Shown: piece after piece, positions 1 through 53,324 of the stretch
How positions within the stretch are numbered: position 1 is the first letter of the stretch
Layout: every line of letters begins with the position of its first letter
NCBI RefSeq assembly: GCF_020166435.1
Contig: NZ_JAINZP010000028.1
Coordinates: forward strand, 1 to 53,324
DNA length: 53,324 bases
Direction: 5' to 3'
From: Pectobacterium versatile
GTDB lineage: Bacteria; Pseudomonadota; Gammaproteobacteria; Enterobacterales; Enterobacteriaceae
The notes under the pieces: model-generated
Seen by the model: the letters and a program-made list of their open reading frames with translations, nothing else
Told to the model about the DNA's origin: nothing
The model's database searches: none
Made by a program: the position numbers and the translations under genes

Positions 1-279
1 AAAGACACGTTCAGTGGCCTGGGAAGGTATGACGAAAGCGGAACGGGGTTAGCATCGTTGATACAGGCAGCATGGCTGAGTGGGTTAGGCCTGAGTAACC
101 AGTCCGATTACCGGACGTTGGTACACTTCCCTGAAAACCCGCTCTATTATCTGGATATCAACGCTGAAGATTATCGAACGATTTATGATCGACTGACGTT
201 CAGGGTTAGCTACTTCGCCAAAGAGCGAACCAAATCGTATTGCAGGGAAGAACGGTCGTTTGGGTGTAGTCAGCGTTGA
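1..279 (+). CDS. Partial CDS, C-terminal end of an unrecognised protein
   Basis: The reading frame is open from the first base of the window to a TGA at 277-279, so the gene begins upstream and only the last 92 codons are seen. There is an internal Met at 58, but no Shine-Dalgarno precedes it, and the codons before it read as ordinary protein, so I treat this as a 3' fragment. I do not recognise the family. The last 25 or so residues become basic and cysteine-containing (FAKERTKSYCREERSF) and differ in character from the part before, which could mean a frameshift near the end. It lies in the accessory island. Whether it belongs with the nuclease-helicase pair that follows cannot be judged from this fragment. 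Confidence 0.45.
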   Translation, partial: KDTFSGLGRYDESGTGLASLIQAAWLSGLGLSNQSDYRTLVHFPENPLYYLDINAEDYRTIYDRLTFRVSYFAKERTKSYCREERSFGCSQR

Positions 280-729
280 TGAGTTCAATGATTCGAAACT
301 GTGTTTCTGATCGTGAAGTAAAATGTTGGTATGTGTAAAAATGCTTACACATCCTTGTTATTGATGAATTCTGTTATGGCTGGTGTAAACAGGATTCATC
401 TGACTGAAACGAACATTATCACCCAGTCGATCCTGCCTTCGGTGACATCAAGTCTTATTGTTACCAACGGTGCAAAAAACGAAAGCGTTACTAATTTTCC
501 TGTGCATTATAAGTTGAGTGTCCTTCAATCGCGTATTGGAAAAACTACTCTTTAATGTGCAGTAATGGGGATCGAAGTCGATGATGCACTAGTGCTTTGG
601 GGAGCAGAGGGAAGAGCAATGTTTACTCTCTATCGCGCTATATAATCGTCCCATATGTTAACTATTCGATTCAGAGCGAACGCAAGGACTTAATATCTAA
701 TTCCCCGTTGCAGGGGATAGGGAGTTAAT
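280..729. other. Gene-poor region before the Gabija-like operon
   Basis: About 450 bases without a convincing gene. A 74-codon frame at 331-555 lacks a ribosome binding site and resembles no family. At about 702-716 a short hairpin (TCCCC, loop, GGGGA) lies directly before the SD of the next gene, in its probable 5' leader. I see no clear promoter or terminator otherwise. Confidence 0.4.
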
Positions 730-3027
730 GTGCGAATTAAATTCGTTGAAATTACGAATTTTCGAAAACTGAAGTGCATGCATTTAAACTTCGATAAAAA
801 AACGACGATTCTTGTTGGCGCTAATAATAGTGGCAAAACTTCGGCAATGCTGGCACTACGCATTTTTCTACTTTCACCGAATAGTCTGGCACTACGTGAT
901 GTAACGATTGCCAACTGGACAAAAATTGATCTCTTGGGTGATGAGTGGGAGGTAGATAGGGAGCCAACAGTCGATCTGAATGCGCTTCTTCCTTCACTCG
1001 ATGTATGGCTCGATGTACCGCTTAGCGAGATCCAACATGTTGTGAATATTCTCCCTACGCTGGATTGGTCCGGCGGCATGCTGGGTGTGCGGCTTTCTTA
1101 TCGGGTTAAAGACCTAGACGAACTCAAAACTGAGTATCTCATACAGCGTTCAGCTGCGCGGGATGCATCAATATCTGGACCGGATGGTAAAAGAACCAAG
1201 ATCGCGTTATGGCCGGGCAGTCTGACTGAGTTTCTAGACCGTAGGTTACGGGCACATCTTGAACTCGTGGCCTATCCTCTCGACCCAACTGCGGTAACGC
1301 TGCCAGGGCATGATGGCCTTGCGACACCACAAATACTGCCAGCGAATGTGCTTGCGTTCGACCATCCTCCATTTAAAAATCTTATCAAGATCGATGAAAT
1401 TGCCGCACAGCGTGACTTCGCAGATGCTGGGAGCAAGGATGGTGGTGAAGATAAGAGCGAGACTGCTAATCGCAGATTCAAGCGCCGCCTATCAGACCAG
1501 CTTCGTTCTTATTACGATCGCCATCTCGACCCGTCGAAAACGCCTTCGGAAAAAGACTACGAGGCGCTGGGAGCGATCCAAGCTGCTGAGCGTAGTTTTG
1601 ACGCCCGTCTGGAAGCCGGGTTCGCCGCAGCCTTCGAAGAACTCGAAGACTTGGGTTATCCCGGCATGAATAATCCCAAACTAAAAATCTCGACGCTTCT
1701 TCGTGCGACGGATGGGATGAAACATGGCTCCTCGGTACAGTATCAAGTTGCTGACCCCTTGGGCGATGGAACCAAGACGCTCAAACTCCCAGAAGACTAT
1801 TCTGGGCTTGGTTATCAGAACTTGATCGCCATGGTGTTTATGCTGATGGGGTTCCGTGACGAATGGATGCGAGTCAAAAAGGCTGGCCTCCTCGAAGGTT
1901 CGGATGTGTCACATGAGATTCAGCCTCTGCACCTCGTGCTCGTTGAAGAGCCTGAGGCACATCTTCACGCTCAGGTTCAGCAGGTCTTCATTAACAAAGC
2001 ATATGGTCTCCTCAGGAAACATGACGATCTTGGTGATATCGATACCTATTGCACTCAACTGATTGTTAGTACCCATTCGAGTCATGTCGCTCATGAAGCT
2101 GATTTCGCCAATTTGCGGTATTTCCGTCGTCGACCTGCTGCGAGTCAGGGAGAAACACCAACAACAACGGTCGCTAATCTTTCACATATTTTTGGTAACG
2201 GTGACGATACTAAGCGCTTTGTAAAGCGGTATCTCAAGGCTACGCATTGCGATCTGTTTTTTGCTGATGGAGTTATATTTGTTGAAGGGCAGGCTGAGCG
2301 CATCCTTGTACCTCATTTCATTCGTCATCATTTCCCTGAGCTATCAAGACGCTATATCACATTACTTGAACTCGGTGGCAGCCACGCGCATAAATTTCGC
2401 GATCTGGTTGATGTGCTCGGTGTTGCAACGTTGATTATCAGCGATCTTGACGCGACGATGGCAGTCAAGATAACCGACAAGAACGGTAAGAAAACGACGC
2501 GCTGGAGATCAGCTCGTCCCGAGAAGGGTAAAGAGCAACAGACAGCAAACTCTGTGCTGAAAGAGTGGCATCCCGGAAAGGTTTCGATCGACGAACTAAT
2601 CGCATTGCCTCCAGAGGGACATGCATCGACGACGGGCAGTGGCTATGAACTTTACGTCGCTTACCAAAAGCCTGTTAAGGTTCCATGTGATGGGGATACT
2701 TTGATCATACCCCGGACATTTGAGGATGCCCTGATCATTGAAAACCTTGCCATGCTGGCGAATCTCGAAGGCTCAGTCACATCAAAAAAGATCCGTGAAA
2801 TAGTGACACAAGATCTTGCGGGTGATGATCTTGAAAGTGAACTGTTCGATTTGCTAAAAACCGCTGAGAAGGCGGCGTTTGCGCTCGATTGTTTGATGCT
2901 CGAAGATCCCAAAGCATTGATACCACCTAGCTATATCGCTGCTGGTCTTAAATGGTTTGAAAGCGCTGTTGGTAACGATGTAGTGAATAACGAAATCAAG
3001 GCGGGGCCAGTTCATGATAACGATTGA
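730..3027 (+). CDS. Gabija-like GajA: OLD-family ATPase with TOPRIM nuclease domain
   Basis: This 765-residue protein has the plan of OLD-family nucleases. An SMC/ABC-type ATPase comes first: Walker A GANNSGKT at residues 30-37, and Walker B VLVEEPEAHLH with acidic residues 406-407, followed by a STHSSH switch motif. A TOPRIM domain follows, with FVEGQAE (Glu519) and SDLDA (Asp572, Asp574). The start is GTG, with GGAG six bases upstream. The partner at 3014 overlaps by 14 bases, so the two are translationally coupled. OLD nuclease followed by UvrD-like helicase is the gene order of Gabija anti-phage systems, in which GajA nicks DNA and is controlled by nucleotide levels. The protein is longer than the characterised GajA (about 580 residues), with extra sequence inside and after the TOPRIM part. 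The family is sure; the Gabija assignment is inference from gene order. Confidence 0.85.
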   Translation: MRIKFVEITNFRKLKCMHLNFDKKTTILVGANNSGKTSAMLALRIFLLSPNSLALRDVTIANWTKIDLLGDEWEVDREPTVDLNALLPSLDVWLDVPLSEIQHVVNILPTLDWSGGMLGVRLSYRVKDLDELKTEYLIQRSAARDASISGPDGKRTKIALWPGSLTEFLDRRLRAHLELVAYPLDPTAVTLPGHDGLATPQILPANVLAFDHPPFKNLIKIDEIAAQRDFADAGSKDGGEDKSETANRRFKRRLSDQLRSYYDRHLDPSKTPSEKDYEALGAIQAAERSFDARLEAGFAAAFEELEDLGYPGMNNPKLKISTLLRATDGMKHGSSVQYQVADPLGDGTKTLKLPEDYSGLGYQNLIAMVFMLMGFRDEWMRVKKAGLLEGSDVSHEIQPLHLVLVEEPEAHLHAQVQQVFINKAYGLLRKHDDLGDIDTYCTQLIVSTHSSHVAHEADFANLRYFRRRPAASQGETPTTTVANLSHIFGNGDDTKRFVKRYLKATHCDLFFADGVIFVEGQAERILVPHFIRHHFPELSRRYITLLELGGSHAHKFRDLVDVLGVATLIISDLDATMAVKITDKNGKKTTRWRSARPEKGKEQQTANSVLKEWHPGKVSIDELIALPPEGHASTTGSGYELYVAYQKPVKVPCDGDTLIIPRTFEDALIIENLAMLANLEGSVTSKKIREIVTQDLAGDDLESELFDLLKTAEKAAFALDCLMLEDPKALIPPSYIAAGLKWFESAVGNDVVNNEIKAGPVHDND

Positions 3028-4924
3028 GACGGCACCACATGATTTTGACGACGGAGCTGACACGCAAATTCGTGCTTGCCTAAATCCTTCCGCCCCTAGA
3101 AGTTTTTTCCTCTATGCAAGTGCTGGCTCTGGAAAAACACGTTCGTTGAAAAATGCGCTTGATGCGTTTCGCGCCGAACATGGCGCGTTGTTTCGACGTT
3201 GGGGCAAGAAAATTGCGGTGATCACGTATACGAATGCGGCAGCCGATGAGATAGCTGAACGTGTAGGTGAGGATTCTTTATTTCCGATTTCGACGATCCA
3301 TAGTTTTTGCTGGCGGCATATTGAAACCTACCATAGGGATATCCAAGAATGGCTTCTCAACACGCTCCCGACCAATCTTGCTGAACTACGCGAGAAGCAA
3401 GCGAAAGGGCGTGCCGGTAAAGCATCTATGGATCGCGAACGCGCGATTGCTTCAATAATGCGACGCCTTGAATGGCTCAGTGTGCCAAGACGTTTCACCT
3501 ACAACCCTAACGGCGACAATTATGGACAGGATTCACTATCGCATACTGAGGTGTTAAAGATAACGGCTTCGTTCATTGAGACAAAACCATCAATGCAGGC
3601 GGTTCTTGTCAATAAATATCCTTTTCTGCTTATCGATGAGAGCCAGGATACCAATAAGGGATTACTTGAAGCATTCTTTACGCTCGCAACTGCGAATAAA
3701 GGAAAATTCGGTCTGGGGTTGTTCGGTGATACCATGCAGCGGATCTTCCTTGACGGCCATCCCGAGTTGGAGCGCCTAGTACCAGCGGATTGGGCGCGTC
3801 CGGTCAAACGGTTGAACCATCGCTCGCCTCAGCGTGTCATTGCGCTAGGCAACGTATTGCGAGCACCGATTGATAGCCAAAGCCAGGTGGCGCGTGATGA
3901 CAGCGAAGTTGGCTTTGTCCGTCTTTTCGTCGCCCCCAATGATATTTTAGACAAACCAGAATTTGAGCTGCATGTCCGTGAGCGGATGGCAACTCTATGC
4001 AACGATTCTGATTGGAGCAACGGAGCTGCGATCAAATCACTCACTCTAGAACACCACATGGCGGCATCAAGATGTGGTTTCCTTGACATGTTCCAAGCCT
4101 TGGATCGGGATTCTAGCTTGTCGACAGGACTACGAACCGGGGAGTTAGCTGGCATTAGGTTGTTCACTGAACGTGTTGCTCCACTTGTCGCTGCGGCGCG
4201 TGCCGATGACAGATTCGCGGTTATGGCCCATCTGCGGGCAACATCTCCGCTTCTTAAGCGTGCAGTCATTGCCAATAGCCCTACTCCAGAAGATCCGCTA
4301 CAACCGATACGCTCTGCTGTGGATGCGCTGCTTGCCCTCAACACTGAACAATCCAGTACTACCTTCCTCTCAGTGTTGAAATGCATTGCTGAACACCAGT
4401 TATTCGAAATCCCATCGGCATTGCGCCCCTTTGTCCTCGGTGATCTCACAATGGAGGAGAACGAGCAGATCAACGATGATGATGAGTCAGATAGCGAAGA
4501 GGAGTCAGTAGGGCAGTCACCTTCGAGTCTTGAGGCTTGGAGAGAATTTTTAGAAACTCCGTACAACCAGACGATTCCATTCTCAGAATATGTCAGTGAC
4601 CGTGGGCCGTTCGGAACCCACCAGGGCGTGAAAGGCCTTGAGTTTGAACGCGTGCTAGTGATCTTAGATGACAGCGATGCGCGTGGGTTTTTATTTTCAT
4701 ATGACAAACTATTTGAGGCCAAACCTTTATCGGATACGGATCGCAAACATCTTTCTGATGCAACGGATAGCGGAATCATACGCACACGCCGCCTCTTGTA
4801 TGTCACGTGTACTCGCGCAAAAAAAAGCTTGGCTCTGGTCGCTTATACCGAAAATCCTGATGCTCTTATCGCTGCGGCGGTTCGTAACCACTGGTTCACT
4901 GTCGATGAGATTGAGCGATTGTGA
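3014..4924 (+). CDS. Gabija-like GajB: UvrD/Rep-type superfamily 1 helicase
   Basis: The 636-residue protein shows the ordered motifs of a UvrD/Rep helicase: Walker A ASAGSGKT ending at Thr42, motif Ia with AVITYTNAAADEI, the STIHSF segment, motif II LLIDESQD (Asp208, Glu209), motif III LFGDTMQRIF, motif IV LNHRSPQ, motif V HQGVKGLEFERV and motif VI RRLLYVTCTRAK. All catalytic motifs look intact. An acidic stretch (about residues 484-500, mostly D, E and S) precedes motif V. The ATG lies inside the end of the upstream nuclease gene, so co-translation is expected. In Gabija, GajB associates with GajA and responds to DNA ends or termini. This protein is somewhat longer than the characterised GajB (about 490 residues), so it may belong to a divergent subtype. 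Confidence 0.85.
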   Translation: MITIETAPHDFDDGADTQIRACLNPSAPRSFFLYASAGSGKTRSLKNALDAFRAEHGALFRRWGKKIAVITYTNAAADEIAERVGEDSLFPISTIHSFCWRHIETYHRDIQEWLLNTLPTNLAELREKQAKGRAGKASMDRERAIASIMRRLEWLSVPRRFTYNPNGDNYGQDSLSHTEVLKITASFIETKPSMQAVLVNKYPFLLIDESQDTNKGLLEAFFTLATANKGKFGLGLFGDTMQRIFLDGHPELERLVPADWARPVKRLNHRSPQRVIALGNVLRAPIDSQSQVARDDSEVGFVRLFVAPNDILDKPEFELHVRERMATLCNDSDWSNGAAIKSLTLEHHMAASRCGFLDMFQALDRDSSLSTGLRTGELAGIRLFTERVAPLVAAARADDRFAVMAHLRATSPLLKRAVIANSPTPEDPLQPIRSAVDALLALNTEQSSTTFLSVLKCIAEHQLFEIPSALRPFVLGDLTMEENEQINDDDESDSEEESVGQSPSSLEAWREFLETPYNQTIPFSEYVSDRGPFGTHQGVKGLEFERVLVILDDSDARGFLFSYDKLFEAKPLSDTDRKHLSDATDSGIIRTRRLLYVTCTRAKKSLALVAYTENPDALIAAAVRNHWFTVDEIERL

Positions 4925-5397
4925 TAAACAGTCTTCAGCTTGCAGCGTCACTGGACTATAGAAATTTGAATGACTGAAACGGGACAAAATAGTCAATCAT
5001 GGACAGTTGCGTTTGGTCGGTTGCTGCTGAAGTGATTTTTAGTGCTGTTCTGTGCCAGAAGTGGAAGTAACTAACATCAGTCTGTGTTGATCAACGTGGA
5101 GCAGGTCAGATGTTCGCAATCAGACTCCAGCCGCAGCCCCGAAACGCAACTTGCGATGGTCCGGCGGAGCTTATCGGCCCTTCGGCCCAGCCGGTAGGCA
5201 CCGTAGGGCTGACGGCCCGGCTCCCCGCTGTAGCCGGGCCGTCAGTATGTTGAAACGGATGTCAGCGATGTGTAATAACCAGATTTTCTTTTACATGCGG
5301 GATGATCCATTACTCAAAACCAGCTCTGGATTGATGATAGTGACCAGGCGGATTGAAACTAACGACCTGTTTCATCGTGAATTGAGAAACATGCCAG
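4925..5397. other. Intergenic region with a GC-rich hairpin
   Basis: About 470 bases between the helicase gene and the convergent acidic-protein gene. No coding signal is convincing. The middle part (about 5150-5245) is markedly GC-rich compared with its neighbours and contains the perfect hairpin listed separately. It may be a fragment of an older mobile element, but I recognise no transposase. Confidence 0.4.
5209..5245. repeat. Perfect 14-bp inverted repeat (GC-rich hairpin)
   Basis: CTGACGGCCCGGCT at 5209-5222 is followed by a 9-base loop and its exact reverse complement at 5232-5245. No T-run follows on either side, so it is not a standard intrinsic terminator. It could end transcripts from both convergent genes, be a REP-like element, or be a relic of a mobile-element end. 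Confidence 0.75.
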
Positions 5398-5844
5398 TTA
5401 TTCGTCCTCCCCTTCATCGAATTCTTCATCATGCCCATGGTAGAAATCGTCATCATTAGGCGTTTGCGAAGCCTTAATGACTTCTTCTGCACTTACATCT
5501 TGAAGAGTGCCTTCAATACTGTTCAGGTCTTCAACTACTTCCTGGAATTTTTCAACAACATCAGCCGCAGGTATTTTGCCTTCAGCGATGTCTTCCAGCA
5601 GCTGGATTGCGGTATCGATATTTGACTGTTCCTCCTTTACCCGGAGGGCTTCCTCGCCCAATGGAATATCATCCAGAGATACCCAACGATTGCTATCGGG
5701 GCCGATATCACGCTCTTCCTCCAGTCTGTCACGCGTCGTGTTGTTGATGCCTTCGGCAATATCTATGAACTCCTCTGCGGTCTGTTTCAACAACTGAGCC
5801 CGCTCCAGTTCATCACCAATTTCTTGTTGCGTTACGTCACACAT
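5398..5844 (-). CDS. Small acidic hypothetical protein
   Basis: A 148-residue protein if translation starts at the ATG at 5844 (MCDVTQQEIG), which has a GAGGGA Shine-Dalgarno at good spacing. The open frame extends 26 codons further upstream without a comparable site. The sequence is mostly helical and very rich in Asp and Glu, ending in an acidic tail (NDDDFYHGHDEEFDEGEDE). There is no signal peptide or membrane segment. I do not recognise the family. Small, strongly acidic proteins in mobile islands are sometimes DNA mimics that block restriction or nucleoid proteins; here that is only a suggestion from composition and place. It is convergent with the helicase gene. Confidence 0.65.
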   Translation of the reverse strand: MCDVTQQEIGDELERAQLLKQTAEEFIDIAEGINNTTRDRLEEERDIGPDSNRWVSLDDIPLGEEALRVKEEQSNIDTAIQLLEDIAEGKIPAADVVEKFQEVVEDLNSIEGTLQDVSAEEVIKASQTPNDDDFYHGHDEEFDEGEDE

Positions 5845-6171
5845 ATTTGTTCCCTCGAACATGATGCGGAGCGACATTGCTCCGGTAAAACAAGCATAGG
5901 GATAATGAATAAAATAAATCAAGTTATTTATTAATTTATAACAAGTTGATGTTTTTGTGATTTTTTTATGATTAAAAAATCAAAATAATTTTTAATATCT
6001 AATTTATTTTTAAATTTTAGTTTTTTACCATCATATTAGTGAATTATTCCTACATAAATATCTATTTAATGATTATTATGAACAACGGTAAACGAACGAT
6101 TTGATGTAAAAAGGCGGTTTTTTCAAATTCTTTCTGAGCTGAAAGCTAAAAATCGATAACAAATATGTGAT
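5845..6171. other. AT-rich divergent promoter region
   Basis: About 330 bases between two divergent genes, very AT-rich, with runs of A and T around 5940-6060 typical of sequences bound by H-NS. It must hold promoters for both genes, but no single -10/-35 pair stands out. Confidence 0.4.
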
Positions 6172-7815
6172 ATGCATCACAAAAATGGACACTTCATGCA
6201 CCTTTCTGAACATAAAAAAAATATCTTTTGCACGCTTCTCTCTGGTGCTATCTCTCCATTTCCGATCATTTACGATGCTGTTAGCGAGCAGGTTCTTCTC
6301 CTCATCCTCAAGGCCCGGCAGCTTAATAAAGATCCGAAATTTAGCCAGTGGTTTGCTGAGCAGCACATGGTGCTGACAAAACTGCGAGCTCTAAGCAAAA
6401 AAATTGAGGAAATTTATCAGAATAATAACTATCCTTATGATTTTAATGAAAAAAATACAGATAGTCTCATGAGTGCGCTCATTTTCATGAATCAGCTGTA
6501 TGCAGGTTTTGATAAGGGCAACGTCAGCCTGAAGACTTGGAGGGAGATGAACCGGCATCCAACAGAGCAGGGGAGCCGCTTTGCTCAACACAGTAAACTC
6601 CTAGAGGAATTTATTCAGGACGACATGTTTGCTATTCTTGAGGACTTGAAAAATTGTTCCCCAATTCCACCTGAGGCTCGAAAAGGCTACTGCCATCAAG
6701 ACCTTTCAATCGCACACTCATGCAGCAATGAGCTGCTTTCCCGGTTAAACCATTTTCATGAAATAGACTCGTTACCTATACTCGCTGAGGCAATTTACGA
6801 CTTAATTACCGAGTTGCGTAATCACAATATTGCTATTCCCGCATGGCTCATCGAATTTGAAAAAGTATATACAAATTTCTTGCTACCGAATAAGAGGGAA
6901 ACCCCCATTTTCCATGTCTACATAAAATTAATTAACGATGAGGGGCTTAACAACTTCATAGAAAGAATTGTTGAACAGTGTGAACCACATTATGCTGACT
7001 ATCTGATAAACCAGTTTAAAGGCATCTATGCCTCTGAGATCATGCAGTGGTTGTCGCATGTTCAAATGTATTTTAAATACGCGCAATCAACACCGTTTAT
7101 ATGGAAATTCAATACAGTTAAGCATGGAATCAGCACCGTCTCAGAAGAGGAAGAGCAGCAAACGTTCCTGGCATGGGATAGCGATTATTGCCAAATTTCC
7201 ATCAAGCGAGAGACTCTTTTGCAACTCATTCAATCTGCTACGTTGTATGATGCAGCCGACTCCCTAGCAGACTGCTTGATGAGCATTTATCGCTGTCCTG
7301 CCGAACAGATGCTAAGAAATAAAGGTGCTATTCCGGCTGTTACTGACACAGAATGTGAAGTCAAGAGTTCAGACGACTGGTTATTTAACACGACTTATCA
7401 AGGTAATTTCCTGAAGATAATACATAGTTTACAATCCTTTGAAGAATGGCATGAGAAAAATAAAACGTTGTTAATCAGTCGTAAAAATACACGTACAGAG
7501 CGTGTCAGTGTTGAGGTCCGACAGGCAGGATTAAAATCTTATGACCTATATATGGGCATCCCTGACGGCAACAAAATTAAAATTAAAGATGGTGTTTACG
7601 ATCTTGTGAAAAAAGATCCTACTCTTCGCATTGAAGATACAATCAGTAACGTCTCACTTCAACGATATCACTCTCAAGTCAGAAAAATAATAGAAAAAGA
7701 TATTGATAGTCTGTTGCTTCAACAGCAGAACTATAATTCTAAACATCCGTATAGTGGCTCATATCACTCTATAAAGCCTCTATGGGGAAAGAGTCCAAAA
7801 CATGAAGAAAAATAA
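6172..7815 (+). CDS. Hypothetical protein of about 547 residues, family not recognised
   Basis: A long, clean reading frame with normal amino-acid composition and low GC, so almost certainly a gene. Two in-frame ATGs are possible, at 6172 and 6196 (MHLSEHKKN); neither has a strong Shine-Dalgarno, so the start is uncertain by eight residues. The protein appears largely alpha-helical and soluble, with no signal peptide, no obvious membrane helix, and no Walker, nuclease or protease motif that I can see. The C-terminus is basic (SIKPLWGKSPKHEEK). A perfect hairpin follows the stop codon and probably ends the transcript. It lies between a nuclease-helicase defence module and the integrase, where defence or phage-related cargo is common, but no function can be claimed. 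Confidence 0.75.
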   Translation: MHHKNGHFMHLSEHKKNIFCTLLSGAISPFPIIYDAVSEQVLLLILKARQLNKDPKFSQWFAEQHMVLTKLRALSKKIEEIYQNNNYPYDFNEKNTDSLMSALIFMNQLYAGFDKGNVSLKTWREMNRHPTEQGSRFAQHSKLLEEFIQDDMFAILEDLKNCSPIPPEARKGYCHQDLSIAHSCSNELLSRLNHFHEIDSLPILAEAIYDLITELRNHNIAIPAWLIEFEKVYTNFLLPNKRETPIFHVYIKLINDEGLNNFIERIVEQCEPHYADYLINQFKGIYASEIMQWLSHVQMYFKYAQSTPFIWKFNTVKHGISTVSEEEEQQTFLAWDSDYCQISIKRETLLQLIQSATLYDAADSLADCLMSIYRCPAEQMLRNKGAIPAVTDTECEVKSSDDWLFNTTYQGNFLKIIHSLQSFEEWHEKNKTLLISRKNTRTERVSVEVRQAGLKSYDLYMGIPDGNKIKIKDGVYDLVKKDPTLRIEDTISNVSLQRYHSQVRKIIEKDIDSLLLQQQNYNSKHPYSGSYHSIKPLWGKSPKHEEK

Positions 7816-7823
7816 ATGTACGG

Positions 7824-7856
7824 CTGGAAGCTAATCCTTGTTGGATTAGCTTCCAG
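7824..7856 (+). terminator. Hairpin after the 547-residue gene
   Basis: CTGGAAGCTAATCC at 7824-7837, a five-base loop, and the exact reverse complement at 7843-7856. It starts nine bases after the stop codon. There is no T-run, so it may act as an RNA-end stabiliser or a Rho-assisted terminator rather than an intrinsic one. Confidence 0.5.
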
Positions 7857-8031
7857 TTGATTAAGGTATCGCAGTGTTAAAAATTCTTCACGATCTTATA
7901 CAGTCAGTTCATGGTAGACATGCGTCATGCTGGCTATTGATCATCCTGGGTGTCAATTCCAGATAACGAGCTTTCTCCGACGATTTAGTTGTGACTTCTT
8001 AGATTTATTTTATGACAATAGTTAGTCCCAT

Positions 8032-8433
8032 TCAAATTACCAAATTGTTATGAGCTATGACCGTTGATCTAGAAACCAGATGCTGCCACCTTTTTTGCAA
8101 ATTATCAGTCATTTTTGGTTGGCGGATTGAATTGCACATTACTGCACGTAAAGGTGACATCAATGTTTTTACCTTCATTGTGTACAGTACATTTTTACTA
8201 ACTATTTGATTAAGGCGTTTTAGTGCACTGTCCCGCTGTTCCCTACTTTCAAATGTCCATACGAACTCTTTATTTGCTTGGAAGAAATTGTCAGTAAGTC
8301 CTTTATTTCCAGCAAATCCCCTAGGATTAACACTCATATTAATGAACCGTATATTATTCCCCAAATCCTTCATGACGTCGGCTTCGATAATATTTCGAGT
8401 GGCAAAAATAATAGAGTAATACCGGTTTTTCAT
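8032..8433 (-). CDS. Small hypothetical protein, second gene of a coupled pair
   Basis: A 133-residue protein beginning MKNRYYSIIFATRN. Its ATG shares one base with the TAA of the preceding gene (a TAATG junction), with GAGG upstream, so the pair is translationally coupled. The protein is basic, with many Asn, Lys and Arg in the C-terminal half, and has no signal peptide. I do not recognise the family. Overlapping small gene pairs in islands are often toxin-antitoxin or anti-phage modules, but no diagnostic motif (RelE, PIN, HTH) is visible in either, so this remains open. Confidence 0.6.
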   Translation of the reverse strand: MKNRYYSIIFATRNIIEADVMKDLGNNIRFINMSVNPRGFAGNKGLTDNFFQANKEFVWTFESREQRDSALKRLNQIVSKNVLYTMKVKTLMSPLRAVMCNSIRQPKMTDNLQKRWQHLVSRSTVIAHNNLVI

Positions 8434-8732
8434 TATTTTTCCTCTCCCTGAATTGCAGATAAAAGTTGATCACTACTCAGCTTGCGAAACTTCGAGGCAG
8501 ACTCGTGGCGGATCAGGCTATAGCTAGTATGACTGACTTGGAACATACACCAACCACGTGTAATCAATTCCGTTGAGAGCAACATTAAATAACCTTGATC
8601 AACAAAGTCGCGTTGAGCGAGCACTCCGATGCCTTTTAGTGACATCTGAAAACGAGTGATAACTTTTTGTCTGTTCAATTTTTCCATAGCAGTGCAAATC
8701 AATTCTGCTGTCTCTGAAGGGTCTATGGCCAT
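8433..8732 (-). CDS. Small hypothetical protein, first gene of a coupled pair
   Basis: A 99-residue protein starting MAIDPSETAELI at the ATG at 8732, chosen because AGGA lies seven bases upstream; an in-frame ATG at 8756 would add eight residues but has no such site. The C-terminus overlaps the start of the next gene by one base. The sequence looks like a soluble alpha/beta protein with no recognisable motif. It is oriented like the integrase but separated from it by about 400 bases. Confidence 0.6.
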   Translation of the reverse strand: MAIDPSETAELICTAMEKLNRQKVITRFQMSLKGIGVLAQRDFVDQGYLMLLSTELITRGWCMFQVSHTSYSLIRHESASKFRKLSSDQLLSAIQGEEK

Positions 8733-9109
8733 GTTGCATTCCTGATTTCTTATCATGCAATCATACTATGTGATCTGCAGCCAACACGCAACAAAAAATA
8801 CAATAATAAGTGTACATGAAACACTTATAACTGCATTAACCCAAAGGTAATTGTTATTGTCCGATCTATAGGTTGACCTGCTTCCTGTTGATTCACACAG
8901 AATGGTGCTAGCAATGTTCGCTGAACTCACAGCTCATAGCCGACAGTGAGATTTAGCCTTACTCTGTCGTAGATCAGTGTCCTGTTGAGTAATGTCTAAT
9001 CCATCTGATATTTCAGTATTATATTCTGATATGAGTTTGGATATTTCTGCTACACAGAACCTCTCTAGTATGAAACCGGTAAAATTAGTGAGTGATATAC
9101 ACATCATGC
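8733..9109. other. Intergenic region inside the island
   Basis: About 380 AT-rich bases between the coupled small genes and the end of the integrase gene. It must hold the promoter of the small gene pair (reading leftward). I see no gene, repeat or tRNA-derived attachment sequence in it. Confidence 0.35.
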
Positions 9110-9130
9110 AAAAGCCGGAATAATTCCGGC
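9110..9130 (-). terminator. Intrinsic terminator of the integrase gene
   Basis: On the minus strand GCCGGAA, a three-base loop, TTCCGGC and then TTTT, starting about 16 bases after the integrase stop codon. Seven paired bases with a short U-tract fit a Rho-independent terminator. Confidence 0.75.
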
Positions 9131-9145
9131 CAATCGTCCTCTTGC

Positions 9146-10360
9146 CTACTTCCGCTTACCCATCACCACAACCTTCTTCACATCTTCATGTTCCAGCCCA
9201 TCAATAAAATCCCCATACCACTGCAACATCCCCCTTCGCTGCTCCAAATACTGCGCATGGTTATACGTTCCACGAATCGTGTTCTTATCCACATGGGCAA
9301 GCTGCAATTCGATCCAGGCGGTGTTATAGCCCTGTTCGTGTAGTATGGTGCTCATTGTGTGGCGAAAGCCGTGGCCTGTCGCTTTACCGTGATAACCAAT
9401 TCGTTTCAGTACCTGATTAATACTGGCTTCACTCATTGGTTTGGTAATGTCGTTACGTCCAGGGAAAACCAGATTGTAGCGTCCGGTAACGGCGTAGAGC
9501 TGTTGCAGAGCATCGATCACTTGATCGGAAAGTGGAACGAGGTGAGGACGGCGCATTTTCATGCGTTCTTTCGGCACTTCCCAGAGCCCTTTTTCAAAAT
9601 CAAACTCTTTCCATTCTGCTTGTCGTAATTCGATGGTGCGAACGCCGGTAAGCATCAGGATACGAGTTGCCAGTTGCGTGACCTTACTCCCCGAATACGT
9701 TGATAACGCGCGTAGAAAATCCGGCAGTTCATCTGGCAGAAGGTGAGGATAGTGTGTGGCTTTGGGTGGAGGAAGGGCGCTTGCCAGTTCTGATGCTGGG
9801 TTGTTCTCCGCTCGGCCAGTGACGATCGCGTAACGGAATACTTGATTACAGGCTTGGCGGATTTTACGCAATTTGTCGAGAACGCCGCGTTTTTCCAGTT
9901 TTCGCAGTGAGGTTAGCATTTCCAGCGGCTTGATCTCAGCAACAGGCCGCTTGCCGATATCAGGGAAGATGTCGTTCTCAAAGGCTTCCATCAGGTCTTC
10001 AGCGTAGCCCTTAGACCAGTTGGGGCGTTTGTATTCATGCCATTCCAATGCGATAGCTTTGAAGGTGTTATCGATGTTGATTTTCTTAGCCTGTCTTTCA
10101 ACCTGCTTTTGTTCACTAGGATCGCCACCAGAAGCGACGATTTTTCGAGCCTCTTCCCGTTTTAATCTCGCTTCTGCAAGCGAGATATCAGGATATACGC
10201 CGATAGATAATTTTTTCTCTTTCCCTGCAACGCGGTACTTCAAACGCCAATATTTGGCTCCGTTCGGCTTTATCAGAAGATAAAGGCCTGCGCCGTCAGT
10301 GAGTTTGTATTCTTTATCTTGTGGCTTGGCGGTTTCTATCTGTCGAGCATTAAGTGGCAT
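9146..10360 (-). CDS. P4-type tyrosine recombinase (island integrase)
   Basis: A full-length 404-residue integrase. Residues 1-90 are the arm-binding (DUF4102-type) domain, with TDGAGLYLLIKPNGAKYWR and LSIGVYPDISLAEAR, typical of P4-like integrases. The core-binding part follows. The catalytic residues are present: Arg241 (GVRTIELR), His330 and Arg333 in GHGFRH, His356 in LAHVD, and the nucleophile Tyr366 in TYNHAQYLEQRR. It catalyses site-specific integration and excision. The start codon lies 177 bases from the 3' end of tRNA-Arg, with the gene inside the island, the standard arrangement for elements that use a tRNA gene as attachment site. It appears functional. Confidence 0.95.
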   Translation of the reverse strand: MPLNARQIETAKPQDKEYKLTDGAGLYLLIKPNGAKYWRLKYRVAGKEKKLSIGVYPDISLAEARLKREEARKIVASGGDPSEQKQVERQAKKINIDNTFKAIALEWHEYKRPNWSKGYAEDLMEAFENDIFPDIGKRPVAEIKPLEMLTSLRKLEKRGVLDKLRKIRQACNQVFRYAIVTGRAENNPASELASALPPPKATHYPHLLPDELPDFLRALSTYSGSKVTQLATRILMLTGVRTIELRQAEWKEFDFEKGLWEVPKERMKMRRPHLVPLSDQVIDALQQLYAVTGRYNLVFPGRNDITKPMSEASINQVLKRIGYHGKATGHGFRHTMSTILHEQGYNTAWIELQLAHVDKNTIRGTYNHAQYLEQRRGMLQWYGDFIDGLEHEDVKKVVVMGKRK

Positions 10361-10537
10361 GATGGGGGCCCCTAATAGTCATTGAACAAGAAGAGCCCCC
10401 ATAGAGGCCCCCAACATCGACTTGATTTCCGGTATGCTGGGTTGACCTCGGTCGAGCTCAGCGACAGAAAATCCTAGTGGTATCAATGAATATAACGGGG
10501 TTTTGTTGAATTCGGTAGAGTCTGGGAGAACTTAAAA
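10361..10537. other. Putative attachment-site junction between integrase and tRNA
   Basis: This stretch joins the integrase start to the tRNA 3' end. The attachment core is expected to include the last bases of the tRNA (10538 onward), but the matching second copy is not visible elsewhere in the window. Short C-rich or G-rich repeats (GAGCCCCC and GAGGCCCCC at about 10390-10412) just upstream of the integrase start could be integrase arm sites or an operator. Confidence 0.4.
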
Positions 10538-10614
10538 TGGTACGCCCTACAGGGCTCGAACCTGTGACCTACGGCTTAGAAGGCCGTTGCTCTATCCAAC
10601 TGAGCTAAGGGCGC
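10538..10614 (-). tRNA. argU: tRNA-Arg, anticodon TCT
   Basis: Read on the minus strand this is a complete 77-base tRNA with CCA encoded. The acceptor stem GCGCCC.. pairs with ..GGGCGT, the D-loop contains AGTTGGATAGA, the anticodon stem ACGGC/GCCGT encloses CTTCTAA giving anticodon TCT (Arg, codon AGA), and the T-arm contains GGTTCGAGCC. In E. coli the same tRNA is argU, a known integration site for prophages and islands. It serves as the right end of the island here. Confidence 0.95.
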
Positions 10615-10659
10615 ATTTCAAAAAAGAAATGGCTGTTGCTTGTCACAACAGTGGGCTGG

Positions 10660-10687
10660 ATTATACCCACACATCCCAGTGAGTCAA
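10660..10687 (-). promoter_or_regulatory. Promoter of the tRNA-Arg gene
   Basis: On the minus strand TTGACT (10687-10682), a 16-base spacer, and TATAAT (10665-10660), about 46 bases upstream of the tRNA 5' end, followed by a C- and G-rich stretch after the -10. The near-consensus hexamers and GC-rich discriminator are typical of stringently controlled stable-RNA promoters. Confidence 0.8.
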
Positions 10688-11012
10688 CGGGTTGGCGCTG
10701 GATTTACGCTATACGGTGAATCCCTGTACAACTTTTGTGACTATCGCTTTCTCTGGTGTGACTTTTTTGCACAATTGCGAGCCTCGTCCACATGAACTAC
10801 ACATAGCAATGAACATTTCAGTTTTATCTGCTAGATGCTTCCAGTAATTCTTTTCAAGTTATGATCGGGCGTATTCTGCATCCTGCGCTATTGGTACACT
10901 ATGCCCGCATTCGTTGGGTTTTGGATGAGTGTGGGCTACTTTCACGTGCTAGGCTTATCGCTCAGTCATTTGTGGATCCGCTATTTTGTCGAACTTTGGA
11001 ACCTTTTGATTT
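10688..11012. other. Intergenic region before the MscS-type channel
   Basis: About 325 bases between the divergent tRNA promoter and the channel gene. It should contain the channel promoter; no specific element stands out and I see no gene. Confidence 0.35.
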
Positions 11013-13466
11013 ATGAACATTCTTTCATCCGCATTTTTGCGCGTTTGTCTGCTGGCGATGTTGCTGCTGCCTGTTGGATATGCATCGGCGGCGAGTGCGG
11101 ATTCTGATCCTGACCCACAGCCCGCGCAGACCGATGCACCCGTAAAAATTAATGTTGATGCCGAGTTGATCAAGCTGCAAAAACAGTTAGATAACATCAA
11201 GCAGCAGGTTTCAGGCACAAATAACGACAGCAAATTTGGCGCGTTGAATGACACAACGCAGGAACTGGTCAATAACGCTAACGAGCTTGCTAATGCTGTG
11301 GCACCGCAGCGGGCTCAAATTCAGGCTCAGTTGGATGTATTAGGGCCAGCGCCAGAGTCCGGCTCCAGTATTAATGAAACCAGCGAAGTGACGCGTAAGC
11401 GAAACAGTCTGAATACGCAAAAAGCAAAAATGGATGCGCAGATCGAGCAGATTCAGGCTTTACGCACTGGGGTGGCCAATTTGTCCGCGCAAATTGTTAC
11501 TCTGCGCCGTAGTGCGTTGAAAACGCAGCTGGCATTGAATTCCGGCAGTATTCTGGGAGGGCGCTTCTGGGCACCGCTTGTGGCTCCGCAGGCTGAAGAT
11601 GTCCGTCGCCTGAGCACCTTTCAGGATCAATTAAGTGATGCCTTTACGGTGGTCTGGGAGCCGGACTGGCGTTACGGTTCTGCACTCCTGATTTTGATCG
11701 CCATGGCCATGAGTTCGGCGGGGCGTCGGTATCTCGAGAAATGTCTGGCCTGGGCGGGAATTCACTGGCTGCCGGAAGGGCGTCTGCGGCGGAGTTTTTT
11801 AGCCACTGCGTCAGTTATTTCAACCGTGGTCACGATCGGTATCGCGGTGAATCTGATCGACTTTACGTTTACGCGTCATGGTGAGGCTTCAGAACGTGTC
11901 GTGTCGTTCCTTGATGCGCTGGTGCGGCAGGCAATTTTCTGTTCGATGATCGCTGGGTTGGGGCGCGCATTCCTTTCGAATCAGCGCCCTTCATGGCGCT
12001 TGCCCGCGATTGCTAACCCTGTCGCAAAAGCGATGAAGCCGTTTCCCGTGGTTTCTGCTGGCATTATTCTGATCTTCGGTTTTATTGAACAAGTCACGGC
12101 GACGGTAGGGACATCGGTCGCGGCAACCATTATGGTGAACGGCTTATCTGCACTGTTCCTGGCCTTTACTGCGGGGACGATAACGCTGAAAAGCGATCAG
12201 ATCCGTCGGCAGATGGTGCACTCAGGGGAACAACCGGAAGCGCGTTCGACATTATCTGGCATTATTCATCTTGCGGTATTGGCGACAGCGTTTGCTATTT
12301 TGGTGTCGCTGGTCATCGGTTATATCTCACTGGCTCGCTTCCTGGCGTTCGAACTGGTGTGGATCGGCATGGTGTTCTCCTGCCTGTATTTGTTCTCAAC
12401 GTTTATTACCGATATCTGCGAAAGCCTCTTTTCTCCCAACAATGCCTGCGGCAAGCGAATGAAAAATTCGCTTAATCTGGACGATCGGCATTTGGCTCAG
12501 GCCACATTGATTCTGTCGGCCGGTAGTAAAGTCCTGTTAATTTTAATGGCAGCCGTCGCCTTACTTAACGGAACGTTTGGTACGACGACCCCGCTGGAAC
12601 TCGTGCAAAAAGCCGTTGAAATCTGGGGTGGGAAAGGGCTGGAAACCTTGAGCATCGTGCCGGCGCATCTGGTCAATGCTGTTCTCTTTCTGGTGGTGGG
12701 GGTTTATGTTTTACGCTCATCAAAACGCTGGCTGGAAGATGAATTCCTTCCTAAAACAACGTTAGAACGCGGGATCCGGGCGTCGCTGGTGACGCTGTTC
12801 AGCAATATCGGCTACATTCTGATTATCCTGCTGACTCTGGCGACATTAGGGATTGAATGGAACAAGCTGGCATGGATTGTCAGCGCGCTGTCGGTGGGTA
12901 TCGGTTTTGGTTTACAGGAGATCGTGAAGAACTTTATCTCTGGCCTGATTTTGTTGACGGAGCGCCCGGTGAAAGTAGGCGACTCGGTCAGTATCAGCGG
13001 GGTTGAAGGGGATATCCGACGGATTAATGTGCGTGCAACGGAAATTCAGCTGGGCGATCGTTCGACGGTGATCGTGCCTAACTCCCAATTTATTTCGCAG
13101 AATGTGCGCAATATTACGATGGGGAACCCGTTTGGGGTTGCCACGCTGGCGCTGACGTTCCCGCTGGATATCGACCCTGAAGAAGTTCGGACGCTTTTGC
13201 TGGATGCTTACATCAGCCATGAGGCGATTCTGGAAACACCCGCACCGTCAGTGAAGTTTAGTCAGTTAAACCCAACGGGCATGGTGCTGAGTGTCACCGG
13301 CTATGTCAGCAGCCCGAGAATGGTATCGGAAGCGAAGAGCGATCTGCTGTTTGAGATTATCAAGCGGCTACGGGCCTCAAACATTCCGCTGGCCGTACCG
13401 CAGAAGATGGTGCTGGAAAACTCAGGGCTTGCGCTGCCTGATAGCATTTCGGGTGAGGATAAATAA
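11013..13466 (+). CDS. MscS-family mechanosensitive channel, large form with DUF3772-like N-terminus
   Basis: An 817-residue inner-membrane protein. It has a signal peptide (about residues 1-26, ending ASA), a periplasmic coiled-coil region of about 170 residues with repeated KLQKQLDNIK-type heptads, several membrane helices, then the MscS core. The pore-lining helix and beta domain lie near residues 610-700 (VGIGFGLQEIVKNFISG, then ERPVKVGDSVSI and VIVPNSQF). Such channels open under membrane tension and release solutes in osmotic downshock. The long periplasmic domain places it with the KefA/MscM/YbiO-like large channels rather than the small MscS; I cannot decide an E. coli ortholog. It stands alone as a transcription unit, with a hairpin after the stop. 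Confidence 0.9.
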   Translation: MNILSSAFLRVCLLAMLLLPVGYASAASADSDPDPQPAQTDAPVKINVDAELIKLQKQLDNIKQQVSGTNNDSKFGALNDTTQELVNNANELANAVAPQRAQIQAQLDVLGPAPESGSSINETSEVTRKRNSLNTQKAKMDAQIEQIQALRTGVANLSAQIVTLRRSALKTQLALNSGSILGGRFWAPLVAPQAEDVRRLSTFQDQLSDAFTVVWEPDWRYGSALLILIAMAMSSAGRRYLEKCLAWAGIHWLPEGRLRRSFLATASVISTVVTIGIAVNLIDFTFTRHGEASERVVSFLDALVRQAIFCSMIAGLGRAFLSNQRPSWRLPAIANPVAKAMKPFPVVSAGIILIFGFIEQVTATVGTSVAATIMVNGLSALFLAFTAGTITLKSDQIRRQMVHSGEQPEARSTLSGIIHLAVLATAFAILVSLVIGYISLARFLAFELVWIGMVFSCLYLFSTFITDICESLFSPNNACGKRMKNSLNLDDRHLAQATLILSAGSKVLLILMAAVALLNGTFGTTTPLELVQKAVEIWGGKGLETLSIVPAHLVNAVLFLVVGVYVLRSSKRWLEDEFLPKTTLERGIRASLVTLFSNIGYILIILLTLATLGIEWNKLAWIVSALSVGIGFGLQEIVKNFISGLILLTERPVKVGDSVSISGVEGDIRRINVRATEIQLGDRSTVIVPNSQFISQNVRNITMGNPFGVATLALTFPLDIDPEEVRTLLLDAYISHEAILETPAPSVKFSQLNPTGMVLSVTGYVSSPRMVSEAKSDLLFEIIKRLRASNIPLAVPQKMVLENSGLALPDSISGEDK

Positions 13467-13476
13467 TGTGCTCAGC

Positions 13477-13510
13477 CATCCGTTATCCGGCAGTGAACGG
13501 GTAACGGATG
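13477..13510. terminator. Hairpin between channel gene and aminotransferase gene
   Basis: CATCCGTTATCCG at 13477-13489 pairs with CGGGTAACGGATG at 13498-13510 (13 pairs, one G-U), with an 8-base loop. It lies between two convergent genes and lacks a T-run, so it may serve as a bidirectional transcript end. Confidence 0.5.
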
Positions 13511-13546
13511 AACATCGAAGCCGTGCTTACAGGATGTGAAGTGCGG

Positions 13547-14407
13547 CTATCTTTCCTGTTGTTTGATCATATCGAGATAAATTTCACGCAACCGCTGAGT
13601 AATTTTTCCAGGCTTGCCGTCGCCGATCGTTTTTCCATCCAGCATCACGACGGGGAGAACAAGCATGGTGGCTGAACTGACAAAAATCTCTTTGGCGTGA
13701 TACGCCTCTTCCGGCGTAAAAAAGCGTTCCTCCAGCGCAATGCCATCCTTTTCTGCCAGCTTGAGCAGTGACTGACGCGTAATGCCGTGCAGAATAGCGT
13801 TGCTCAATGGGCGGGTCACAACCGTGTTGTCATGCAGGACGATATAGCAGTTGCAGGAGCTGCCTTCGGTAATGAAACCTTCTTCAACAAAGAAAGCATC
13901 GTCGGCCTGATTGGCATGGGCATACTCTTTTGCCAGGCTGGCGGCGAGCAGGCTGACGGTTTTGATGTCCCGACGCTGCCAGCGAATATCCTCGGTGGTG
14001 ACAACGTGCAGGCCCGTTGTGGCTTTCGGGTTACCGACCAGCGAACGTGCCTGAGTGAATAAAACCAGCGTGGATTTGACGTCGGCAGAAGGGAAATAGA
14101 AGTCACGATCGCCGGCATTGCCGCGGCTAAGCTGTAAATAGATCGCGCCTTCTTTCAGATCATTTTTATTGATCAGCTCATCGTGAATCTCTTTGAGCGC
14201 CTCAGGAGTGACAGGCAACGTGAGCGATAGCTCACGGCAAGAGCGTTGCAGACGAGTGATATGATCGGCGAAATCAACCAGCTTGCCATCGATGACCGCC
14301 GTCACTTCATAGACAGCATCGGCAAATAGGAAACCACGGTCAAATACAGAAATTTTTGCTTCATTTTCTTCTAAATACTGTCCATCAACATAAACAAGAC
14401 GTTGCAT
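13547..14407 (-). CDS. D-amino-acid aminotransferase (branched-chain/DAAT fold-IV PLP enzyme)
   Basis: A 286-residue fold-type IV aminotransferase. It is expected to move the amino group between D-alanine or another D-amino acid and 2-oxoglutarate. Visible marks are VYVDGQYLEENEAKISVFDRGFLFADAVYE split over residues 6-35, the PLP lysine at about residue 149 (RRDIKTVSLLA), and EEGFITEGSSCN, which contacts the cofactor phosphate. The ATG at 14407 is preferred because AAGGAG lies seven bases upstream; a GTG one codon earlier is too close. It sits 42 bases downstream of a dipeptide epimerase gene in the same direction. Together they suggest handling of D-Glu and D-Ala from murein peptides. The exact substrate is inference; fold-IV enzymes also include branched-chain and aminodeoxychorismate enzymes. 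Confidence 0.85.
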   Translation of the reverse strand: MQRLVYVDGQYLEENEAKISVFDRGFLFADAVYEVTAVIDGKLVDFADHITRLQRSCRELSLTLPVTPEALKEIHDELINKNDLKEGAIYLQLSRGNAGDRDFYFPSADVKSTLVLFTQARSLVGNPKATTGLHVVTTEDIRWQRRDIKTVSLLAASLAKEYAHANQADDAFFVEEGFITEGSSCNCYIVLHDNTVVTRPLSNAILHGITRQSLLKLAEKDGIALEERFFTPEEAYHAKEIFVSSATMLVLPVVMLDGKTIGDGKPGKITQRLREIYLDMIKQQER

Positions 14408-14449
14408 CACAACACTCCTTAATAGTTGCTCAATGCAGGTTAACGCGCG

Positions 14450-15430
14450 TCATCCCCACAATAATGCGTTGGGCGGTAATATTTCGCTACCGTTATAGTG
14501 CAGCCTGTTAGTGCGATCGCGCTGCAAGAGCAGCGGGCCATCCAAATCGACCACTGCGGCACCTTGCGCCACGACAAAAGCGGGTGCCATCGAAAGCGAT
14601 GTACTCACCATGCAGCCGACCATAATTTTTAAGCCTTGCGCCTGTGCGTATTTTCGCAGGCGCAGAGCTTCAGTTAGTCCGCCAGTTTTATCCAGCTTGA
14701 TGTTGATCATGTCATAGCGGCCGACCAGAGCAGCCAGCGACTGACTGTCATAGCAGGACTCATCGGCACAGACAGGAATCGGGCGGGGCAAGTCTGCCAG
14801 CACATCGTCTTTGCCTGCTGGGAAAGGTTGCTCGATCATCGTTACGCCAAGCGCGGCGAGTTTAGGAACCAGTGCCAGATAGCGCTCGATATCCCATCCT
14901 TCATTGGCGTCCACAATCAGACGTGCCAATGGCGCACCTTCGCGCACGGCAGCAACTCTGGCCAGATCGTCTGCGTCTGCCAGTTTTAGTTTGAGAAGAG
15001 GGCGAGTGGCATGATGTATTGCGGCGTGGCGCATGCGGTCTGGCGTATCCAGCGATAGCGTATAGGCCGTTTCCAACGCCGTAGGCGAAGGAAGATCCAA
15101 ACGCTGCCAAATGCGCTGCTGATGTTGTTTGCACTCCAAATCCCAGAATGCGCAATCGAGCGCATTGCGTGCCGCGCCAGCAGGCAGGATGGTTTGCAGC
15201 GTCTCCCGATCTAAACCGTTACGAAAGTCGCTATGCAGTGAGGCAATCTGTTCCATCACGCTGTCGAGGGACTCGCCGTAGCGTGAATAAGGAACGCATT
15301 CGCCGTAGCCTGCCACGTTGCCGGACTGGAGCGCTACCACAACGACATCCGCCTGACGCTTGCTGCCGCGTGAAATGGTAAAGGCGCCTTCTATTGGCCA
15401 ACTCTCAGTGAAATATCGCATCTCAGTCAT
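14450..15430 (-). CDS. ycjG: L-Ala-D/L-Glu epimerase (dipeptide epimerase, enolase superfamily)
   Basis: A 326-residue enolase-superfamily enzyme of the AE-epimerase group. It interconverts L-Ala-D-Glu and L-Ala-L-Glu so that murein tripeptide fragments can be degraded. The catalytic pattern is complete: the KxK motif in PLLKLKLADADD, then metal ligands in VDANEGW, EQPF and CADES, and the second catalytic lysine in NIKLDKTGG. It is the size of E. coli YcjG. The gene is followed closely by the D-amino-acid aminotransferase, which would use the D-amino acids released. Its ATG overlaps the TGA of a small upstream frame (ATGA), hinting at translational coupling. The family is certain; the gene name is by similarity of role and length. 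Confidence 0.85.
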   Translation of the reverse strand: MTEMRYFTESWPIEGAFTISRGSKRQADVVVVALQSGNVAGYGECVPYSRYGESLDSVMEQIASLHSDFRNGLDRETLQTILPAGAARNALDCAFWDLECKQHQQRIWQRLDLPSPTALETAYTLSLDTPDRMRHAAIHHATRPLLKLKLADADDLARVAAVREGAPLARLIVDANEGWDIERYLALVPKLAALGVTMIEQPFPAGKDDVLADLPRPIPVCADESCYDSQSLAALVGRYDMINIKLDKTGGLTEALRLRKYAQAQGLKIMVGCMVSTSLSMAPAFVVAQGAAVVDLDGPLLLQRDRTNRLHYNGSEILPPNALLWG

Positions 15431-15696
15431 AAGCTTACTCTCGGATTAACTATCCTGTGTCTCATTGGCATAAATGTCTTATTTACAAGGCCTGAGCGGG
15501 TCATCAAGTGTAATGCTTCTTCCTGTGTGTATTCTTCATTTTTCGCGATTTTAGCCAGAAATTGATGAGGCTTAATTCCGGGCTGGAAAAATTTATGAGC
15601 ACGGTATCGACAGGACGAATTATCTGAGATAGCTTGAATAAGCTCATCACACTTCAGGTCGCCTGTACCCTTGTAGTTAACGAAAGCTGTCGTCAA
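15427..15696 (-). CDS. Possible small gene or gene remnant ahead of the epimerase
   Basis: An 89-codon frame ending in an ATGA overlap with the epimerase start. It has no ATG near its beginning; the only reasonable start is a TTG at 15696 with AGGA about 11 bases upstream. The sequence from LIQAISDNSS to EEALHLMTRSGLVNK reads like genuine protein, rich in Lys, His and charged residues, but I recognise no family. The exact stop-start overlap argues for a real cistron; the poor start argues for a remnant of a longer gene that has lost its 5' end. Confidence 0.4.
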   Translation of the reverse strand: MTTAFVNYKGTGDLKCDELIQAISDNSSCRYRAHKFFQPGIKPHQFLAKIAKNEEYTQEEALHLMTRSGLVNKTFMPMRHRIVNPRVSL

Positions 15697-15797
15697 CGAA
15701 AACGGGTTCCTGCTATTTGAATGATGTTGAGTAGAGTGCCTCTACAGGCACTGCGTCGCTCGGATGGTCCGGGCGCTCACGTTAATTCGAGGATGTT

Positions 15798-17039
15798 ATG
15801 GCTGATTCTACTTCTCCGCGCCGTTTTACGCGCATCGATCGTCTTCCCCCGTATGTATTTAATATTACTGCTGAATTAAAAATGGCTGCGCGTCGTCGCG
15901 GCGAAGACATTATTGATTTCAGCATGGGTAACCCTGACGGCCCGACCCCTCCTCATATCGTGGAAAAACTCTGTACGGTTGCACAACGCGAAGATACTCA
16001 CGGGTATTCGACATCCCGAGGCATTCCGCGCTTACGTCGTGCTATCTCCCGCTGGTACGCCGATCGCTATGAGGTTGATATCGATCCTGAAAGCGAAGCT
16101 ATCGTCACGATTGGCTCCAAAGAGGGGCTGGCGCACCTGATGCTGGCAACGTTGGATCATGGCGATACGGTGCTGGTGCCTAACCCCAGTTACCCGATTC
16201 ACATTTATGGTGCGGTGATTGCTGGAGCGCAGGTGCGTTCTGTGCCGCTGGTAGACGGTGTCGATTTCTTTAATGAATTAGAGCGCGCTATCCGCGAGAG
16301 TATTCCTAAGCCGAAAATGATGATTCTCGGTTTTCCGTCGAACCCGACAGCACAGTGTGTCGAGCTGGATTTCTTTGAACGCGTTGTGGCGTTGGCGAAA
16401 CAGTACGGCGTGTTGGTGATCCACGATCTGGCTTATGCCGATATCGTGTATGACGGCTGGAAAGCGCCGTCGATCATGCAGGTTCCCGGCGCGAAGGACA
16501 TCGCGGTAGAATTCTTCACGTTGTCAAAAAGCTACAACATGGCGGGCTGGCGCATCGGCTTTATGGTCGGTAACCCGGAGTTGGTCAACGCGCTGGCGCG
16601 AATTAAGAGCTACCACGATTACGGCACGTTTACGCCGTTGCAGGTGGCGGCGATTGCTGCATTGGAAGGCGATCAGCAATGTGTGCGGGACATCGCCGAG
16701 CAGTATCGCCAGCGCCGTAACGTTTTGGTGCGTGGTCTGCACGAGGCAGGCTGGATGGTTGATGAGCCAAAAGCGTCAATGTACGTCTGGGCGAAAATTC
16801 CTGAAGCCTATGCGCATTTGGGGTCGCTGGAGTTTGCCAAGCGACTGCTGTCGGAAGCGAAGGTTTGCGTCTCCCCCGGTATTGGCTTTGGCGATTATGG
16901 CGATACCCATGTGCGGTTCGCCTTAATTGAGAATCAGGATCGTATTCGGCAAGCGGTGCGCGGTATTAAGGCCATGTTCCGTGCTGACGGTCTCTTACCG
17001 ACCACCAAATCCTTACCCGGCAAGGGCACGGCTGCCTGA
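15798..17039 (+). CDS. alaC: Glutamate-pyruvate aminotransferase AlaC
   Basis: A 413-residue fold-type I aminotransferase that makes alanine from pyruvate and glutamate. It starts [21 protein letters not shown], as AlaC (YfdZ) does, behind a GAGG Shine-Dalgarno. Conserved parts include [39 protein letters not shown] (Asn that holds PLP), [11 protein letters not shown] and the PLP lysine in [15 protein letters not shown]. The C-terminal [19 protein letters not shown] carries the arginine that binds the substrate carboxylate. It is monocistronic, with a 9-bp hairpin following the stop. In E. coli AlaC is one of three enzymes for alanine supply. Confidence 0.93.
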
Positions 17040-17047
17040 TGTCCACC

Positions 17048-17071
17048 GCTCCCGGTTGTCTGACCGGGAGC
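17048..17071 (+). terminator. Hairpin after alaC
   Basis: GCTCCCGGT at 17048-17056 and ACCGGGAGC at 17063-17071 form a perfect nine-base stem with a six-base loop, starting nine bases after the alaC stop. There is no strong T-run. Confidence 0.6.
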
Positions 17072-17146
17072 ACATAAACATGCCGTGACAGCGGCTTATC
17101 ATTTGCTAGAATGCCTACCGTTAATCTCAATCAGGATGAGTTTGTC

Positions 17147-17560
17147 ATGTCATTATCACTGTCTAAAATTTCTGCGTTAACGCTGCTTTGCGTCACGCTG
17201 GCCGGGTGCCAACAAACAGGAACGTCTGCCCAAAAAGGAACGGTGGCAGGTCAGTCTTCTGCGGTAACGGTTTCTCCTAACGATCAAATGAATCAACTGG
17301 CGTCGCTGGTGGCGGCTACCCGCTATCTCAAATCGAAGTGTAACCGCAGCGATCTGCCCGATGATGCGACAGTTGCTAATGTCGCGTTGGCTGTAGCAAA
17401 ACAGCGAGGCTGGAATGTCGCGAGCTATCAGGCTTTACCGCAGCGCAGTGAAAGCCTGTATCAAGGGTTATTGAAAGACAGTACGCCAAAAGAGGCGCAG
17501 TGTTCGGAATTTAACCGTACGTTGACGCCGTTTATTGATGCCATTCGCAGCCGAGGCTAA
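17147..17560 (+). CDS. outS: OutS, outer-membrane pilotin lipoprotein of the Out secretion system
   Basis: A 137-residue lipoprotein. The start at 17147 (MSLSLSKISALTLLCVTLAGC) gives a standard lipoprotein signal peptide, with the lipobox LAGC and Gln after the lipidated Cys, so it should be sorted to the outer membrane; AGGA lies ten bases upstream. Earlier in-frame codons do not form a signal. The mature part (LASLVAATRYLKSKCNRSDLPDD, VAKQRGWNVASYQAL) is the four-helix PulS/OutS pilotin fold with a disulfide-forming Cys pair. Pilotins bind the C-terminus of the secretin OutD and guide it to the outer membrane. Its stop overlaps the stop of the convergent outB. Confidence 0.92.
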   Translation: MSLSLSKISALTLLCVTLAGCQQTGTSAQKGTVAGQSSAVTVSPNDQMNQLASLVAATRYLKSKCNRSDLPDDATVANVALAVAKQRGWNVASYQALPQRSESLYQGLLKDSTPKEAQCSEFNRTLTPFIDAIRSRG

Positions 17561-18126
17561 GGCGTAGCGTTTCCACTTTCATCGTCGGCGGAACGTTCAT
17601 TCTCGTTGAATTTTCCGCCCGGCCAATCTTCCAGTGCTTCCAGAATAAACACTTCACCTTCTACGCTAAAAATGGTCATATCCTGCTGAATTTGCTCTAT
17701 GGTCAGCCCTTCTATTGGCGAATCCCCTTCGCGGAATTGCAGGCCGTTGAGCGTGATGCTGCGCTTGGTTTCATCCGACGTATAAACATGTGCGCTGTAG
17801 GTCAGTGGTGGAATCTCACCGTTGCTGATGGCGGGTAACGACAGTGTGGTCCTTTTCTCTGGGGGAACTGGCGTATCGGTATGGGGCGCTTCTTGATGAG
17901 GCGTTGCTGTGGGAACGGCTGGCGTTTGCTCTTCTACCGTAGGCAAGGTAGCAGCTTGAGCAGCCAAAGTGAGCTCAGGAGAAGCGGGGCTCCCCCAGCG
18001 CTGGTGGCTGAACCAGCCGAGAGCGATAAAAAGCAGAGCATAAATAACCATCAGATAACCGGGCATCGGGTATCTGGCAAGCAGTGCTGGCTGTGAGTGT
18101 GTCGTTGCGTCCGGTGCGTTGTCCAC
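17557..18126 (-). CDS. outB: OutB, type II secretion accessory protein (GspB)
   Basis: A 189-residue GspB-family protein. It has a short cytoplasmic N-terminus, one membrane helix (about residues 25-41, MVIYALLFIALGWFSHQ), a Pro/Thr/Ala-rich linker, and a periplasmic domain from about residue 95 with PAISNGEIPPLTYSAHVYT, SITLNGLQFREGDSPIEGLTIEQI. This is the conserved GspB/OutB domain, which touches the secretin OutD and helps its assembly. It converges on outS, and the two stop codons overlap by three bases, so the transcripts are antisense at their ends. It is transcribed away from the pectate lyase gene. Confidence 0.92.
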   Translation of the reverse strand: MDNAPDATTHSQPALLARYPMPGYLMVIYALLFIALGWFSHQRWGSPASPELTLAAQAATLPTVEEQTPAVPTATPHQEAPHTDTPVPPEKRTTLSLPAISNGEIPPLTYSAHVYTSDETKRSITLNGLQFREGDSPIEGLTIEQIQQDMTIFSVEGEVFILEALEDWPGGKFNENERSADDESGNATP

Positions 18127-18655
18127 GCGCTCATCCTTAAGTGTTTAGGGGGTACTTAGGTCGTGTAGCACCACATCATAAACCAAAGTCGGGTGCGTAG
18201 GATGGTGCCGTCTGCCTTATTTTGCAAAAAATAGAAAGAGCCAGAAAACTGAATCTCTCGGTTATGTGACAGTTCCTCCATTTTGATTAAAAACTATTAC
18301 AGTCATAATAATCACAGATGGAATCTTGATGCGGGTCGCAAAAAAAACGTGTGAATTTGCTTTAATGAAACCATGTTTTACCATTGTAGGTATAACGTTT
18401 CTTTTTGGTGTTCGATAATCAATCAGCGTGGGGTGGTGCCATCATCATTTAATTAACAGTCCCGAGTGCTGAATGGGCAGTATTATTATGTGGTTTTTTA
18501 CTACAGAGAGTGTGCTGCTTTTTTATCAATAAGGGACGTGTCAATCTGCCACGACATTAAGAATAAAAGTACTTTTAAAGTATGCGATTAATATCGCAGG
18601 GTTTTGTGCGGATTTATTTTGTTATTTTAATAATTAAAAAATACTGAGGGATGAA
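18127..18655. promoter_or_regulatory. Divergent control region between outB and the pectate lyase gene
   Basis: About 530 bases, clearly AT-rich from 18260 onward. It should hold the outB promoter on one side and the pectinase operon promoter on the other. A candidate KdgR operator is listed separately. GTGTGA at 18349-18354 is a half-match to a CRP site, too weak to call. The last 20 bases give the lyase a GAGGG Shine-Dalgarno. Confidence 0.5.
18362..18383. promoter_or_regulatory. Candidate KdgR operator
   Basis: AATGAAAC (18364-18371), then CAT, then GTTTTA (18375-18380): an imperfect palindrome matching the KdgR consensus of the form AATGAAAC-N-GTTTCATT with one mismatch in the core arms. 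KdgR represses pectin-catabolic and out genes in soft-rot bacteria until ketodeoxygluconate is present. It lies about 270 bases before the pectate lyase start. Confidence 0.65.
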
Positions 18656-20224
18656 ATGTTTAGAATGGTTATTGGGACTGGTCGTTTACGCACCTGTGCG
18701 GTAGCTATTGCCTTTTCCGGGCTCGTGCTTTCCGGGTGTGATAATAGTCAGCAGCCCGTGGAAGAAGCGGCTCCGCCAGATTTGCAGGTGAAAACGGCAC
18801 CGTTTGGCTGGGCTGCACAATATCATAATACGGATGGTAAGTTTTATGCGACGACGGGGGGCGAGGGTGCGCATGAAAATAGCATTTATGTCGTCACCAG
18901 CCGTCAGGAATTAAAAGACGCATTAAATAATATCCGCAGCCCTCGTTATATCGCCGGTGATGCCGATGCGGAATTGAAGGCGAAGTTAGAGCCCAAAATT
19001 ATCTACTGGCAAGGCACGGTTCGCGGCGATGATTTAGGTAATGGACGCTATGCGGATGCTGAATATTACAAAACCAAGCCGAATAAAACGACGTTTGATT
19101 TTGATTTATACGTCAAAGCGTTCGACCAGGATTATATGGCGCAGTTGAAAGCGACGGCGGATGCTGGCGGCAGCGATGCGGCGGCGGCTAGCGCTGAACT
19201 TAGCCTGCTTAAAAAGCAAAATGGTCAACGCTCGCAGTATGCCAACAACCAGAAGGCGCAGATTCAATTTCAGGTCCCGCCGAATACCACGATTTTAGGT
19301 GTGGGTAGCGAAGCGAAACTGGTAGAAGGCTATTTATCCCTCAACACCTTAAGTCACACGTTCGGCAAAACGGATAACAGCAATATCATTATCCGTAATA
19401 TTACGTTTCAGGCACCGCGTGACTTTGCTCCGGCTTGGGATGCTGGCGACGGTGATAAAGGGAACTGGAATGCGCGTTATGATTCCGTGTCGATTAACGC
19501 CAGCAAAAATGTCTGGGTCGATCACTGTACCTTTACGGATGGTGAACATCCTGACTATCAGGAACCGGTGCTGTTTGGCAAGCATATCCAGCGCCACGAC
19601 GGCTTGCTGGATATCGAAGACGGTGCTGACTACCTGACGATTTCCTACAACATTTTCGCCCAACATGACAAAACGGTATTAATTGGCTCCGGCGATGGTG
19701 ATAAAGGGGAATACCGAATCACTTTTGAAGGGAATTTATGGGACAACAGCGTGCAGCGTTCACCGCGTGTACGCTTTGGTCAGGTGCATTTGCTCAATAA
19801 CTACCATCGCGGGGCAACGGATACGAATTACCCCATTCTCTATGCCATTGGGATGGGCTTCGATTCATCCATTCTTTCCGAAAGTAACGTGTTTAATTTC
19901 CAGGGCGGTGGTGCGGATGAAAATCTGATCATCGGTGCCTACAAGGGAAGCAAATTTAAAGACAACGGCTCCTGGTTCAATGGCAATCCGGCAAGCAATT
20001 TGAATCAAATCGCAGTAGACAAATGCAGTGCATTGCAAGAAGCCGAGAAGGCCGCCGCCACGAGTTCTGGGAAAGCCGTACCGGCATGGGCGCTGGAAAC
20101 CTGCACCAATGAATTGGAATGGAGTCCGCCTTATACATATAGCGCTGGGAAATCCATCGCCGCCGTTGAGAAATACGTTCTGGACAATGCTGGTGCGGGG
20201 AAATTGGATATTTCTCTGCCGTAG
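18656..20224 (+). CDS. Pectate lyase, polysaccharide lyase family 1, with lipoprotein signal
   Basis: A 522-residue PL1 enzyme that cleaves polygalacturonate by beta-elimination. Conserved segments are SNIIIRNITF, NVWVDHCTFTDG (the vWiDH calcium-site motif), HDGLLDIEDGADYLTISYN, FAQHDKTVLIGSGD and VQRSPRVRFGQVHLLNNYHR (with the catalytic Arg). It is longer than the secreted PelA-C type (about 350), having insertions in the N-terminal half. The N-terminus is a lipoprotein signal peptide with lipobox LSGC and Cys28, followed by Asp29-Asn30-Ser31. Asp after the Cys keeps lipoproteins from the Lol pathway; pullulanase, a type II secreted lipoprotein, starts the same way. So this enzyme may be a surface-anchored Out substrate. 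It heads a group with pehX and the out genes. Confidence 0.92.
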   Translation: MFRMVIGTGRLRTCAVAIAFSGLVLSGCDNSQQPVEEAAPPDLQVKTAPFGWAAQYHNTDGKFYATTGGEGAHENSIYVVTSRQELKDALNNIRSPRYIAGDADAELKAKLEPKIIYWQGTVRGDDLGNGRYADAEYYKTKPNKTTFDFDLYVKAFDQDYMAQLKATADAGGSDAAAASAELSLLKKQNGQRSQYANNQKAQIQFQVPPNTTILGVGSEAKLVEGYLSLNTLSHTFGKTDNSNIIIRNITFQAPRDFAPAWDAGDGDKGNWNARYDSVSINASKNVWVDHCTFTDGEHPDYQEPVLFGKHIQRHDGLLDIEDGADYLTISYNIFAQHDKTVLIGSGDGDKGEYRITFEGNLWDNSVQRSPRVRFGQVHLLNNYHRGATDTNYPILYAIGMGFDSSILSESNVFNFQGGGADENLIIGAYKGSKFKDNGSWFNGNPASNLNQIAVDKCSALQEAEKAAATSSGKAVPAWALETCTNELEWSPPYTYSAGKSIAAVEKYVLDNAGAGKLDISLP

Positions 20225-20274
20225 AACGTCTGTTCCAACGCATTATTTTTATCTGTAAACCCTCTGCCGATAGG

Positions 20275-20311
20275 TTTCGCTCTGTGGCAACGATCCTGCC
20301 GCAGGGCGAAA
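20275..20311 (+). terminator. Intercistronic hairpin between the lyase gene and pehX
   Basis: TTTCGCTCTGTGGCA at 20275-20289 pairs with TGCCGCAGGGCGAAA at 20297-20311 (15 pairs, two of them G-U) around a seven-base loop. No T-run follows, so partial read-through to pehX is likely, with the hairpin protecting the upstream RNA. Confidence 0.6.
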
Positions 20312-20348
20312 TACATCGGAAAATAATAGTAAAAATACAGGAAATGCT

Positions 20349-22328
20349 ATGACTGACTTTTTACCTCGTACCCGTCTTACGCTCTGCGCAACATTGGTCC
20401 TGAGCGGCCTGATTGCCGGATGCAGCGATAGCGACTCAACGCCGGATGTCGGTATTGATCGTTCCGCCGCGCCACAAAATCTTAAAGTGCCGACGTTGGC
20501 TTATGATGACAGCAGCGTGGTACTTGCCTGGGAAAAACCGACCAAACCAGCCGCTGGCATTAAGGATTACCGTGTCTACATGAATGGAACCTTGCTGGGC
20601 GGAACCATTGATAACCAGAACACCCATTCGCCGGCCAAGCCGTATATCGATAACTTCTACAATTCGATCGATACTGATAACTGGCATGTCCGCGTCAGCT
20701 TCCATAATTTCAAGGTGGCTAATCTGTCACCGGAAACGGAATACCGTTTCACGGTGCGTGCGCTTTATGACGACGGCAAAGAATCCGTTGATAGTGAAAC
20801 CGTCGTGCAGAAAACGACGGCGACGCCAGCTTCACTGAATGTGACCAACTATGGTGCGAAAGGGGATGGCGTAACCAACGACACGGTGGCGATTCAGAAG
20901 GCGATTGATGACTGTACGCCAGCCGCGTATCCGAAAGGATGTAAGGTCGTGGTTGAGGGGGGAACGTTTAAAACCGGCGCGCTGTTCCTGCACAGTGATA
21001 TGACGTTTGAAGTCGCGAAAGGTGCCATATTGCTGGGATCGGCAAACGGTGATGATTACCCGCTCGCTCGCGGCTACTATCTCTACCCTTACAGCTCACC
21101 TAAGTTGCCGAAGCGTCCGCCTTCTCTGATTAACATATTGGAAGCGGACGATCAGGGCAGTAGCCATGCAGGCACTTTTAAAAATATTCGTATCGTCGGG
21201 CAGGGGACAATTGATGGTAACGGCTGGACGCGTGGCATTAAAGCGGGTGATACAAACGTTATTGAAATTGATGAATTAAAAAATGAGTTGCCACTCTACC
21301 GTGCAAGCAAAGCCGCCAATGTTGGTAGTGACGGTATTCTGGCAAAAGATCAAACGGCAAAAGCTGTTGCTGACGGAATGCCGCTGGATGAGGCGTACAA
21401 AAACCGGCGATCCAGCCTGATGACGCTGCGCGGCGTAAGCAACATGTATTTGGAAGGGTTGACGATTCTGAACCCGGCTTACCACGGTGTGATGGTGCTG
21501 GAATCCGAGAATGTGGCCATGAATGCGTTGGTACATACGACGTATGATGCCAATAATGCGGATGGTATTGAATTCGGCAACAGCCAGAACGTCATGGTAT
21601 TCAATAACTTTTTTGACACAGGTGATGACAGCGTAAACTTTGCGGCGGGATACGGTGCCGAAGTCACTACGCTCGGGCAAAAAGCGCAGAGCGGTGCCTG
21701 GATCTTCAATAACTACTTCCGCCGTGGGCATGGTGCGGTGGTCACGGGTAGCCATACCGGTGCCTGGATTGAAAAAATTGTTGCTGAAGATAACGTAATG
21801 AATAAGACGGATGTTGGCCTGCGCATGAAGAGTCGCCCCTATTATGGTGGCGGCTCGCGTGACGTGGTATTCCGTAATAACGCGATGCGTGATATTGTCA
21901 ACGAGCCGTTTGTGTTCACGATTAAATATAAAGCGGACGTGAACGATACCCAGCCTGCCGCTGAGCCCGCACAGTTCCGTGATGTGACCGTTTCCAACGT
22001 CACGGTTGATGGTACAGCGAAGAAAAACAGCATCCTGGTCGATGGGATGACCGTGGCTGAAATGGCTGATGCGTATAAGTTCTCTTTTGGACGCGATGCC
22101 TATCACCAAGGCTTGCATTTTGAGAATGTAAAATTCAAAAATGTAAAAGCGACGGACATTACGTTCCTGAAGAACAGTGAATTTAAAAATGTCATTTTTG
22201 AGAATGTACCGGGAGCCTGGAATTTCGGTCATATTGAAAACATCAGGCTCGAAGACCGTGTAAATAAGGATGCCGCGCTGACGACCAGCGGTGATGAAAC
22301 CATCACCCGGGAAGCCGCAACGGAATAA
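20349..22328 (+). CDS. pehX: Exo-poly-alpha-D-galacturonosidase PehX (GH28)
   Basis: A 659-residue enzyme that releases digalacturonate or galacturonate from the end of pectin chains. A lipoprotein signal peptide comes first (lipobox IAGC, Cys25, then Ser26). Residues about 40-135 form a fibronectin type III domain (PQNLKVPTLAYDDSSVVLAWEKP to YRFTVRALYDDGKESV). The GH28 beta-helix follows from NVTNYGAKGDGVTNDTVAIQKAI. The active-site acids are in NADGIEFGNS and FDTGDDSVNF, with SHTGAW and RMKSRP as the conserved His and Arg/Lys loops. It is longer than the Dickeya enzyme (about 600). A Ser after the Cys predicts outer-membrane sorting. Whether it is truly lipidated or the peptide is only a Sec signal is not settled by sequence. 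Confidence 0.9.
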   Translation: MTDFLPRTRLTLCATLVLSGLIAGCSDSDSTPDVGIDRSAAPQNLKVPTLAYDDSSVVLAWEKPTKPAAGIKDYRVYMNGTLLGGTIDNQNTHSPAKPYIDNFYNSIDTDNWHVRVSFHNFKVANLSPETEYRFTVRALYDDGKESVDSETVVQKTTATPASLNVTNYGAKGDGVTNDTVAIQKAIDDCTPAAYPKGCKVVVEGGTFKTGALFLHSDMTFEVAKGAILLGSANGDDYPLARGYYLYPYSSPKLPKRPPSLINILEADDQGSSHAGTFKNIRIVGQGTIDGNGWTRGIKAGDTNVIEIDELKNELPLYRASKAANVGSDGILAKDQTAKAVADGMPLDEAYKNRRSSLMTLRGVSNMYLEGLTILNPAYHGVMVLESENVAMNALVHTTYDANNADGIEFGNSQNVMVFNNFFDTGDDSVNFAAGYGAEVTTLGQKAQSGAWIFNNYFRRGHGAVVTGSHTGAWIEKIVAEDNVMNKTDVGLRMKSRPYYGGGSRDVVFRNNAMRDIVNEPFVFTIKYKADVNDTQPAAEPAQFRDVTVSNVTVDGTAKKNSILVDGMTVAEMADAYKFSFGRDAYHQGLHFENVKFKNVKATDITFLKNSEFKNVIFENVPGAWNFGHIENIRLEDRVNKDAALTTSGDETITREAATE

Positions 22329-22336
22329 GGCATTTT

Positions 22337-22358
22337 CCCCACGCCAATCGGCGTGGGG
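22337..22358 (+). terminator. Hairpin between pehX and outC
   Basis: CCCCACGCC, loop AATC, GGCGTGGGG: a perfect nine-base stem with a tetraloop, eight bases after the pehX stop and 20 bases before outC. There is no T-run, so it may attenuate or process transcripts that run from pehX into the out operon. Confidence 0.65.
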
Positions 22359-22378
22359 AGTATTATGGATGATTATCT

Positions 22379-23242
22379 ATGGCACGATTGCAAGCTTTCA
22401 AAGATCCGTCTTTTCATTCGTTGGTTGCCACTTTTCGGTCACTGCCAGCTCCGCTGATCCGACGTATTGTGTTGGGGCTGATTTTGCTGCTGATTTGTCA
22501 GCAGTTGGCTGTATTGACCTGGCGCTTTCTCCTACCCGAAGACTCACGCATTGTTGGCGTGTCGGTCACGCCTGCCCAGGCGAAAGAAAAGCCCGCAACG
22601 CCGGGTGATTTTACCTTATTCGGCCATGCCCCCGATGCAGATGCGTCTGCGGTTAACGACGCTGCATTATCCGGCGATATTCCGCTAACCTCGTTAAATA
22701 TCAGCCTGACTGGGGTGTTGGCGAGTGGAGACGCCAAGCGTTCGATTGCCATTATCGCTAAAGATAGTCAGCAATACAGTCGCAATGTCGGCGATGCCAT
22801 TCCGGGCTATGAAGCCAAAATTGTGACTATCTCTGCCGATCGTGTCGTGCTCCAGTATCAGGGGCGCTATGAGGCATTGCATTTGTATCAGGAAGAAAAC
22901 ACTGCCGACACGCCACAGTCTTCTGGCGCATTGAGTCAGGTGAAAGAAAAGATACAAAAAGATCCCTTCACGGCACAGGACTACCTCACTATTTCTCCTG
23001 TCACGGAAGAAGAAGTACTGAAAGGATATCAGTTAAACCCCGGCAAAAATCCCGATCTTTTTTACCGCGCAGGCTTGCAGGATAACGATCTCGCCGTGTC
23101 ATTAAACGGCATGGATTTACGCGATGCGGATCAGGCACAGCAGGCGATGGCGCAGCTGGCAGGGATGAGCAAATTTAATTTGACCGTCGAGCGTGATGGT
23201 CAACAGCAGAATATATATCTGGCATTGGATGGAGACCACTAA
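22379..23242 (+). CDS. outC: OutC, inner-membrane clamp protein of type II secretion
   Basis: A 287-residue GspC protein. It has a short cytoplasmic tail, one membrane helix (about residues 29-46, IVLGLILLLICQQLAVLT), a proline-rich linker, the periplasmic HR domain (LNISLTGVLASGDAKRSIAIIAKDSQ, GDAIPGYEAKIVTI), and a C-terminal PDZ domain (NPDLFYRAGLQDNDLAVSLNGMDL). The HR domain binds the first domain of OutD and the PDZ domain takes part in choosing substrates. It opens the outC-outO operon. Confidence 0.93.
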   Translation: MARLQAFKDPSFHSLVATFRSLPAPLIRRIVLGLILLLICQQLAVLTWRFLLPEDSRIVGVSVTPAQAKEKPATPGDFTLFGHAPDADASAVNDAALSGDIPLTSLNISLTGVLASGDAKRSIAIIAKDSQQYSRNVGDAIPGYEAKIVTISADRVVLQYQGRYEALHLYQEENTADTPQSSGALSQVKEKIQKDPFTAQDYLTISPVTEEEVLKGYQLNPGKNPDLFYRAGLQDNDLAVSLNGMDLRDADQAQQAMAQLAGMSKFNLTVERDGQQQNIYLALDGDH

Positions 23243-23243
23243 T

Positions 23244-25283
23244 TTGTTTAGCAAGGGACAGGGATTTTTTAAGCGTCAGGTTTTTTCGAAGAACAAAAAC
23301 CAATGGCTTGGTCAACTACGCCGCAAGAGTATGTTGTTGCTCAGCGGGAGCGTTTTGTTGATGGCGTCATCATTGGCGTGGAGCGCCGAATTTTCCGCCA
23401 GTTTTAAGGGCACGGATATTCAGGAGTTTATTAATACCGTCAGCAAGAATTTGAATAAGACGGTCATTATCGATCCGTCGGTCAGCGGAACGATTACCGT
23501 ACGCAGCTATGACATGATGAATGAAGAACAGTATTACCAGTTCTTCCTAAGCGTGCTGGATGTTTATGGATTCACCGTGATTCCGATGGATAACAACGTC
23601 CTGAAAATTATTCGCTCGAAGGATGCGAAATCGACGTCGATGCCGCTGGCGACGGATGAACAGCCGGGCATTGGCGATGAGGTGGTGACGCGCGTCGTGC
23701 CAGTCAACAACGTCGCTGCCCGTGATTTGGCACCGCTGCTGCGTCAGTTGAATGACAACGCCGGAGCTGGGAGCGTGGTACATTACGAACCGTCGAACGT
23801 GCTGCTGATGACTGGGCGCGCGGGTGTGATCAAGCGGCTGATGACGATTGTCGAACGGGTTGATCAGACCGGTGACCGGAATGTGACCAGCGTGCCGCTG
23901 TCTTACGCTTCTTCCACGGAAGTGGTGAAGATGGTGAATGAACTGAACAAGATGGATGAAAAATCTGCCTTGCCAGGTATGCTGACCGCTAATGTGGTGG
24001 CTGATGAACGAACCAACTCGGTGCTAGTGCGCGGAGAGCCGAATTCACGCCAGCGCGTGATTGATATGATCAAGCAGCTCGATCGCCAGCAGGCAGTGCA
24101 GGGCAATACCAAAGTCATCTATCTCAAATACGCCAAGGCTACCGATCTGGTCGAAGTGCTCACGGGCGTAGGCGACAGTATCCAAACCGACCAACAAAAC
24201 GCGCTGCCCGCGCTGCGCAAAGACATCTCGATTAAAGCACACGAACAAACCAACTCGCTGATTGTGAATGCGGCACCTGACATCATGCGTGACTTGGAAC
24301 AGGTGATTGCACAACTGGATATCCGTCGTCCGCAGGTATTGGTCGAAGCGATCATCGCGGAAGTACAAGATGCCGATGGGATGAATCTCGGCGTACAGTG
24401 GGCCAATAAAAATGCAGGGGTAACACAGTTCACCAATACAGGATTACCGATCACGACAATGATGGCGGGAGCGGACCAGTTTCGGCGTGATGGAACGCTT
24501 GGCACGGCAGCGACGAGTGCACTTGGCAGCTTCAACGGCATTGCCGCGGGCTTCTATCAGGGCAATTGGGGCATGCTGATGACGGCGCTGTCCAGCAATA
24601 GCAAGAACGATATTCTGGCGACGCCCAGTATTGTGACGCTGGATAATATGGAAGCGACGTTTAATGTCGGTCAGGAAGTGCCCGTATTGGCGGGTTCGCA
24701 GACGACATCCGGTGACAACGTTTTCCAAACGGTAGAGCGTAAAACGGTCGGTATCAAGCTGAAGGTGAAGCCGCAAATCAACGAAGGTGACTCCGTCTTG
24801 CTGGAAATCGAGCAGGAAGTCTCCAGCGTGGCAGATTCTGCCTCCAGCAGCAGCGCCGAATTAGGCGCAACATTCAATACACGTACTGTCAATAACGCAG
24901 TTCTGGTCAGTAGTGGTGAAACCGTCGTGGTGGGTGGGTTATTGGATAAAAGTACGCGTGAGTCCTCAAGTAAAGTCCCCCTGTTGGGCGATATTCCCAT
25001 TTTGGGATACTTGTTCCGTTCTAATAGTCAGGAAACGTCAAAGCGTAACCTGATGCTGTTTATCCGTCCTTCTATTATCCGCGATCGTAGCCAATACCAG
25101 AGTGCCTCTGCCAGTAAGTATCACTCATTTAACGCTGAAGAAGAGAAGCAGCGAAACGTGAGTAACGGTGAGGGAGGTCTTCTGGATAATGACTTGCTGC
25201 GCTTGCCGGAAGGTGGGAACGCCTATACGTTCCGTCAGGTGCAGTCCTCTATTGTAGCGTTCTATCCGGCGGACGGGAAATGA
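23244..25283 (+). CDS. outD: OutD, outer-membrane secretin
   Basis: The secretin that forms the outer-membrane channel. I choose the TTG at 23244, just after the outC stop, because GGAG lies nine bases upstream; the ATG at 23229 has no such site but cannot be excluded. This gives 679 residues, in the usual GspD range. The signal peptide ends LAWSA before [20 protein letters not shown] (N0 domain). Three N-repeats follow, with [18 protein letters not shown] and [20 protein letters not shown]. The secretin core carries [22 protein letters not shown] and EVPVLAG. The C-terminal tail contains the region recognised by OutS. Its end overlaps outE. Confidence 0.93.
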
Positions 25284-26776
25284 GCGACATTGCCTCCCAG
25301 ATGATAGAACTACGCCCCATATTGCCTTTCGCCTATGCGCGATCGCAGCAAATTTTGCTGTTGCAGGGGGAAAATGAGGCGAACCTTCAGACTATTTGTG
25401 TCTCACAGACGCTGCCAGCCGCTTTGCTGGAAGCGCGTCGAATTGCGGGCTGCTCGCTCAGGATCGAGCGAGTCACGGATGAAGAATTTGAGCGGCAGTT
25501 AGTCATTAGCTATCAGCGTGACTCGGAAGAAGCGCGCCGTATGATGGAGGACATCGGTAATGAGATGGACTTCTATACGCTGGTGGAAGAATTGCCAGAT
25601 AGCGACGATCTGCTCGATGCCGATGACGACGCGCCGATTATCCGCCTCATCAACGCGATGTTGACCGAAGCGATTAAGAATAAAGCGTCGGATATTCATA
25701 TCGAAACCTATGAGCGCTATTTGCTGATCCGTTTCCGTGTTGACGGTGTACTGCGTGAGATCTTGCGTCCACAGCGTAAGCTGGCTTCGCTGCTGGTATC
25801 GCGTATCAAAGTCATGGCAAAGCTGGATATTGCGGAAAAACGTATCCCACAGGATGGGCGCATGGCGCTGCGAGTGGGGGGACGGGCGATTGACGTGCGT
25901 GTGTCCACATTGCCGTCGAACTACGGTGAGCGCGTTGTGCTGCGTTTGCTGGATAAAAACAGCGTTAAGCTCGATCTTGAATTGTTGGGCATGTCGGAAC
26001 GCAATCGACAGTTGCTGGACGGCCTGATCCATCGCCCACATGGCATTATTCTGGTAACCGGCCCGACGGGGTCGGGGAAGAGTACCACGCTTTACGCCGC
26101 GCTCAGTCGCCTGAATGCCTCGGAACGTAACATCATGACGGTGGAAGATCCCATCGAGTATGAACTGGAGGGCATCGGGCAAACGCAGGTCAACACCAAG
26201 GTGGATATGACGTTTGCCCGCGGGCTGCGTGCCATTCTGCGTCAGGATCCGGATGTCGTGCTGGTGGGGGAAATTCGTGATGGTGAAACGGCGCAGATTG
26301 CCGTGCAGGCCTCGCTGACCGGTCACCTTGTGTTATCCACACTGCATACCAATAGTGCGCTGGGCGCACTGTCCCGTTTGCAGGATATGGGCGTCGAGCC
26401 TTTCCTGCTGTCAACTTCTCTGCTGGGCGTACTCGCGCAGCGTCTGGTCAGGACGCTGTGTTCTGACTGTAGCCAGCCACAGCTGGTCGATCCGGTTCAG
26501 GCTGAACAGATGGGGATCGCGCTCGGTACGCTGCTGCATAACCCCGTTGGCTGTCCGCAGTGTAGCTTTACCGGCTACCGAGGACGTATCGGCATTCATG
26601 AGCTGGTGCTGATTAATGACGACGTCCGTGCCGCGATCCACCGCAGTGACGGTGAAATGGCGATTGCGCAGATTCTGGGGGGAAGTCGAACCACCATCCG
26701 TCAGGATGGGCTGGATAAGGTACTGGCGGGGCTCACGACCTGGGAAGAAGTGATCCGCGTAACCAAAGAGGAATGA
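25280..26776 (+). CDS. outE: OutE, type II secretion ATPase
   Basis: A 498-residue GspE ATPase that drives pseudopilus assembly at the inner membrane. The N-terminal domain (for OutL binding) precedes [24 protein letters not shown]. Walker A is GPTGSGKST at residues 261-269, followed by the Asp box (TVEDPIEY), Walker B ([22 protein letters not shown]) and the His box ([13 protein letters not shown]). A zinc-binding tetracysteine motif is intact: Cys394-x-x-Cys397 and Cys425-x-x-Cys428. The ATG overlaps the outD stop by four bases. Confidence 0.95.
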
Positions 26777-26777
26777 T

Positions 26778-28004
26778 ATGGCACAGTACCACTATCAGGC
26801 GCTGGATGCGCAGGGGAAAAAATGCCGTGGCACTCAGGAGGCCGATTCTGCCAGACAGGCGCGTCAGCTATTACGGGAGCGCGGGCTGGTGCCGCTGTCG
26901 GTTGATGAAAACCGAGGCGACCAGCAGAAATCCAGTTCTACAGGACTCTCCCTGCGCCGCAAAATTCGGCTCAGCACCTCAGATTTGGCGCTATTGACTC
27001 GCCAGTTGGCTACGCTGGTGGCGGCGTCGTTGCCGCTGGAAGAAGCGCTGGATGCGGTGGCAAAACAGAGCGAAAAGCCACAGCTGAGCCAGTTGATGGC
27101 GGCGGTACGCAGCAAGGTCATGGAAGGGCACTCGCTGGCCGATGCCATGAAATGCTTCCCCGGCAGCTTTGAACGGCTGTACTGCGCGATGGTCGCCGCA
27201 GGCGAGACGTCTGGTCACCTTGATGCCGTGTTGAACCGATTAGCGGACTACACCGAGCAGCGCCAGCAGATGCGCAGCCGCATTCAGCAGGCGATGATTT
27301 ACCCTTGCGTATTAACCGTGGTCGCGATTGCCGTGGTCAGCATTTTGCTGTCTGTCGTGGTGCCGAAAGTCGTCGAGCAATTTATTCATATGAAGCAAGC
27401 GCTGCCGCTTTCAACCCGCGTGTTGATGGGGATGAGTGATGCCGTGCGCACGTTTGGGCCGTGGATGCTGCTGGCATTGCTGGCGGGATTTATGGCGTTT
27501 CGCGTGATGCTGCGACAGGAAAAGCGGCGCGTCAGTTTTCATCGACGCCTGCTGCATTTACCGCTGATCGGACGCATAGCGCGTGGCTTGAATACGGCTC
27601 GTTACGCGCGGACGCTCAGTATTCTTAACGCCAGTGCGGTGCCGCTGTTACAGGCGATGCGCATTAGCGGCGATGTCATGAGCAATGACTATGCCCGCTA
27701 TCGGCTCTCTCTGGCGACGGATGCGGTACGAGAGGGCGTTAGCCTGCACAAAGCGCTGGAACAGACGGCGCTCTTCCCTCCAATGATGCGCCATATGATC
27801 GCCAGCGGTGAACGCAGCGGCGAGCTGGACAGCATGCTGGAACGGGCGGCGGATAATCAGGATCGGGAATTTAGTTCGCAGATGACGCTGGCGCTGGGGC
27901 TATTTGAGCCTCTACTGGTGGTCAGCATGGCGGCGGTGGTGTTGTTTATCGTACTCGCGATTTTACAACCGATTCTGCAACTGAATACGTTAATGAGTTC
28001 GTAA
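26778..28004 (+). CDS. outF: OutF, inner-membrane platform protein
   Basis: A 408-residue GspF/PilC-type protein with two repeated cytoplasmic helical domains ([21 protein letters not shown] and [24 protein letters not shown]) and three membrane helices, around residues 171-195, 223-245 and 375-400. It links OutE to the pseudopilus machinery. The ATG follows the outE stop by one base, with AGAGGAA as Shine-Dalgarno. Confidence 0.95.
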
Positions 28005-28036
28005 GAGAACCAACAATTGAATGAGGAAAAGTAAGG

Positions 28037-28492
28037 ATGCAACAGTCTCAGCGTGGTTATGGTCAGAGCGGTTATCGTCAGCGTGGTTTTACCCTGTTGG
28101 AAATTATGGTGGTCATCGTCATTCTCGGCGTACTGGCGAGTCTGGTGGTGCCTAATCTGATGGGGAATAAGGAAAAGGCGGATCGACAAAAAGCCGTCAG
28201 CGATATTGTGTCTCTGGAAAGTGCACTCGACATGTACAAGCTGGATAACAACCGCTATCCGTCCACAGAGCAGGGGCTGAAGGCGCTGGTGACGAAGCCG
28301 ACGGTACAGCCGGAACCGCGTAACTACCCAGCCGATGGCTATATTCGCCGCCTGCCGCAGGATCCGTGGGGCACGGACTATCAACTGCTGAACCCCGGCC
28401 AGCACGGCAAACTGGATATCTTCTCTCTGGGGCCAGATGGCATGCCGGGAACGGAAGATGATATCGGCAACTGGAATCTTGATAAAAAATAA
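28037..28492 (+). CDS. outG: OutG, major pseudopilin
   Basis: A 151-residue major pseudopilin. Its type IV prepilin leader (RQRG) is cut by OutO before FTLLEIMVVIVILGVLASLVVPNLM; Glu5 of the mature protein is present. The C-terminal part contains the calcium-binding loop region (GPDGMPGTEDDIGNW). It polymerises into the pseudopilus that pushes substrates through OutD. A stable hairpin follows the gene, which may keep this message more abundant than the minor pseudopilins. Confidence 0.95.
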   Translation: MQQSQRGYGQSGYRQRGFTLLEIMVVIVILGVLASLVVPNLMGNKEKADRQKAVSDIVSLESALDMYKLDNNRYPSTEQGLKALVTKPTVQPEPRNYPADGYIRRLPQDPWGTDYQLLNPGQHGKLDIFSLGPDGMPGTEDDIGNWNLDKK

Positions 28493-28520
28493 AGACATGT
28501 GGCGATATGCCAGTCTTTAT
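28489..28520 (+). terminator. Hairpin directly after outG
   Basis: ATAAAGAC (28489-28496) pairs with GTCTTTAT (28513-28520), and TGGC (28500-28503) with GCCA (28509-28512), giving a 12-pair stem with a three-base bulge that starts inside the outG stop region. Such a structure after a major pseudopilin gene could stabilise the upstream message or cause partial termination, which would explain unequal pilin amounts. Confidence 0.6.
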
Positions 28521-28611
28521 AGATGATGCTGGCTGTTGTGGATGACAGCGGTGGATGATTGCTGTGGGTAGTTGCTATCGATGGCGGCGGGAAAAGGACG
28601 GCAAAAGCGCA

Positions 28612-29174
28612 ATGAAGCGGTTAACGAGGAAGCAGCAGGGGTTCACCCTGCTGGAAATGATGCTAGTCGTGTTACTGGCGGGCATCGCGGCTAGCATGGT
28701 CGTCATGGCGTTTCCTCCCGAGCGCCAGAATGACAGCGCCTGGCAGTTGGCTCGTTTTCAGGCGCAACTGGAGTTTGCCGCTGAAAGCAGTCAGGTTAAT
28801 GAATACATGTTGGGTGTTCGTATCCATCCCGATCGCTGGCAGTTTTATCAACTCCAGCGACCCGCTGCATCGGAAGGGACGCCGATCCCAAGCGGCGATC
28901 GCTGGCAGGGTTACAAGTGGCAGCCGTGGCAACCGCATCGGGTGAGCGCATCGGCATCGCTGCCCGAGGCATTACGACTTGAGTTACTGCAAGCCGATGG
29001 GAAAAAAGTGGATAAAACGCAGAGTGGTGACGATCCCGATATCCTGATTTTGCCCGGTGGCGAAATCACGCCTTTCCGTCTGCTCGTCAAGTCTGAAAAC
29101 AAAGCGCTCTCGAATTGGCTCCAGGTGGATAGTAACGGACGGTTTGTGACGTCGATGAGTCAGGGTAAGAAACG

Positions 29175-29178
<4 letters not shown>
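28612..29178 (+). CDS. outH: OutH, minor pseudopilin
   Basis: A 188-residue minor pseudopilin of the GspH type, with leader KQQG cut before FTLLEMMLVVLLAGIAASMV. The start at 28612 (MKRLTRKQQG) gives a normal short leader; in-frame codons upstream would produce an unusual long one. It has Glu5 and an H-type C-terminal beta domain. The OutH stop overlaps the outI start (ATGA). Confidence 0.9.
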
Positions 29179-31169
<1,991 letters not shown>

Positions 31170-31173
<4 letters not shown>

Positions 31174-32447
31174 AAATAGCGGGAAAATGGAAGCGAAAAG
31201 CCGCAAAAACCCCATTAAATCGAGGAACGATCGCTCGGCATCCGTGCCTCATTGTTCGTCTTCCGGTAGAAGAACAGGGAGAGATCGAATGGCAGGTGCG
31301 TTCATACAATGGGGAAAGTTTACTGAGTCAGGGGCGCGGTAGCATAGAGCAGGTTCGTCAGGCACTGGCAGCCTATCCGTCCGTGGCATTTACCCGCGTT
31401 CTGGTTCCGGCCACTGACGTAACGTTTTATACCCTGACGTTGCCCCGACAGGCGCGGCGTCAACTGACGCAAGTTGTGCCGTTTATGCTGGAAGACCAAC
31501 TGGCGACGGAAATTGAAAAGCTGCATTTTGCCGTGCTGGAAATTCATGGCGACGACGGCACGGTTGCCGTGGTGGAAAAAAACCGGATGCAGCGTTGGCT
31601 GGCACAGTGCGATGCGCTGGAGCTCAGCGTCGATATGTTATTGCCCGATGCCCGCGTATTGCCGAAACATCAAGATGGCTGGAGTGCGTTGCAGCATGAT
31701 GACATGTGGCTGTTTCGCCAGCCGACGGGTCATGCCATGGCGGCGGAGTCCTCTTGGTGCGGTGATCTGCTGAAAGCCTCTATGCCGCTGCCTGCGATAT
31801 ACAGCTACAGCGCGTCATCGGTTGGCGGTGAGCTAGCGCAATACGAATGGCAGGAAGAGGGCGAGTGGAAGGTACAGCCGGAAACAGATCTCTTCACGCT
31901 GGCGGCAACGGCGCAGCTACCTGCTTCGGCCGATCTGCGGCAAGGCGATTATGCGCCGGAGAAAGCCTGGCAAAACACCCTGCTGCCGTGGCGTGGCGTC
32001 GGGATCGCGTTTGCCTGTTACCTCTTGCTGGTTGTGGCGGATGCTGGCTGGGCGCACTACCAGCTTTATCAACAGTCTGAGCATTGGCGGCAGGAAAGCG
32101 TGCGCACCTATCAGCAGATTTTCCCTTCCGAAACGAATGTCGTTAACCCGCGCGCGCAGATGCAGCAGCACCTGCAACGTACGGCAGCCGGAGGCGCAGG
32201 GAAAGCGCTGCTGGATCAATTGAACCCCTTACAGCAGCTCATGACACAGAATAGCGCGATCAAAATTCAGTCGCTGTCTTACGACGGCGCTGCGGGCGAA
32301 TTCCGGCTGGCGTTGCAGGGCACGTCATATCAGGAACTCGAGCAGTTTCAGCAGCAGGCTGCCGCTTATTATCAGGTACAGGCGGGAGAGATGCGGCAGG
32401 AAAACGATCGGGTTGAAGGCCGGTTAACATTAAGGAGCCAGCAATGA
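31170..32447 (+). CDS. outL: OutL, inner-membrane linker of the secretion ATPase
   Basis: A 425-residue GspL. The cytoplasmic actin-like domain (about residues 20-260; LIVRLPVEEQGEIEWQVRS, FMLEDQLA) binds OutE. One membrane helix lies near residues 272-292 (VGIAFACYLLLVVADAGWAH), followed by a periplasmic ferredoxin-like domain (AIKIQSLSYDGAAGEFRLALQG). It transmits ATPase work to the platform with OutM. Overlaps outK and outM by four bases each. Confidence 0.92.
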
Positions 32448-32938
32448 ATGAATTACGGCAACGCTGGCAGGCGATGAGCCCGCGTGAGCGCCAGCTTATG
32501 GTGGTGTGTGCGGCGGTGCTTCTGCTCTGTGTGGTGTATTACGCTATCCTCCAGCCGTGGCAGGAGCGGGAAGATCTGTGGGAGCGCACCATTTCCCGCG
32601 AGCAGCAGACCGTCAACTGGATGCAGAAGCAAGCTTCATTGATTCCGCAGGGAAATCAGGCGCCGGGGGACAATAGTCAGCGAGACGTCAGTCTGCCGAT
32701 TTTGATTTCACAAAGTACCAAGCGTTACGGACTAAACGTTGTGCGTTTGCAGCCACAGGGCAGCCAGGCATCGGTGACGCTGGGGCAAAGTGATTTTAAT
32801 AGTCTGCTGCGTTGGCTTGGCGAATTGGAACAGAAAAACGGCGTGAAAGTGATGTCGCTGGATGTGAATGCCGTCGAGCAAAGCCCCGGAATGGTGGATG
32901 TCACCAGACTGATGCTGGAACGGGCGGATGAAGCTTAA
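32444..32938 (+). CDS. outM: OutM, inner-membrane platform protein
   Basis: A 164-residue GspM. A short cytoplasmic N-terminus with SPRERQL is followed by one membrane helix (about residues 19-37, LMVVCAAVLLLCVVYYAIL) and a periplasmic ferredoxin-like domain. It partners OutL. Overlaps outL by four bases, and outN begins 11 bases before its end. Confidence 0.92.
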   Translation: MNELRQRWQAMSPRERQLMVVCAAVLLLCVVYYAILQPWQEREDLWERTISREQQTVNWMQKQASLIPQGNQAPGDNSQRDVSLPILISQSTKRYGLNVVRLQPQGSQASVTLGQSDFNSLLRWLGELEQKNGVKVMSLDVNAVEQSPGMVDVTRLMLERADEA

Positions 32939-33674
32939 GTCCGGTATCGGCGCAGGTATCGCTCTGGTTCTGGCCTATGGGCTGTTCCTTGCGTGCTATG
33001 CGCCTGCCCGTCTGCTTACGGCTGTGCCGCTGCCCGCAGGAATGGTGGTCGCAGAGGCCGCCGGAACGTTATGGCAGGGGAGCCTGCAACGGTTTAGCTG
33101 GCGCGCGTTAATGCTGGACGATGTGCACTGGAACATCACGTTCTCGGATTTTATGCCCGCGCTGGAAATTGCGTTTAAAAACCCAGAAGGCATTGCAGGC
33201 CGTGGGATCATTCGCGGTTGGCAGCAGCCGCAGTTTTATCAATGGCAGCTTTCTGTACCGGCGGGCTATTTATTCAGCCATATGCGTTTTATTGTGCCAA
33301 TCGGGGCAGAAGGAAACGTACAGCTCAATCTACAAGAGGCGACGGTGGACCGTTCGGGCTGCCAATCGCTGGATGCCAACGTAACCTGGCCGGGTGCACG
33401 GGTGAAAACGCCGCTGGGTGGACTGGTACTCGCTACGCCTCAGGCCACGTTACGCTGCCAGCAAGGCGCGCTAGAAGCGAGCCTGCGGCAGACCTCCTCA
33501 CATCTGCAATTGTCTGGCAAAGGCAGCATCACCCCGAAAGGCGAATATCGTTTTACGGGGCAGCTTAGCAGCGGAAATGACTTACCCGCGACGATGAAAA
33601 AACTGCTGGCAACCACCGGTAAAGCCGATGAACAGGGTGCCAGAACGCTGAATTTTCAGGGGCGCTTGCTGTAA
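32928..33674 (+). CDS. outN: OutN, type II secretion protein N
   Basis: A 248-residue GspN with one N-terminal membrane segment (about residues 5-24, GIGAGIALVLAYGLFLACYA) and a periplasmic beta-rich domain (VVAEAAGTLWQGSLQRFSWR). GspN is found in only some systems and its mechanical role is not firmly known; in several it is dispensable. It overlaps outM by 11 bases. Confidence 0.9.
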   Translation: MKLKSGIGAGIALVLAYGLFLACYAPARLLTAVPLPAGMVVAEAAGTLWQGSLQRFSWRALMLDDVHWNITFSDFMPALEIAFKNPEGIAGRGIIRGWQQPQFYQWQLSVPAGYLFSHMRFIVPIGAEGNVQLNLQEATVDRSGCQSLDANVTWPGARVKTPLGGLVLATPQATLRCQQGALEASLRQTSSHLQLSGKGSITPKGEYRFTGQLSSGNDLPATMKKLLATTGKADEQGARTLNFQGRLL

Positions 33675-33763
33675 TAGCGGTCAGCGCTGTCGGTGCCGCG
33701 TAGTCGAGCGCAAAAATAAACCGCTCATTCATACCGTTTCTTTATCAACAATCAGGGACTAAC

Positions 33764-34609
33764 GTGGACGATTTAAGGGAATTCGCACAGCTGTTTCCGG
33801 CGTGGTGGTTTGGGGCGCTGGGCGTGTTGGGGTTGATTGTTGGCAGTTTTCTGAACGTGGTGATTTACCGCTTGCCGATTATGCTGGAGCGTCGCTGGCG
33901 GCAGGACATCGAGCTTGAAACGGGCGTGGCCGATTCCGATCCTGATACGCGCTACAACCTGTGGTGGCCGCCTTCGTCTTGCCCGCACTGCCAGCAGGCT
34001 ATTGCGGTAAAAGATAATATCCCGCTATTCAGCTGGCTGTGGCTGCGCGGCCGCTCCCGCTGCTGCCATCAATCGGTCTCTGTGCAATATCCGTTAGTGG
34101 AAGTCATCACCATGCTGGCTTTTCTGGCGGCAGGTTTGCTCTGGTTGCCCGGTATGGCGCTGTGGGGGGCGTTGATCCTGCTGTCCTTCCTGTTGGTGCT
34201 GACCGTTATTGATATAAAAACGCTGCTGCTGCCGGATGTGCTTACGCTGTCGCTTCTGTGGATGGGGTTGCTGTTTAATCTGTCGGGGACATTTGTCTCA
34301 TTGAATGATGCCGTAGTCGGCGCGATGGCCGGTTATTTATCTCTGTGGCTACTTTATTGGGCATTCAAATACGCAACGGGCAAAGAAGCGCTGGGGTACG
34401 GTGATTTTAAGTTGCTGGCTGCGCTGGGGGCTTGGCTTGGCTGGCAGGCATTGCCCAATCTGGTTTTGGTGGCGGCGCTGAGTGGGCTGGTCGTGACTCT
34501 CATCTGGCGCGGGTTGCGTAAAGAGGATACGGCTAAACCGCTGGCCTTTGGCCCCTGGCTGGCAATCGGCGGGGTGTTCGGCGTGATAATGAACGGATTC
34601 AATCTGTAG
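33764..34609 (+). CDS. outO: OutO, prepilin peptidase and methyltransferase
   Basis: A 281-residue polytopic aspartyl protease that cuts and methylates pseudopilins OutG-OutK. It starts with GTG behind AGGGA. The two catalytic aspartates are in LTVIDIKTLLLPD and GYGDFKLLAALGAWLGW. The cytoplasmic loop after helix one has CPHC; the second cysteine pair, usually CxxC, reads RSRCCHQ here, with the cysteines adjacent. It is the last out gene, 89 bases after outN, and is followed by a terminator. The enzyme may also process type IV pilins. Confidence 0.93.
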   Translation: MDDLREFAQLFPAWWFGALGVLGLIVGSFLNVVIYRLPIMLERRWRQDIELETGVADSDPDTRYNLWWPPSSCPHCQQAIAVKDNIPLFSWLWLRGRSRCCHQSVSVQYPLVEVITMLAFLAAGLLWLPGMALWGALILLSFLLVLTVIDIKTLLLPDVLTLSLLWMGLLFNLSGTFVSLNDAVVGAMAGYLSLWLLYWAFKYATGKEALGYGDFKLLAALGAWLGWQALPNLVLVAALSGLVVTLIWRGLRKEDTAKPLAFGPWLAIGGVFGVIMNGFNL

Positions 34610-35088
34610 AGAATGGCAAAGGCAATACGAATTATCGGCTGAATAACCGTCGGCTGAACATAGATCGGCAGGCATAAAAATAGGCTGAGGGTATAAATAC
34701 CATCAGCCTTTTTTATCTTTATCTGTGTGTGCCCTTCAATGGATAAATCTTTGCCGGGCAAATGACAGGTTATTCTACCATCAGCATAAAGGTACTCACC
34801 CAAACGACTAAACAGAATGAGATACCCATAAAAAAATACTTCACCGATTTATTCTCCAGCAGAAACCACGCCAGCAACGATCCCGATTGTGCGTTTTATT
34901 ATGGAAGGAAATAATTACGCTGCCGGTGATGTCACCGAAGGGTAATCTTTCCCGTTGTCATCACCAGAGTCACACCAGTTATGACGGGATCGGCGCTAAA
35001 TCTACGCCCAGTGAGGGGGGGAATTCAAGGGGTCCAGAAACTATATTTTCAAAATAGCATTAAAAAGCGTTGAGCCGTTTCAGAGGCT
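34610..35088. other. Intergenic region after the out cluster
   Basis: About 480 bases with no supported gene. It contains the out terminator, then an A- and T-rich part with no clear structure. Long frames here on the minus strand only run antisense into outO. Confidence 0.45.
34682..34714 (+). terminator. Intrinsic terminator of the out operon
   Basis: AGGCTGAGGGTAT and ATACCATCAGCCT form a 13-base stem with one mismatch around a tiny loop, followed by TTTTTT. It lies about 70 bases after the outO stop. Confidence 0.8.
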
Positions 35089-35135
35089 AAAAAAAACGGG
35101 GAGATACGAGTAAAAATAGCCCCTCAATCTCCCCG
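35089..35135 (-). terminator. Intrinsic terminator of the flavin monooxygenase gene
   Basis: On the minus strand CGGGGAGAT, a 21-base loop, ATCTCCCCG and eight T residues (the A-run at 35089-35096). It lies about 65 bases past the stop of the leftward gene. Confidence 0.75.
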
Positions 35136-35200
35136 ATTATTGACGCTGTTATCGTCGGTTTTGCGCCTGCTGGATAGGCTTTCATTTTTAGGCCGTAGGC

Positions 35201-36226
35201 CTAATCCCGCCACCCCATCGCGGGCGCGACATGTTTCAGGATTGATTCGATCACATGCGCATTGTAATCCACGCCCAGCTGGTTCGGCACCGTTAGTAAT
35301 AGCGTATCCGCTTCAGCAATCGCTTCATCCTGTTTTAACTGTTCGATGAGCGCGTCCGGCTCGGCGGCATAGCTGCGGCCGAAAATCGCGCGCGTGTTTT
35401 CATCCAGAAAACCTACCTTGTCACTATCGTTACTGCTTCCGCCGAAATAGGCGCGATCGCGGTGATCCATCAATGCAAAAATACTACGGCTGACGGAGAC
35501 GCGTGGTGCGCGCGTATGACCCGCCTCAGCCCAAGCGGCACGATAGGCACGAATTTGCTGTGCCTGTTGGATATGAAAAGGTTCGCCCGTTTCATCATCT
35601 TTTAACGTGGAGCTTTGCAGGTTCATGCCTAGCTTCGCTGCCCATACTGCCGTGGCATTCGATCCGGCACCCCACCAGATTCGTTCACGTAACCCATCTG
35701 AATAAGGCTCCAGACGCAAAAGTCCCGGTGGATTCGGGAACATGGGCTGTGGATTCGGTTTTGCAAAGCCTTCGCCACGCAGCACATCCAACAGCACTTC
35801 GGTATGACGCCGCGCCATGTCTGCTTCCGATTCCCCTTCTGTCGGCTGGTAGCCAAAGTAGCGCCAGCCATCGATCACCTGTTCTGGCGAGCCACGGCTG
35901 ATGCCGAGCTGCAAGCGTCCGCCAGCGATCAGATCGGCGGCGCCGGCATTTTCAGCCATGTGCAGCGGATTTTCATAGCGCATGTCGATGACGCCGGTGC
36001 CAATCTCAATGCTTTTGGTTTTTGCCCCAATCGCGGCTAGCAGCGGGAAAGGTGACCCCAACTGGCGGGCAAAGTGGTGCACTCTGAAATAGGCGCCGTC
36101 AGCACCCAGCTCTTCAGCGGCAACGGCAAGGTCGATAGATTGCAGTAATGCGTCAGCCGCTGAACGTGTGCCAGACTGCTGTGACGGTGACCAGTGGCCG
36201 AATGATAAAAAGCCGATTTTCTTCAT
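35201..36226 (-). CDS. Luciferase-like (LLM class) flavin-dependent oxidoreductase
   Basis: A 341-residue bacterial-luciferase-fold monooxygenase, starting MKKIGFLSFGHWSPS at 36226 with AGGA upstream; the frame reaches nine codons further but without such a site. It has the family features: DLAVAAEELGADGAYFRVHHFARQ near the N-terminus, IEIGTGVIDMRYENP, ISRGSPEQV, a GAGSN segment, and LLLTVPNQLGVD at the end. Such enzymes use FMNH2 supplied by a reductase to oxidise an unknown substrate. No flavin reductase is next to it. It is monocistronic with its own terminator. Confidence 0.88.
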   Translation of the reverse strand: MKKIGFLSFGHWSPSQQSGTRSAADALLQSIDLAVAAEELGADGAYFRVHHFARQLGSPFPLLAAIGAKTKSIEIGTGVIDMRYENPLHMAENAGAADLIAGGRLQLGISRGSPEQVIDGWRYFGYQPTEGESEADMARRHTEVLLDVLRGEGFAKPNPQPMFPNPPGLLRLEPYSDGLRERIWWGAGSNATAVWAAKLGMNLQSSTLKDDETGEPFHIQQAQQIRAYRAAWAEAGHTRAPRVSVSRSIFALMDHRDRAYFGGSSNDSDKVGFLDENTRAIFGRSYAAEPDALIEQLKQDEAIAEADTLLLTVPNQLGVDYNAHVIESILKHVAPAMGWRD

Positions 36227-36577
36227 AGGGTATTTATCCTTATATTCAGGCAAAAATTTAGTACATTCGCCCTGTACAGCAAAGTGCTACAGATTCAGTA
36301 ATAGAATCACTCTACGTGATTAATACTGAGAATAAATATGATTTTTTTAACGTAATAATTCAGTTTATCTGACTAATCGTTCGCAGAATAAATATCCGGT
36401 TGAGCTGGTGATTTTTTGATTTTCTCTCGTAATAAACCGTCTGTTATTTAGGTAAAAGCACTACCCACGCTTATCTACCCCAAAATCGGTATCCAAATAT
36501 TATTATGAGCGAGATCAGTATTTTCTTTGTCGCTAACGCTGTATCATTTTATATATAGCGAAAATCAGGATACCAAC
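36227..36577. promoter_or_regulatory. Divergent promoter region of monooxygenase and ABC operon
   Basis: About 350 AT-rich bases between the two divergent genes. The notable element is the ModE-like palindrome at 36537-36560. Leader of the ABC operon ends with CAGGA seven bases before the ATG. Confidence 0.5.
36537..36560. promoter_or_regulatory. ModE-like operator (Mo-box)
   Basis: CGCTGTAT, eight bases, ATATAGCG: the arms are inverted repeats apart from one base. This is the same size and layout as the E. coli modA operator, where eight-base arms also flank an eight-base spacer, and the right arm matches the TATATAGCG form of the Mo-box consensus. It is 17 bases upstream of the first ABC gene, where molybdate-loaded ModE would block transcription. 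Confidence 0.6.
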
Positions 36578-37642
36578 ATGATAAAGAAATTTGGCTACAC
36601 GCTGTGGATTGCCGGGCTGTTTTTAGTGTTTTCCAATGCCTGGGCGGCGCGTCAGGTGACCGACCAACTCGGGCGCAATGTAACGATTCCCGACCACGTT
36701 AATCGCGTGGTGGTGTTGCAGCATCAAACCTTAAATCTGCTGGTGCAATTGGATGCACAAGAGAGCGTCGTGGGGGTGCTTTCCAGTTGGAAGAAACAGT
36801 TGGGCGAGCATTATGTGCGGCTGGCTCCGCGTCTGGTGGATTTGCCAATGCCGGGCGATCTCACGCAGGTCAATATTGAAAGCCTGCTGAAGCTGTCGCC
36901 GCAGGTGGTTTTTGTCGCTAACTATGCGCCGCCGGAAATGATTGCGCAGATTGAGCGGACAGGCATTCCGGTCGTGGCGATCTCGCTGCGTCAGGATCAG
37001 CCGGGAGAAGCCGACAAAATCAATCCTACGATGAGTGATGAAAACACGGCGTATAACGAAGGGCTTAAGGCAGGGATTCGGCTGATTGGTGACGTCGTTG
37101 AGCGTCAAAAACAGGCGGAAGCGCTGATCGACTATACATTTACGCAGCGGCAAAACGTGAGTGCGCGTCTGGAGTCGATTCCAGAAGAAAAGCGAATCCG
37201 CGTGTATATGGCTAACCCAGACCTGACAACCTACGGTTCAGGGAAATATACCGGTCTGATGATGTCACACGCAGGGGCGCTGAATGTGGCGGCAGCTTCG
37301 ATAAAAGGCTTTAGACAGGTATCGATTGAAAATGTGCTTGCCTGGAACCCACAGGTGATTTTCGTGCAGGATCGCTACCCGGATGTTGTGACGCAGATCG
37401 TCAACGATCCGGCCTGGCAGGCGATTGATGCGGTGAAACAGCATCGCGTGTATCTGATGCCGGAATACGCCAAAGCCTGGGGTTACCCGATGCCGGAAGC
37501 GTTAGCGATTGGTGAACTGTGGATGGCGAAAAAGCTATACCCTGAACGCTTCGCCGATATCGATATGCAAAAAGCGGCCGATGCGTATTACCAACGCTTT
37601 TACCGTATGGACTATCGTGCGGATGCCTCTGCGGCACAATGA
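36578..37642 (+). CDS. Periplasmic metal-binding protein of a FecCD-type ABC importer
   Basis: A 354-residue class III (BtuF/MolA-like) binding protein. The start at 36578 (MIKKFGYTLWIAGLFLVFSNAWA) gives a clean Sec signal peptide, and CAGGA is seven bases upstream. The mature part has the two lobes joined by a long helix: VTDQLGRNVTIPDHVNRVVVL, then VLAWNPQVIFVQDRYPD. Proteins of this type carry iron siderophores, haem, cobalamin or, in MolA, molybdate and tungstate. The operator in the leader and the ModA-like fourth gene favour an oxyanion. It overlaps the permease gene by four bases. Confidence 0.88.
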   Translation: MIKKFGYTLWIAGLFLVFSNAWAARQVTDQLGRNVTIPDHVNRVVVLQHQTLNLLVQLDAQESVVGVLSSWKKQLGEHYVRLAPRLVDLPMPGDLTQVNIESLLKLSPQVVFVANYAPPEMIAQIERTGIPVVAISLRQDQPGEADKINPTMSDENTAYNEGLKAGIRLIGDVVERQKQAEALIDYTFTQRQNVSARLESIPEEKRIRVYMANPDLTTYGSGKYTGLMMSHAGALNVAAASIKGFRQVSIENVLAWNPQVIFVQDRYPDVVTQIVNDPAWQAIDAVKQHRVYLMPEYAKAWGYPMPEALAIGELWMAKKLYPERFADIDMQKAADAYYQRFYRMDYRADASAAQ

Positions 37643-38676
37643 GTTATCGCACCTACCGGATCACGCTGCTGACGGTGGTGGTGTCCACGCTGTTAATTGC
37701 CGTGTGCTCATTGGGGATAGGGCGTTTTAGCTTATCCCCGTGGCGCATCATCCAGATCCTTATCGAGCCGCTGTCTGGCAACGATCTGCTGTTCGGAAAA
37801 GCCCCCTTGCTTGGCGATATTGAACGGCAAGTGGTGTGGAGTGTGCGCTTACCCCGCGTGTTATTAGCCTGGTGTGCGGGCGCGGCGCTGGCGCTGAGCG
37901 GGGCTACGCTGCAAGGCGTTTTCCGTAACCCGCTGGTCGATCCGCATATCATCGGTGTTTCTGCTGGCGCGGCCTTCGGCGGCACGTTGGCGATTCTATT
38001 AAGCTGGACGCCGCTGCTTTTGCTGCTGTCTGCGTTTACGTTCGGCATGCTGGCGCTCTTGCTGATTTTCATGATGGCTGCCGCATTTGGTAAACAGAAC
38101 GTGCTGATCCTGATTCTGGCGGGCGTCATCCTCAGTGGCTTCTTCGGTGCGTTGGTCAGCCTGATGCAATATCTGGCGGATACCGAAGAGAAGTTGCCGA
38201 GTATCGTTTTCTGGCTGTTGGGCAGCTTTGCTACCGCACACTGGAACTCGCTGATGACCATGGCGGTGCCGCTAGGCCTTGCAGGCGGACTACTGCTGCG
38301 GCTGCGTTGGCACATCAACGTGTTGTCGATGGGTGAGCAGGACGCGCGTGCGCTGGGTGTCGCTGTACAGCCCTTGCGCTGGCTGATTTTGAGTTTGTGT
38401 GCTGCGATAGTCGCCGCTCAGGTGGCGGTCAGCGGCAGTATTGGCTGGATTGGGTTGGTGATTCCTCATGTCGCACGCATGCTGGTGGGGGCCGATCATC
38501 GTCGCCTGCTGCCAGTGTCGCTGTGGTTGGGTGGGGGATTTATGGTGCTGGTGGACGATCTGGCGCGCAATCTCACTGAGGCGGAGATTCCGCTGGGCAT
38601 TCTGACCGCGCTACTTGGCGCACCGCTTTTTGCCGTGCTGTTGTATAAAACACAGCGACAGGGTAGAGGACGCTAG
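37639..38676 (+). CDS. FecCD-family ABC permease
   Basis: A 345-residue inner-membrane permease with about ten hydrophobic helices. Family motifs are VWSVRLPRVLLAWCAGAALALSGATLQGVFRNPLVDPHIIGVSAGA (broken into shorter pieces in the sequence) and GWIGLVIPHVARMLVGADHRRLLP. The dimer forms the translocation path, like BtuC or MolB. The ATG overlaps the stop of the binding-protein gene. Confidence 0.92.
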   Translation: MSYRTYRITLLTVVVSTLLIAVCSLGIGRFSLSPWRIIQILIEPLSGNDLLFGKAPLLGDIERQVVWSVRLPRVLLAWCAGAALALSGATLQGVFRNPLVDPHIIGVSAGAAFGGTLAILLSWTPLLLLLSAFTFGMLALLLIFMMAAAFGKQNVLILILAGVILSGFFGALVSLMQYLADTEEKLPSIVFWLLGSFATAHWNSLMTMAVPLGLAGGLLLRLRWHINVLSMGEQDARALGVAVQPLRWLILSLCAAIVAAQVAVSGSIGWIGLVIPHVARMLVGADHRRLLPVSLWLGGGFMVLVDDLARNLTEAEIPLGILTALLGAPLFAVLLYKTQRQGRGR

Positions 38677-38677
38677 C

Positions 38678-39448
38678 ATGCCGACCATCAGGCTATCAAC
38701 GAAAGAACTGGTGTACGGCTACCCGCGGGGACAGGGCTTTTTTTCACCGCTGAATTTGCGCTGTCAGGAAGGGGAAATTACGGCGATTCTGGGCGCGAAC
38801 GGCAGAGGGAAAACGACGCTTTTGAATACGCTGATGGGGCATTTGTCGCCGCTTTCCGGGACGATCCAGCGCGATGGACACATTGGCTTTGTGCCGCAGA
38901 TATTTACGCCGCCGTTTTCTTATAGCGTTCTGGATATAGTGCTGATGGGGCGTGCGGCGCGTGTCCGGCTGTTCGCCATGCCTTCTGCGCATGACATCAC
39001 CGTGGCTCAGAATGCACTGACCATGCTGGGAATCGCATCCCTTGCTGAATGTGAATTTAGTGCGTTGTCCGGCGGGCAGCGACAGCTCGTGCTAATCGCG
39101 CGTGCGTTGGCCTCGGAGTGTCAGGTGTTGATTCTGGACGAACCGACGGCGGCGCTTGATGTGCAAAACCAGGCGCAGGTGCTGCGGTTATTGAAGCATC
39201 TGGCTAAAACGCAGCACTTGAGCATTCTTCTGACCACGCACGATCCCTCTCACGCGCTGGCCATTGCCGATCGAGCGCTGCTTCTGATGGATAATCAGCA
39301 CTATCTTTATGGCCTCTGTGATGAGGTTGTGACGGAGGATAACCTGTCGCGGTTATACGGCATTCCGATGCGGCAGGTCTGCGTGGACATCGCGCCGCAG
39401 CCGTATTATGCGCTGATACCGATATTGACTATGACGGAGCCACTATGA
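38678..39448 (+). CDS. ABC transporter ATP-binding protein
   Basis: A 256-residue ATPase. Start at 38678 (MPTIRLSTKELVYGYP), two bases after the permease stop and seven bases after AGAGGA. Walker A is LGANGRGKTT, the Q-loop FVPQIF, the signature LSGGQRQLVLIARAL, Walker B VLILDEPTAALD and switch TTHDPSHAL. It resembles FepC/BtuD/MolC proteins. The residue after Asn-Gly in Walker A is Arg instead of the common Ser, which is tolerated. Confidence 0.92.
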   Translation: MPTIRLSTKELVYGYPRGQGFFSPLNLRCQEGEITAILGANGRGKTTLLNTLMGHLSPLSGTIQRDGHIGFVPQIFTPPFSYSVLDIVLMGRAARVRLFAMPSAHDITVAQNALTMLGIASLAECEFSALSGGQRQLVLIARALASECQVLILDEPTAALDVQNQAQVLRLLKHLAKTQHLSILLTTHDPSHALAIADRALLLMDNQHYLYGLCDEVVTEDNLSRLYGIPMRQVCVDIAPQPYYALIPILTMTEPL

Positions 39449-40179
39449 CCGATCCCCTTCGCCTGTATGCGGCTGGCAGCCTGCGCCTTGCATTTGCTCC
39501 GCTGCTGGCGACGTTCAGCGAACGTTATGCGATAGACGTGATGCCGACTTTCGGCCCGGCGGGGCTGCTGAGTGAAAAAATGATGCACGGCGATGTGGTG
39601 GATATTTTCGCCTCGGCGAATTGCGCGCACCCTTTACGCTTGAAAGCGCTGGGACTGGCGGAGGAAACCACCGTATTTACGCGCAACCACCTGTGTATTG
39701 TGATGCGTAACGTACCGGAACTGACCACGCAATCCTGGCTGATGGCGCTGCGCGACCCGCGTTTTGTGCTGTCAACCTCAACGCCCGGCAGCGATCCCGG
39801 TGGGGATTATGCATTTCAATTCTTTGATCGCATCGAACGTCTGCATCGGGGATGGGGAAATCAACTGCGCGACAAAGCGAAACCGCTGGTGGGTGGAGCG
39901 CTTGACCATGCCATCCCAGCAGGTATGACGGCGGGAAGTTACCTGATTCGGACCGGGCAGAGCGATATGCACGTTGGCTACGCCAGCTATCTTCCGTTAC
40001 TGCTCAATCAACCGGATCTGCATGTGGTTCATTTACCCGATCCCTATCGTATTGATGCCGAGTACATGCTGGCTGTTATGAAGCCTGCCCGGCGTGAAGC
40101 GCGGCTGCTGGCAAACTATCTTTTATCACCTGAAGGACAAGGCTTTCTGGTGAGCAAAGGATTTGCCTCGCTGTTTTAG
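39445..40179 (+). CDS. ModA-like substrate-binding protein without a signal peptide
   Basis: A 244-residue type II periplasmic-binding fold of the ModA/WtpA group: LYAAGSLRLAFAPLLATFSERY at the start, FGPAGLLSEKMMHGDVVDIFASAN, TPGSDPGGDYAF, and GMTAGSYLIRTGQSDMHVGYAS. ModA proteins bind molybdate or tungstate. This one begins directly with the first beta strand and has no signal peptide or lipobox, so it should stay in the cytoplasm; the ATG overlaps the ATPase stop by four bases, and no earlier start exists in that overlap. It may act as a cytoplasmic sensor or sink. A SBP in the same operon as a FecCD importer is unusual. Confidence 0.8.
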   Translation: MTDPLRLYAAGSLRLAFAPLLATFSERYAIDVMPTFGPAGLLSEKMMHGDVVDIFASANCAHPLRLKALGLAEETTVFTRNHLCIVMRNVPELTTQSWLMALRDPRFVLSTSTPGSDPGGDYAFQFFDRIERLHRGWGNQLRDKAKPLVGGALDHAIPAGMTAGSYLIRTGQSDMHVGYASYLPLLLNQPDLHVVHLPDPYRIDAEYMLAVMKPARREARLLANYLLSPEGQGFLVSKGFASLF

Positions 40180-40299
40180 TCGCAGAACGGGAGGTAAATC
40201 GGTCAATGATGACGAACTCTGCTATGATTGCGGCATATCTGCGCCGCTTTTTAGCACGGCGTCACCTTCCGTTATCTCGTCCTTGGTAGAGTAATCACT

Positions 40300-41682
40300 G
40301 TGAGTACAACCTCTTTTTCTTCCCTCGCGCTGCCCGCAGAGCAGTTATCTAATCTTAATGAACTGGGCTATACCGACATGACGCCAGTCCAGGCGGCAAC
40401 GTTGCCAGCCGTTCTGAGCGGTGCAGACGTGCGGGCCAAGGCGAAAACCGGTAGCGGCAAAACGGCGGCATTTGGCATTGGGCTGCTGGATCGCATTGTC
40501 GTGAGCGACTTTACCACGCAGGCGCTGGTGCTGTGCCCGACGCGTGAGCTGGCCGATCAGGTCAGCAAAGAGCTGCGTCGTCTGGCGCGTTTTGCACAAA
40601 ACATTAAAATTCTGACACTGTGCGGCGGCCAACCGATGGGTCAGCAGCTCGATTCGCTGGTTCACGCCCCGCATATTGTCGTCGGGACGCCGGGACGTAT
40701 TCAGGACCATTTACGCAAGCAGTCGCTGTCTCTGGATAGCCTGAAAGTGCTGGTGCTGGACGAAGCGGATCGCATGCTGGACATGGGCTTTACTGATGCG
40801 ATTGATGATGTGATTTCCTACACGCCGTCCGATCGTCAAACCCTGTTATTTTCCGCTACCTATCCGGAAGAGATCGAACAGATCAGCGCACGCGTTCAGC
40901 GTCAACCGCAACGTTTCGAGGTTGCAGACGGTGTAGAAGAGTCGGCTATTGAACAACGTTTCTATGAGACAACGAAAGATCAGCGCCTGCCGCTGTTGAT
41001 TGCCATTTTGGGCCATTATCAGCCTGCGTCCTGCGTGGTGTTCTGTAACACGAAGCGTGATTGCCAGAGCGTATTTGACGCGCTGGACATGCGTGGGATT
41101 AGCGTATCCGCGCTGCATGGCGATCTGGAGCAGCGCGATCGCGATCAGGTTCTGGTGCGTTTTGCTAACCGTAGTTGCCGTGTCCTGGTGGCAACCGACG
41201 TTGCGGCTCGCGGCCTCGATATCAAAGAGCTGGAGCTGGTGGTGAATTTTGAGCTGGCTTTCGACCCTGAAGTTCACGTTCACCGCATTGGCAGAACGGG
41301 CCGCGCGGGTACGAAGGGTCTGGCGGTGAGTCTGTGTACACCACAGGAAATGAACCGAGCTAATCTGATTGAAGATTATCTCGGTATGCGCATTAAATGG
41401 ACACCGTCGGATGAGATTAGCCGCAGTGGCGAGGTTGCGCTCGAACCTGAGATGATGACGCTGTGCATTGATGGTGGCAGAAAAGCCAAAATCCGTCCCG
41501 GCGATATCCTCGGTGCGTTAACCGGCGATGCAGGGTTAACGGCAGCGGAAGTGGGGAAAATTGATATGTTTCCGATGCATGCCTATGTGGCAATCCGTAA
41601 AGCCAGCGCCAAACGTGCGTTGCAGCAGCTCCAGAAAGGTAAAATCAAAGGAAAAAGCTGCAAGGCCAGATTGTTAAAGTAA
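40300..41682 (+). CDS. dbpA: ATP-dependent RNA helicase DbpA
   Basis: A 460-residue DEAD-box helicase that binds hairpin 92 of 23S rRNA and helps 50S assembly. GTG start. Motifs: Q-motif DMTPVQAATLP, motif I AKTGSGKT, PTRELADQV, motif II VLDEADRMLD, motif III FSAT, DVAARGLDI and HRIGRTGRAG. The C-terminal domain (MTLCIDGGRKAKIRPGDILGALTGD) is the DbpA RNA-recognition domain. It stands alone. Confidence 0.95.
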   Translation: MSTTSFSSLALPAEQLSNLNELGYTDMTPVQAATLPAVLSGADVRAKAKTGSGKTAAFGIGLLDRIVVSDFTTQALVLCPTRELADQVSKELRRLARFAQNIKILTLCGGQPMGQQLDSLVHAPHIVVGTPGRIQDHLRKQSLSLDSLKVLVLDEADRMLDMGFTDAIDDVISYTPSDRQTLLFSATYPEEIEQISARVQRQPQRFEVADGVEESAIEQRFYETTKDQRLPLLIAILGHYQPASCVVFCNTKRDCQSVFDALDMRGISVSALHGDLEQRDRDQVLVRFANRSCRVLVATDVAARGLDIKELELVVNFELAFDPEVHVHRIGRTGRAGTKGLAVSLCTPQEMNRANLIEDYLGMRIKWTPSDEISRSGEVALEPEMMTLCIDGGRKAKIRPGDILGALTGDAGLTAAEVGKIDMFPMHAYVAIRKASAKRALQQLQKGKIKGKSCKARLLK

Positions 41683-41743
41683 TCGGTGCCTGATATATCA
41701 GGCTGGGTAGGATGACAAACGCGAGCAAAGCCATAGGAACGAT

Positions 41744-42040
41744 GTGTTCTATACGCCAAAGAAAGGGAATGCTAGTGGCGCGCCTGCCGAACCGATGCGC
41801 TTTGAGATTGACGATCGTATTCAGGCTGCACCGCTGTCGGTTCCGACGCTGACATTTGCCAGTCATAACGATCCGTTAATGAGCTTCACTCGCGCCCAAT
41901 ACTGGGTGCATGCGTGGGACAGTGAACGGGTTGATGTTGGTGAAGCAGGGTACATTAATGCAGAAGCGGGATTTGGTCCCTGGGAATATGGTCTGACAAG
42001 ATTAACTGAGTTTTCAGAGGCGTTCATTGATACTCGTTAA
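41744..42040 (+). pseudogene. Remnant of an RBBP9/YdeN-type alpha/beta hydrolase
   Basis: Ninety-eight codons that read as the C-terminal third of an RBBP9/YdeN serine hydrolase: ASHNDPLMSFTRAQYWVHAWDSE carries the catalytic Asp in NDP, and VGEAGYINAEAGFGPWEYG the end of the fold, although the expected His (GHIN) is Tyr here. The N-terminal part with the nucleophile serine (GxSxG) is absent; upstream lies only about 60 bases to dbpA. With the nucleophile missing and the His changed, it cannot be an active hydrolase. Confidence 0.65.
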
Positions 42041-42101
42041 TCGGACAGTTTCCATCAAGTAGTCATATTACATTATTAAGATAACGTTATATTTTTCTTT
42101 A

Positions 42102-42143
42102 ATGCCAGGACAATGAATAGAGTTGTCTTGGCATCTATTTTTT
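42102..42143 (+). terminator. Intrinsic terminator after the hydrolase remnant
   Basis: ATGCCAGGACAA and TTGTCTTGGCAT pair over 12 bases with one G-U and a nine-base loop, followed within a few bases by TTTTTT. It lies between convergent genes and may serve both. Confidence 0.75.
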
Positions 42144-42144
42144 A

Positions 42145-42684
42145 TTAAGCCAGCTCTTCTTGATCGCCTGAACCATGCAGCATTTCCTGAATCTGCTGAT
42201 AAACCTCGGCAGCAGACAAATTGCTATATGACGTTTTGCTCTCAAAATGTAATACCTGTTCGCCACCAGAACTATGAAGCGCTCCCATGAGTGCCAGATC
42301 TTCTTGTGTGATGCGTTGCCCTGTAAAGGCATCAAACATTTCAGAATTACCATCTGGGTATTTAACCACGGAAATGAGCTTGCCGTTGTACAAAGGAATA
42401 CCCGTCATTGCCAGTGAGTATTCGGTGGCGGCTTTCTGCTGTGTCTTAATCTGCTCAGGTGGAGGGGCATCTTTTTCTTCAGTAGCACGTTTCTTTTGAG
42501 AAGACAGCGTGACCTTCGTGCTCTCGTTTGAGCTCGGCATATTTTGAGAGTCGGAGTTCGTTGATGTATCGGTTTTATTCCCCGAACTGATGGCTGCCAC
42601 GACAGTCGGGTTGGCGGCCGCGCCAATAGGGGGCATGGTCGCTGGGGTAGTCGTATTCACGAGTTGAATATCTGGAATCACCAC
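42145..42684 (-). CDS. Hypothetical protein with a Ser/Thr-rich N-terminus
   Basis: A 179-residue protein with GTG start and AAGGAG seven bases upstream. Residues 1-85 are low-complexity, rich in Ser, Thr, Asn, Pro and Ala; residues 90-179 look folded (AMTGIPLYNGKLISVVKYPDGNSEMFDAFTGQ, LSAAEVYQQIQEML). No signal peptide or membrane helix. The disordered, Ser/Thr-rich start with few charges is like the N-termini of type III secretion substrates, but no hrp promoter is visible and the point is weak. Family not recognised. Confidence 0.65.
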   Translation of the reverse strand: MVIPDIQLVNTTTPATMPPIGAAANPTVVAAISSGNKTDTSTNSDSQNMPSSNESTKVTLSSQKKRATEEKDAPPPEQIKTQQKAATEYSLAMTGIPLYNGKLISVVKYPDGNSEMFDAFTGQRITQEDLALMGALHSSGGEQVLHFESKTSYSNLSAAEVYQQIQEMLHGSGDQEELA

Positions 42685-43210
42685 AGTATAACTCCTTCTT
42701 ATATCTATTTAATGCTGGTAATGGTTTTTTACCAGTGAGTTACTTCAGTGTGTTAAACCACATACGTTAATGCCACAATCGTTGAAATGCAGGTCACCAA
42801 CACAAACAGGTTAATTATCTTCCTTGGAAGAGGCATCAATCTGCTGAGTATAATTTCCTATTATTCAACATGATGACGTTAAAGAAATGGTTCAGTCAGA
42901 ACACGGTTAATCTAAAACAGTATTTATGCCAAACACTATTTATGCAAAATGCAATTGCATTAAAAAAACACCCTATCACAAAGGGTATCGGCTATTTTTT
43001 TTGCTTCATTAATATCCAAAAGGCATAAAATTTAACTTTTTGATTACCAATCGTGCGATTTTATGTGACCAAACATCTTAATTTTTAAAAAATAGAAAAT
43101 GATCATAGCATTAGCATGATTCAGTGAAACTACTTACTATGCATGTGCTCTACAAGTGTGGGAGAACGCGATACACTGCTTTCCTTATCTTTGTCCTGTT
43201 AAGAAGCGCT
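42685..43210. other. AT-rich gene-free region
   Basis: About 525 bases, mostly AT-rich, between two divergent genes. A short hairpin (ACCCT, loop, AGGGT) followed after several bases by a T-run lies at about 42970-43010, too weak to call. No gene is supported. Confidence 0.4.
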
Positions 43211-43477
43211 ATGCCCAGTATTAAACTGACTGTTAACTATTTGTATCGGCAATCAGGCGAAGCGCGTGAAGCTTCACAGGCGACAGCCCGCGTGTTTGTC
43301 GGTGACGATCTGATCGCGACTGAGGCGATTACTGGTATGACGGAAAGCCCAGTCACTAAGTATTTGCACCACTCAGGGCCTGAAGATCAGCCTGTCCGTG
43401 TTGAGTGGGATTGCCAGGACGTAGCAGCGATGACGGTTTCTGTGGTGGAAATTTGCCCCTGCTGCCATCATTATTAG
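43211..43477 (+). CDS. Small hypothetical protein ending in a Cys/His cluster
   Basis: An 88-residue protein starting MPSIKLTVNYLYRQSG at 43211. A longer frame from a GTG at 43124 would add 29 residues of different character and has no ribosome site. The body predicts beta strands (ARVFVGDDLIATEAITG, VRVEWDCQDVAAMTVSVVEI). It ends CPCCHHY, a dense Cys/His group that could bind a metal or form disulfides. No family recognised. Confidence 0.55.
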   Translation: MPSIKLTVNYLYRQSGEAREASQATARVFVGDDLIATEAITGMTESPVTKYLHHSGPEDQPVRVEWDCQDVAAMTVSVVEICPCCHHY

Positions 43478-43605
43478 CCTCATATGTTGAGGCCGTGCGC
43501 CATCTTTGAGCAATTCAGCTTCATGATTGACACACTAAATAGCGCGAGTGGTAGAAAACCAACGCACATGCGGTTTGAAATATGACGGGTAGACAAGGTG
43601 AATGT

Positions 43606-44367
43606 ATGAAATTAGCGGTATCAACCTTAATAGCCTGTGGACTGTGGACGGCAACATGTGAAGTGCATGCTGGTTGGTATGTTGTGAGCAATTATGAAGG
43701 TCATATAGGGCCTTATCCGGTACATTTTTCATTGCAGAAATACAGCTCGGACCAAGATAAAAATCTTCTTGGGAGCTACTTTTACGATAAATACCGAGCG
43801 CCAATTCCTTTGTATGGACGGCTCTCGGAAACGTCGCTTGAGATCTGCGAAATCCATACCCCCCAGGACTACGATAAATACATCGTTCAGGGCGTTAAGT
43901 CCGGCATCGATATGACGCACTGTCCCTTTAAATTAGCCCAGGTAGGGGAAGAACTCCGTGGCGAGTGGTCAAACGGAAAAGCACGTTATGATGTTAGCTT
44001 GCGGCGCGTGGCATCTTTTGACGATCGCGAGCAGCCCGCAAAGCTAGAAGGGCAGGTTGACATTCCTTTCTGGGGGCAAACGGCGACTCATAGTTTCGTT
44101 GGAGTGTACCAAAACAGCGATATGGGGATAGTCGTTGAGGGAATCAAGGCAATCAACAAGAAGAGCGGCAACGTCGATCAACTTCTCAAGCCTGATTTTC
44201 AGCAATGCCAGTTTGGTTTTTTCATGACGCCAATTTATATGAATATTGAGAACGGTGTAGATAATCACAGCATCACGCTGAACTGCTATTCCCACGGTAG
44301 AGGTGATATTCTACTGGAATATCGTTTTGATACGGTAAACCAGCATTATGATGTGGCCAGTGAATAA
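43606..44367 (+). CDS. Hypothetical secreted protein
   Basis: A 253-residue protein whose start at 43606 (MKLAVSTLIACGLWTATCEVHA) gives a clear Sec signal peptide cut before GWYVVSNYEGHIG. The mature part is beta-rich with four or more cysteines (EICEIH, THCPFK, QQCQFGFF, LNCYSHG) that likely form disulfides in the periplasm. No lipobox. I do not recognise the family. A small terminator hairpin follows. Confidence 0.75.
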   Translation: MKLAVSTLIACGLWTATCEVHAGWYVVSNYEGHIGPYPVHFSLQKYSSDQDKNLLGSYFYDKYRAPIPLYGRLSETSLEICEIHTPQDYDKYIVQGVKSGIDMTHCPFKLAQVGEELRGEWSNGKARYDVSLRRVASFDDREQPAKLEGQVDIPFWGQTATHSFVGVYQNSDMGIVVEGIKAINKKSGNVDQLLKPDFQQCQFGFFMTPIYMNIENGVDNHSITLNCYSHGRGDILLEYRFDTVNQHYDVASE

Positions 44368-44411
44368 TCGGCAGCCTTAGGCCTGAATCAGAGATAATGA
44401 TGATTCATCTG

Positions 44412-44435
44412 AAATCCTACCTTGCTAGGATTTTA
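44412..44435 (+). terminator. Terminator after the secreted hypothetical gene
   Basis: AAATCCTA, a six-base loop, and TAGGATTT followed by TTA: eight perfect pairs and a short T-run, about 45 bases after the stop codon. Confidence 0.65.
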
Positions 44436-45564
44436 TGTATAGTTCGAAAATTATTTCGCAGGCTAAGTAAATATATTTATTTATTTTTTGTCTATCGATG
44501 TTACAGGGCGGGATTTCATTTTTGTTGATAAACCTGCCAAAGATAACCTTACTACAAAAACCTTCTGATCACCCTGCATATTATCGCTTACACGCTATGT
44601 TGTCTTTTTGCTTTCATGCTGTTCACCCAACTCGGCTCAATTGAACAGTACCATATATGCCGTGCTTTCCGAGTCTCTGTGTACCTTTGCCCTCTGCTCA
44701 TAGAGCGCTTATTCTAACGTAAAACGTACGAATCTCTATCGATAGAAAAATAATTATTAAATAATAAATAATTAGTTAAAGTATGAATTTAATAAGGCCA
44801 TTATTTGTAAGTGTTACTACGGGCGATAAATTTTATCGAATTGTAAATAAACCTTCTCTATAGGTCATTTTACTGATTGATAATATAAATCCCCAGTTAC
44901 TACAATGAGTTGTTCTTTTGTGATGGGGGATGTTTTTTATTTTATTGCCAATAATACTGTGTTCTACTAGACTCTGTTTTAATTAGATAAAAACACCCTA
45001 ATTAACTAATGTTATAACATCTTCTAAACCGATAGTGTTAGTAGACGCTATTTTTTAAATTAACTAACTCTAAAGAGTAAAATTAAAATATATAAACTCA
45101 ATTTAGTGATGGTTTTTTAAAATTAAAGTAGCCTGCCACGAAATAATTGCATGCGTAACAGTATTGGTTGATGCGATTTTTACGATTAACGTTATATTTT
45201 TATATAACTAATTAATTTATGGGAACGTAATAATTATAAAACCCTAAGAATGCCTATGCGTGAGAGAAATTAATTTTATGATGGGCTGTTTATGGGGGAA
45301 TCTATTATATAATATTATTATCTAAAAAAACCACATTAACTAGTTAATGGCTAATTAGATTGTTTGGTTATTTTTGTGTTTTTTTTTTAGTTATTGAATG
45401 TAAATCATCGGTTATTTTTCACATTTTACTTTGATTTTACTATCAAGATAGTAAAGGGATAGTTTTGAATGGAAAGATATTAATTCATTCACTGTAAGCA
45501 ATTTATAATTATCTGATTAGGATTTAAAAATAGAAATCAACCTGAAAATTTACGGAGATATTTT
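44436..45564. other. Long AT-rich gene-free region upstream of the oxidase cluster
   Basis: About 1.13 kb without a supported gene, with AT content far above the flanking core genes and many A/T runs, notably 44740-45540. It must contain the promoter of the lodA-like cluster, which ends with GGAG before the ATG at 45565. Such sequence is the usual target of H-NS silencing in enterobacteria. No repeats or insertion sequences are evident. Confidence 0.5.
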
Positions 45565-47955
45565 ATGAGTTCAAACAATTCCATACCTAAGAGAATACCA
45601 GCGCCAATAGTTAAAGAAGCAATTAATGGTGGTATTCTTCTTAAAGATAAACAAGTAACTGTCGTTGTTCCAGCATTTGCGAATCTTAAACACTATGATC
45701 TACTAACTATCAATTGGGTTGGCCTTACAGAGGGACAAAAGGGGAAAAGTTATCCCCTCCCCATAACTAAAAATTTGGCAGGAAAAGAATATGTGTACAC
45801 TATTCCTCTGGCTAAAATAAAAGATAAGCACGATCACTACATTAAAATATGGTATTCATTTCACCAAGTTGGATCTCATCAAACTTTCACTTCTCTCACA
45901 TTGGAATTACGCACTCTTGTCTACCCTGTCCCCGCAACTAAAGAGCTGAGCGTGGATACTTGCGATGCCGCAGAACCAGAAGAGTTGGATTTGGCTATTT
46001 CTGGCAATCGAACATTGGACGAGATCGCTTACGCCAAAATTCATCCAGGAATTGGTGTAGGGCGAGTGGGAAATAGTCAAAATGAATTTTATATTGGCCC
46101 TGAGTATGCAAACGAGCCACCGCCAGCGTTTGGCGCAACACGAGATAGCACTGGCGCAATTAAACGCCAAGCCGCTCGATTTAGAGTCTATGGTTACAAT
46201 AAGCAAGGTGTAGCAATTGCAGAGTTGACCCCAGATATTGCAGATATCAAGTGGGGCGTTGAACTCGCAAATAAGAAATCAGCCTGGTACCAATTTGATT
46301 TAGCGATGGACATACCTGAAGCAAGACCGGTTAAACGTCGCAACCCGCTAATCGCTGGGGCGCAGCGTAAAAGTCTTGAAATAAGACCTTCGGTTAAAAC
46401 CATTAGTGGCACGAACAGTGATGGTGTTCAATTTGATGACGGTAACTTTAAAGGTGTGCCGGTAAATCTTGGAGAACTACGCACTGACGCACAGGGGCGC
46501 TTATTGGTTCTGGGTGGACATGGTAAAGCAGCATCACCGAGTGGTGCACCTCTGTTGGTTATTAATGCTCAAGGAAAAGAGGAAAATTTTAATAATTCAG
46601 TTGACTGGTACGATGACATTTCGGATGGTCCCGTGTCGGCTCAAGTCAGCATAAAAGGAAAAAATATACCAGTAACCGATGCCTGGGTAATTATTGGGCC
46701 GCCAGATTACGCACCAGGCATTGTTCCATTTCGTTCGCTCTACGATATGATCAAAGCGACGTCAATTGAAGCTGGCCTGGTTTCACCTAGAAAAAAAACG
46801 TCCTATACCAAGGATATTTTGCCACTGTTGCTGAATCTTGCCAATCTGCAATGGGTCAATGTGGGTTTTGCACAAATATTTGGCCTTGAAGGTTCATTTG
46901 AGATCAATGCGGGGTTATTAACGTCATTACGTAAACCGGATTGTTATTTCAAACGTTTTGACGTTTACGCGAAATTTCGCTCGCCGGATGATGTAAGTTT
47001 TGACGGTGGGAATGAGTTGAAGTGGCCTCAATTGTATGGCGATGGACTTGATTCTATACCATTTAAAGATGTCGGAGGGTTGCTTCCTGTATCACCACAT
47101 AGCTATGAACATCTTGCCAATTTTGTATTGTCGGATTTTGTGGACGATCTCGTGTACGACGAGTCTTTAAGCCCAGGTGCTTTCCCCCATGCTGCCTATG
47201 CCCAACCCGTGGATAAACTGCCGGTCGCAGAACGACCAGCCACTCTGGATGAGGGCCCACTATCTTATTGCTGCGCAGATGCATTTCATCCAGGATGTGA
47301 ACTGACCTGGAATATGCGTCATGCTTCACTTTATAGCGAATTCATGCGTATTAAACGGCGTAGACCTCATGAGCAGGAAAAGGATTATGGTGATGTTCTG
47401 ACACCAGAACAAGCTCTGGCTGCTGATGGCCCTCTGCACGCTCAGGGTGCTGGTGATTTGACGCGCTGGATGGCAATGCCATGGCAAGGAGACACGGCTC
47501 GGTGCCGTTCAGGTTATGACAAAGAATTCCACCCTTACTTACCCTCTTTCTGGCCTGCCAAAGTGCCAAATGAAGTGCTTAGTGAAGAAACCTATAACTA
47601 CCTCTTAAATGACGCAGTAAGCGTAGAAGATCGAACCAATGCATTTAACCATCGTGACTACTGGCAGCGTGCATTTTTACTGGAAGGTTTGAGTAATGAA
47701 TCTGTAATGCAAGCCACCATCGACCGCTTCGATGAATTAGGTATCGTACAACGTCGGCCTATCCCACCTATATTCACATGGTGGTTTGATCACATGTTTG
47801 TTGAGCAACTCAAGCCAGGTATGCCGCCACTTCATGCCGCTGCTTCGGCTTTTAGCGCACGTGTTGATGGAGCTACTGTTGATCACAAAGCGGCGTTACT
47901 GAAACAAATGGGATGGACTGAAGAAGAATGGGAAAAATTCCGTCGCACACGATAA
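45565..47955 (+). CDS. LodA-like cysteine tryptophylquinone (CTQ) amino-acid oxidase
   Basis: A 796-residue LodA/GoxA-family oxidase. These enzymes oxidise an amino acid and release ammonia and H2O2, which can be antimicrobial. The core begins near residue 145 (TLDEIAYAKIHPGIGVGRVGNS) and contains LVLGGHGKAASPSGAP and WVIIGPPDYAPGIVPF. The likely quinone residues are Cys578 in HPGCELTW and Trp640 in MPWQGDTA; LodA uses Cys516 and Trp581, a similar distance. Residues 1-140 are an extra beta-rich domain absent from ordinary LodA. No signal peptide. The substrate (lysine, glycine or other) cannot be read from sequence. The next gene is the matching LodB-type maturase, overlapping by 28 bases. 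Confidence 0.88.
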   Translation: MSSNNSIPKRIPAPIVKEAINGGILLKDKQVTVVVPAFANLKHYDLLTINWVGLTEGQKGKSYPLPITKNLAGKEYVYTIPLAKIKDKHDHYIKIWYSFHQVGSHQTFTSLTLELRTLVYPVPATKELSVDTCDAAEPEELDLAISGNRTLDEIAYAKIHPGIGVGRVGNSQNEFYIGPEYANEPPPAFGATRDSTGAIKRQAARFRVYGYNKQGVAIAELTPDIADIKWGVELANKKSAWYQFDLAMDIPEARPVKRRNPLIAGAQRKSLEIRPSVKTISGTNSDGVQFDDGNFKGVPVNLGELRTDAQGRLLVLGGHGKAASPSGAPLLVINAQGKEENFNNSVDWYDDISDGPVSAQVSIKGKNIPVTDAWVIIGPPDYAPGIVPFRSLYDMIKATSIEAGLVSPRKKTSYTKDILPLLLNLANLQWVNVGFAQIFGLEGSFEINAGLLTSLRKPDCYFKRFDVYAKFRSPDDVSFDGGNELKWPQLYGDGLDSIPFKDVGGLLPVSPHSYEHLANFVLSDFVDDLVYDESLSPGAFPHAAYAQPVDKLPVAERPATLDEGPLSYCCADAFHPGCELTWNMRHASLYSEFMRIKRRRPHEQEKDYGDVLTPEQALAADGPLHAQGAGDLTRWMAMPWQGDTARCRSGYDKEFHPYLPSFWPAKVPNEVLSEETYNYLLNDAVSVEDRTNAFNHRDYWQRAFLLEGLSNESVMQATIDRFDELGIVQRRPIPPIFTWWFDHMFVEQLKPGMPPLHAAASAFSARVDGATVDHKAALLKQMGWTEEEWEKFRRTR

Positions 47956-49031
47956 TACCTGTAACATGTGATGTACTCGTTATAGGGGCGGGGCCAGCTG
48001 GCTCCGTTGCATCCCGTTTGTTGTCTCTTGCGGGAATTCGAGTTGTATTATTGGATAACGTCAATATTACTCGACAAAAAATAGGAGAAAGTTTGCCGGG
48101 TGCAGCCCGGCCTATGCTTCACCGTCTGGGGTTAATCCCCTGGGTTGAAAAAAGTGCGCCACTTACGAATAGCGGAAATTTATCCTGCTGGGGTGGAGAG
48201 CAGTTGACCGCGACAGATTTCATTCGCGATCCATATGGTTGTGGATGGCATCTTGATCGGCAGCGCTTCGACCAAAATCTTCGAGATGCGGCTGAAGACG
48301 CCGGCGCGTTGATAGTTAATGCGCGCCTATCCTCTCTCTCCGAAACTCATGATGGCATGAAAGCTCAGGTCGGCGAACAGACAATTACTGCAAATTGGGT
48401 CATTGATGCCAGTGGTAAATCAGGTACCATCGCAAGTACGTTAGGTAACTCAAGGCTGAAAGATCCACCTTTATTTGCACTGTATACATGGTGCAGTAAT
48501 GGCAATGTTGATACACGAAGCGTTGTTGAAGCGGCCCCAACAGGATGGTGGTATACCGCAGGATTACCTGATGGACACAGGGTTGTAGCCTTCTTCACGC
48601 TGCCGAGTGAGGCAAAAAACATGTGGCGTGAAAAGCAGAGTTTTACGTCTGTATTGCAGAGTACGACACATGTACAGCATTGGTGTCCTCCAGAACTGAC
48701 GTCCTCAAGTAGGTTGCAGATAATCGATGCAACAGCAAGCTATCTTCATAATGTTTTTGGCTCACGCTGGATAGCCGTTGGAGATGCAGCACTTTCATTG
48801 GATCCGTTGTCTTCTCAGGGAATATATAACGCAATTTATACTGGACTGCGTGGCGCAGAAGCTGTTCAAGCTGTCTTAGTTAATAATGATCGTTCTTTAC
48901 TTGTTCAATATGGTGACCGTATTGCGTCTATACGTGCTGCTTTTCGGGATGAAGTCAGTCGTTATTATCAGCAAGAAAAACGATGGGTAGAAAAACCCTT
49001 TTGGAAAGCGCATCAGAGTGAAAGGTTATAA
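47928..49031 (+). CDS. LodB-like FAD-dependent maturation protein
   Basis: A 367-residue flavoprotein of the tryptophan-halogenase/monooxygenase fold. FAD motifs: CDVLVIGAGPAGSVASRLL at the N-terminus and WIAVGDAALSLDPLSSQGI in the middle. In LodA systems LodB is required to build the CTQ cofactor by hydroxylating the tryptophan. The gene begins inside the end of the oxidase gene, so the two are translationally coupled, which supports a maturase role. It lacks the Lys and WxWxIP motifs of true halogenases as far as I can see. Confidence 0.82.
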   Translation: MGKIPSHTIIPVTCDVLVIGAGPAGSVASRLLSLAGIRVVLLDNVNITRQKIGESLPGAARPMLHRLGLIPWVEKSAPLTNSGNLSCWGGEQLTATDFIRDPYGCGWHLDRQRFDQNLRDAAEDAGALIVNARLSSLSETHDGMKAQVGEQTITANWVIDASGKSGTIASTLGNSRLKDPPLFALYTWCSNGNVDTRSVVEAAPTGWWYTAGLPDGHRVVAFFTLPSEAKNMWREKQSFTSVLQSTTHVQHWCPPELTSSSRLQIIDATASYLHNVFGSRWIAVGDAALSLDPLSSQGIYNAIYTGLRGAEAVQAVLVNNDRSLLVQYGDRIASIRAAFRDEVSRYYQQEKRWVEKPFWKAHQSERL

Positions 49032-49199
49032 TGATTTTTTGATAAATTAATTATGTTATCTATGCTGTGAATTTTCATGATAATAAAATAATGCATGATT
49101 TATTTATTCAGCAGATGGGTTGTTTTTATTGTTAATTTTACCTGGTTATTTATAAAAAATAATTTTCATAACTTTCATGATATATAATGAGGTGTAAGC
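49032..49199. other. Short AT-rich gap inside the oxidase cluster
   Basis: About 170 AT-rich bases between the lodB-like and catalase-like genes. No hairpin terminator is evident, so the three may be one transcript; a promoter of its own is also possible. Confidence 0.35.
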
Positions 49200-51107
49200 A
49201 TGAGTGAAAATCCTTCTGATGAATCTAAAAACGAAGCTTCACGTTCAGTTGAACTTCGGAATAGTTCAGCATCTGAGGAAATTCGTCGGATGTTTGTCGA
49301 TGAAACACAGGTTGGTCGTATTGTTAACCTAAAACAGACCCCAGCAAAGAGAGCTGCTTTCTCCAAACAGCATGGTGTTGCACACGGTATTTTTAGAGTG
49401 GAAAATGACCTTCAGGAAAGATATCGAGTAGGTATTTTTAAGCCTGGAGCTGAATATAAAGCTTGGGTACGTTATTCAAGTGATACGAATCAAAACAATC
49501 CAGATAAAAATACCACCATGGGCATTGGCATTAAGCTTTTTGGCGTGCCGGGTAAAAAAGCACTTGAAGAAGACGCCAATGCAACTACTCTTGACTTCAT
49601 TTTGCAAAACACGCAAGTGTTTTTTGCTGCCTATGCAGAGGAAATGGTTGATTTCAAAGCCGCAGCAATGAGTGGAGCCTTGATTGCATGGCTTGAAGCA
49701 AATCCTGAGGCAGCTAAAATTCTTGACGAAATGGAAAGCCGGACTGTTGAAAGTGTGTTGACAGAGCCACTATGGAGCTGTGTCCCGTTTAAATTTGGAG
49801 AAAATGATTTTTGTAAGTTCAAACTTGCCGTTCAATCAGTTGCAAACCCCAACAACCCTCCAGAATATGACGCACCTGACTATCTGGCGAGGGACATGCA
49901 AGAACGGCTGATGAACGGAGAAGCCAGGCTAAATTTTTATGTTCAATTGAGAACGAAAAATGCTACGCAATCTGTTAGCAGTGCTCGTAGTCTATGGAAA
50001 GAAAATGAGGCTATACCGATGAAGGTTGCGACTCTCACTTTCCCAAAACAAAATATTGTGGCCAGAGGACAGGCTGATTACGGAGAATCACTGTCTTTTA
50101 ATATCTGGCGAACATTGCCGGAAATGATCCCTCTAGGGAGTATTGCTGAAGCACGAAAAGTGATTTACCGTTCGTCTGCTCAGGTTCGAAGAAATGTCAA
50201 TGGCCAAGCAATTGGTGAACCCAACCAGCCACGACTTCAGGAAATGCCTGTTTATAGCTCTTTTCGCCCAACATTACAAACACCTTGGGCAGTGGGAACA
50301 ACAGGTAACATTGTTGAAAATTTTCAAGGGTATGCGGAGACGATTATTCCTGAATTCAGCTTTTCACATTTCGGGGAATTGACTATCAGTACTCGCGATA
50401 TGAGTCCTCAGACCGTGCAGGTGTTAAAAGCAGAAAATGACATCAATGGCGTCTTGAGTGGAATGATTGTTCAAGTTAACAATAACATTAAAAATGTGGG
50501 GATTTTGCGAATTTTATTAGAAAAAAATTCGGCTAAAAATATTAAATTTGGATTAGTTTCGAATTCTTTTTCAACAGAAGACAAAGGTCAGTTGACAATC
50601 AAGGCATTTGATAGCCCAGGTGCTAATGCGAAACTTGTTGCCGATCAGGTTATAATATCAGAAGAAAACGCCGTAGTATATATAGAAGCTAGGGGGGAAG
50701 AAACCATTTCGTTGCTGACATTCCATTACACAAACAAAATTAAAATTTTCCAAATGGATAATTTTGTTATTTCTTATCCAGAAGTTCCAATAGTTGATGC
50801 TAGTACGAACTTTGATGTCATAAATGGGGAGAATATCACTCAAAATGAAATCAGTGATCTTTTTAGATTTTATGATACCATTGTAATAAATATAATGAAT
50901 TCTAGCTGGGCTAGCGAAGTTCATGTGCCAAAAGCAATTAATTCCAATAAAAATAAGACATTAAAAATATGTAACATGGCAAATGATAATGTTGAGGTTT
51001 TCGTGGATTTGAAAGCAGGAAATCTTGGAGCTTCATCATTTATCTTGGCAAAAGATAAAGCAATTAATATTAAATCAACAGGAGCTGAGTGGAATATTAT
51101 ATCCTAA
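49200..51107 (+). CDS. Catalase-family protein with a long unknown C-terminal region
   Basis: A 635-residue protein. Residues about 55-335 match the bacterial catalase-related fold: KRAAFSKQHGVAHGIFRVENDL, FKPGAEYKAWVRYSS, MGIGIKLFGVPGKK, LDFILQNTQVFFAAY, and LGSIAEARKVIYRSS, where the Tyr may be the haem ligand. In related proteins the segment AHPKAHG carries the distal His; here it reads AFSKQHG, so that His seems replaced by Phe and ordinary catalase activity is doubtful. Residues about 390-635 are beta-rich with no recognised domain. No signal peptide. Start chosen for GAGG seven bases upstream. Placed after a peroxide-producing oxidase, it may bind haem or use the peroxide. Confidence 0.75.
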   Translation: MSENPSDESKNEASRSVELRNSSASEEIRRMFVDETQVGRIVNLKQTPAKRAAFSKQHGVAHGIFRVENDLQERYRVGIFKPGAEYKAWVRYSSDTNQNNPDKNTTMGIGIKLFGVPGKKALEEDANATTLDFILQNTQVFFAAYAEEMVDFKAAAMSGALIAWLEANPEAAKILDEMESRTVESVLTEPLWSCVPFKFGENDFCKFKLAVQSVANPNNPPEYDAPDYLARDMQERLMNGEARLNFYVQLRTKNATQSVSSARSLWKENEAIPMKVATLTFPKQNIVARGQADYGESLSFNIWRTLPEMIPLGSIAEARKVIYRSSAQVRRNVNGQAIGEPNQPRLQEMPVYSSFRPTLQTPWAVGTTGNIVENFQGYAETIIPEFSFSHFGELTISTRDMSPQTVQVLKAENDINGVLSGMIVQVNNNIKNVGILRILLEKNSAKNIKFGLVSNSFSTEDKGQLTIKAFDSPGANAKLVADQVIISEENAVVYIEARGEETISLLTFHYTNKIKIFQMDNFVISYPEVPIVDASTNFDVINGENITQNEISDLFRFYDTIVINIMNSSWASEVHVPKAINSNKNKTLKICNMANDNVEVFVDLKAGNLGASSFILAKDKAINIKSTGAEWNIIS

Positions 51108-51204
51108 ATCATTCGAGTTTCAGGGGAAAACGTTAACGTTTTGAACAACGCAAAGCGTTGGCCCTTTAGATTGAGGCTCATTATGGGCTTCGTAATTCGG
51201 CAAG

Positions 51205-51241
51205 GGCTGGTCAAATTCGGCGAGAACGAATTTGACCAGCC
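51205..51241. repeat. Perfect 15-bp inverted repeat
   Basis: GGCTGGTCAAATTCG (51205-51219), loop of seven, and the exact reverse complement (51227-51241). It lies about 100 bases after the catalase-like gene and is followed by AACTTACATGCA, not by a T-run. It is probably the transcript end of the oxidase cluster or a REP-like element. Confidence 0.75.
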
Positions 51242-51713
51242 AACTTACATGCAACTTGAAGTATGACGAAGTATATAAATGCTAATGTCAATGAAAGATT
51301 TCTACCAATTACACTCATCATAAATAGCATTAGGTATAAAACATAATGCATTAATTAAATGTTATAAAAATCAATTAATGAAAAATTTTTATAAAGACCG
51401 ATTTTAAATTTAATCAGATCTACATTTTTATGGGTTTGATATCTAACTTACCATTTCAACATTTATACCGAGGAAACGATACTCGCTCATACAGTGCGGC
51501 AGGACTGAATTAAAGATAATGATTATTTTCATTAATCTCTACTCTGCTATGGTTTTTCTATATAAATTCCATGAATTATTTTACAGGTAAATATATTTTT
51601 TTTTATTATTAAAAATAAAAGATTTTCACTTTTCCTTATTTTTTGTTAAAAATAACCCTGTCTTCATTTTTTATAAACACTGTTTTTGTTTTTCTGTGTC
51701 TACTAATGTTATA

Positions 51714-51735
51714 AGCCCAGAAGGGGCTATTTTTT
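51714..51735 (+). promoter_or_regulatory. Possible leader terminator before nip
   Basis: AGCCC, loop AGAAG, GGGCT, then a T-run (51730-51735), directly before the AAGGAG of nip. The five-base stem is short but GC-rich; if active it would attenuate nip transcription. Confidence 0.4.
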
Positions 51736-51750
51736 GCTAAAGGAGTGAAA

Positions 51751-52542
51751 ATGCTTTCAGGAAAGAAAACGATTATGGCGACATCCATATTTTGTGTCGC
51801 TTTTTTTGCGCATGCGGATAATTTCCCTAAATTGGATCAAGCGCTACCGTCAGGTATTAATGCGGTTGCGATTGCCCCCATCTTTGATTTCGATAGCGAT
51901 AGCTGTTTGCCCAGCGCGGGGTTTAGCCGCAGCGGAATACAAAACGGCGGTTTGAAACCGACAGGAAATCTCACCGCCGGATGCCGGTGGACTACATTCT
52001 TAGATATGTCGAATACGCTCCATCGTTATACCTGTATCGATCGTGATGGTGCTCGCTACTGCGGCAGCTTTTATTCGCTCTATTTCTTAAAAGATCAGGT
52101 GCTAGGTGGTTTGAAAACGGGTCATCGGCACGATTGGGAGCACGTTGCAATCTGGACGAAAAACGGCGTGGTGACGCACGGTAGCTTCAGCGCACACGGC
52201 AAACTGACGACGGAAGCGGCAGTGAATATCGATAAGCAGGGCGGTCACTTAAAATTTGTGTATCACAAAGATGGAGTGTTAACGCACGCTTTCCGGTTTG
52301 CCAAAACGAATGAACAGGCAGAAAACCCCTACGGCAACTTTGTGACGCCAGATATTGTCAGCTGGTACGCGATGTCAGGTGACGGTATCAGCAATGAAGA
52401 GTTGCGTAACCAGTTAAATGCGTTTGACTATGGTTCAGCCTCGATTCCCCTAAAAGACAGTAATTTCCTGACGAACCTGAATAATGGCCGACCTGCCGGC
52501 TATCCAGAATTTACAGCTGCCAGCTTAACGGCTTCGAAATAA
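51751..52542 (+). CDS. nip: Nip, necrosis- and ethylene-inducing protein (NLP family)
   Basis: A 263-residue NPP1/NLP toxin. Start at 51751 (MLSGKKTIMATSIFCVAFFAHA), six bases after AAGGAG; the upstream GTG lies inside that site. The signal peptide is cut before DNFPKLDQ. The diagnostic heptapeptide is GHRHDWE at residues 124-130, which holds the metal for membrane damage, and Cys pairs (CIDRDGARYC) are present. NLPs bind plant sphingolipids and kill dicot cells. In Pectobacterium Nip is secreted and matters for rot. It lies near the out cluster that probably exports it. Confidence 0.95.
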   Translation: MLSGKKTIMATSIFCVAFFAHADNFPKLDQALPSGINAVAIAPIFDFDSDSCLPSAGFSRSGIQNGGLKPTGNLTAGCRWTTFLDMSNTLHRYTCIDRDGARYCGSFYSLYFLKDQVLGGLKTGHRHDWEHVAIWTKNGVVTHGSFSAHGKLTTEAAVNIDKQGGHLKFVYHKDGVLTHAFRFAKTNEQAENPYGNFVTPDIVSWYAMSGDGISNEELRNQLNAFDYGSASIPLKDSNFLTNLNNGRPAGYPEFTAASLTASK

Positions 52543-52937
52543 TCACCAATAAGGGGTCCGCTTGGAAAACGGAAATTATCCCACGTTAAGCCTGTTTTTT
52601 AGGCAGTGATAATTTGACAGGCTGCTTTGAGCGAAGAGCGGAAGTCCGCAGTTGTTTTCACATCTGATGATAGCCACTTTCTTTCGAGCCAGTAGGTGCT
52701 CCACGTCTGCTAGTGAATACTCAGGGCATGAGATTAACTGCTGGCTATATTTCTTTCGAAGAGCGTGGCGATATTTATGATTAGTATTCAGTTTCTGTCG
52801 GCAGGCCGCGTACTTAAGTAGCCAATCCTGCGTGATATATAAAACACTTCCAGTAAATTATGTCTTAATTACAATGCTATTTCAGTAAATATGTCAGATC
52901 TCTACACTGGACTCAACACCTAAACGAGGAGTACAGA
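52543..52937. other. Intergenic region between nip and the last gene
   Basis: About 395 bases with no supported gene. The promoter of the following gene must be here. No clear terminator for nip is visible. Confidence 0.35.
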
Positions 52938-53324
52938 ATGAAACTGACTAAAATTGCTTTACTGGCCGCAGCCCTGGCATCTGTCGCGTCTGTTAATGCG
53001 TTTGCGAATGACGTGGTTTCCCTAAAATTCAGCGATGGTCGCCCGGATGTGAAAGGCGTTGAAGCGGTGAATGCTGTTCTTAACCCGATTGGCATCAACG
53101 TGACCACCCTTGATATTCCTGAAACGGCAAAACCTGTCCTGAAACTATCTGAGAGCCGGGCGGTGACTAAAGCCGAACAGGATCTCCTGATTAAGGAATT
53201 TCACCTGAATCAGGAGCAGCTCCTTGAGCAGGTCAGCATGGCAGGCCGTACGCCGGCAGTTAAAGGCGGTGGCGTGTTAACGGAAGAAACCGGCTTTGGT
53301 CCATACCCGAAAGTGTATGACTGA
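52938..53324 (+). CDS. Small secreted hypothetical protein
   Basis: A 128-residue protein, complete, whose TGA is the last codon of the window. GAGGAG precedes the ATG by six bases. The N-terminus MKLTKIALLAAALASVASVNAFA is a Sec signal peptide, cut before NDVVSLKFSD. The mature part has VEAVNAVLNPIGINVTTLDIPETAKPVL and ends with a Gly-rich segment (KGGGVLTEETGFGPYPKVYD). No family recognised. It may be a secreted or periplasmic protein; its role is unknown. Confidence 0.75.
   Translation: MKLTKIALLAAALASVASVNAFANDVVSLKFSDGRPDVKGVEAVNAVLNPIGINVTTLDIPETAKPVLKLSESRAVTKAEQDLLIKEFHLNQEQLLEQVSMAGRTPAVKGGGVLTEETGFGPYPKVYD

Follow-up and report, generated by a model that had tools for sequence, protein, structure and literature searches.

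A split catalase-LodA pair with its maturase gene in an AT-rich insertion of Pectobacterium versatile

Previously, LodA-like oxidases that carry a catalase domain in the same chain have been tabulated, including those of two Ralstonia solanacearum strains, and in the accessible text of that paper the job of the catalase-fold domain is left open and Cys516 of LodA is given as the CTQ Cys (Campillo-Brocal et al., 2015, PMC4417212). The pairing of LodA with a catalase domain is thus already known as a fusion, and the idea in the initial annotation of the locus described here that the link is undescribed is not supported. According to the accessible text of PMC5617202, the coral allene oxide synthase-lipoxygenase (AOS-LOX; 3dy5) keeps the distal His of catalases as His67, and the catalase activity of coral AOS domains whose catalase site is complete varies from almost none to considerable; therefore, sequence is a poor predictor of activity.

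Here, we analysed a stretch of 53,324 nucleotides from Pectobacterium versatile (contig NZ_JAINZP010000028.1; hereafter the window). As initially annotated, genes for a LodA/GoxA-family CTQ oxidase, a LodB-type maturase and a catalase-fold protein (Cat) lie in a row in the order lodA-lodB-cat, with an overlap of 28 bases between lodA and lodB:

45565..47955, + strand: lodA-like gene, CTQ-dependent oxidase
47928..49031, + strand: lodB-like gene, flavoprotein for CTQ maturation
49032..49199, + strand: gap of 168 nt between lodB and cat
49200..51107, + strand: cat gene, catalase-fold haem-type protein
51132..51241, + strand: candidate terminators 3' of cat (51132-51162, and a perfect 15-nt inverted repeat at 51205-51241)

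It is probable that this three-gene cassette is an operon. No terminator-like site was found on the + strand of the gap between lodB and cat, and a scan for sigma-70 promoters gave a signal no higher than chance. The surroundings of the cassette contain the following features:

44368..51552, no strand: inserted block of about 7.2 kb, compared with the same place in relatives without the block
44379..44434, + strand: left copy of an imperfect direct repeat of 56 nt, close to the block edge and 71% identical to 51501-51556
51501..51556, + strand: right copy of this repeat
44467-44487 and 51587-51607: second repeat pair with nearly equal spacing

The AT-rich DNA pointed out in the initial annotation is an insertion by which the host acquired the cassette. 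In all six same-genus regions that were fetched, the equivalent of position 44367 runs to that of about 51550 without any match to lodA, lodB or cat. One of these regions (L112) holds a 148-nt piece resembling 51097-51243, and the right edge of the block thus varies among relatives. Within the window's genus, the cassette was present in one of 25 genomes. The GC content is 0.39 for cat versus 0.45-0.47 for lodAB. The cassette sits between conserved genes and adjoins a gene for a necrosis-inducing protein.

The window LodA has the LodA_N and LodA_C domains and the LodA-family fold, and the residues expected at its active site are encoded at:

47491..47505, + strand: codons Asp643 (predicted catalytic Asp, corresponding to LodA Asp512) to Cys647 (predicted CTQ Cys, corresponding to LodA Cys516)
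47662..47664, + strand: codon Trp700, predicted CTQ Trp, equivalent of LodA Trp581

Cys647, Trp700 and Asp643 are invariant in both LodA alignments (A1, 12 rows; A3, 29 rows), and the oxidase does not lack the CTQ residues, a possibility that had been raised initially. Asp512, which corresponds to Asp643, is the catalytic Asp of LodA. Against the NCBIfam equivalogs for LodA lysine oxidase and GoxA glycine oxidase, the protein scored 173.5 bits (cut-off 600) and 335.2 bits (cut-off 750), respectively. Because of these scores below the curated cut-offs and an identity of only about 27%, the substrate cannot be transferred from LodA or GoxA; the window oxidase is likely to make H2O2. The neighbouring flavoprotein belongs to the LodB/GoxB/QhpG maturase family, with matches to the NCBIfam profiles of GoxB (E 6.6e-67), QhpG (E 2.2e-60) and LodB (E 2.6e-59) that are all below the equivalog cut-offs; among solved structures, it comes closest to peptidyl tryptophan dihydroxylase (7ctq, E 1.9e-20).

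The third protein has the following features in its catalase-fold part:

49200..50234, + strand: catalase-fold domain (residues 1-345), a homologue of the domain that begins the chain in catalase-LodA fusions
49359..49361, + strand: codon Phe54, in the place of the distal catalytic His of catalases and aligned with KatE H128
49371..49373, + strand: codon His58, possible substitute acid-base, invariant in 58 of 58 LodA-partner domains
50166..50168, + strand: codon Tyr323, counterpart of KatE Tyr415 and predicted proximal ligand of the haem, kept in all 80 rows

Structural comparison of the predicted Cat model revealed the catalase beta-barrel fold; the alignments start at residue 47, corresponding to residue 68 of the human enzyme and 121 of HPII, in a list that gives end residues only. 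Residues 30-345 share 45% identity with a Rhizobium leguminosarum fusion (L003). PF00199 did not match the window Cat at E 0.01, and it matched 11 of 34 aligned members. The distal Asn is retained in the window protein, and Arg51, Arg91, Arg319, Tyr323 and Arg330 are kept in all 80 catalase-domain rows, a count that drops repeat copies of loci L161-L167 and L170 and omits matches spanning less than about 200 residues, such as L080 (with Phe at the distal place) and L144. These residues suggest that Cat probably binds haem.

The distal site divides these rows completely. LodA-partner domains have the motif R-x-x-F, with Phe in 58 of 58, versus R-x-x-H, with His in 22 of 22 sampled non-partner relatives, including the gene of NGR234. 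In this division, L006 was counted with the fusions despite the different frames of its catalase-like ORF and its LodA pieces, and L176 with the LodA partners despite its position on a contig separate from the LodA gene of that genome. By the available DNA, 18 standalone rows were scored as having no LodA, some of them because the order-wide tally gave no LodA match for their genomes. Repeat locus copies (L001, L098, L116, L133, L134, L146-L149, L151 and L152) were dropped from the KatE alignment. The Phe/His switch is a single change on the tree, and the 58 Phe rows are thus not 58 independent tests.

Because the distal His is replaced by Phe, Cat is probably not an ordinary catalase, an assignment that was rejected on this residue. 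On the other hand, its fold, distal Asn, proximal Tyr and haem Args are those of a catalase, local detoxification would be plausible for a domain fused to an H2O2 maker, and the own genome gave no match to PF00199 at E 0.001 in a search for PF00199-type catalases. The distribution of Phe and His and the inactivity of the HPII variant H128N, altered at the distal His (accessible text of PMC9687031), nevertheless make it quite unlikely that Cat is a true catalase shielding either the cell or the oxidase against H2O2 from LodA. The role of a peroxide-using partner seems to fit the residues of Cat better than that of a detoxifier, and the initial suggestion that the system contains peroxide is therefore doubtful.

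We consider, with slightly better than even confidence, that the locus is an operon of a CTQ oxidase, its maturase and a haem-type partner that is not a catalase and consumes local peroxide. LodB would probably build the CTQ of LodA from Cys647 and Trp700, judging from LodB and QhpG, and the oxidase would use O2 to deaminate an amino acid or a primary amine, with release of H2O2. Cat, as a catalase-fold protein with a putative Tyr-ligated haem, would most likely use the nearby peroxide in a slower, substrate-directed reaction of the peroxidase or peroxygenase type, in the manner of coral AOS-LOX, where the catalase-fold domain acts on what the attached lipoxygenase makes. His58 may perhaps act as acid-base in this reaction; since 15 of the 22 relatives with His at position 54 also carry His58, its service as a replacement stays a possibility.

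Loss of the catalytic His would also agree with a haem-type domain that has no peroxide role and accepts electrons from CTQ or senses redox state or gas, in a CTQ-haem relay rather than at an H2O2 source. A combination of CTQ and haem c is at work in quinohaemoprotein amine dehydrogenase (QHNDH), LodB resembles the QhpG of that system, and fusion closely couples the CTQ enzyme to the haem-type domain. However, haem with a Tyr ligand would be a poor acceptor owing to its very low reduction potential, and those LodA and GoxA enzymes whose structures have been solved are oxidases; such a relay appears improbable.

To the question whether the third gene ever accompanies lodAB elsewhere, raised in the initial annotation, other genomes give a positive answer, with fused or separate partners. 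Of the 80 nearest LodA loci, 44 (about half) have a fused partner and four a separate one, 28 have no catalase domain within the DNA available for each locus, and four were too short for a decision. The part of the initial proposal that these genes belong together is therefore supported. Six enterobacterial genomes carry the split form lodA-lodB-cat, in one case as a variant and in another across two contigs, and the same gene order returns amid different neighbours in other enterobacteria. In the wider order, a LodA match was found in 14 and a Cat match in 12 of 394 genomes, apparently one and the same draw; both occur in three, namely the own genome, G344, whose single open frame of 984 aa makes it a fusion, and G074, with a weak match on a separate contig.

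Many LodA loci are without Cat, which implies that many lineages can do without the catalase partner; no recurring neighbour gene stood out at the loci without a catalase domain, where many ORFs are spurious. This, the insertion itself and the lower GC content of cat are what might be expected if the three genes were together by chance in a mobile block and did no joint work. However, we regard such a coincidence as very improbable, considering the fusion of the same pair at 44 of the 80 loci and the recurrence of the gene order among different neighbours.

Split forms nest among fused forms in the two trees, both quick searches with long-branch warnings (the label 'none' of L020 merely reflects a contig end), and gene fission is thus the likely origin of the split form. 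In a tree without groups I and II, the window LodA groups with loci of Streptomyces afghaniensis, S. purpureus, Cupriavidus UYPR2.512 and Rhizobium leguminosarum, species that are listed with the group III catalase fusions in the accessible text of PMC4417212. Cat would descend from what was once the N-terminal domain of the oxidase, and fission in an enterobacterial lineage would have placed it behind lodB, as the two trees and the gene order suggest.

Extra modules are found where the two chains would once have been joined, Ig-like on LodA and beta-rich on Cat:

45592..45942, + strand: Ig-like extra N-terminal domain of LodA (about residues 10-126; lodN)
50235..50780, + strand: beta-rich C-terminal module of Cat (about residues 346-527; catC; alignment A4)
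50781..51104, + strand: last 108 or so residues of Cat, absent from five other full-length Cat rows (A2)

The beta-rich character of catC refers to predicted strands in the Cat model. catC was present in three of 246 genomes of the family, all with LodA. In CwR94, both modules are on one small separate protein and LodA has no Ig-like module. lodN-like domains occur in other proteins too (five weak matches among 8 of the 246 genomes), and one lodN-like match was backed by profile comparison (E 5.8e-8). The last 108 residues of Cat show 29-30% identity over about 60 residues to small-protein ORFs in the genus (G000:C23 and G010). Pfam and PDB sequence searches with the modules gave weak matches only, below the Pfam cut-offs for catC. 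The C-terminus of the L177 protein, first judged by eye to be a relative of catC, showed no such relationship by profile comparison.

Standing at the former junction, these new domains may keep the two proteins together or serve to target them; reading by eye revealed no obvious signal peptide in either protein. The idea of a docking pair is weakened since profile comparison found no resemblance between catC and lodN and lodN-like domains occur in other proteins. Only tentatively, then, and as unlikely on balance, do we suggest a class of distal-Phe haem peroxygenases or peroxidases fed by CTQ oxidases, in which docking modules of Enterobacteriaceae replaced the covalent link where the chain was cut. 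It is clearly unlikely that the haem-type domain is mainly structural and serves docking or targeting, with the modules placing the oxidase at the surface or in a complex: the lost catalytic His and the variation of the last 108 residues and both modules between lineages would suit such a role, but the five haem-site residues kept in 80 of 80 rows would not be expected of a mere holder.

The distal Phe gives a sharp, testable prediction that Cat is not a catalase, and points to the use of peroxide in situ. If a peroxide-fed haem enzyme is confirmed, the locus would encode an oxidation system that is complete in itself and runs on O2 and an amine. With two separate proteins, the split enterobacterial form should make reconstitution and docking easier to test than the fusions do. 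A role of the cassette in niche adaptation is also possible because of its presence in one of 25 genomes of the genus and its insertion beside the necrosis-inducing-protein gene.

Our search of one open library found no paper describing this three-gene system, its split form or LodA in Pectobacterium. The closest sequence family of Cat comprises the y4iL-like/MAP_2744c catalase-related proteins (cd08152; 3e4w, profile E 6.9e-12); the y4iL-type gene in L007 is 34% identical to Cat, a PDB search with the y4iL-type NGR234 protein led nowhere, and the sampled non-partner relatives differ from LodA-partner domains in keeping R-x-x-H. Coral AOS-LOX differs in its partner, a lipoxygenase making a lipid hydroperoxide instead of a CTQ oxidase. 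LodA lysine 6-oxidase and GoxA glycine oxidase share with the window LodA the CTQ Cys and Trp, the catalytic Asp, the fold and an overlapping maturase gene, whereas identity over the structural alignment is about 27%. The catalase-LodA fusions (group III LodA-like proteins) consist of the same two homologous domains with a lodB-like gene downstream, and the window LodA core is 37-48% identical to the aligned fused LodA proteins; in contrast, the window has separate genes in reversed order, with lodB between them, and an extra module on each. The accessible text of PMC4417212 makes no mention of a split form or of the residue in the place of the distal His. Thus, what is new here is the split form, the extra modules at the junction and the distal Phe in LodA-partner domains.

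The Pectobacterium versatile oxidase cassette, recognized by homology, lies in an inserted block (44368 to about 51550) beside a necrosis-inducing protein gene:

45565..47955, +, LodA, oxidase with CTQ residues and an extra N-terminal Ig-like domain
47928..49031, +, LodB, maturase
49200..51107, +, Cat, catalase-fold protein with an extra C-terminal beta-rich module (catC)
51745-52542, gene for NPP1, a necrosis-inducing protein, immediately downstream of the block

Here dbpA and the NPP1 gene span 10.1 kb, against 2.3-3.5 kb in the 20 relatives of the genus that have the two matches on a single contig. The interval from 44368 to about 51550 was absent from all six fetched relatives, one of which retains a 148-nt piece resembling its right end. 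The oxidase was not found in the other genomes of the genus searched (0/24) and was present in five of 392 family genomes, own included, a sixth match covering only the Ig-like domain. The block has a GC content of 0.40, GC3 of lodA, lodB and cat is 0.31-0.37 versus 0.48-0.59 in three neighbouring genes, and a 56-nt imperfect direct repeat lies close to the block edges. No tRNA was found in or beside the block, and no integrase or transposase family among the neighbouring ORFs scanned (short ORFs in 44368-45564 lay outside the scan). Counting our own, 22 of the 25 genomes of the genus have an NPP1 match, which in G021 is fragmented with a stop.

The initial annotation had suggested looking for the three genes together elsewhere, and the lodA-lodB-cat order indeed recurs. 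This order, with both LodA and Cat carrying an additional domain, was observed in the window, Providencia stuartii NCTC11800 (where the Cat ORF ends early, at 446 aa), Klebsiella sp. BIGb0407 and one additional genome (G674), and, spread across two contigs, in the Lapin MAG. CwR94 has a variant with three cat genes, a LodA lacking the Ig-like domain, and a 279-aa protein (L019 6478-7317) made up of two parts, one Ig-like and one catC-like. From at least 560 relatives in the genome collection, the 80 nearest LodA loci were taken, a sample therefore biased to window-like LodA. In these 80, the catalase-fold domain was fused to LodA in 44, encoded by a separate nearby gene in four (L018, L019, L022 and L055) and not found in the available DNA of 28, four more being too short to judge; a lodB-like gene was present in 77. 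Across a broader sample of the order (394 genomes), LodA matched in 14 and Cat in 12. The two occurred together only in our genome, G344 (a single 984-aa open frame spanning LodA and Cat) and G074 (where the Cat match is weak and lies on another contig). Based on these counts, a Cat-type partner is frequent around window-like LodA but not general.

Phylogenetic trees of Cat (80 rows, quick method, SH-aLRT support) and LodA agreed, with long-branch warnings on both. In the Cat tree, nine separate enterobacterial genes formed one clade (SH-aLRT 100) nested in a 20-row set (SH-aLRT 96) including 11 fused rows. Because both trees nest the split form among fused rows, its derivation from a fusion by gene fission is the favoured reading. 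The 58 LodA-partner rows lay together on one side of a branch (SH-aLRT 96); the 18 standalone outgroup rows were not alone on one side, since four second copies fell among them.

With E. coli KatE (HPII) as alignment control, Arg51, Phe54 and Arg91 of Cat align with Arg125, His128 and Arg165, and Arg319, Tyr323 and Arg330 with Arg411, Tyr415 and Arg422. Asn137 aligns with Asn202, in a column possibly off by one, as the catalytic Asn of KatE is presumably the neighbour of Asn202. The predicted model of Cat has a catalase fold, and its structural alignments start at residue 47, facing human catalase 68 and HPII 121, which places residue 54 at 75 and 128, respectively, provided that no gap intervenes. 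Phe occupied the distal position in all 58 LodA-partner domains (48 fused, 10 separate) and His in the remaining 22 of the 80 rows (18 from loci in which no LodA was found; four second copies inside LodA loci, three from Acinetobacter and one from Streptosporangium), a single change on the Cat tree. The five Arg and Tyr residues were present in all 80 rows and Asn137 in 76; His58 was in all 58 partner domains, yet also in 15 of the 22 others. Given the invariant Arg/Tyr haem residues and the Phe replacing distal His, LodA-partner domains are predicted to retain the haem site but not the catalase acid-base function. HPII H128N is described as inactive in PMC9687031. No PF00199-type catalase matched at E 0.001 in the own genome. 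Three Acinetobacter LodA loci with a fused distal-Phe domain also carry a separate distal-His catalase-family gene downstream of lodB (L027 12387-13334, L039 13141-14034 and L042 12652-13551).

The genes lodA, lodB and cat are probably cotranscribed, since the 168-nt lodB-cat gap contains no terminator-like site. LodB would form the CTQ of LodA, LodA would release H2O2, and Cat may bind haem and use this H2O2.

Several neighbours were observed at other loci. In Providencia (L018 3535-6171) and three Acinetobacter loci (L027, L030 and L039), the LodA gene has an usher-like gene (identified by eye) upstream, and three of these four loci also have a related chaperone-like gene. Downstream of the operon in P. 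stuartii, a species known from patients, are a mucin-binding-module protein and an M60/enhancin-like peptidase (L018 14619-17467). In CwR94, lodB and a cat gene flank a GH19-family gene (L019 12014-12697), and a GH16-family gene (16522-17391) follows the last cat. Mycetohabitans endofungorum has an annotated Dyp-type peroxidase, another haem peroxidase close to a CTQ oxidase, three genes upstream of the LodA gene (L016 1214-2764). In four plasmid records (L007, L180, L181 and L182), standalone His-bearing catalase-family genes lie beside or near annotated peroxidase genes, with a patatin-like phospholipase also nearby in two; these could perhaps represent a lipid peroxide pathway. LodA copies on Sinorhizobium plasmids (L005 and L006) appear decayed, with pieces in several frames.

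Cat also matched (tblastn, plasmids) the N-termini of 'LodA/GoxA family CTQ-dependent oxidase' genes of Rhizobium leguminosarum and Azospirillum. PMC4417212 tabulates 21 pfam00199-LodA fusions, every one in group III, and notes that a plant-living habit is common among bacteria with lodA-like genes. The earlier impression that the link was undescribed thus fails for the pairing; a search of one open library found no mention of LodA in Pectobacterium, nor of the distal-Phe signature. What is new, beside the already known pairing of LodA with a catalase-fold domain, is the split variant together with the distal-Phe signature.
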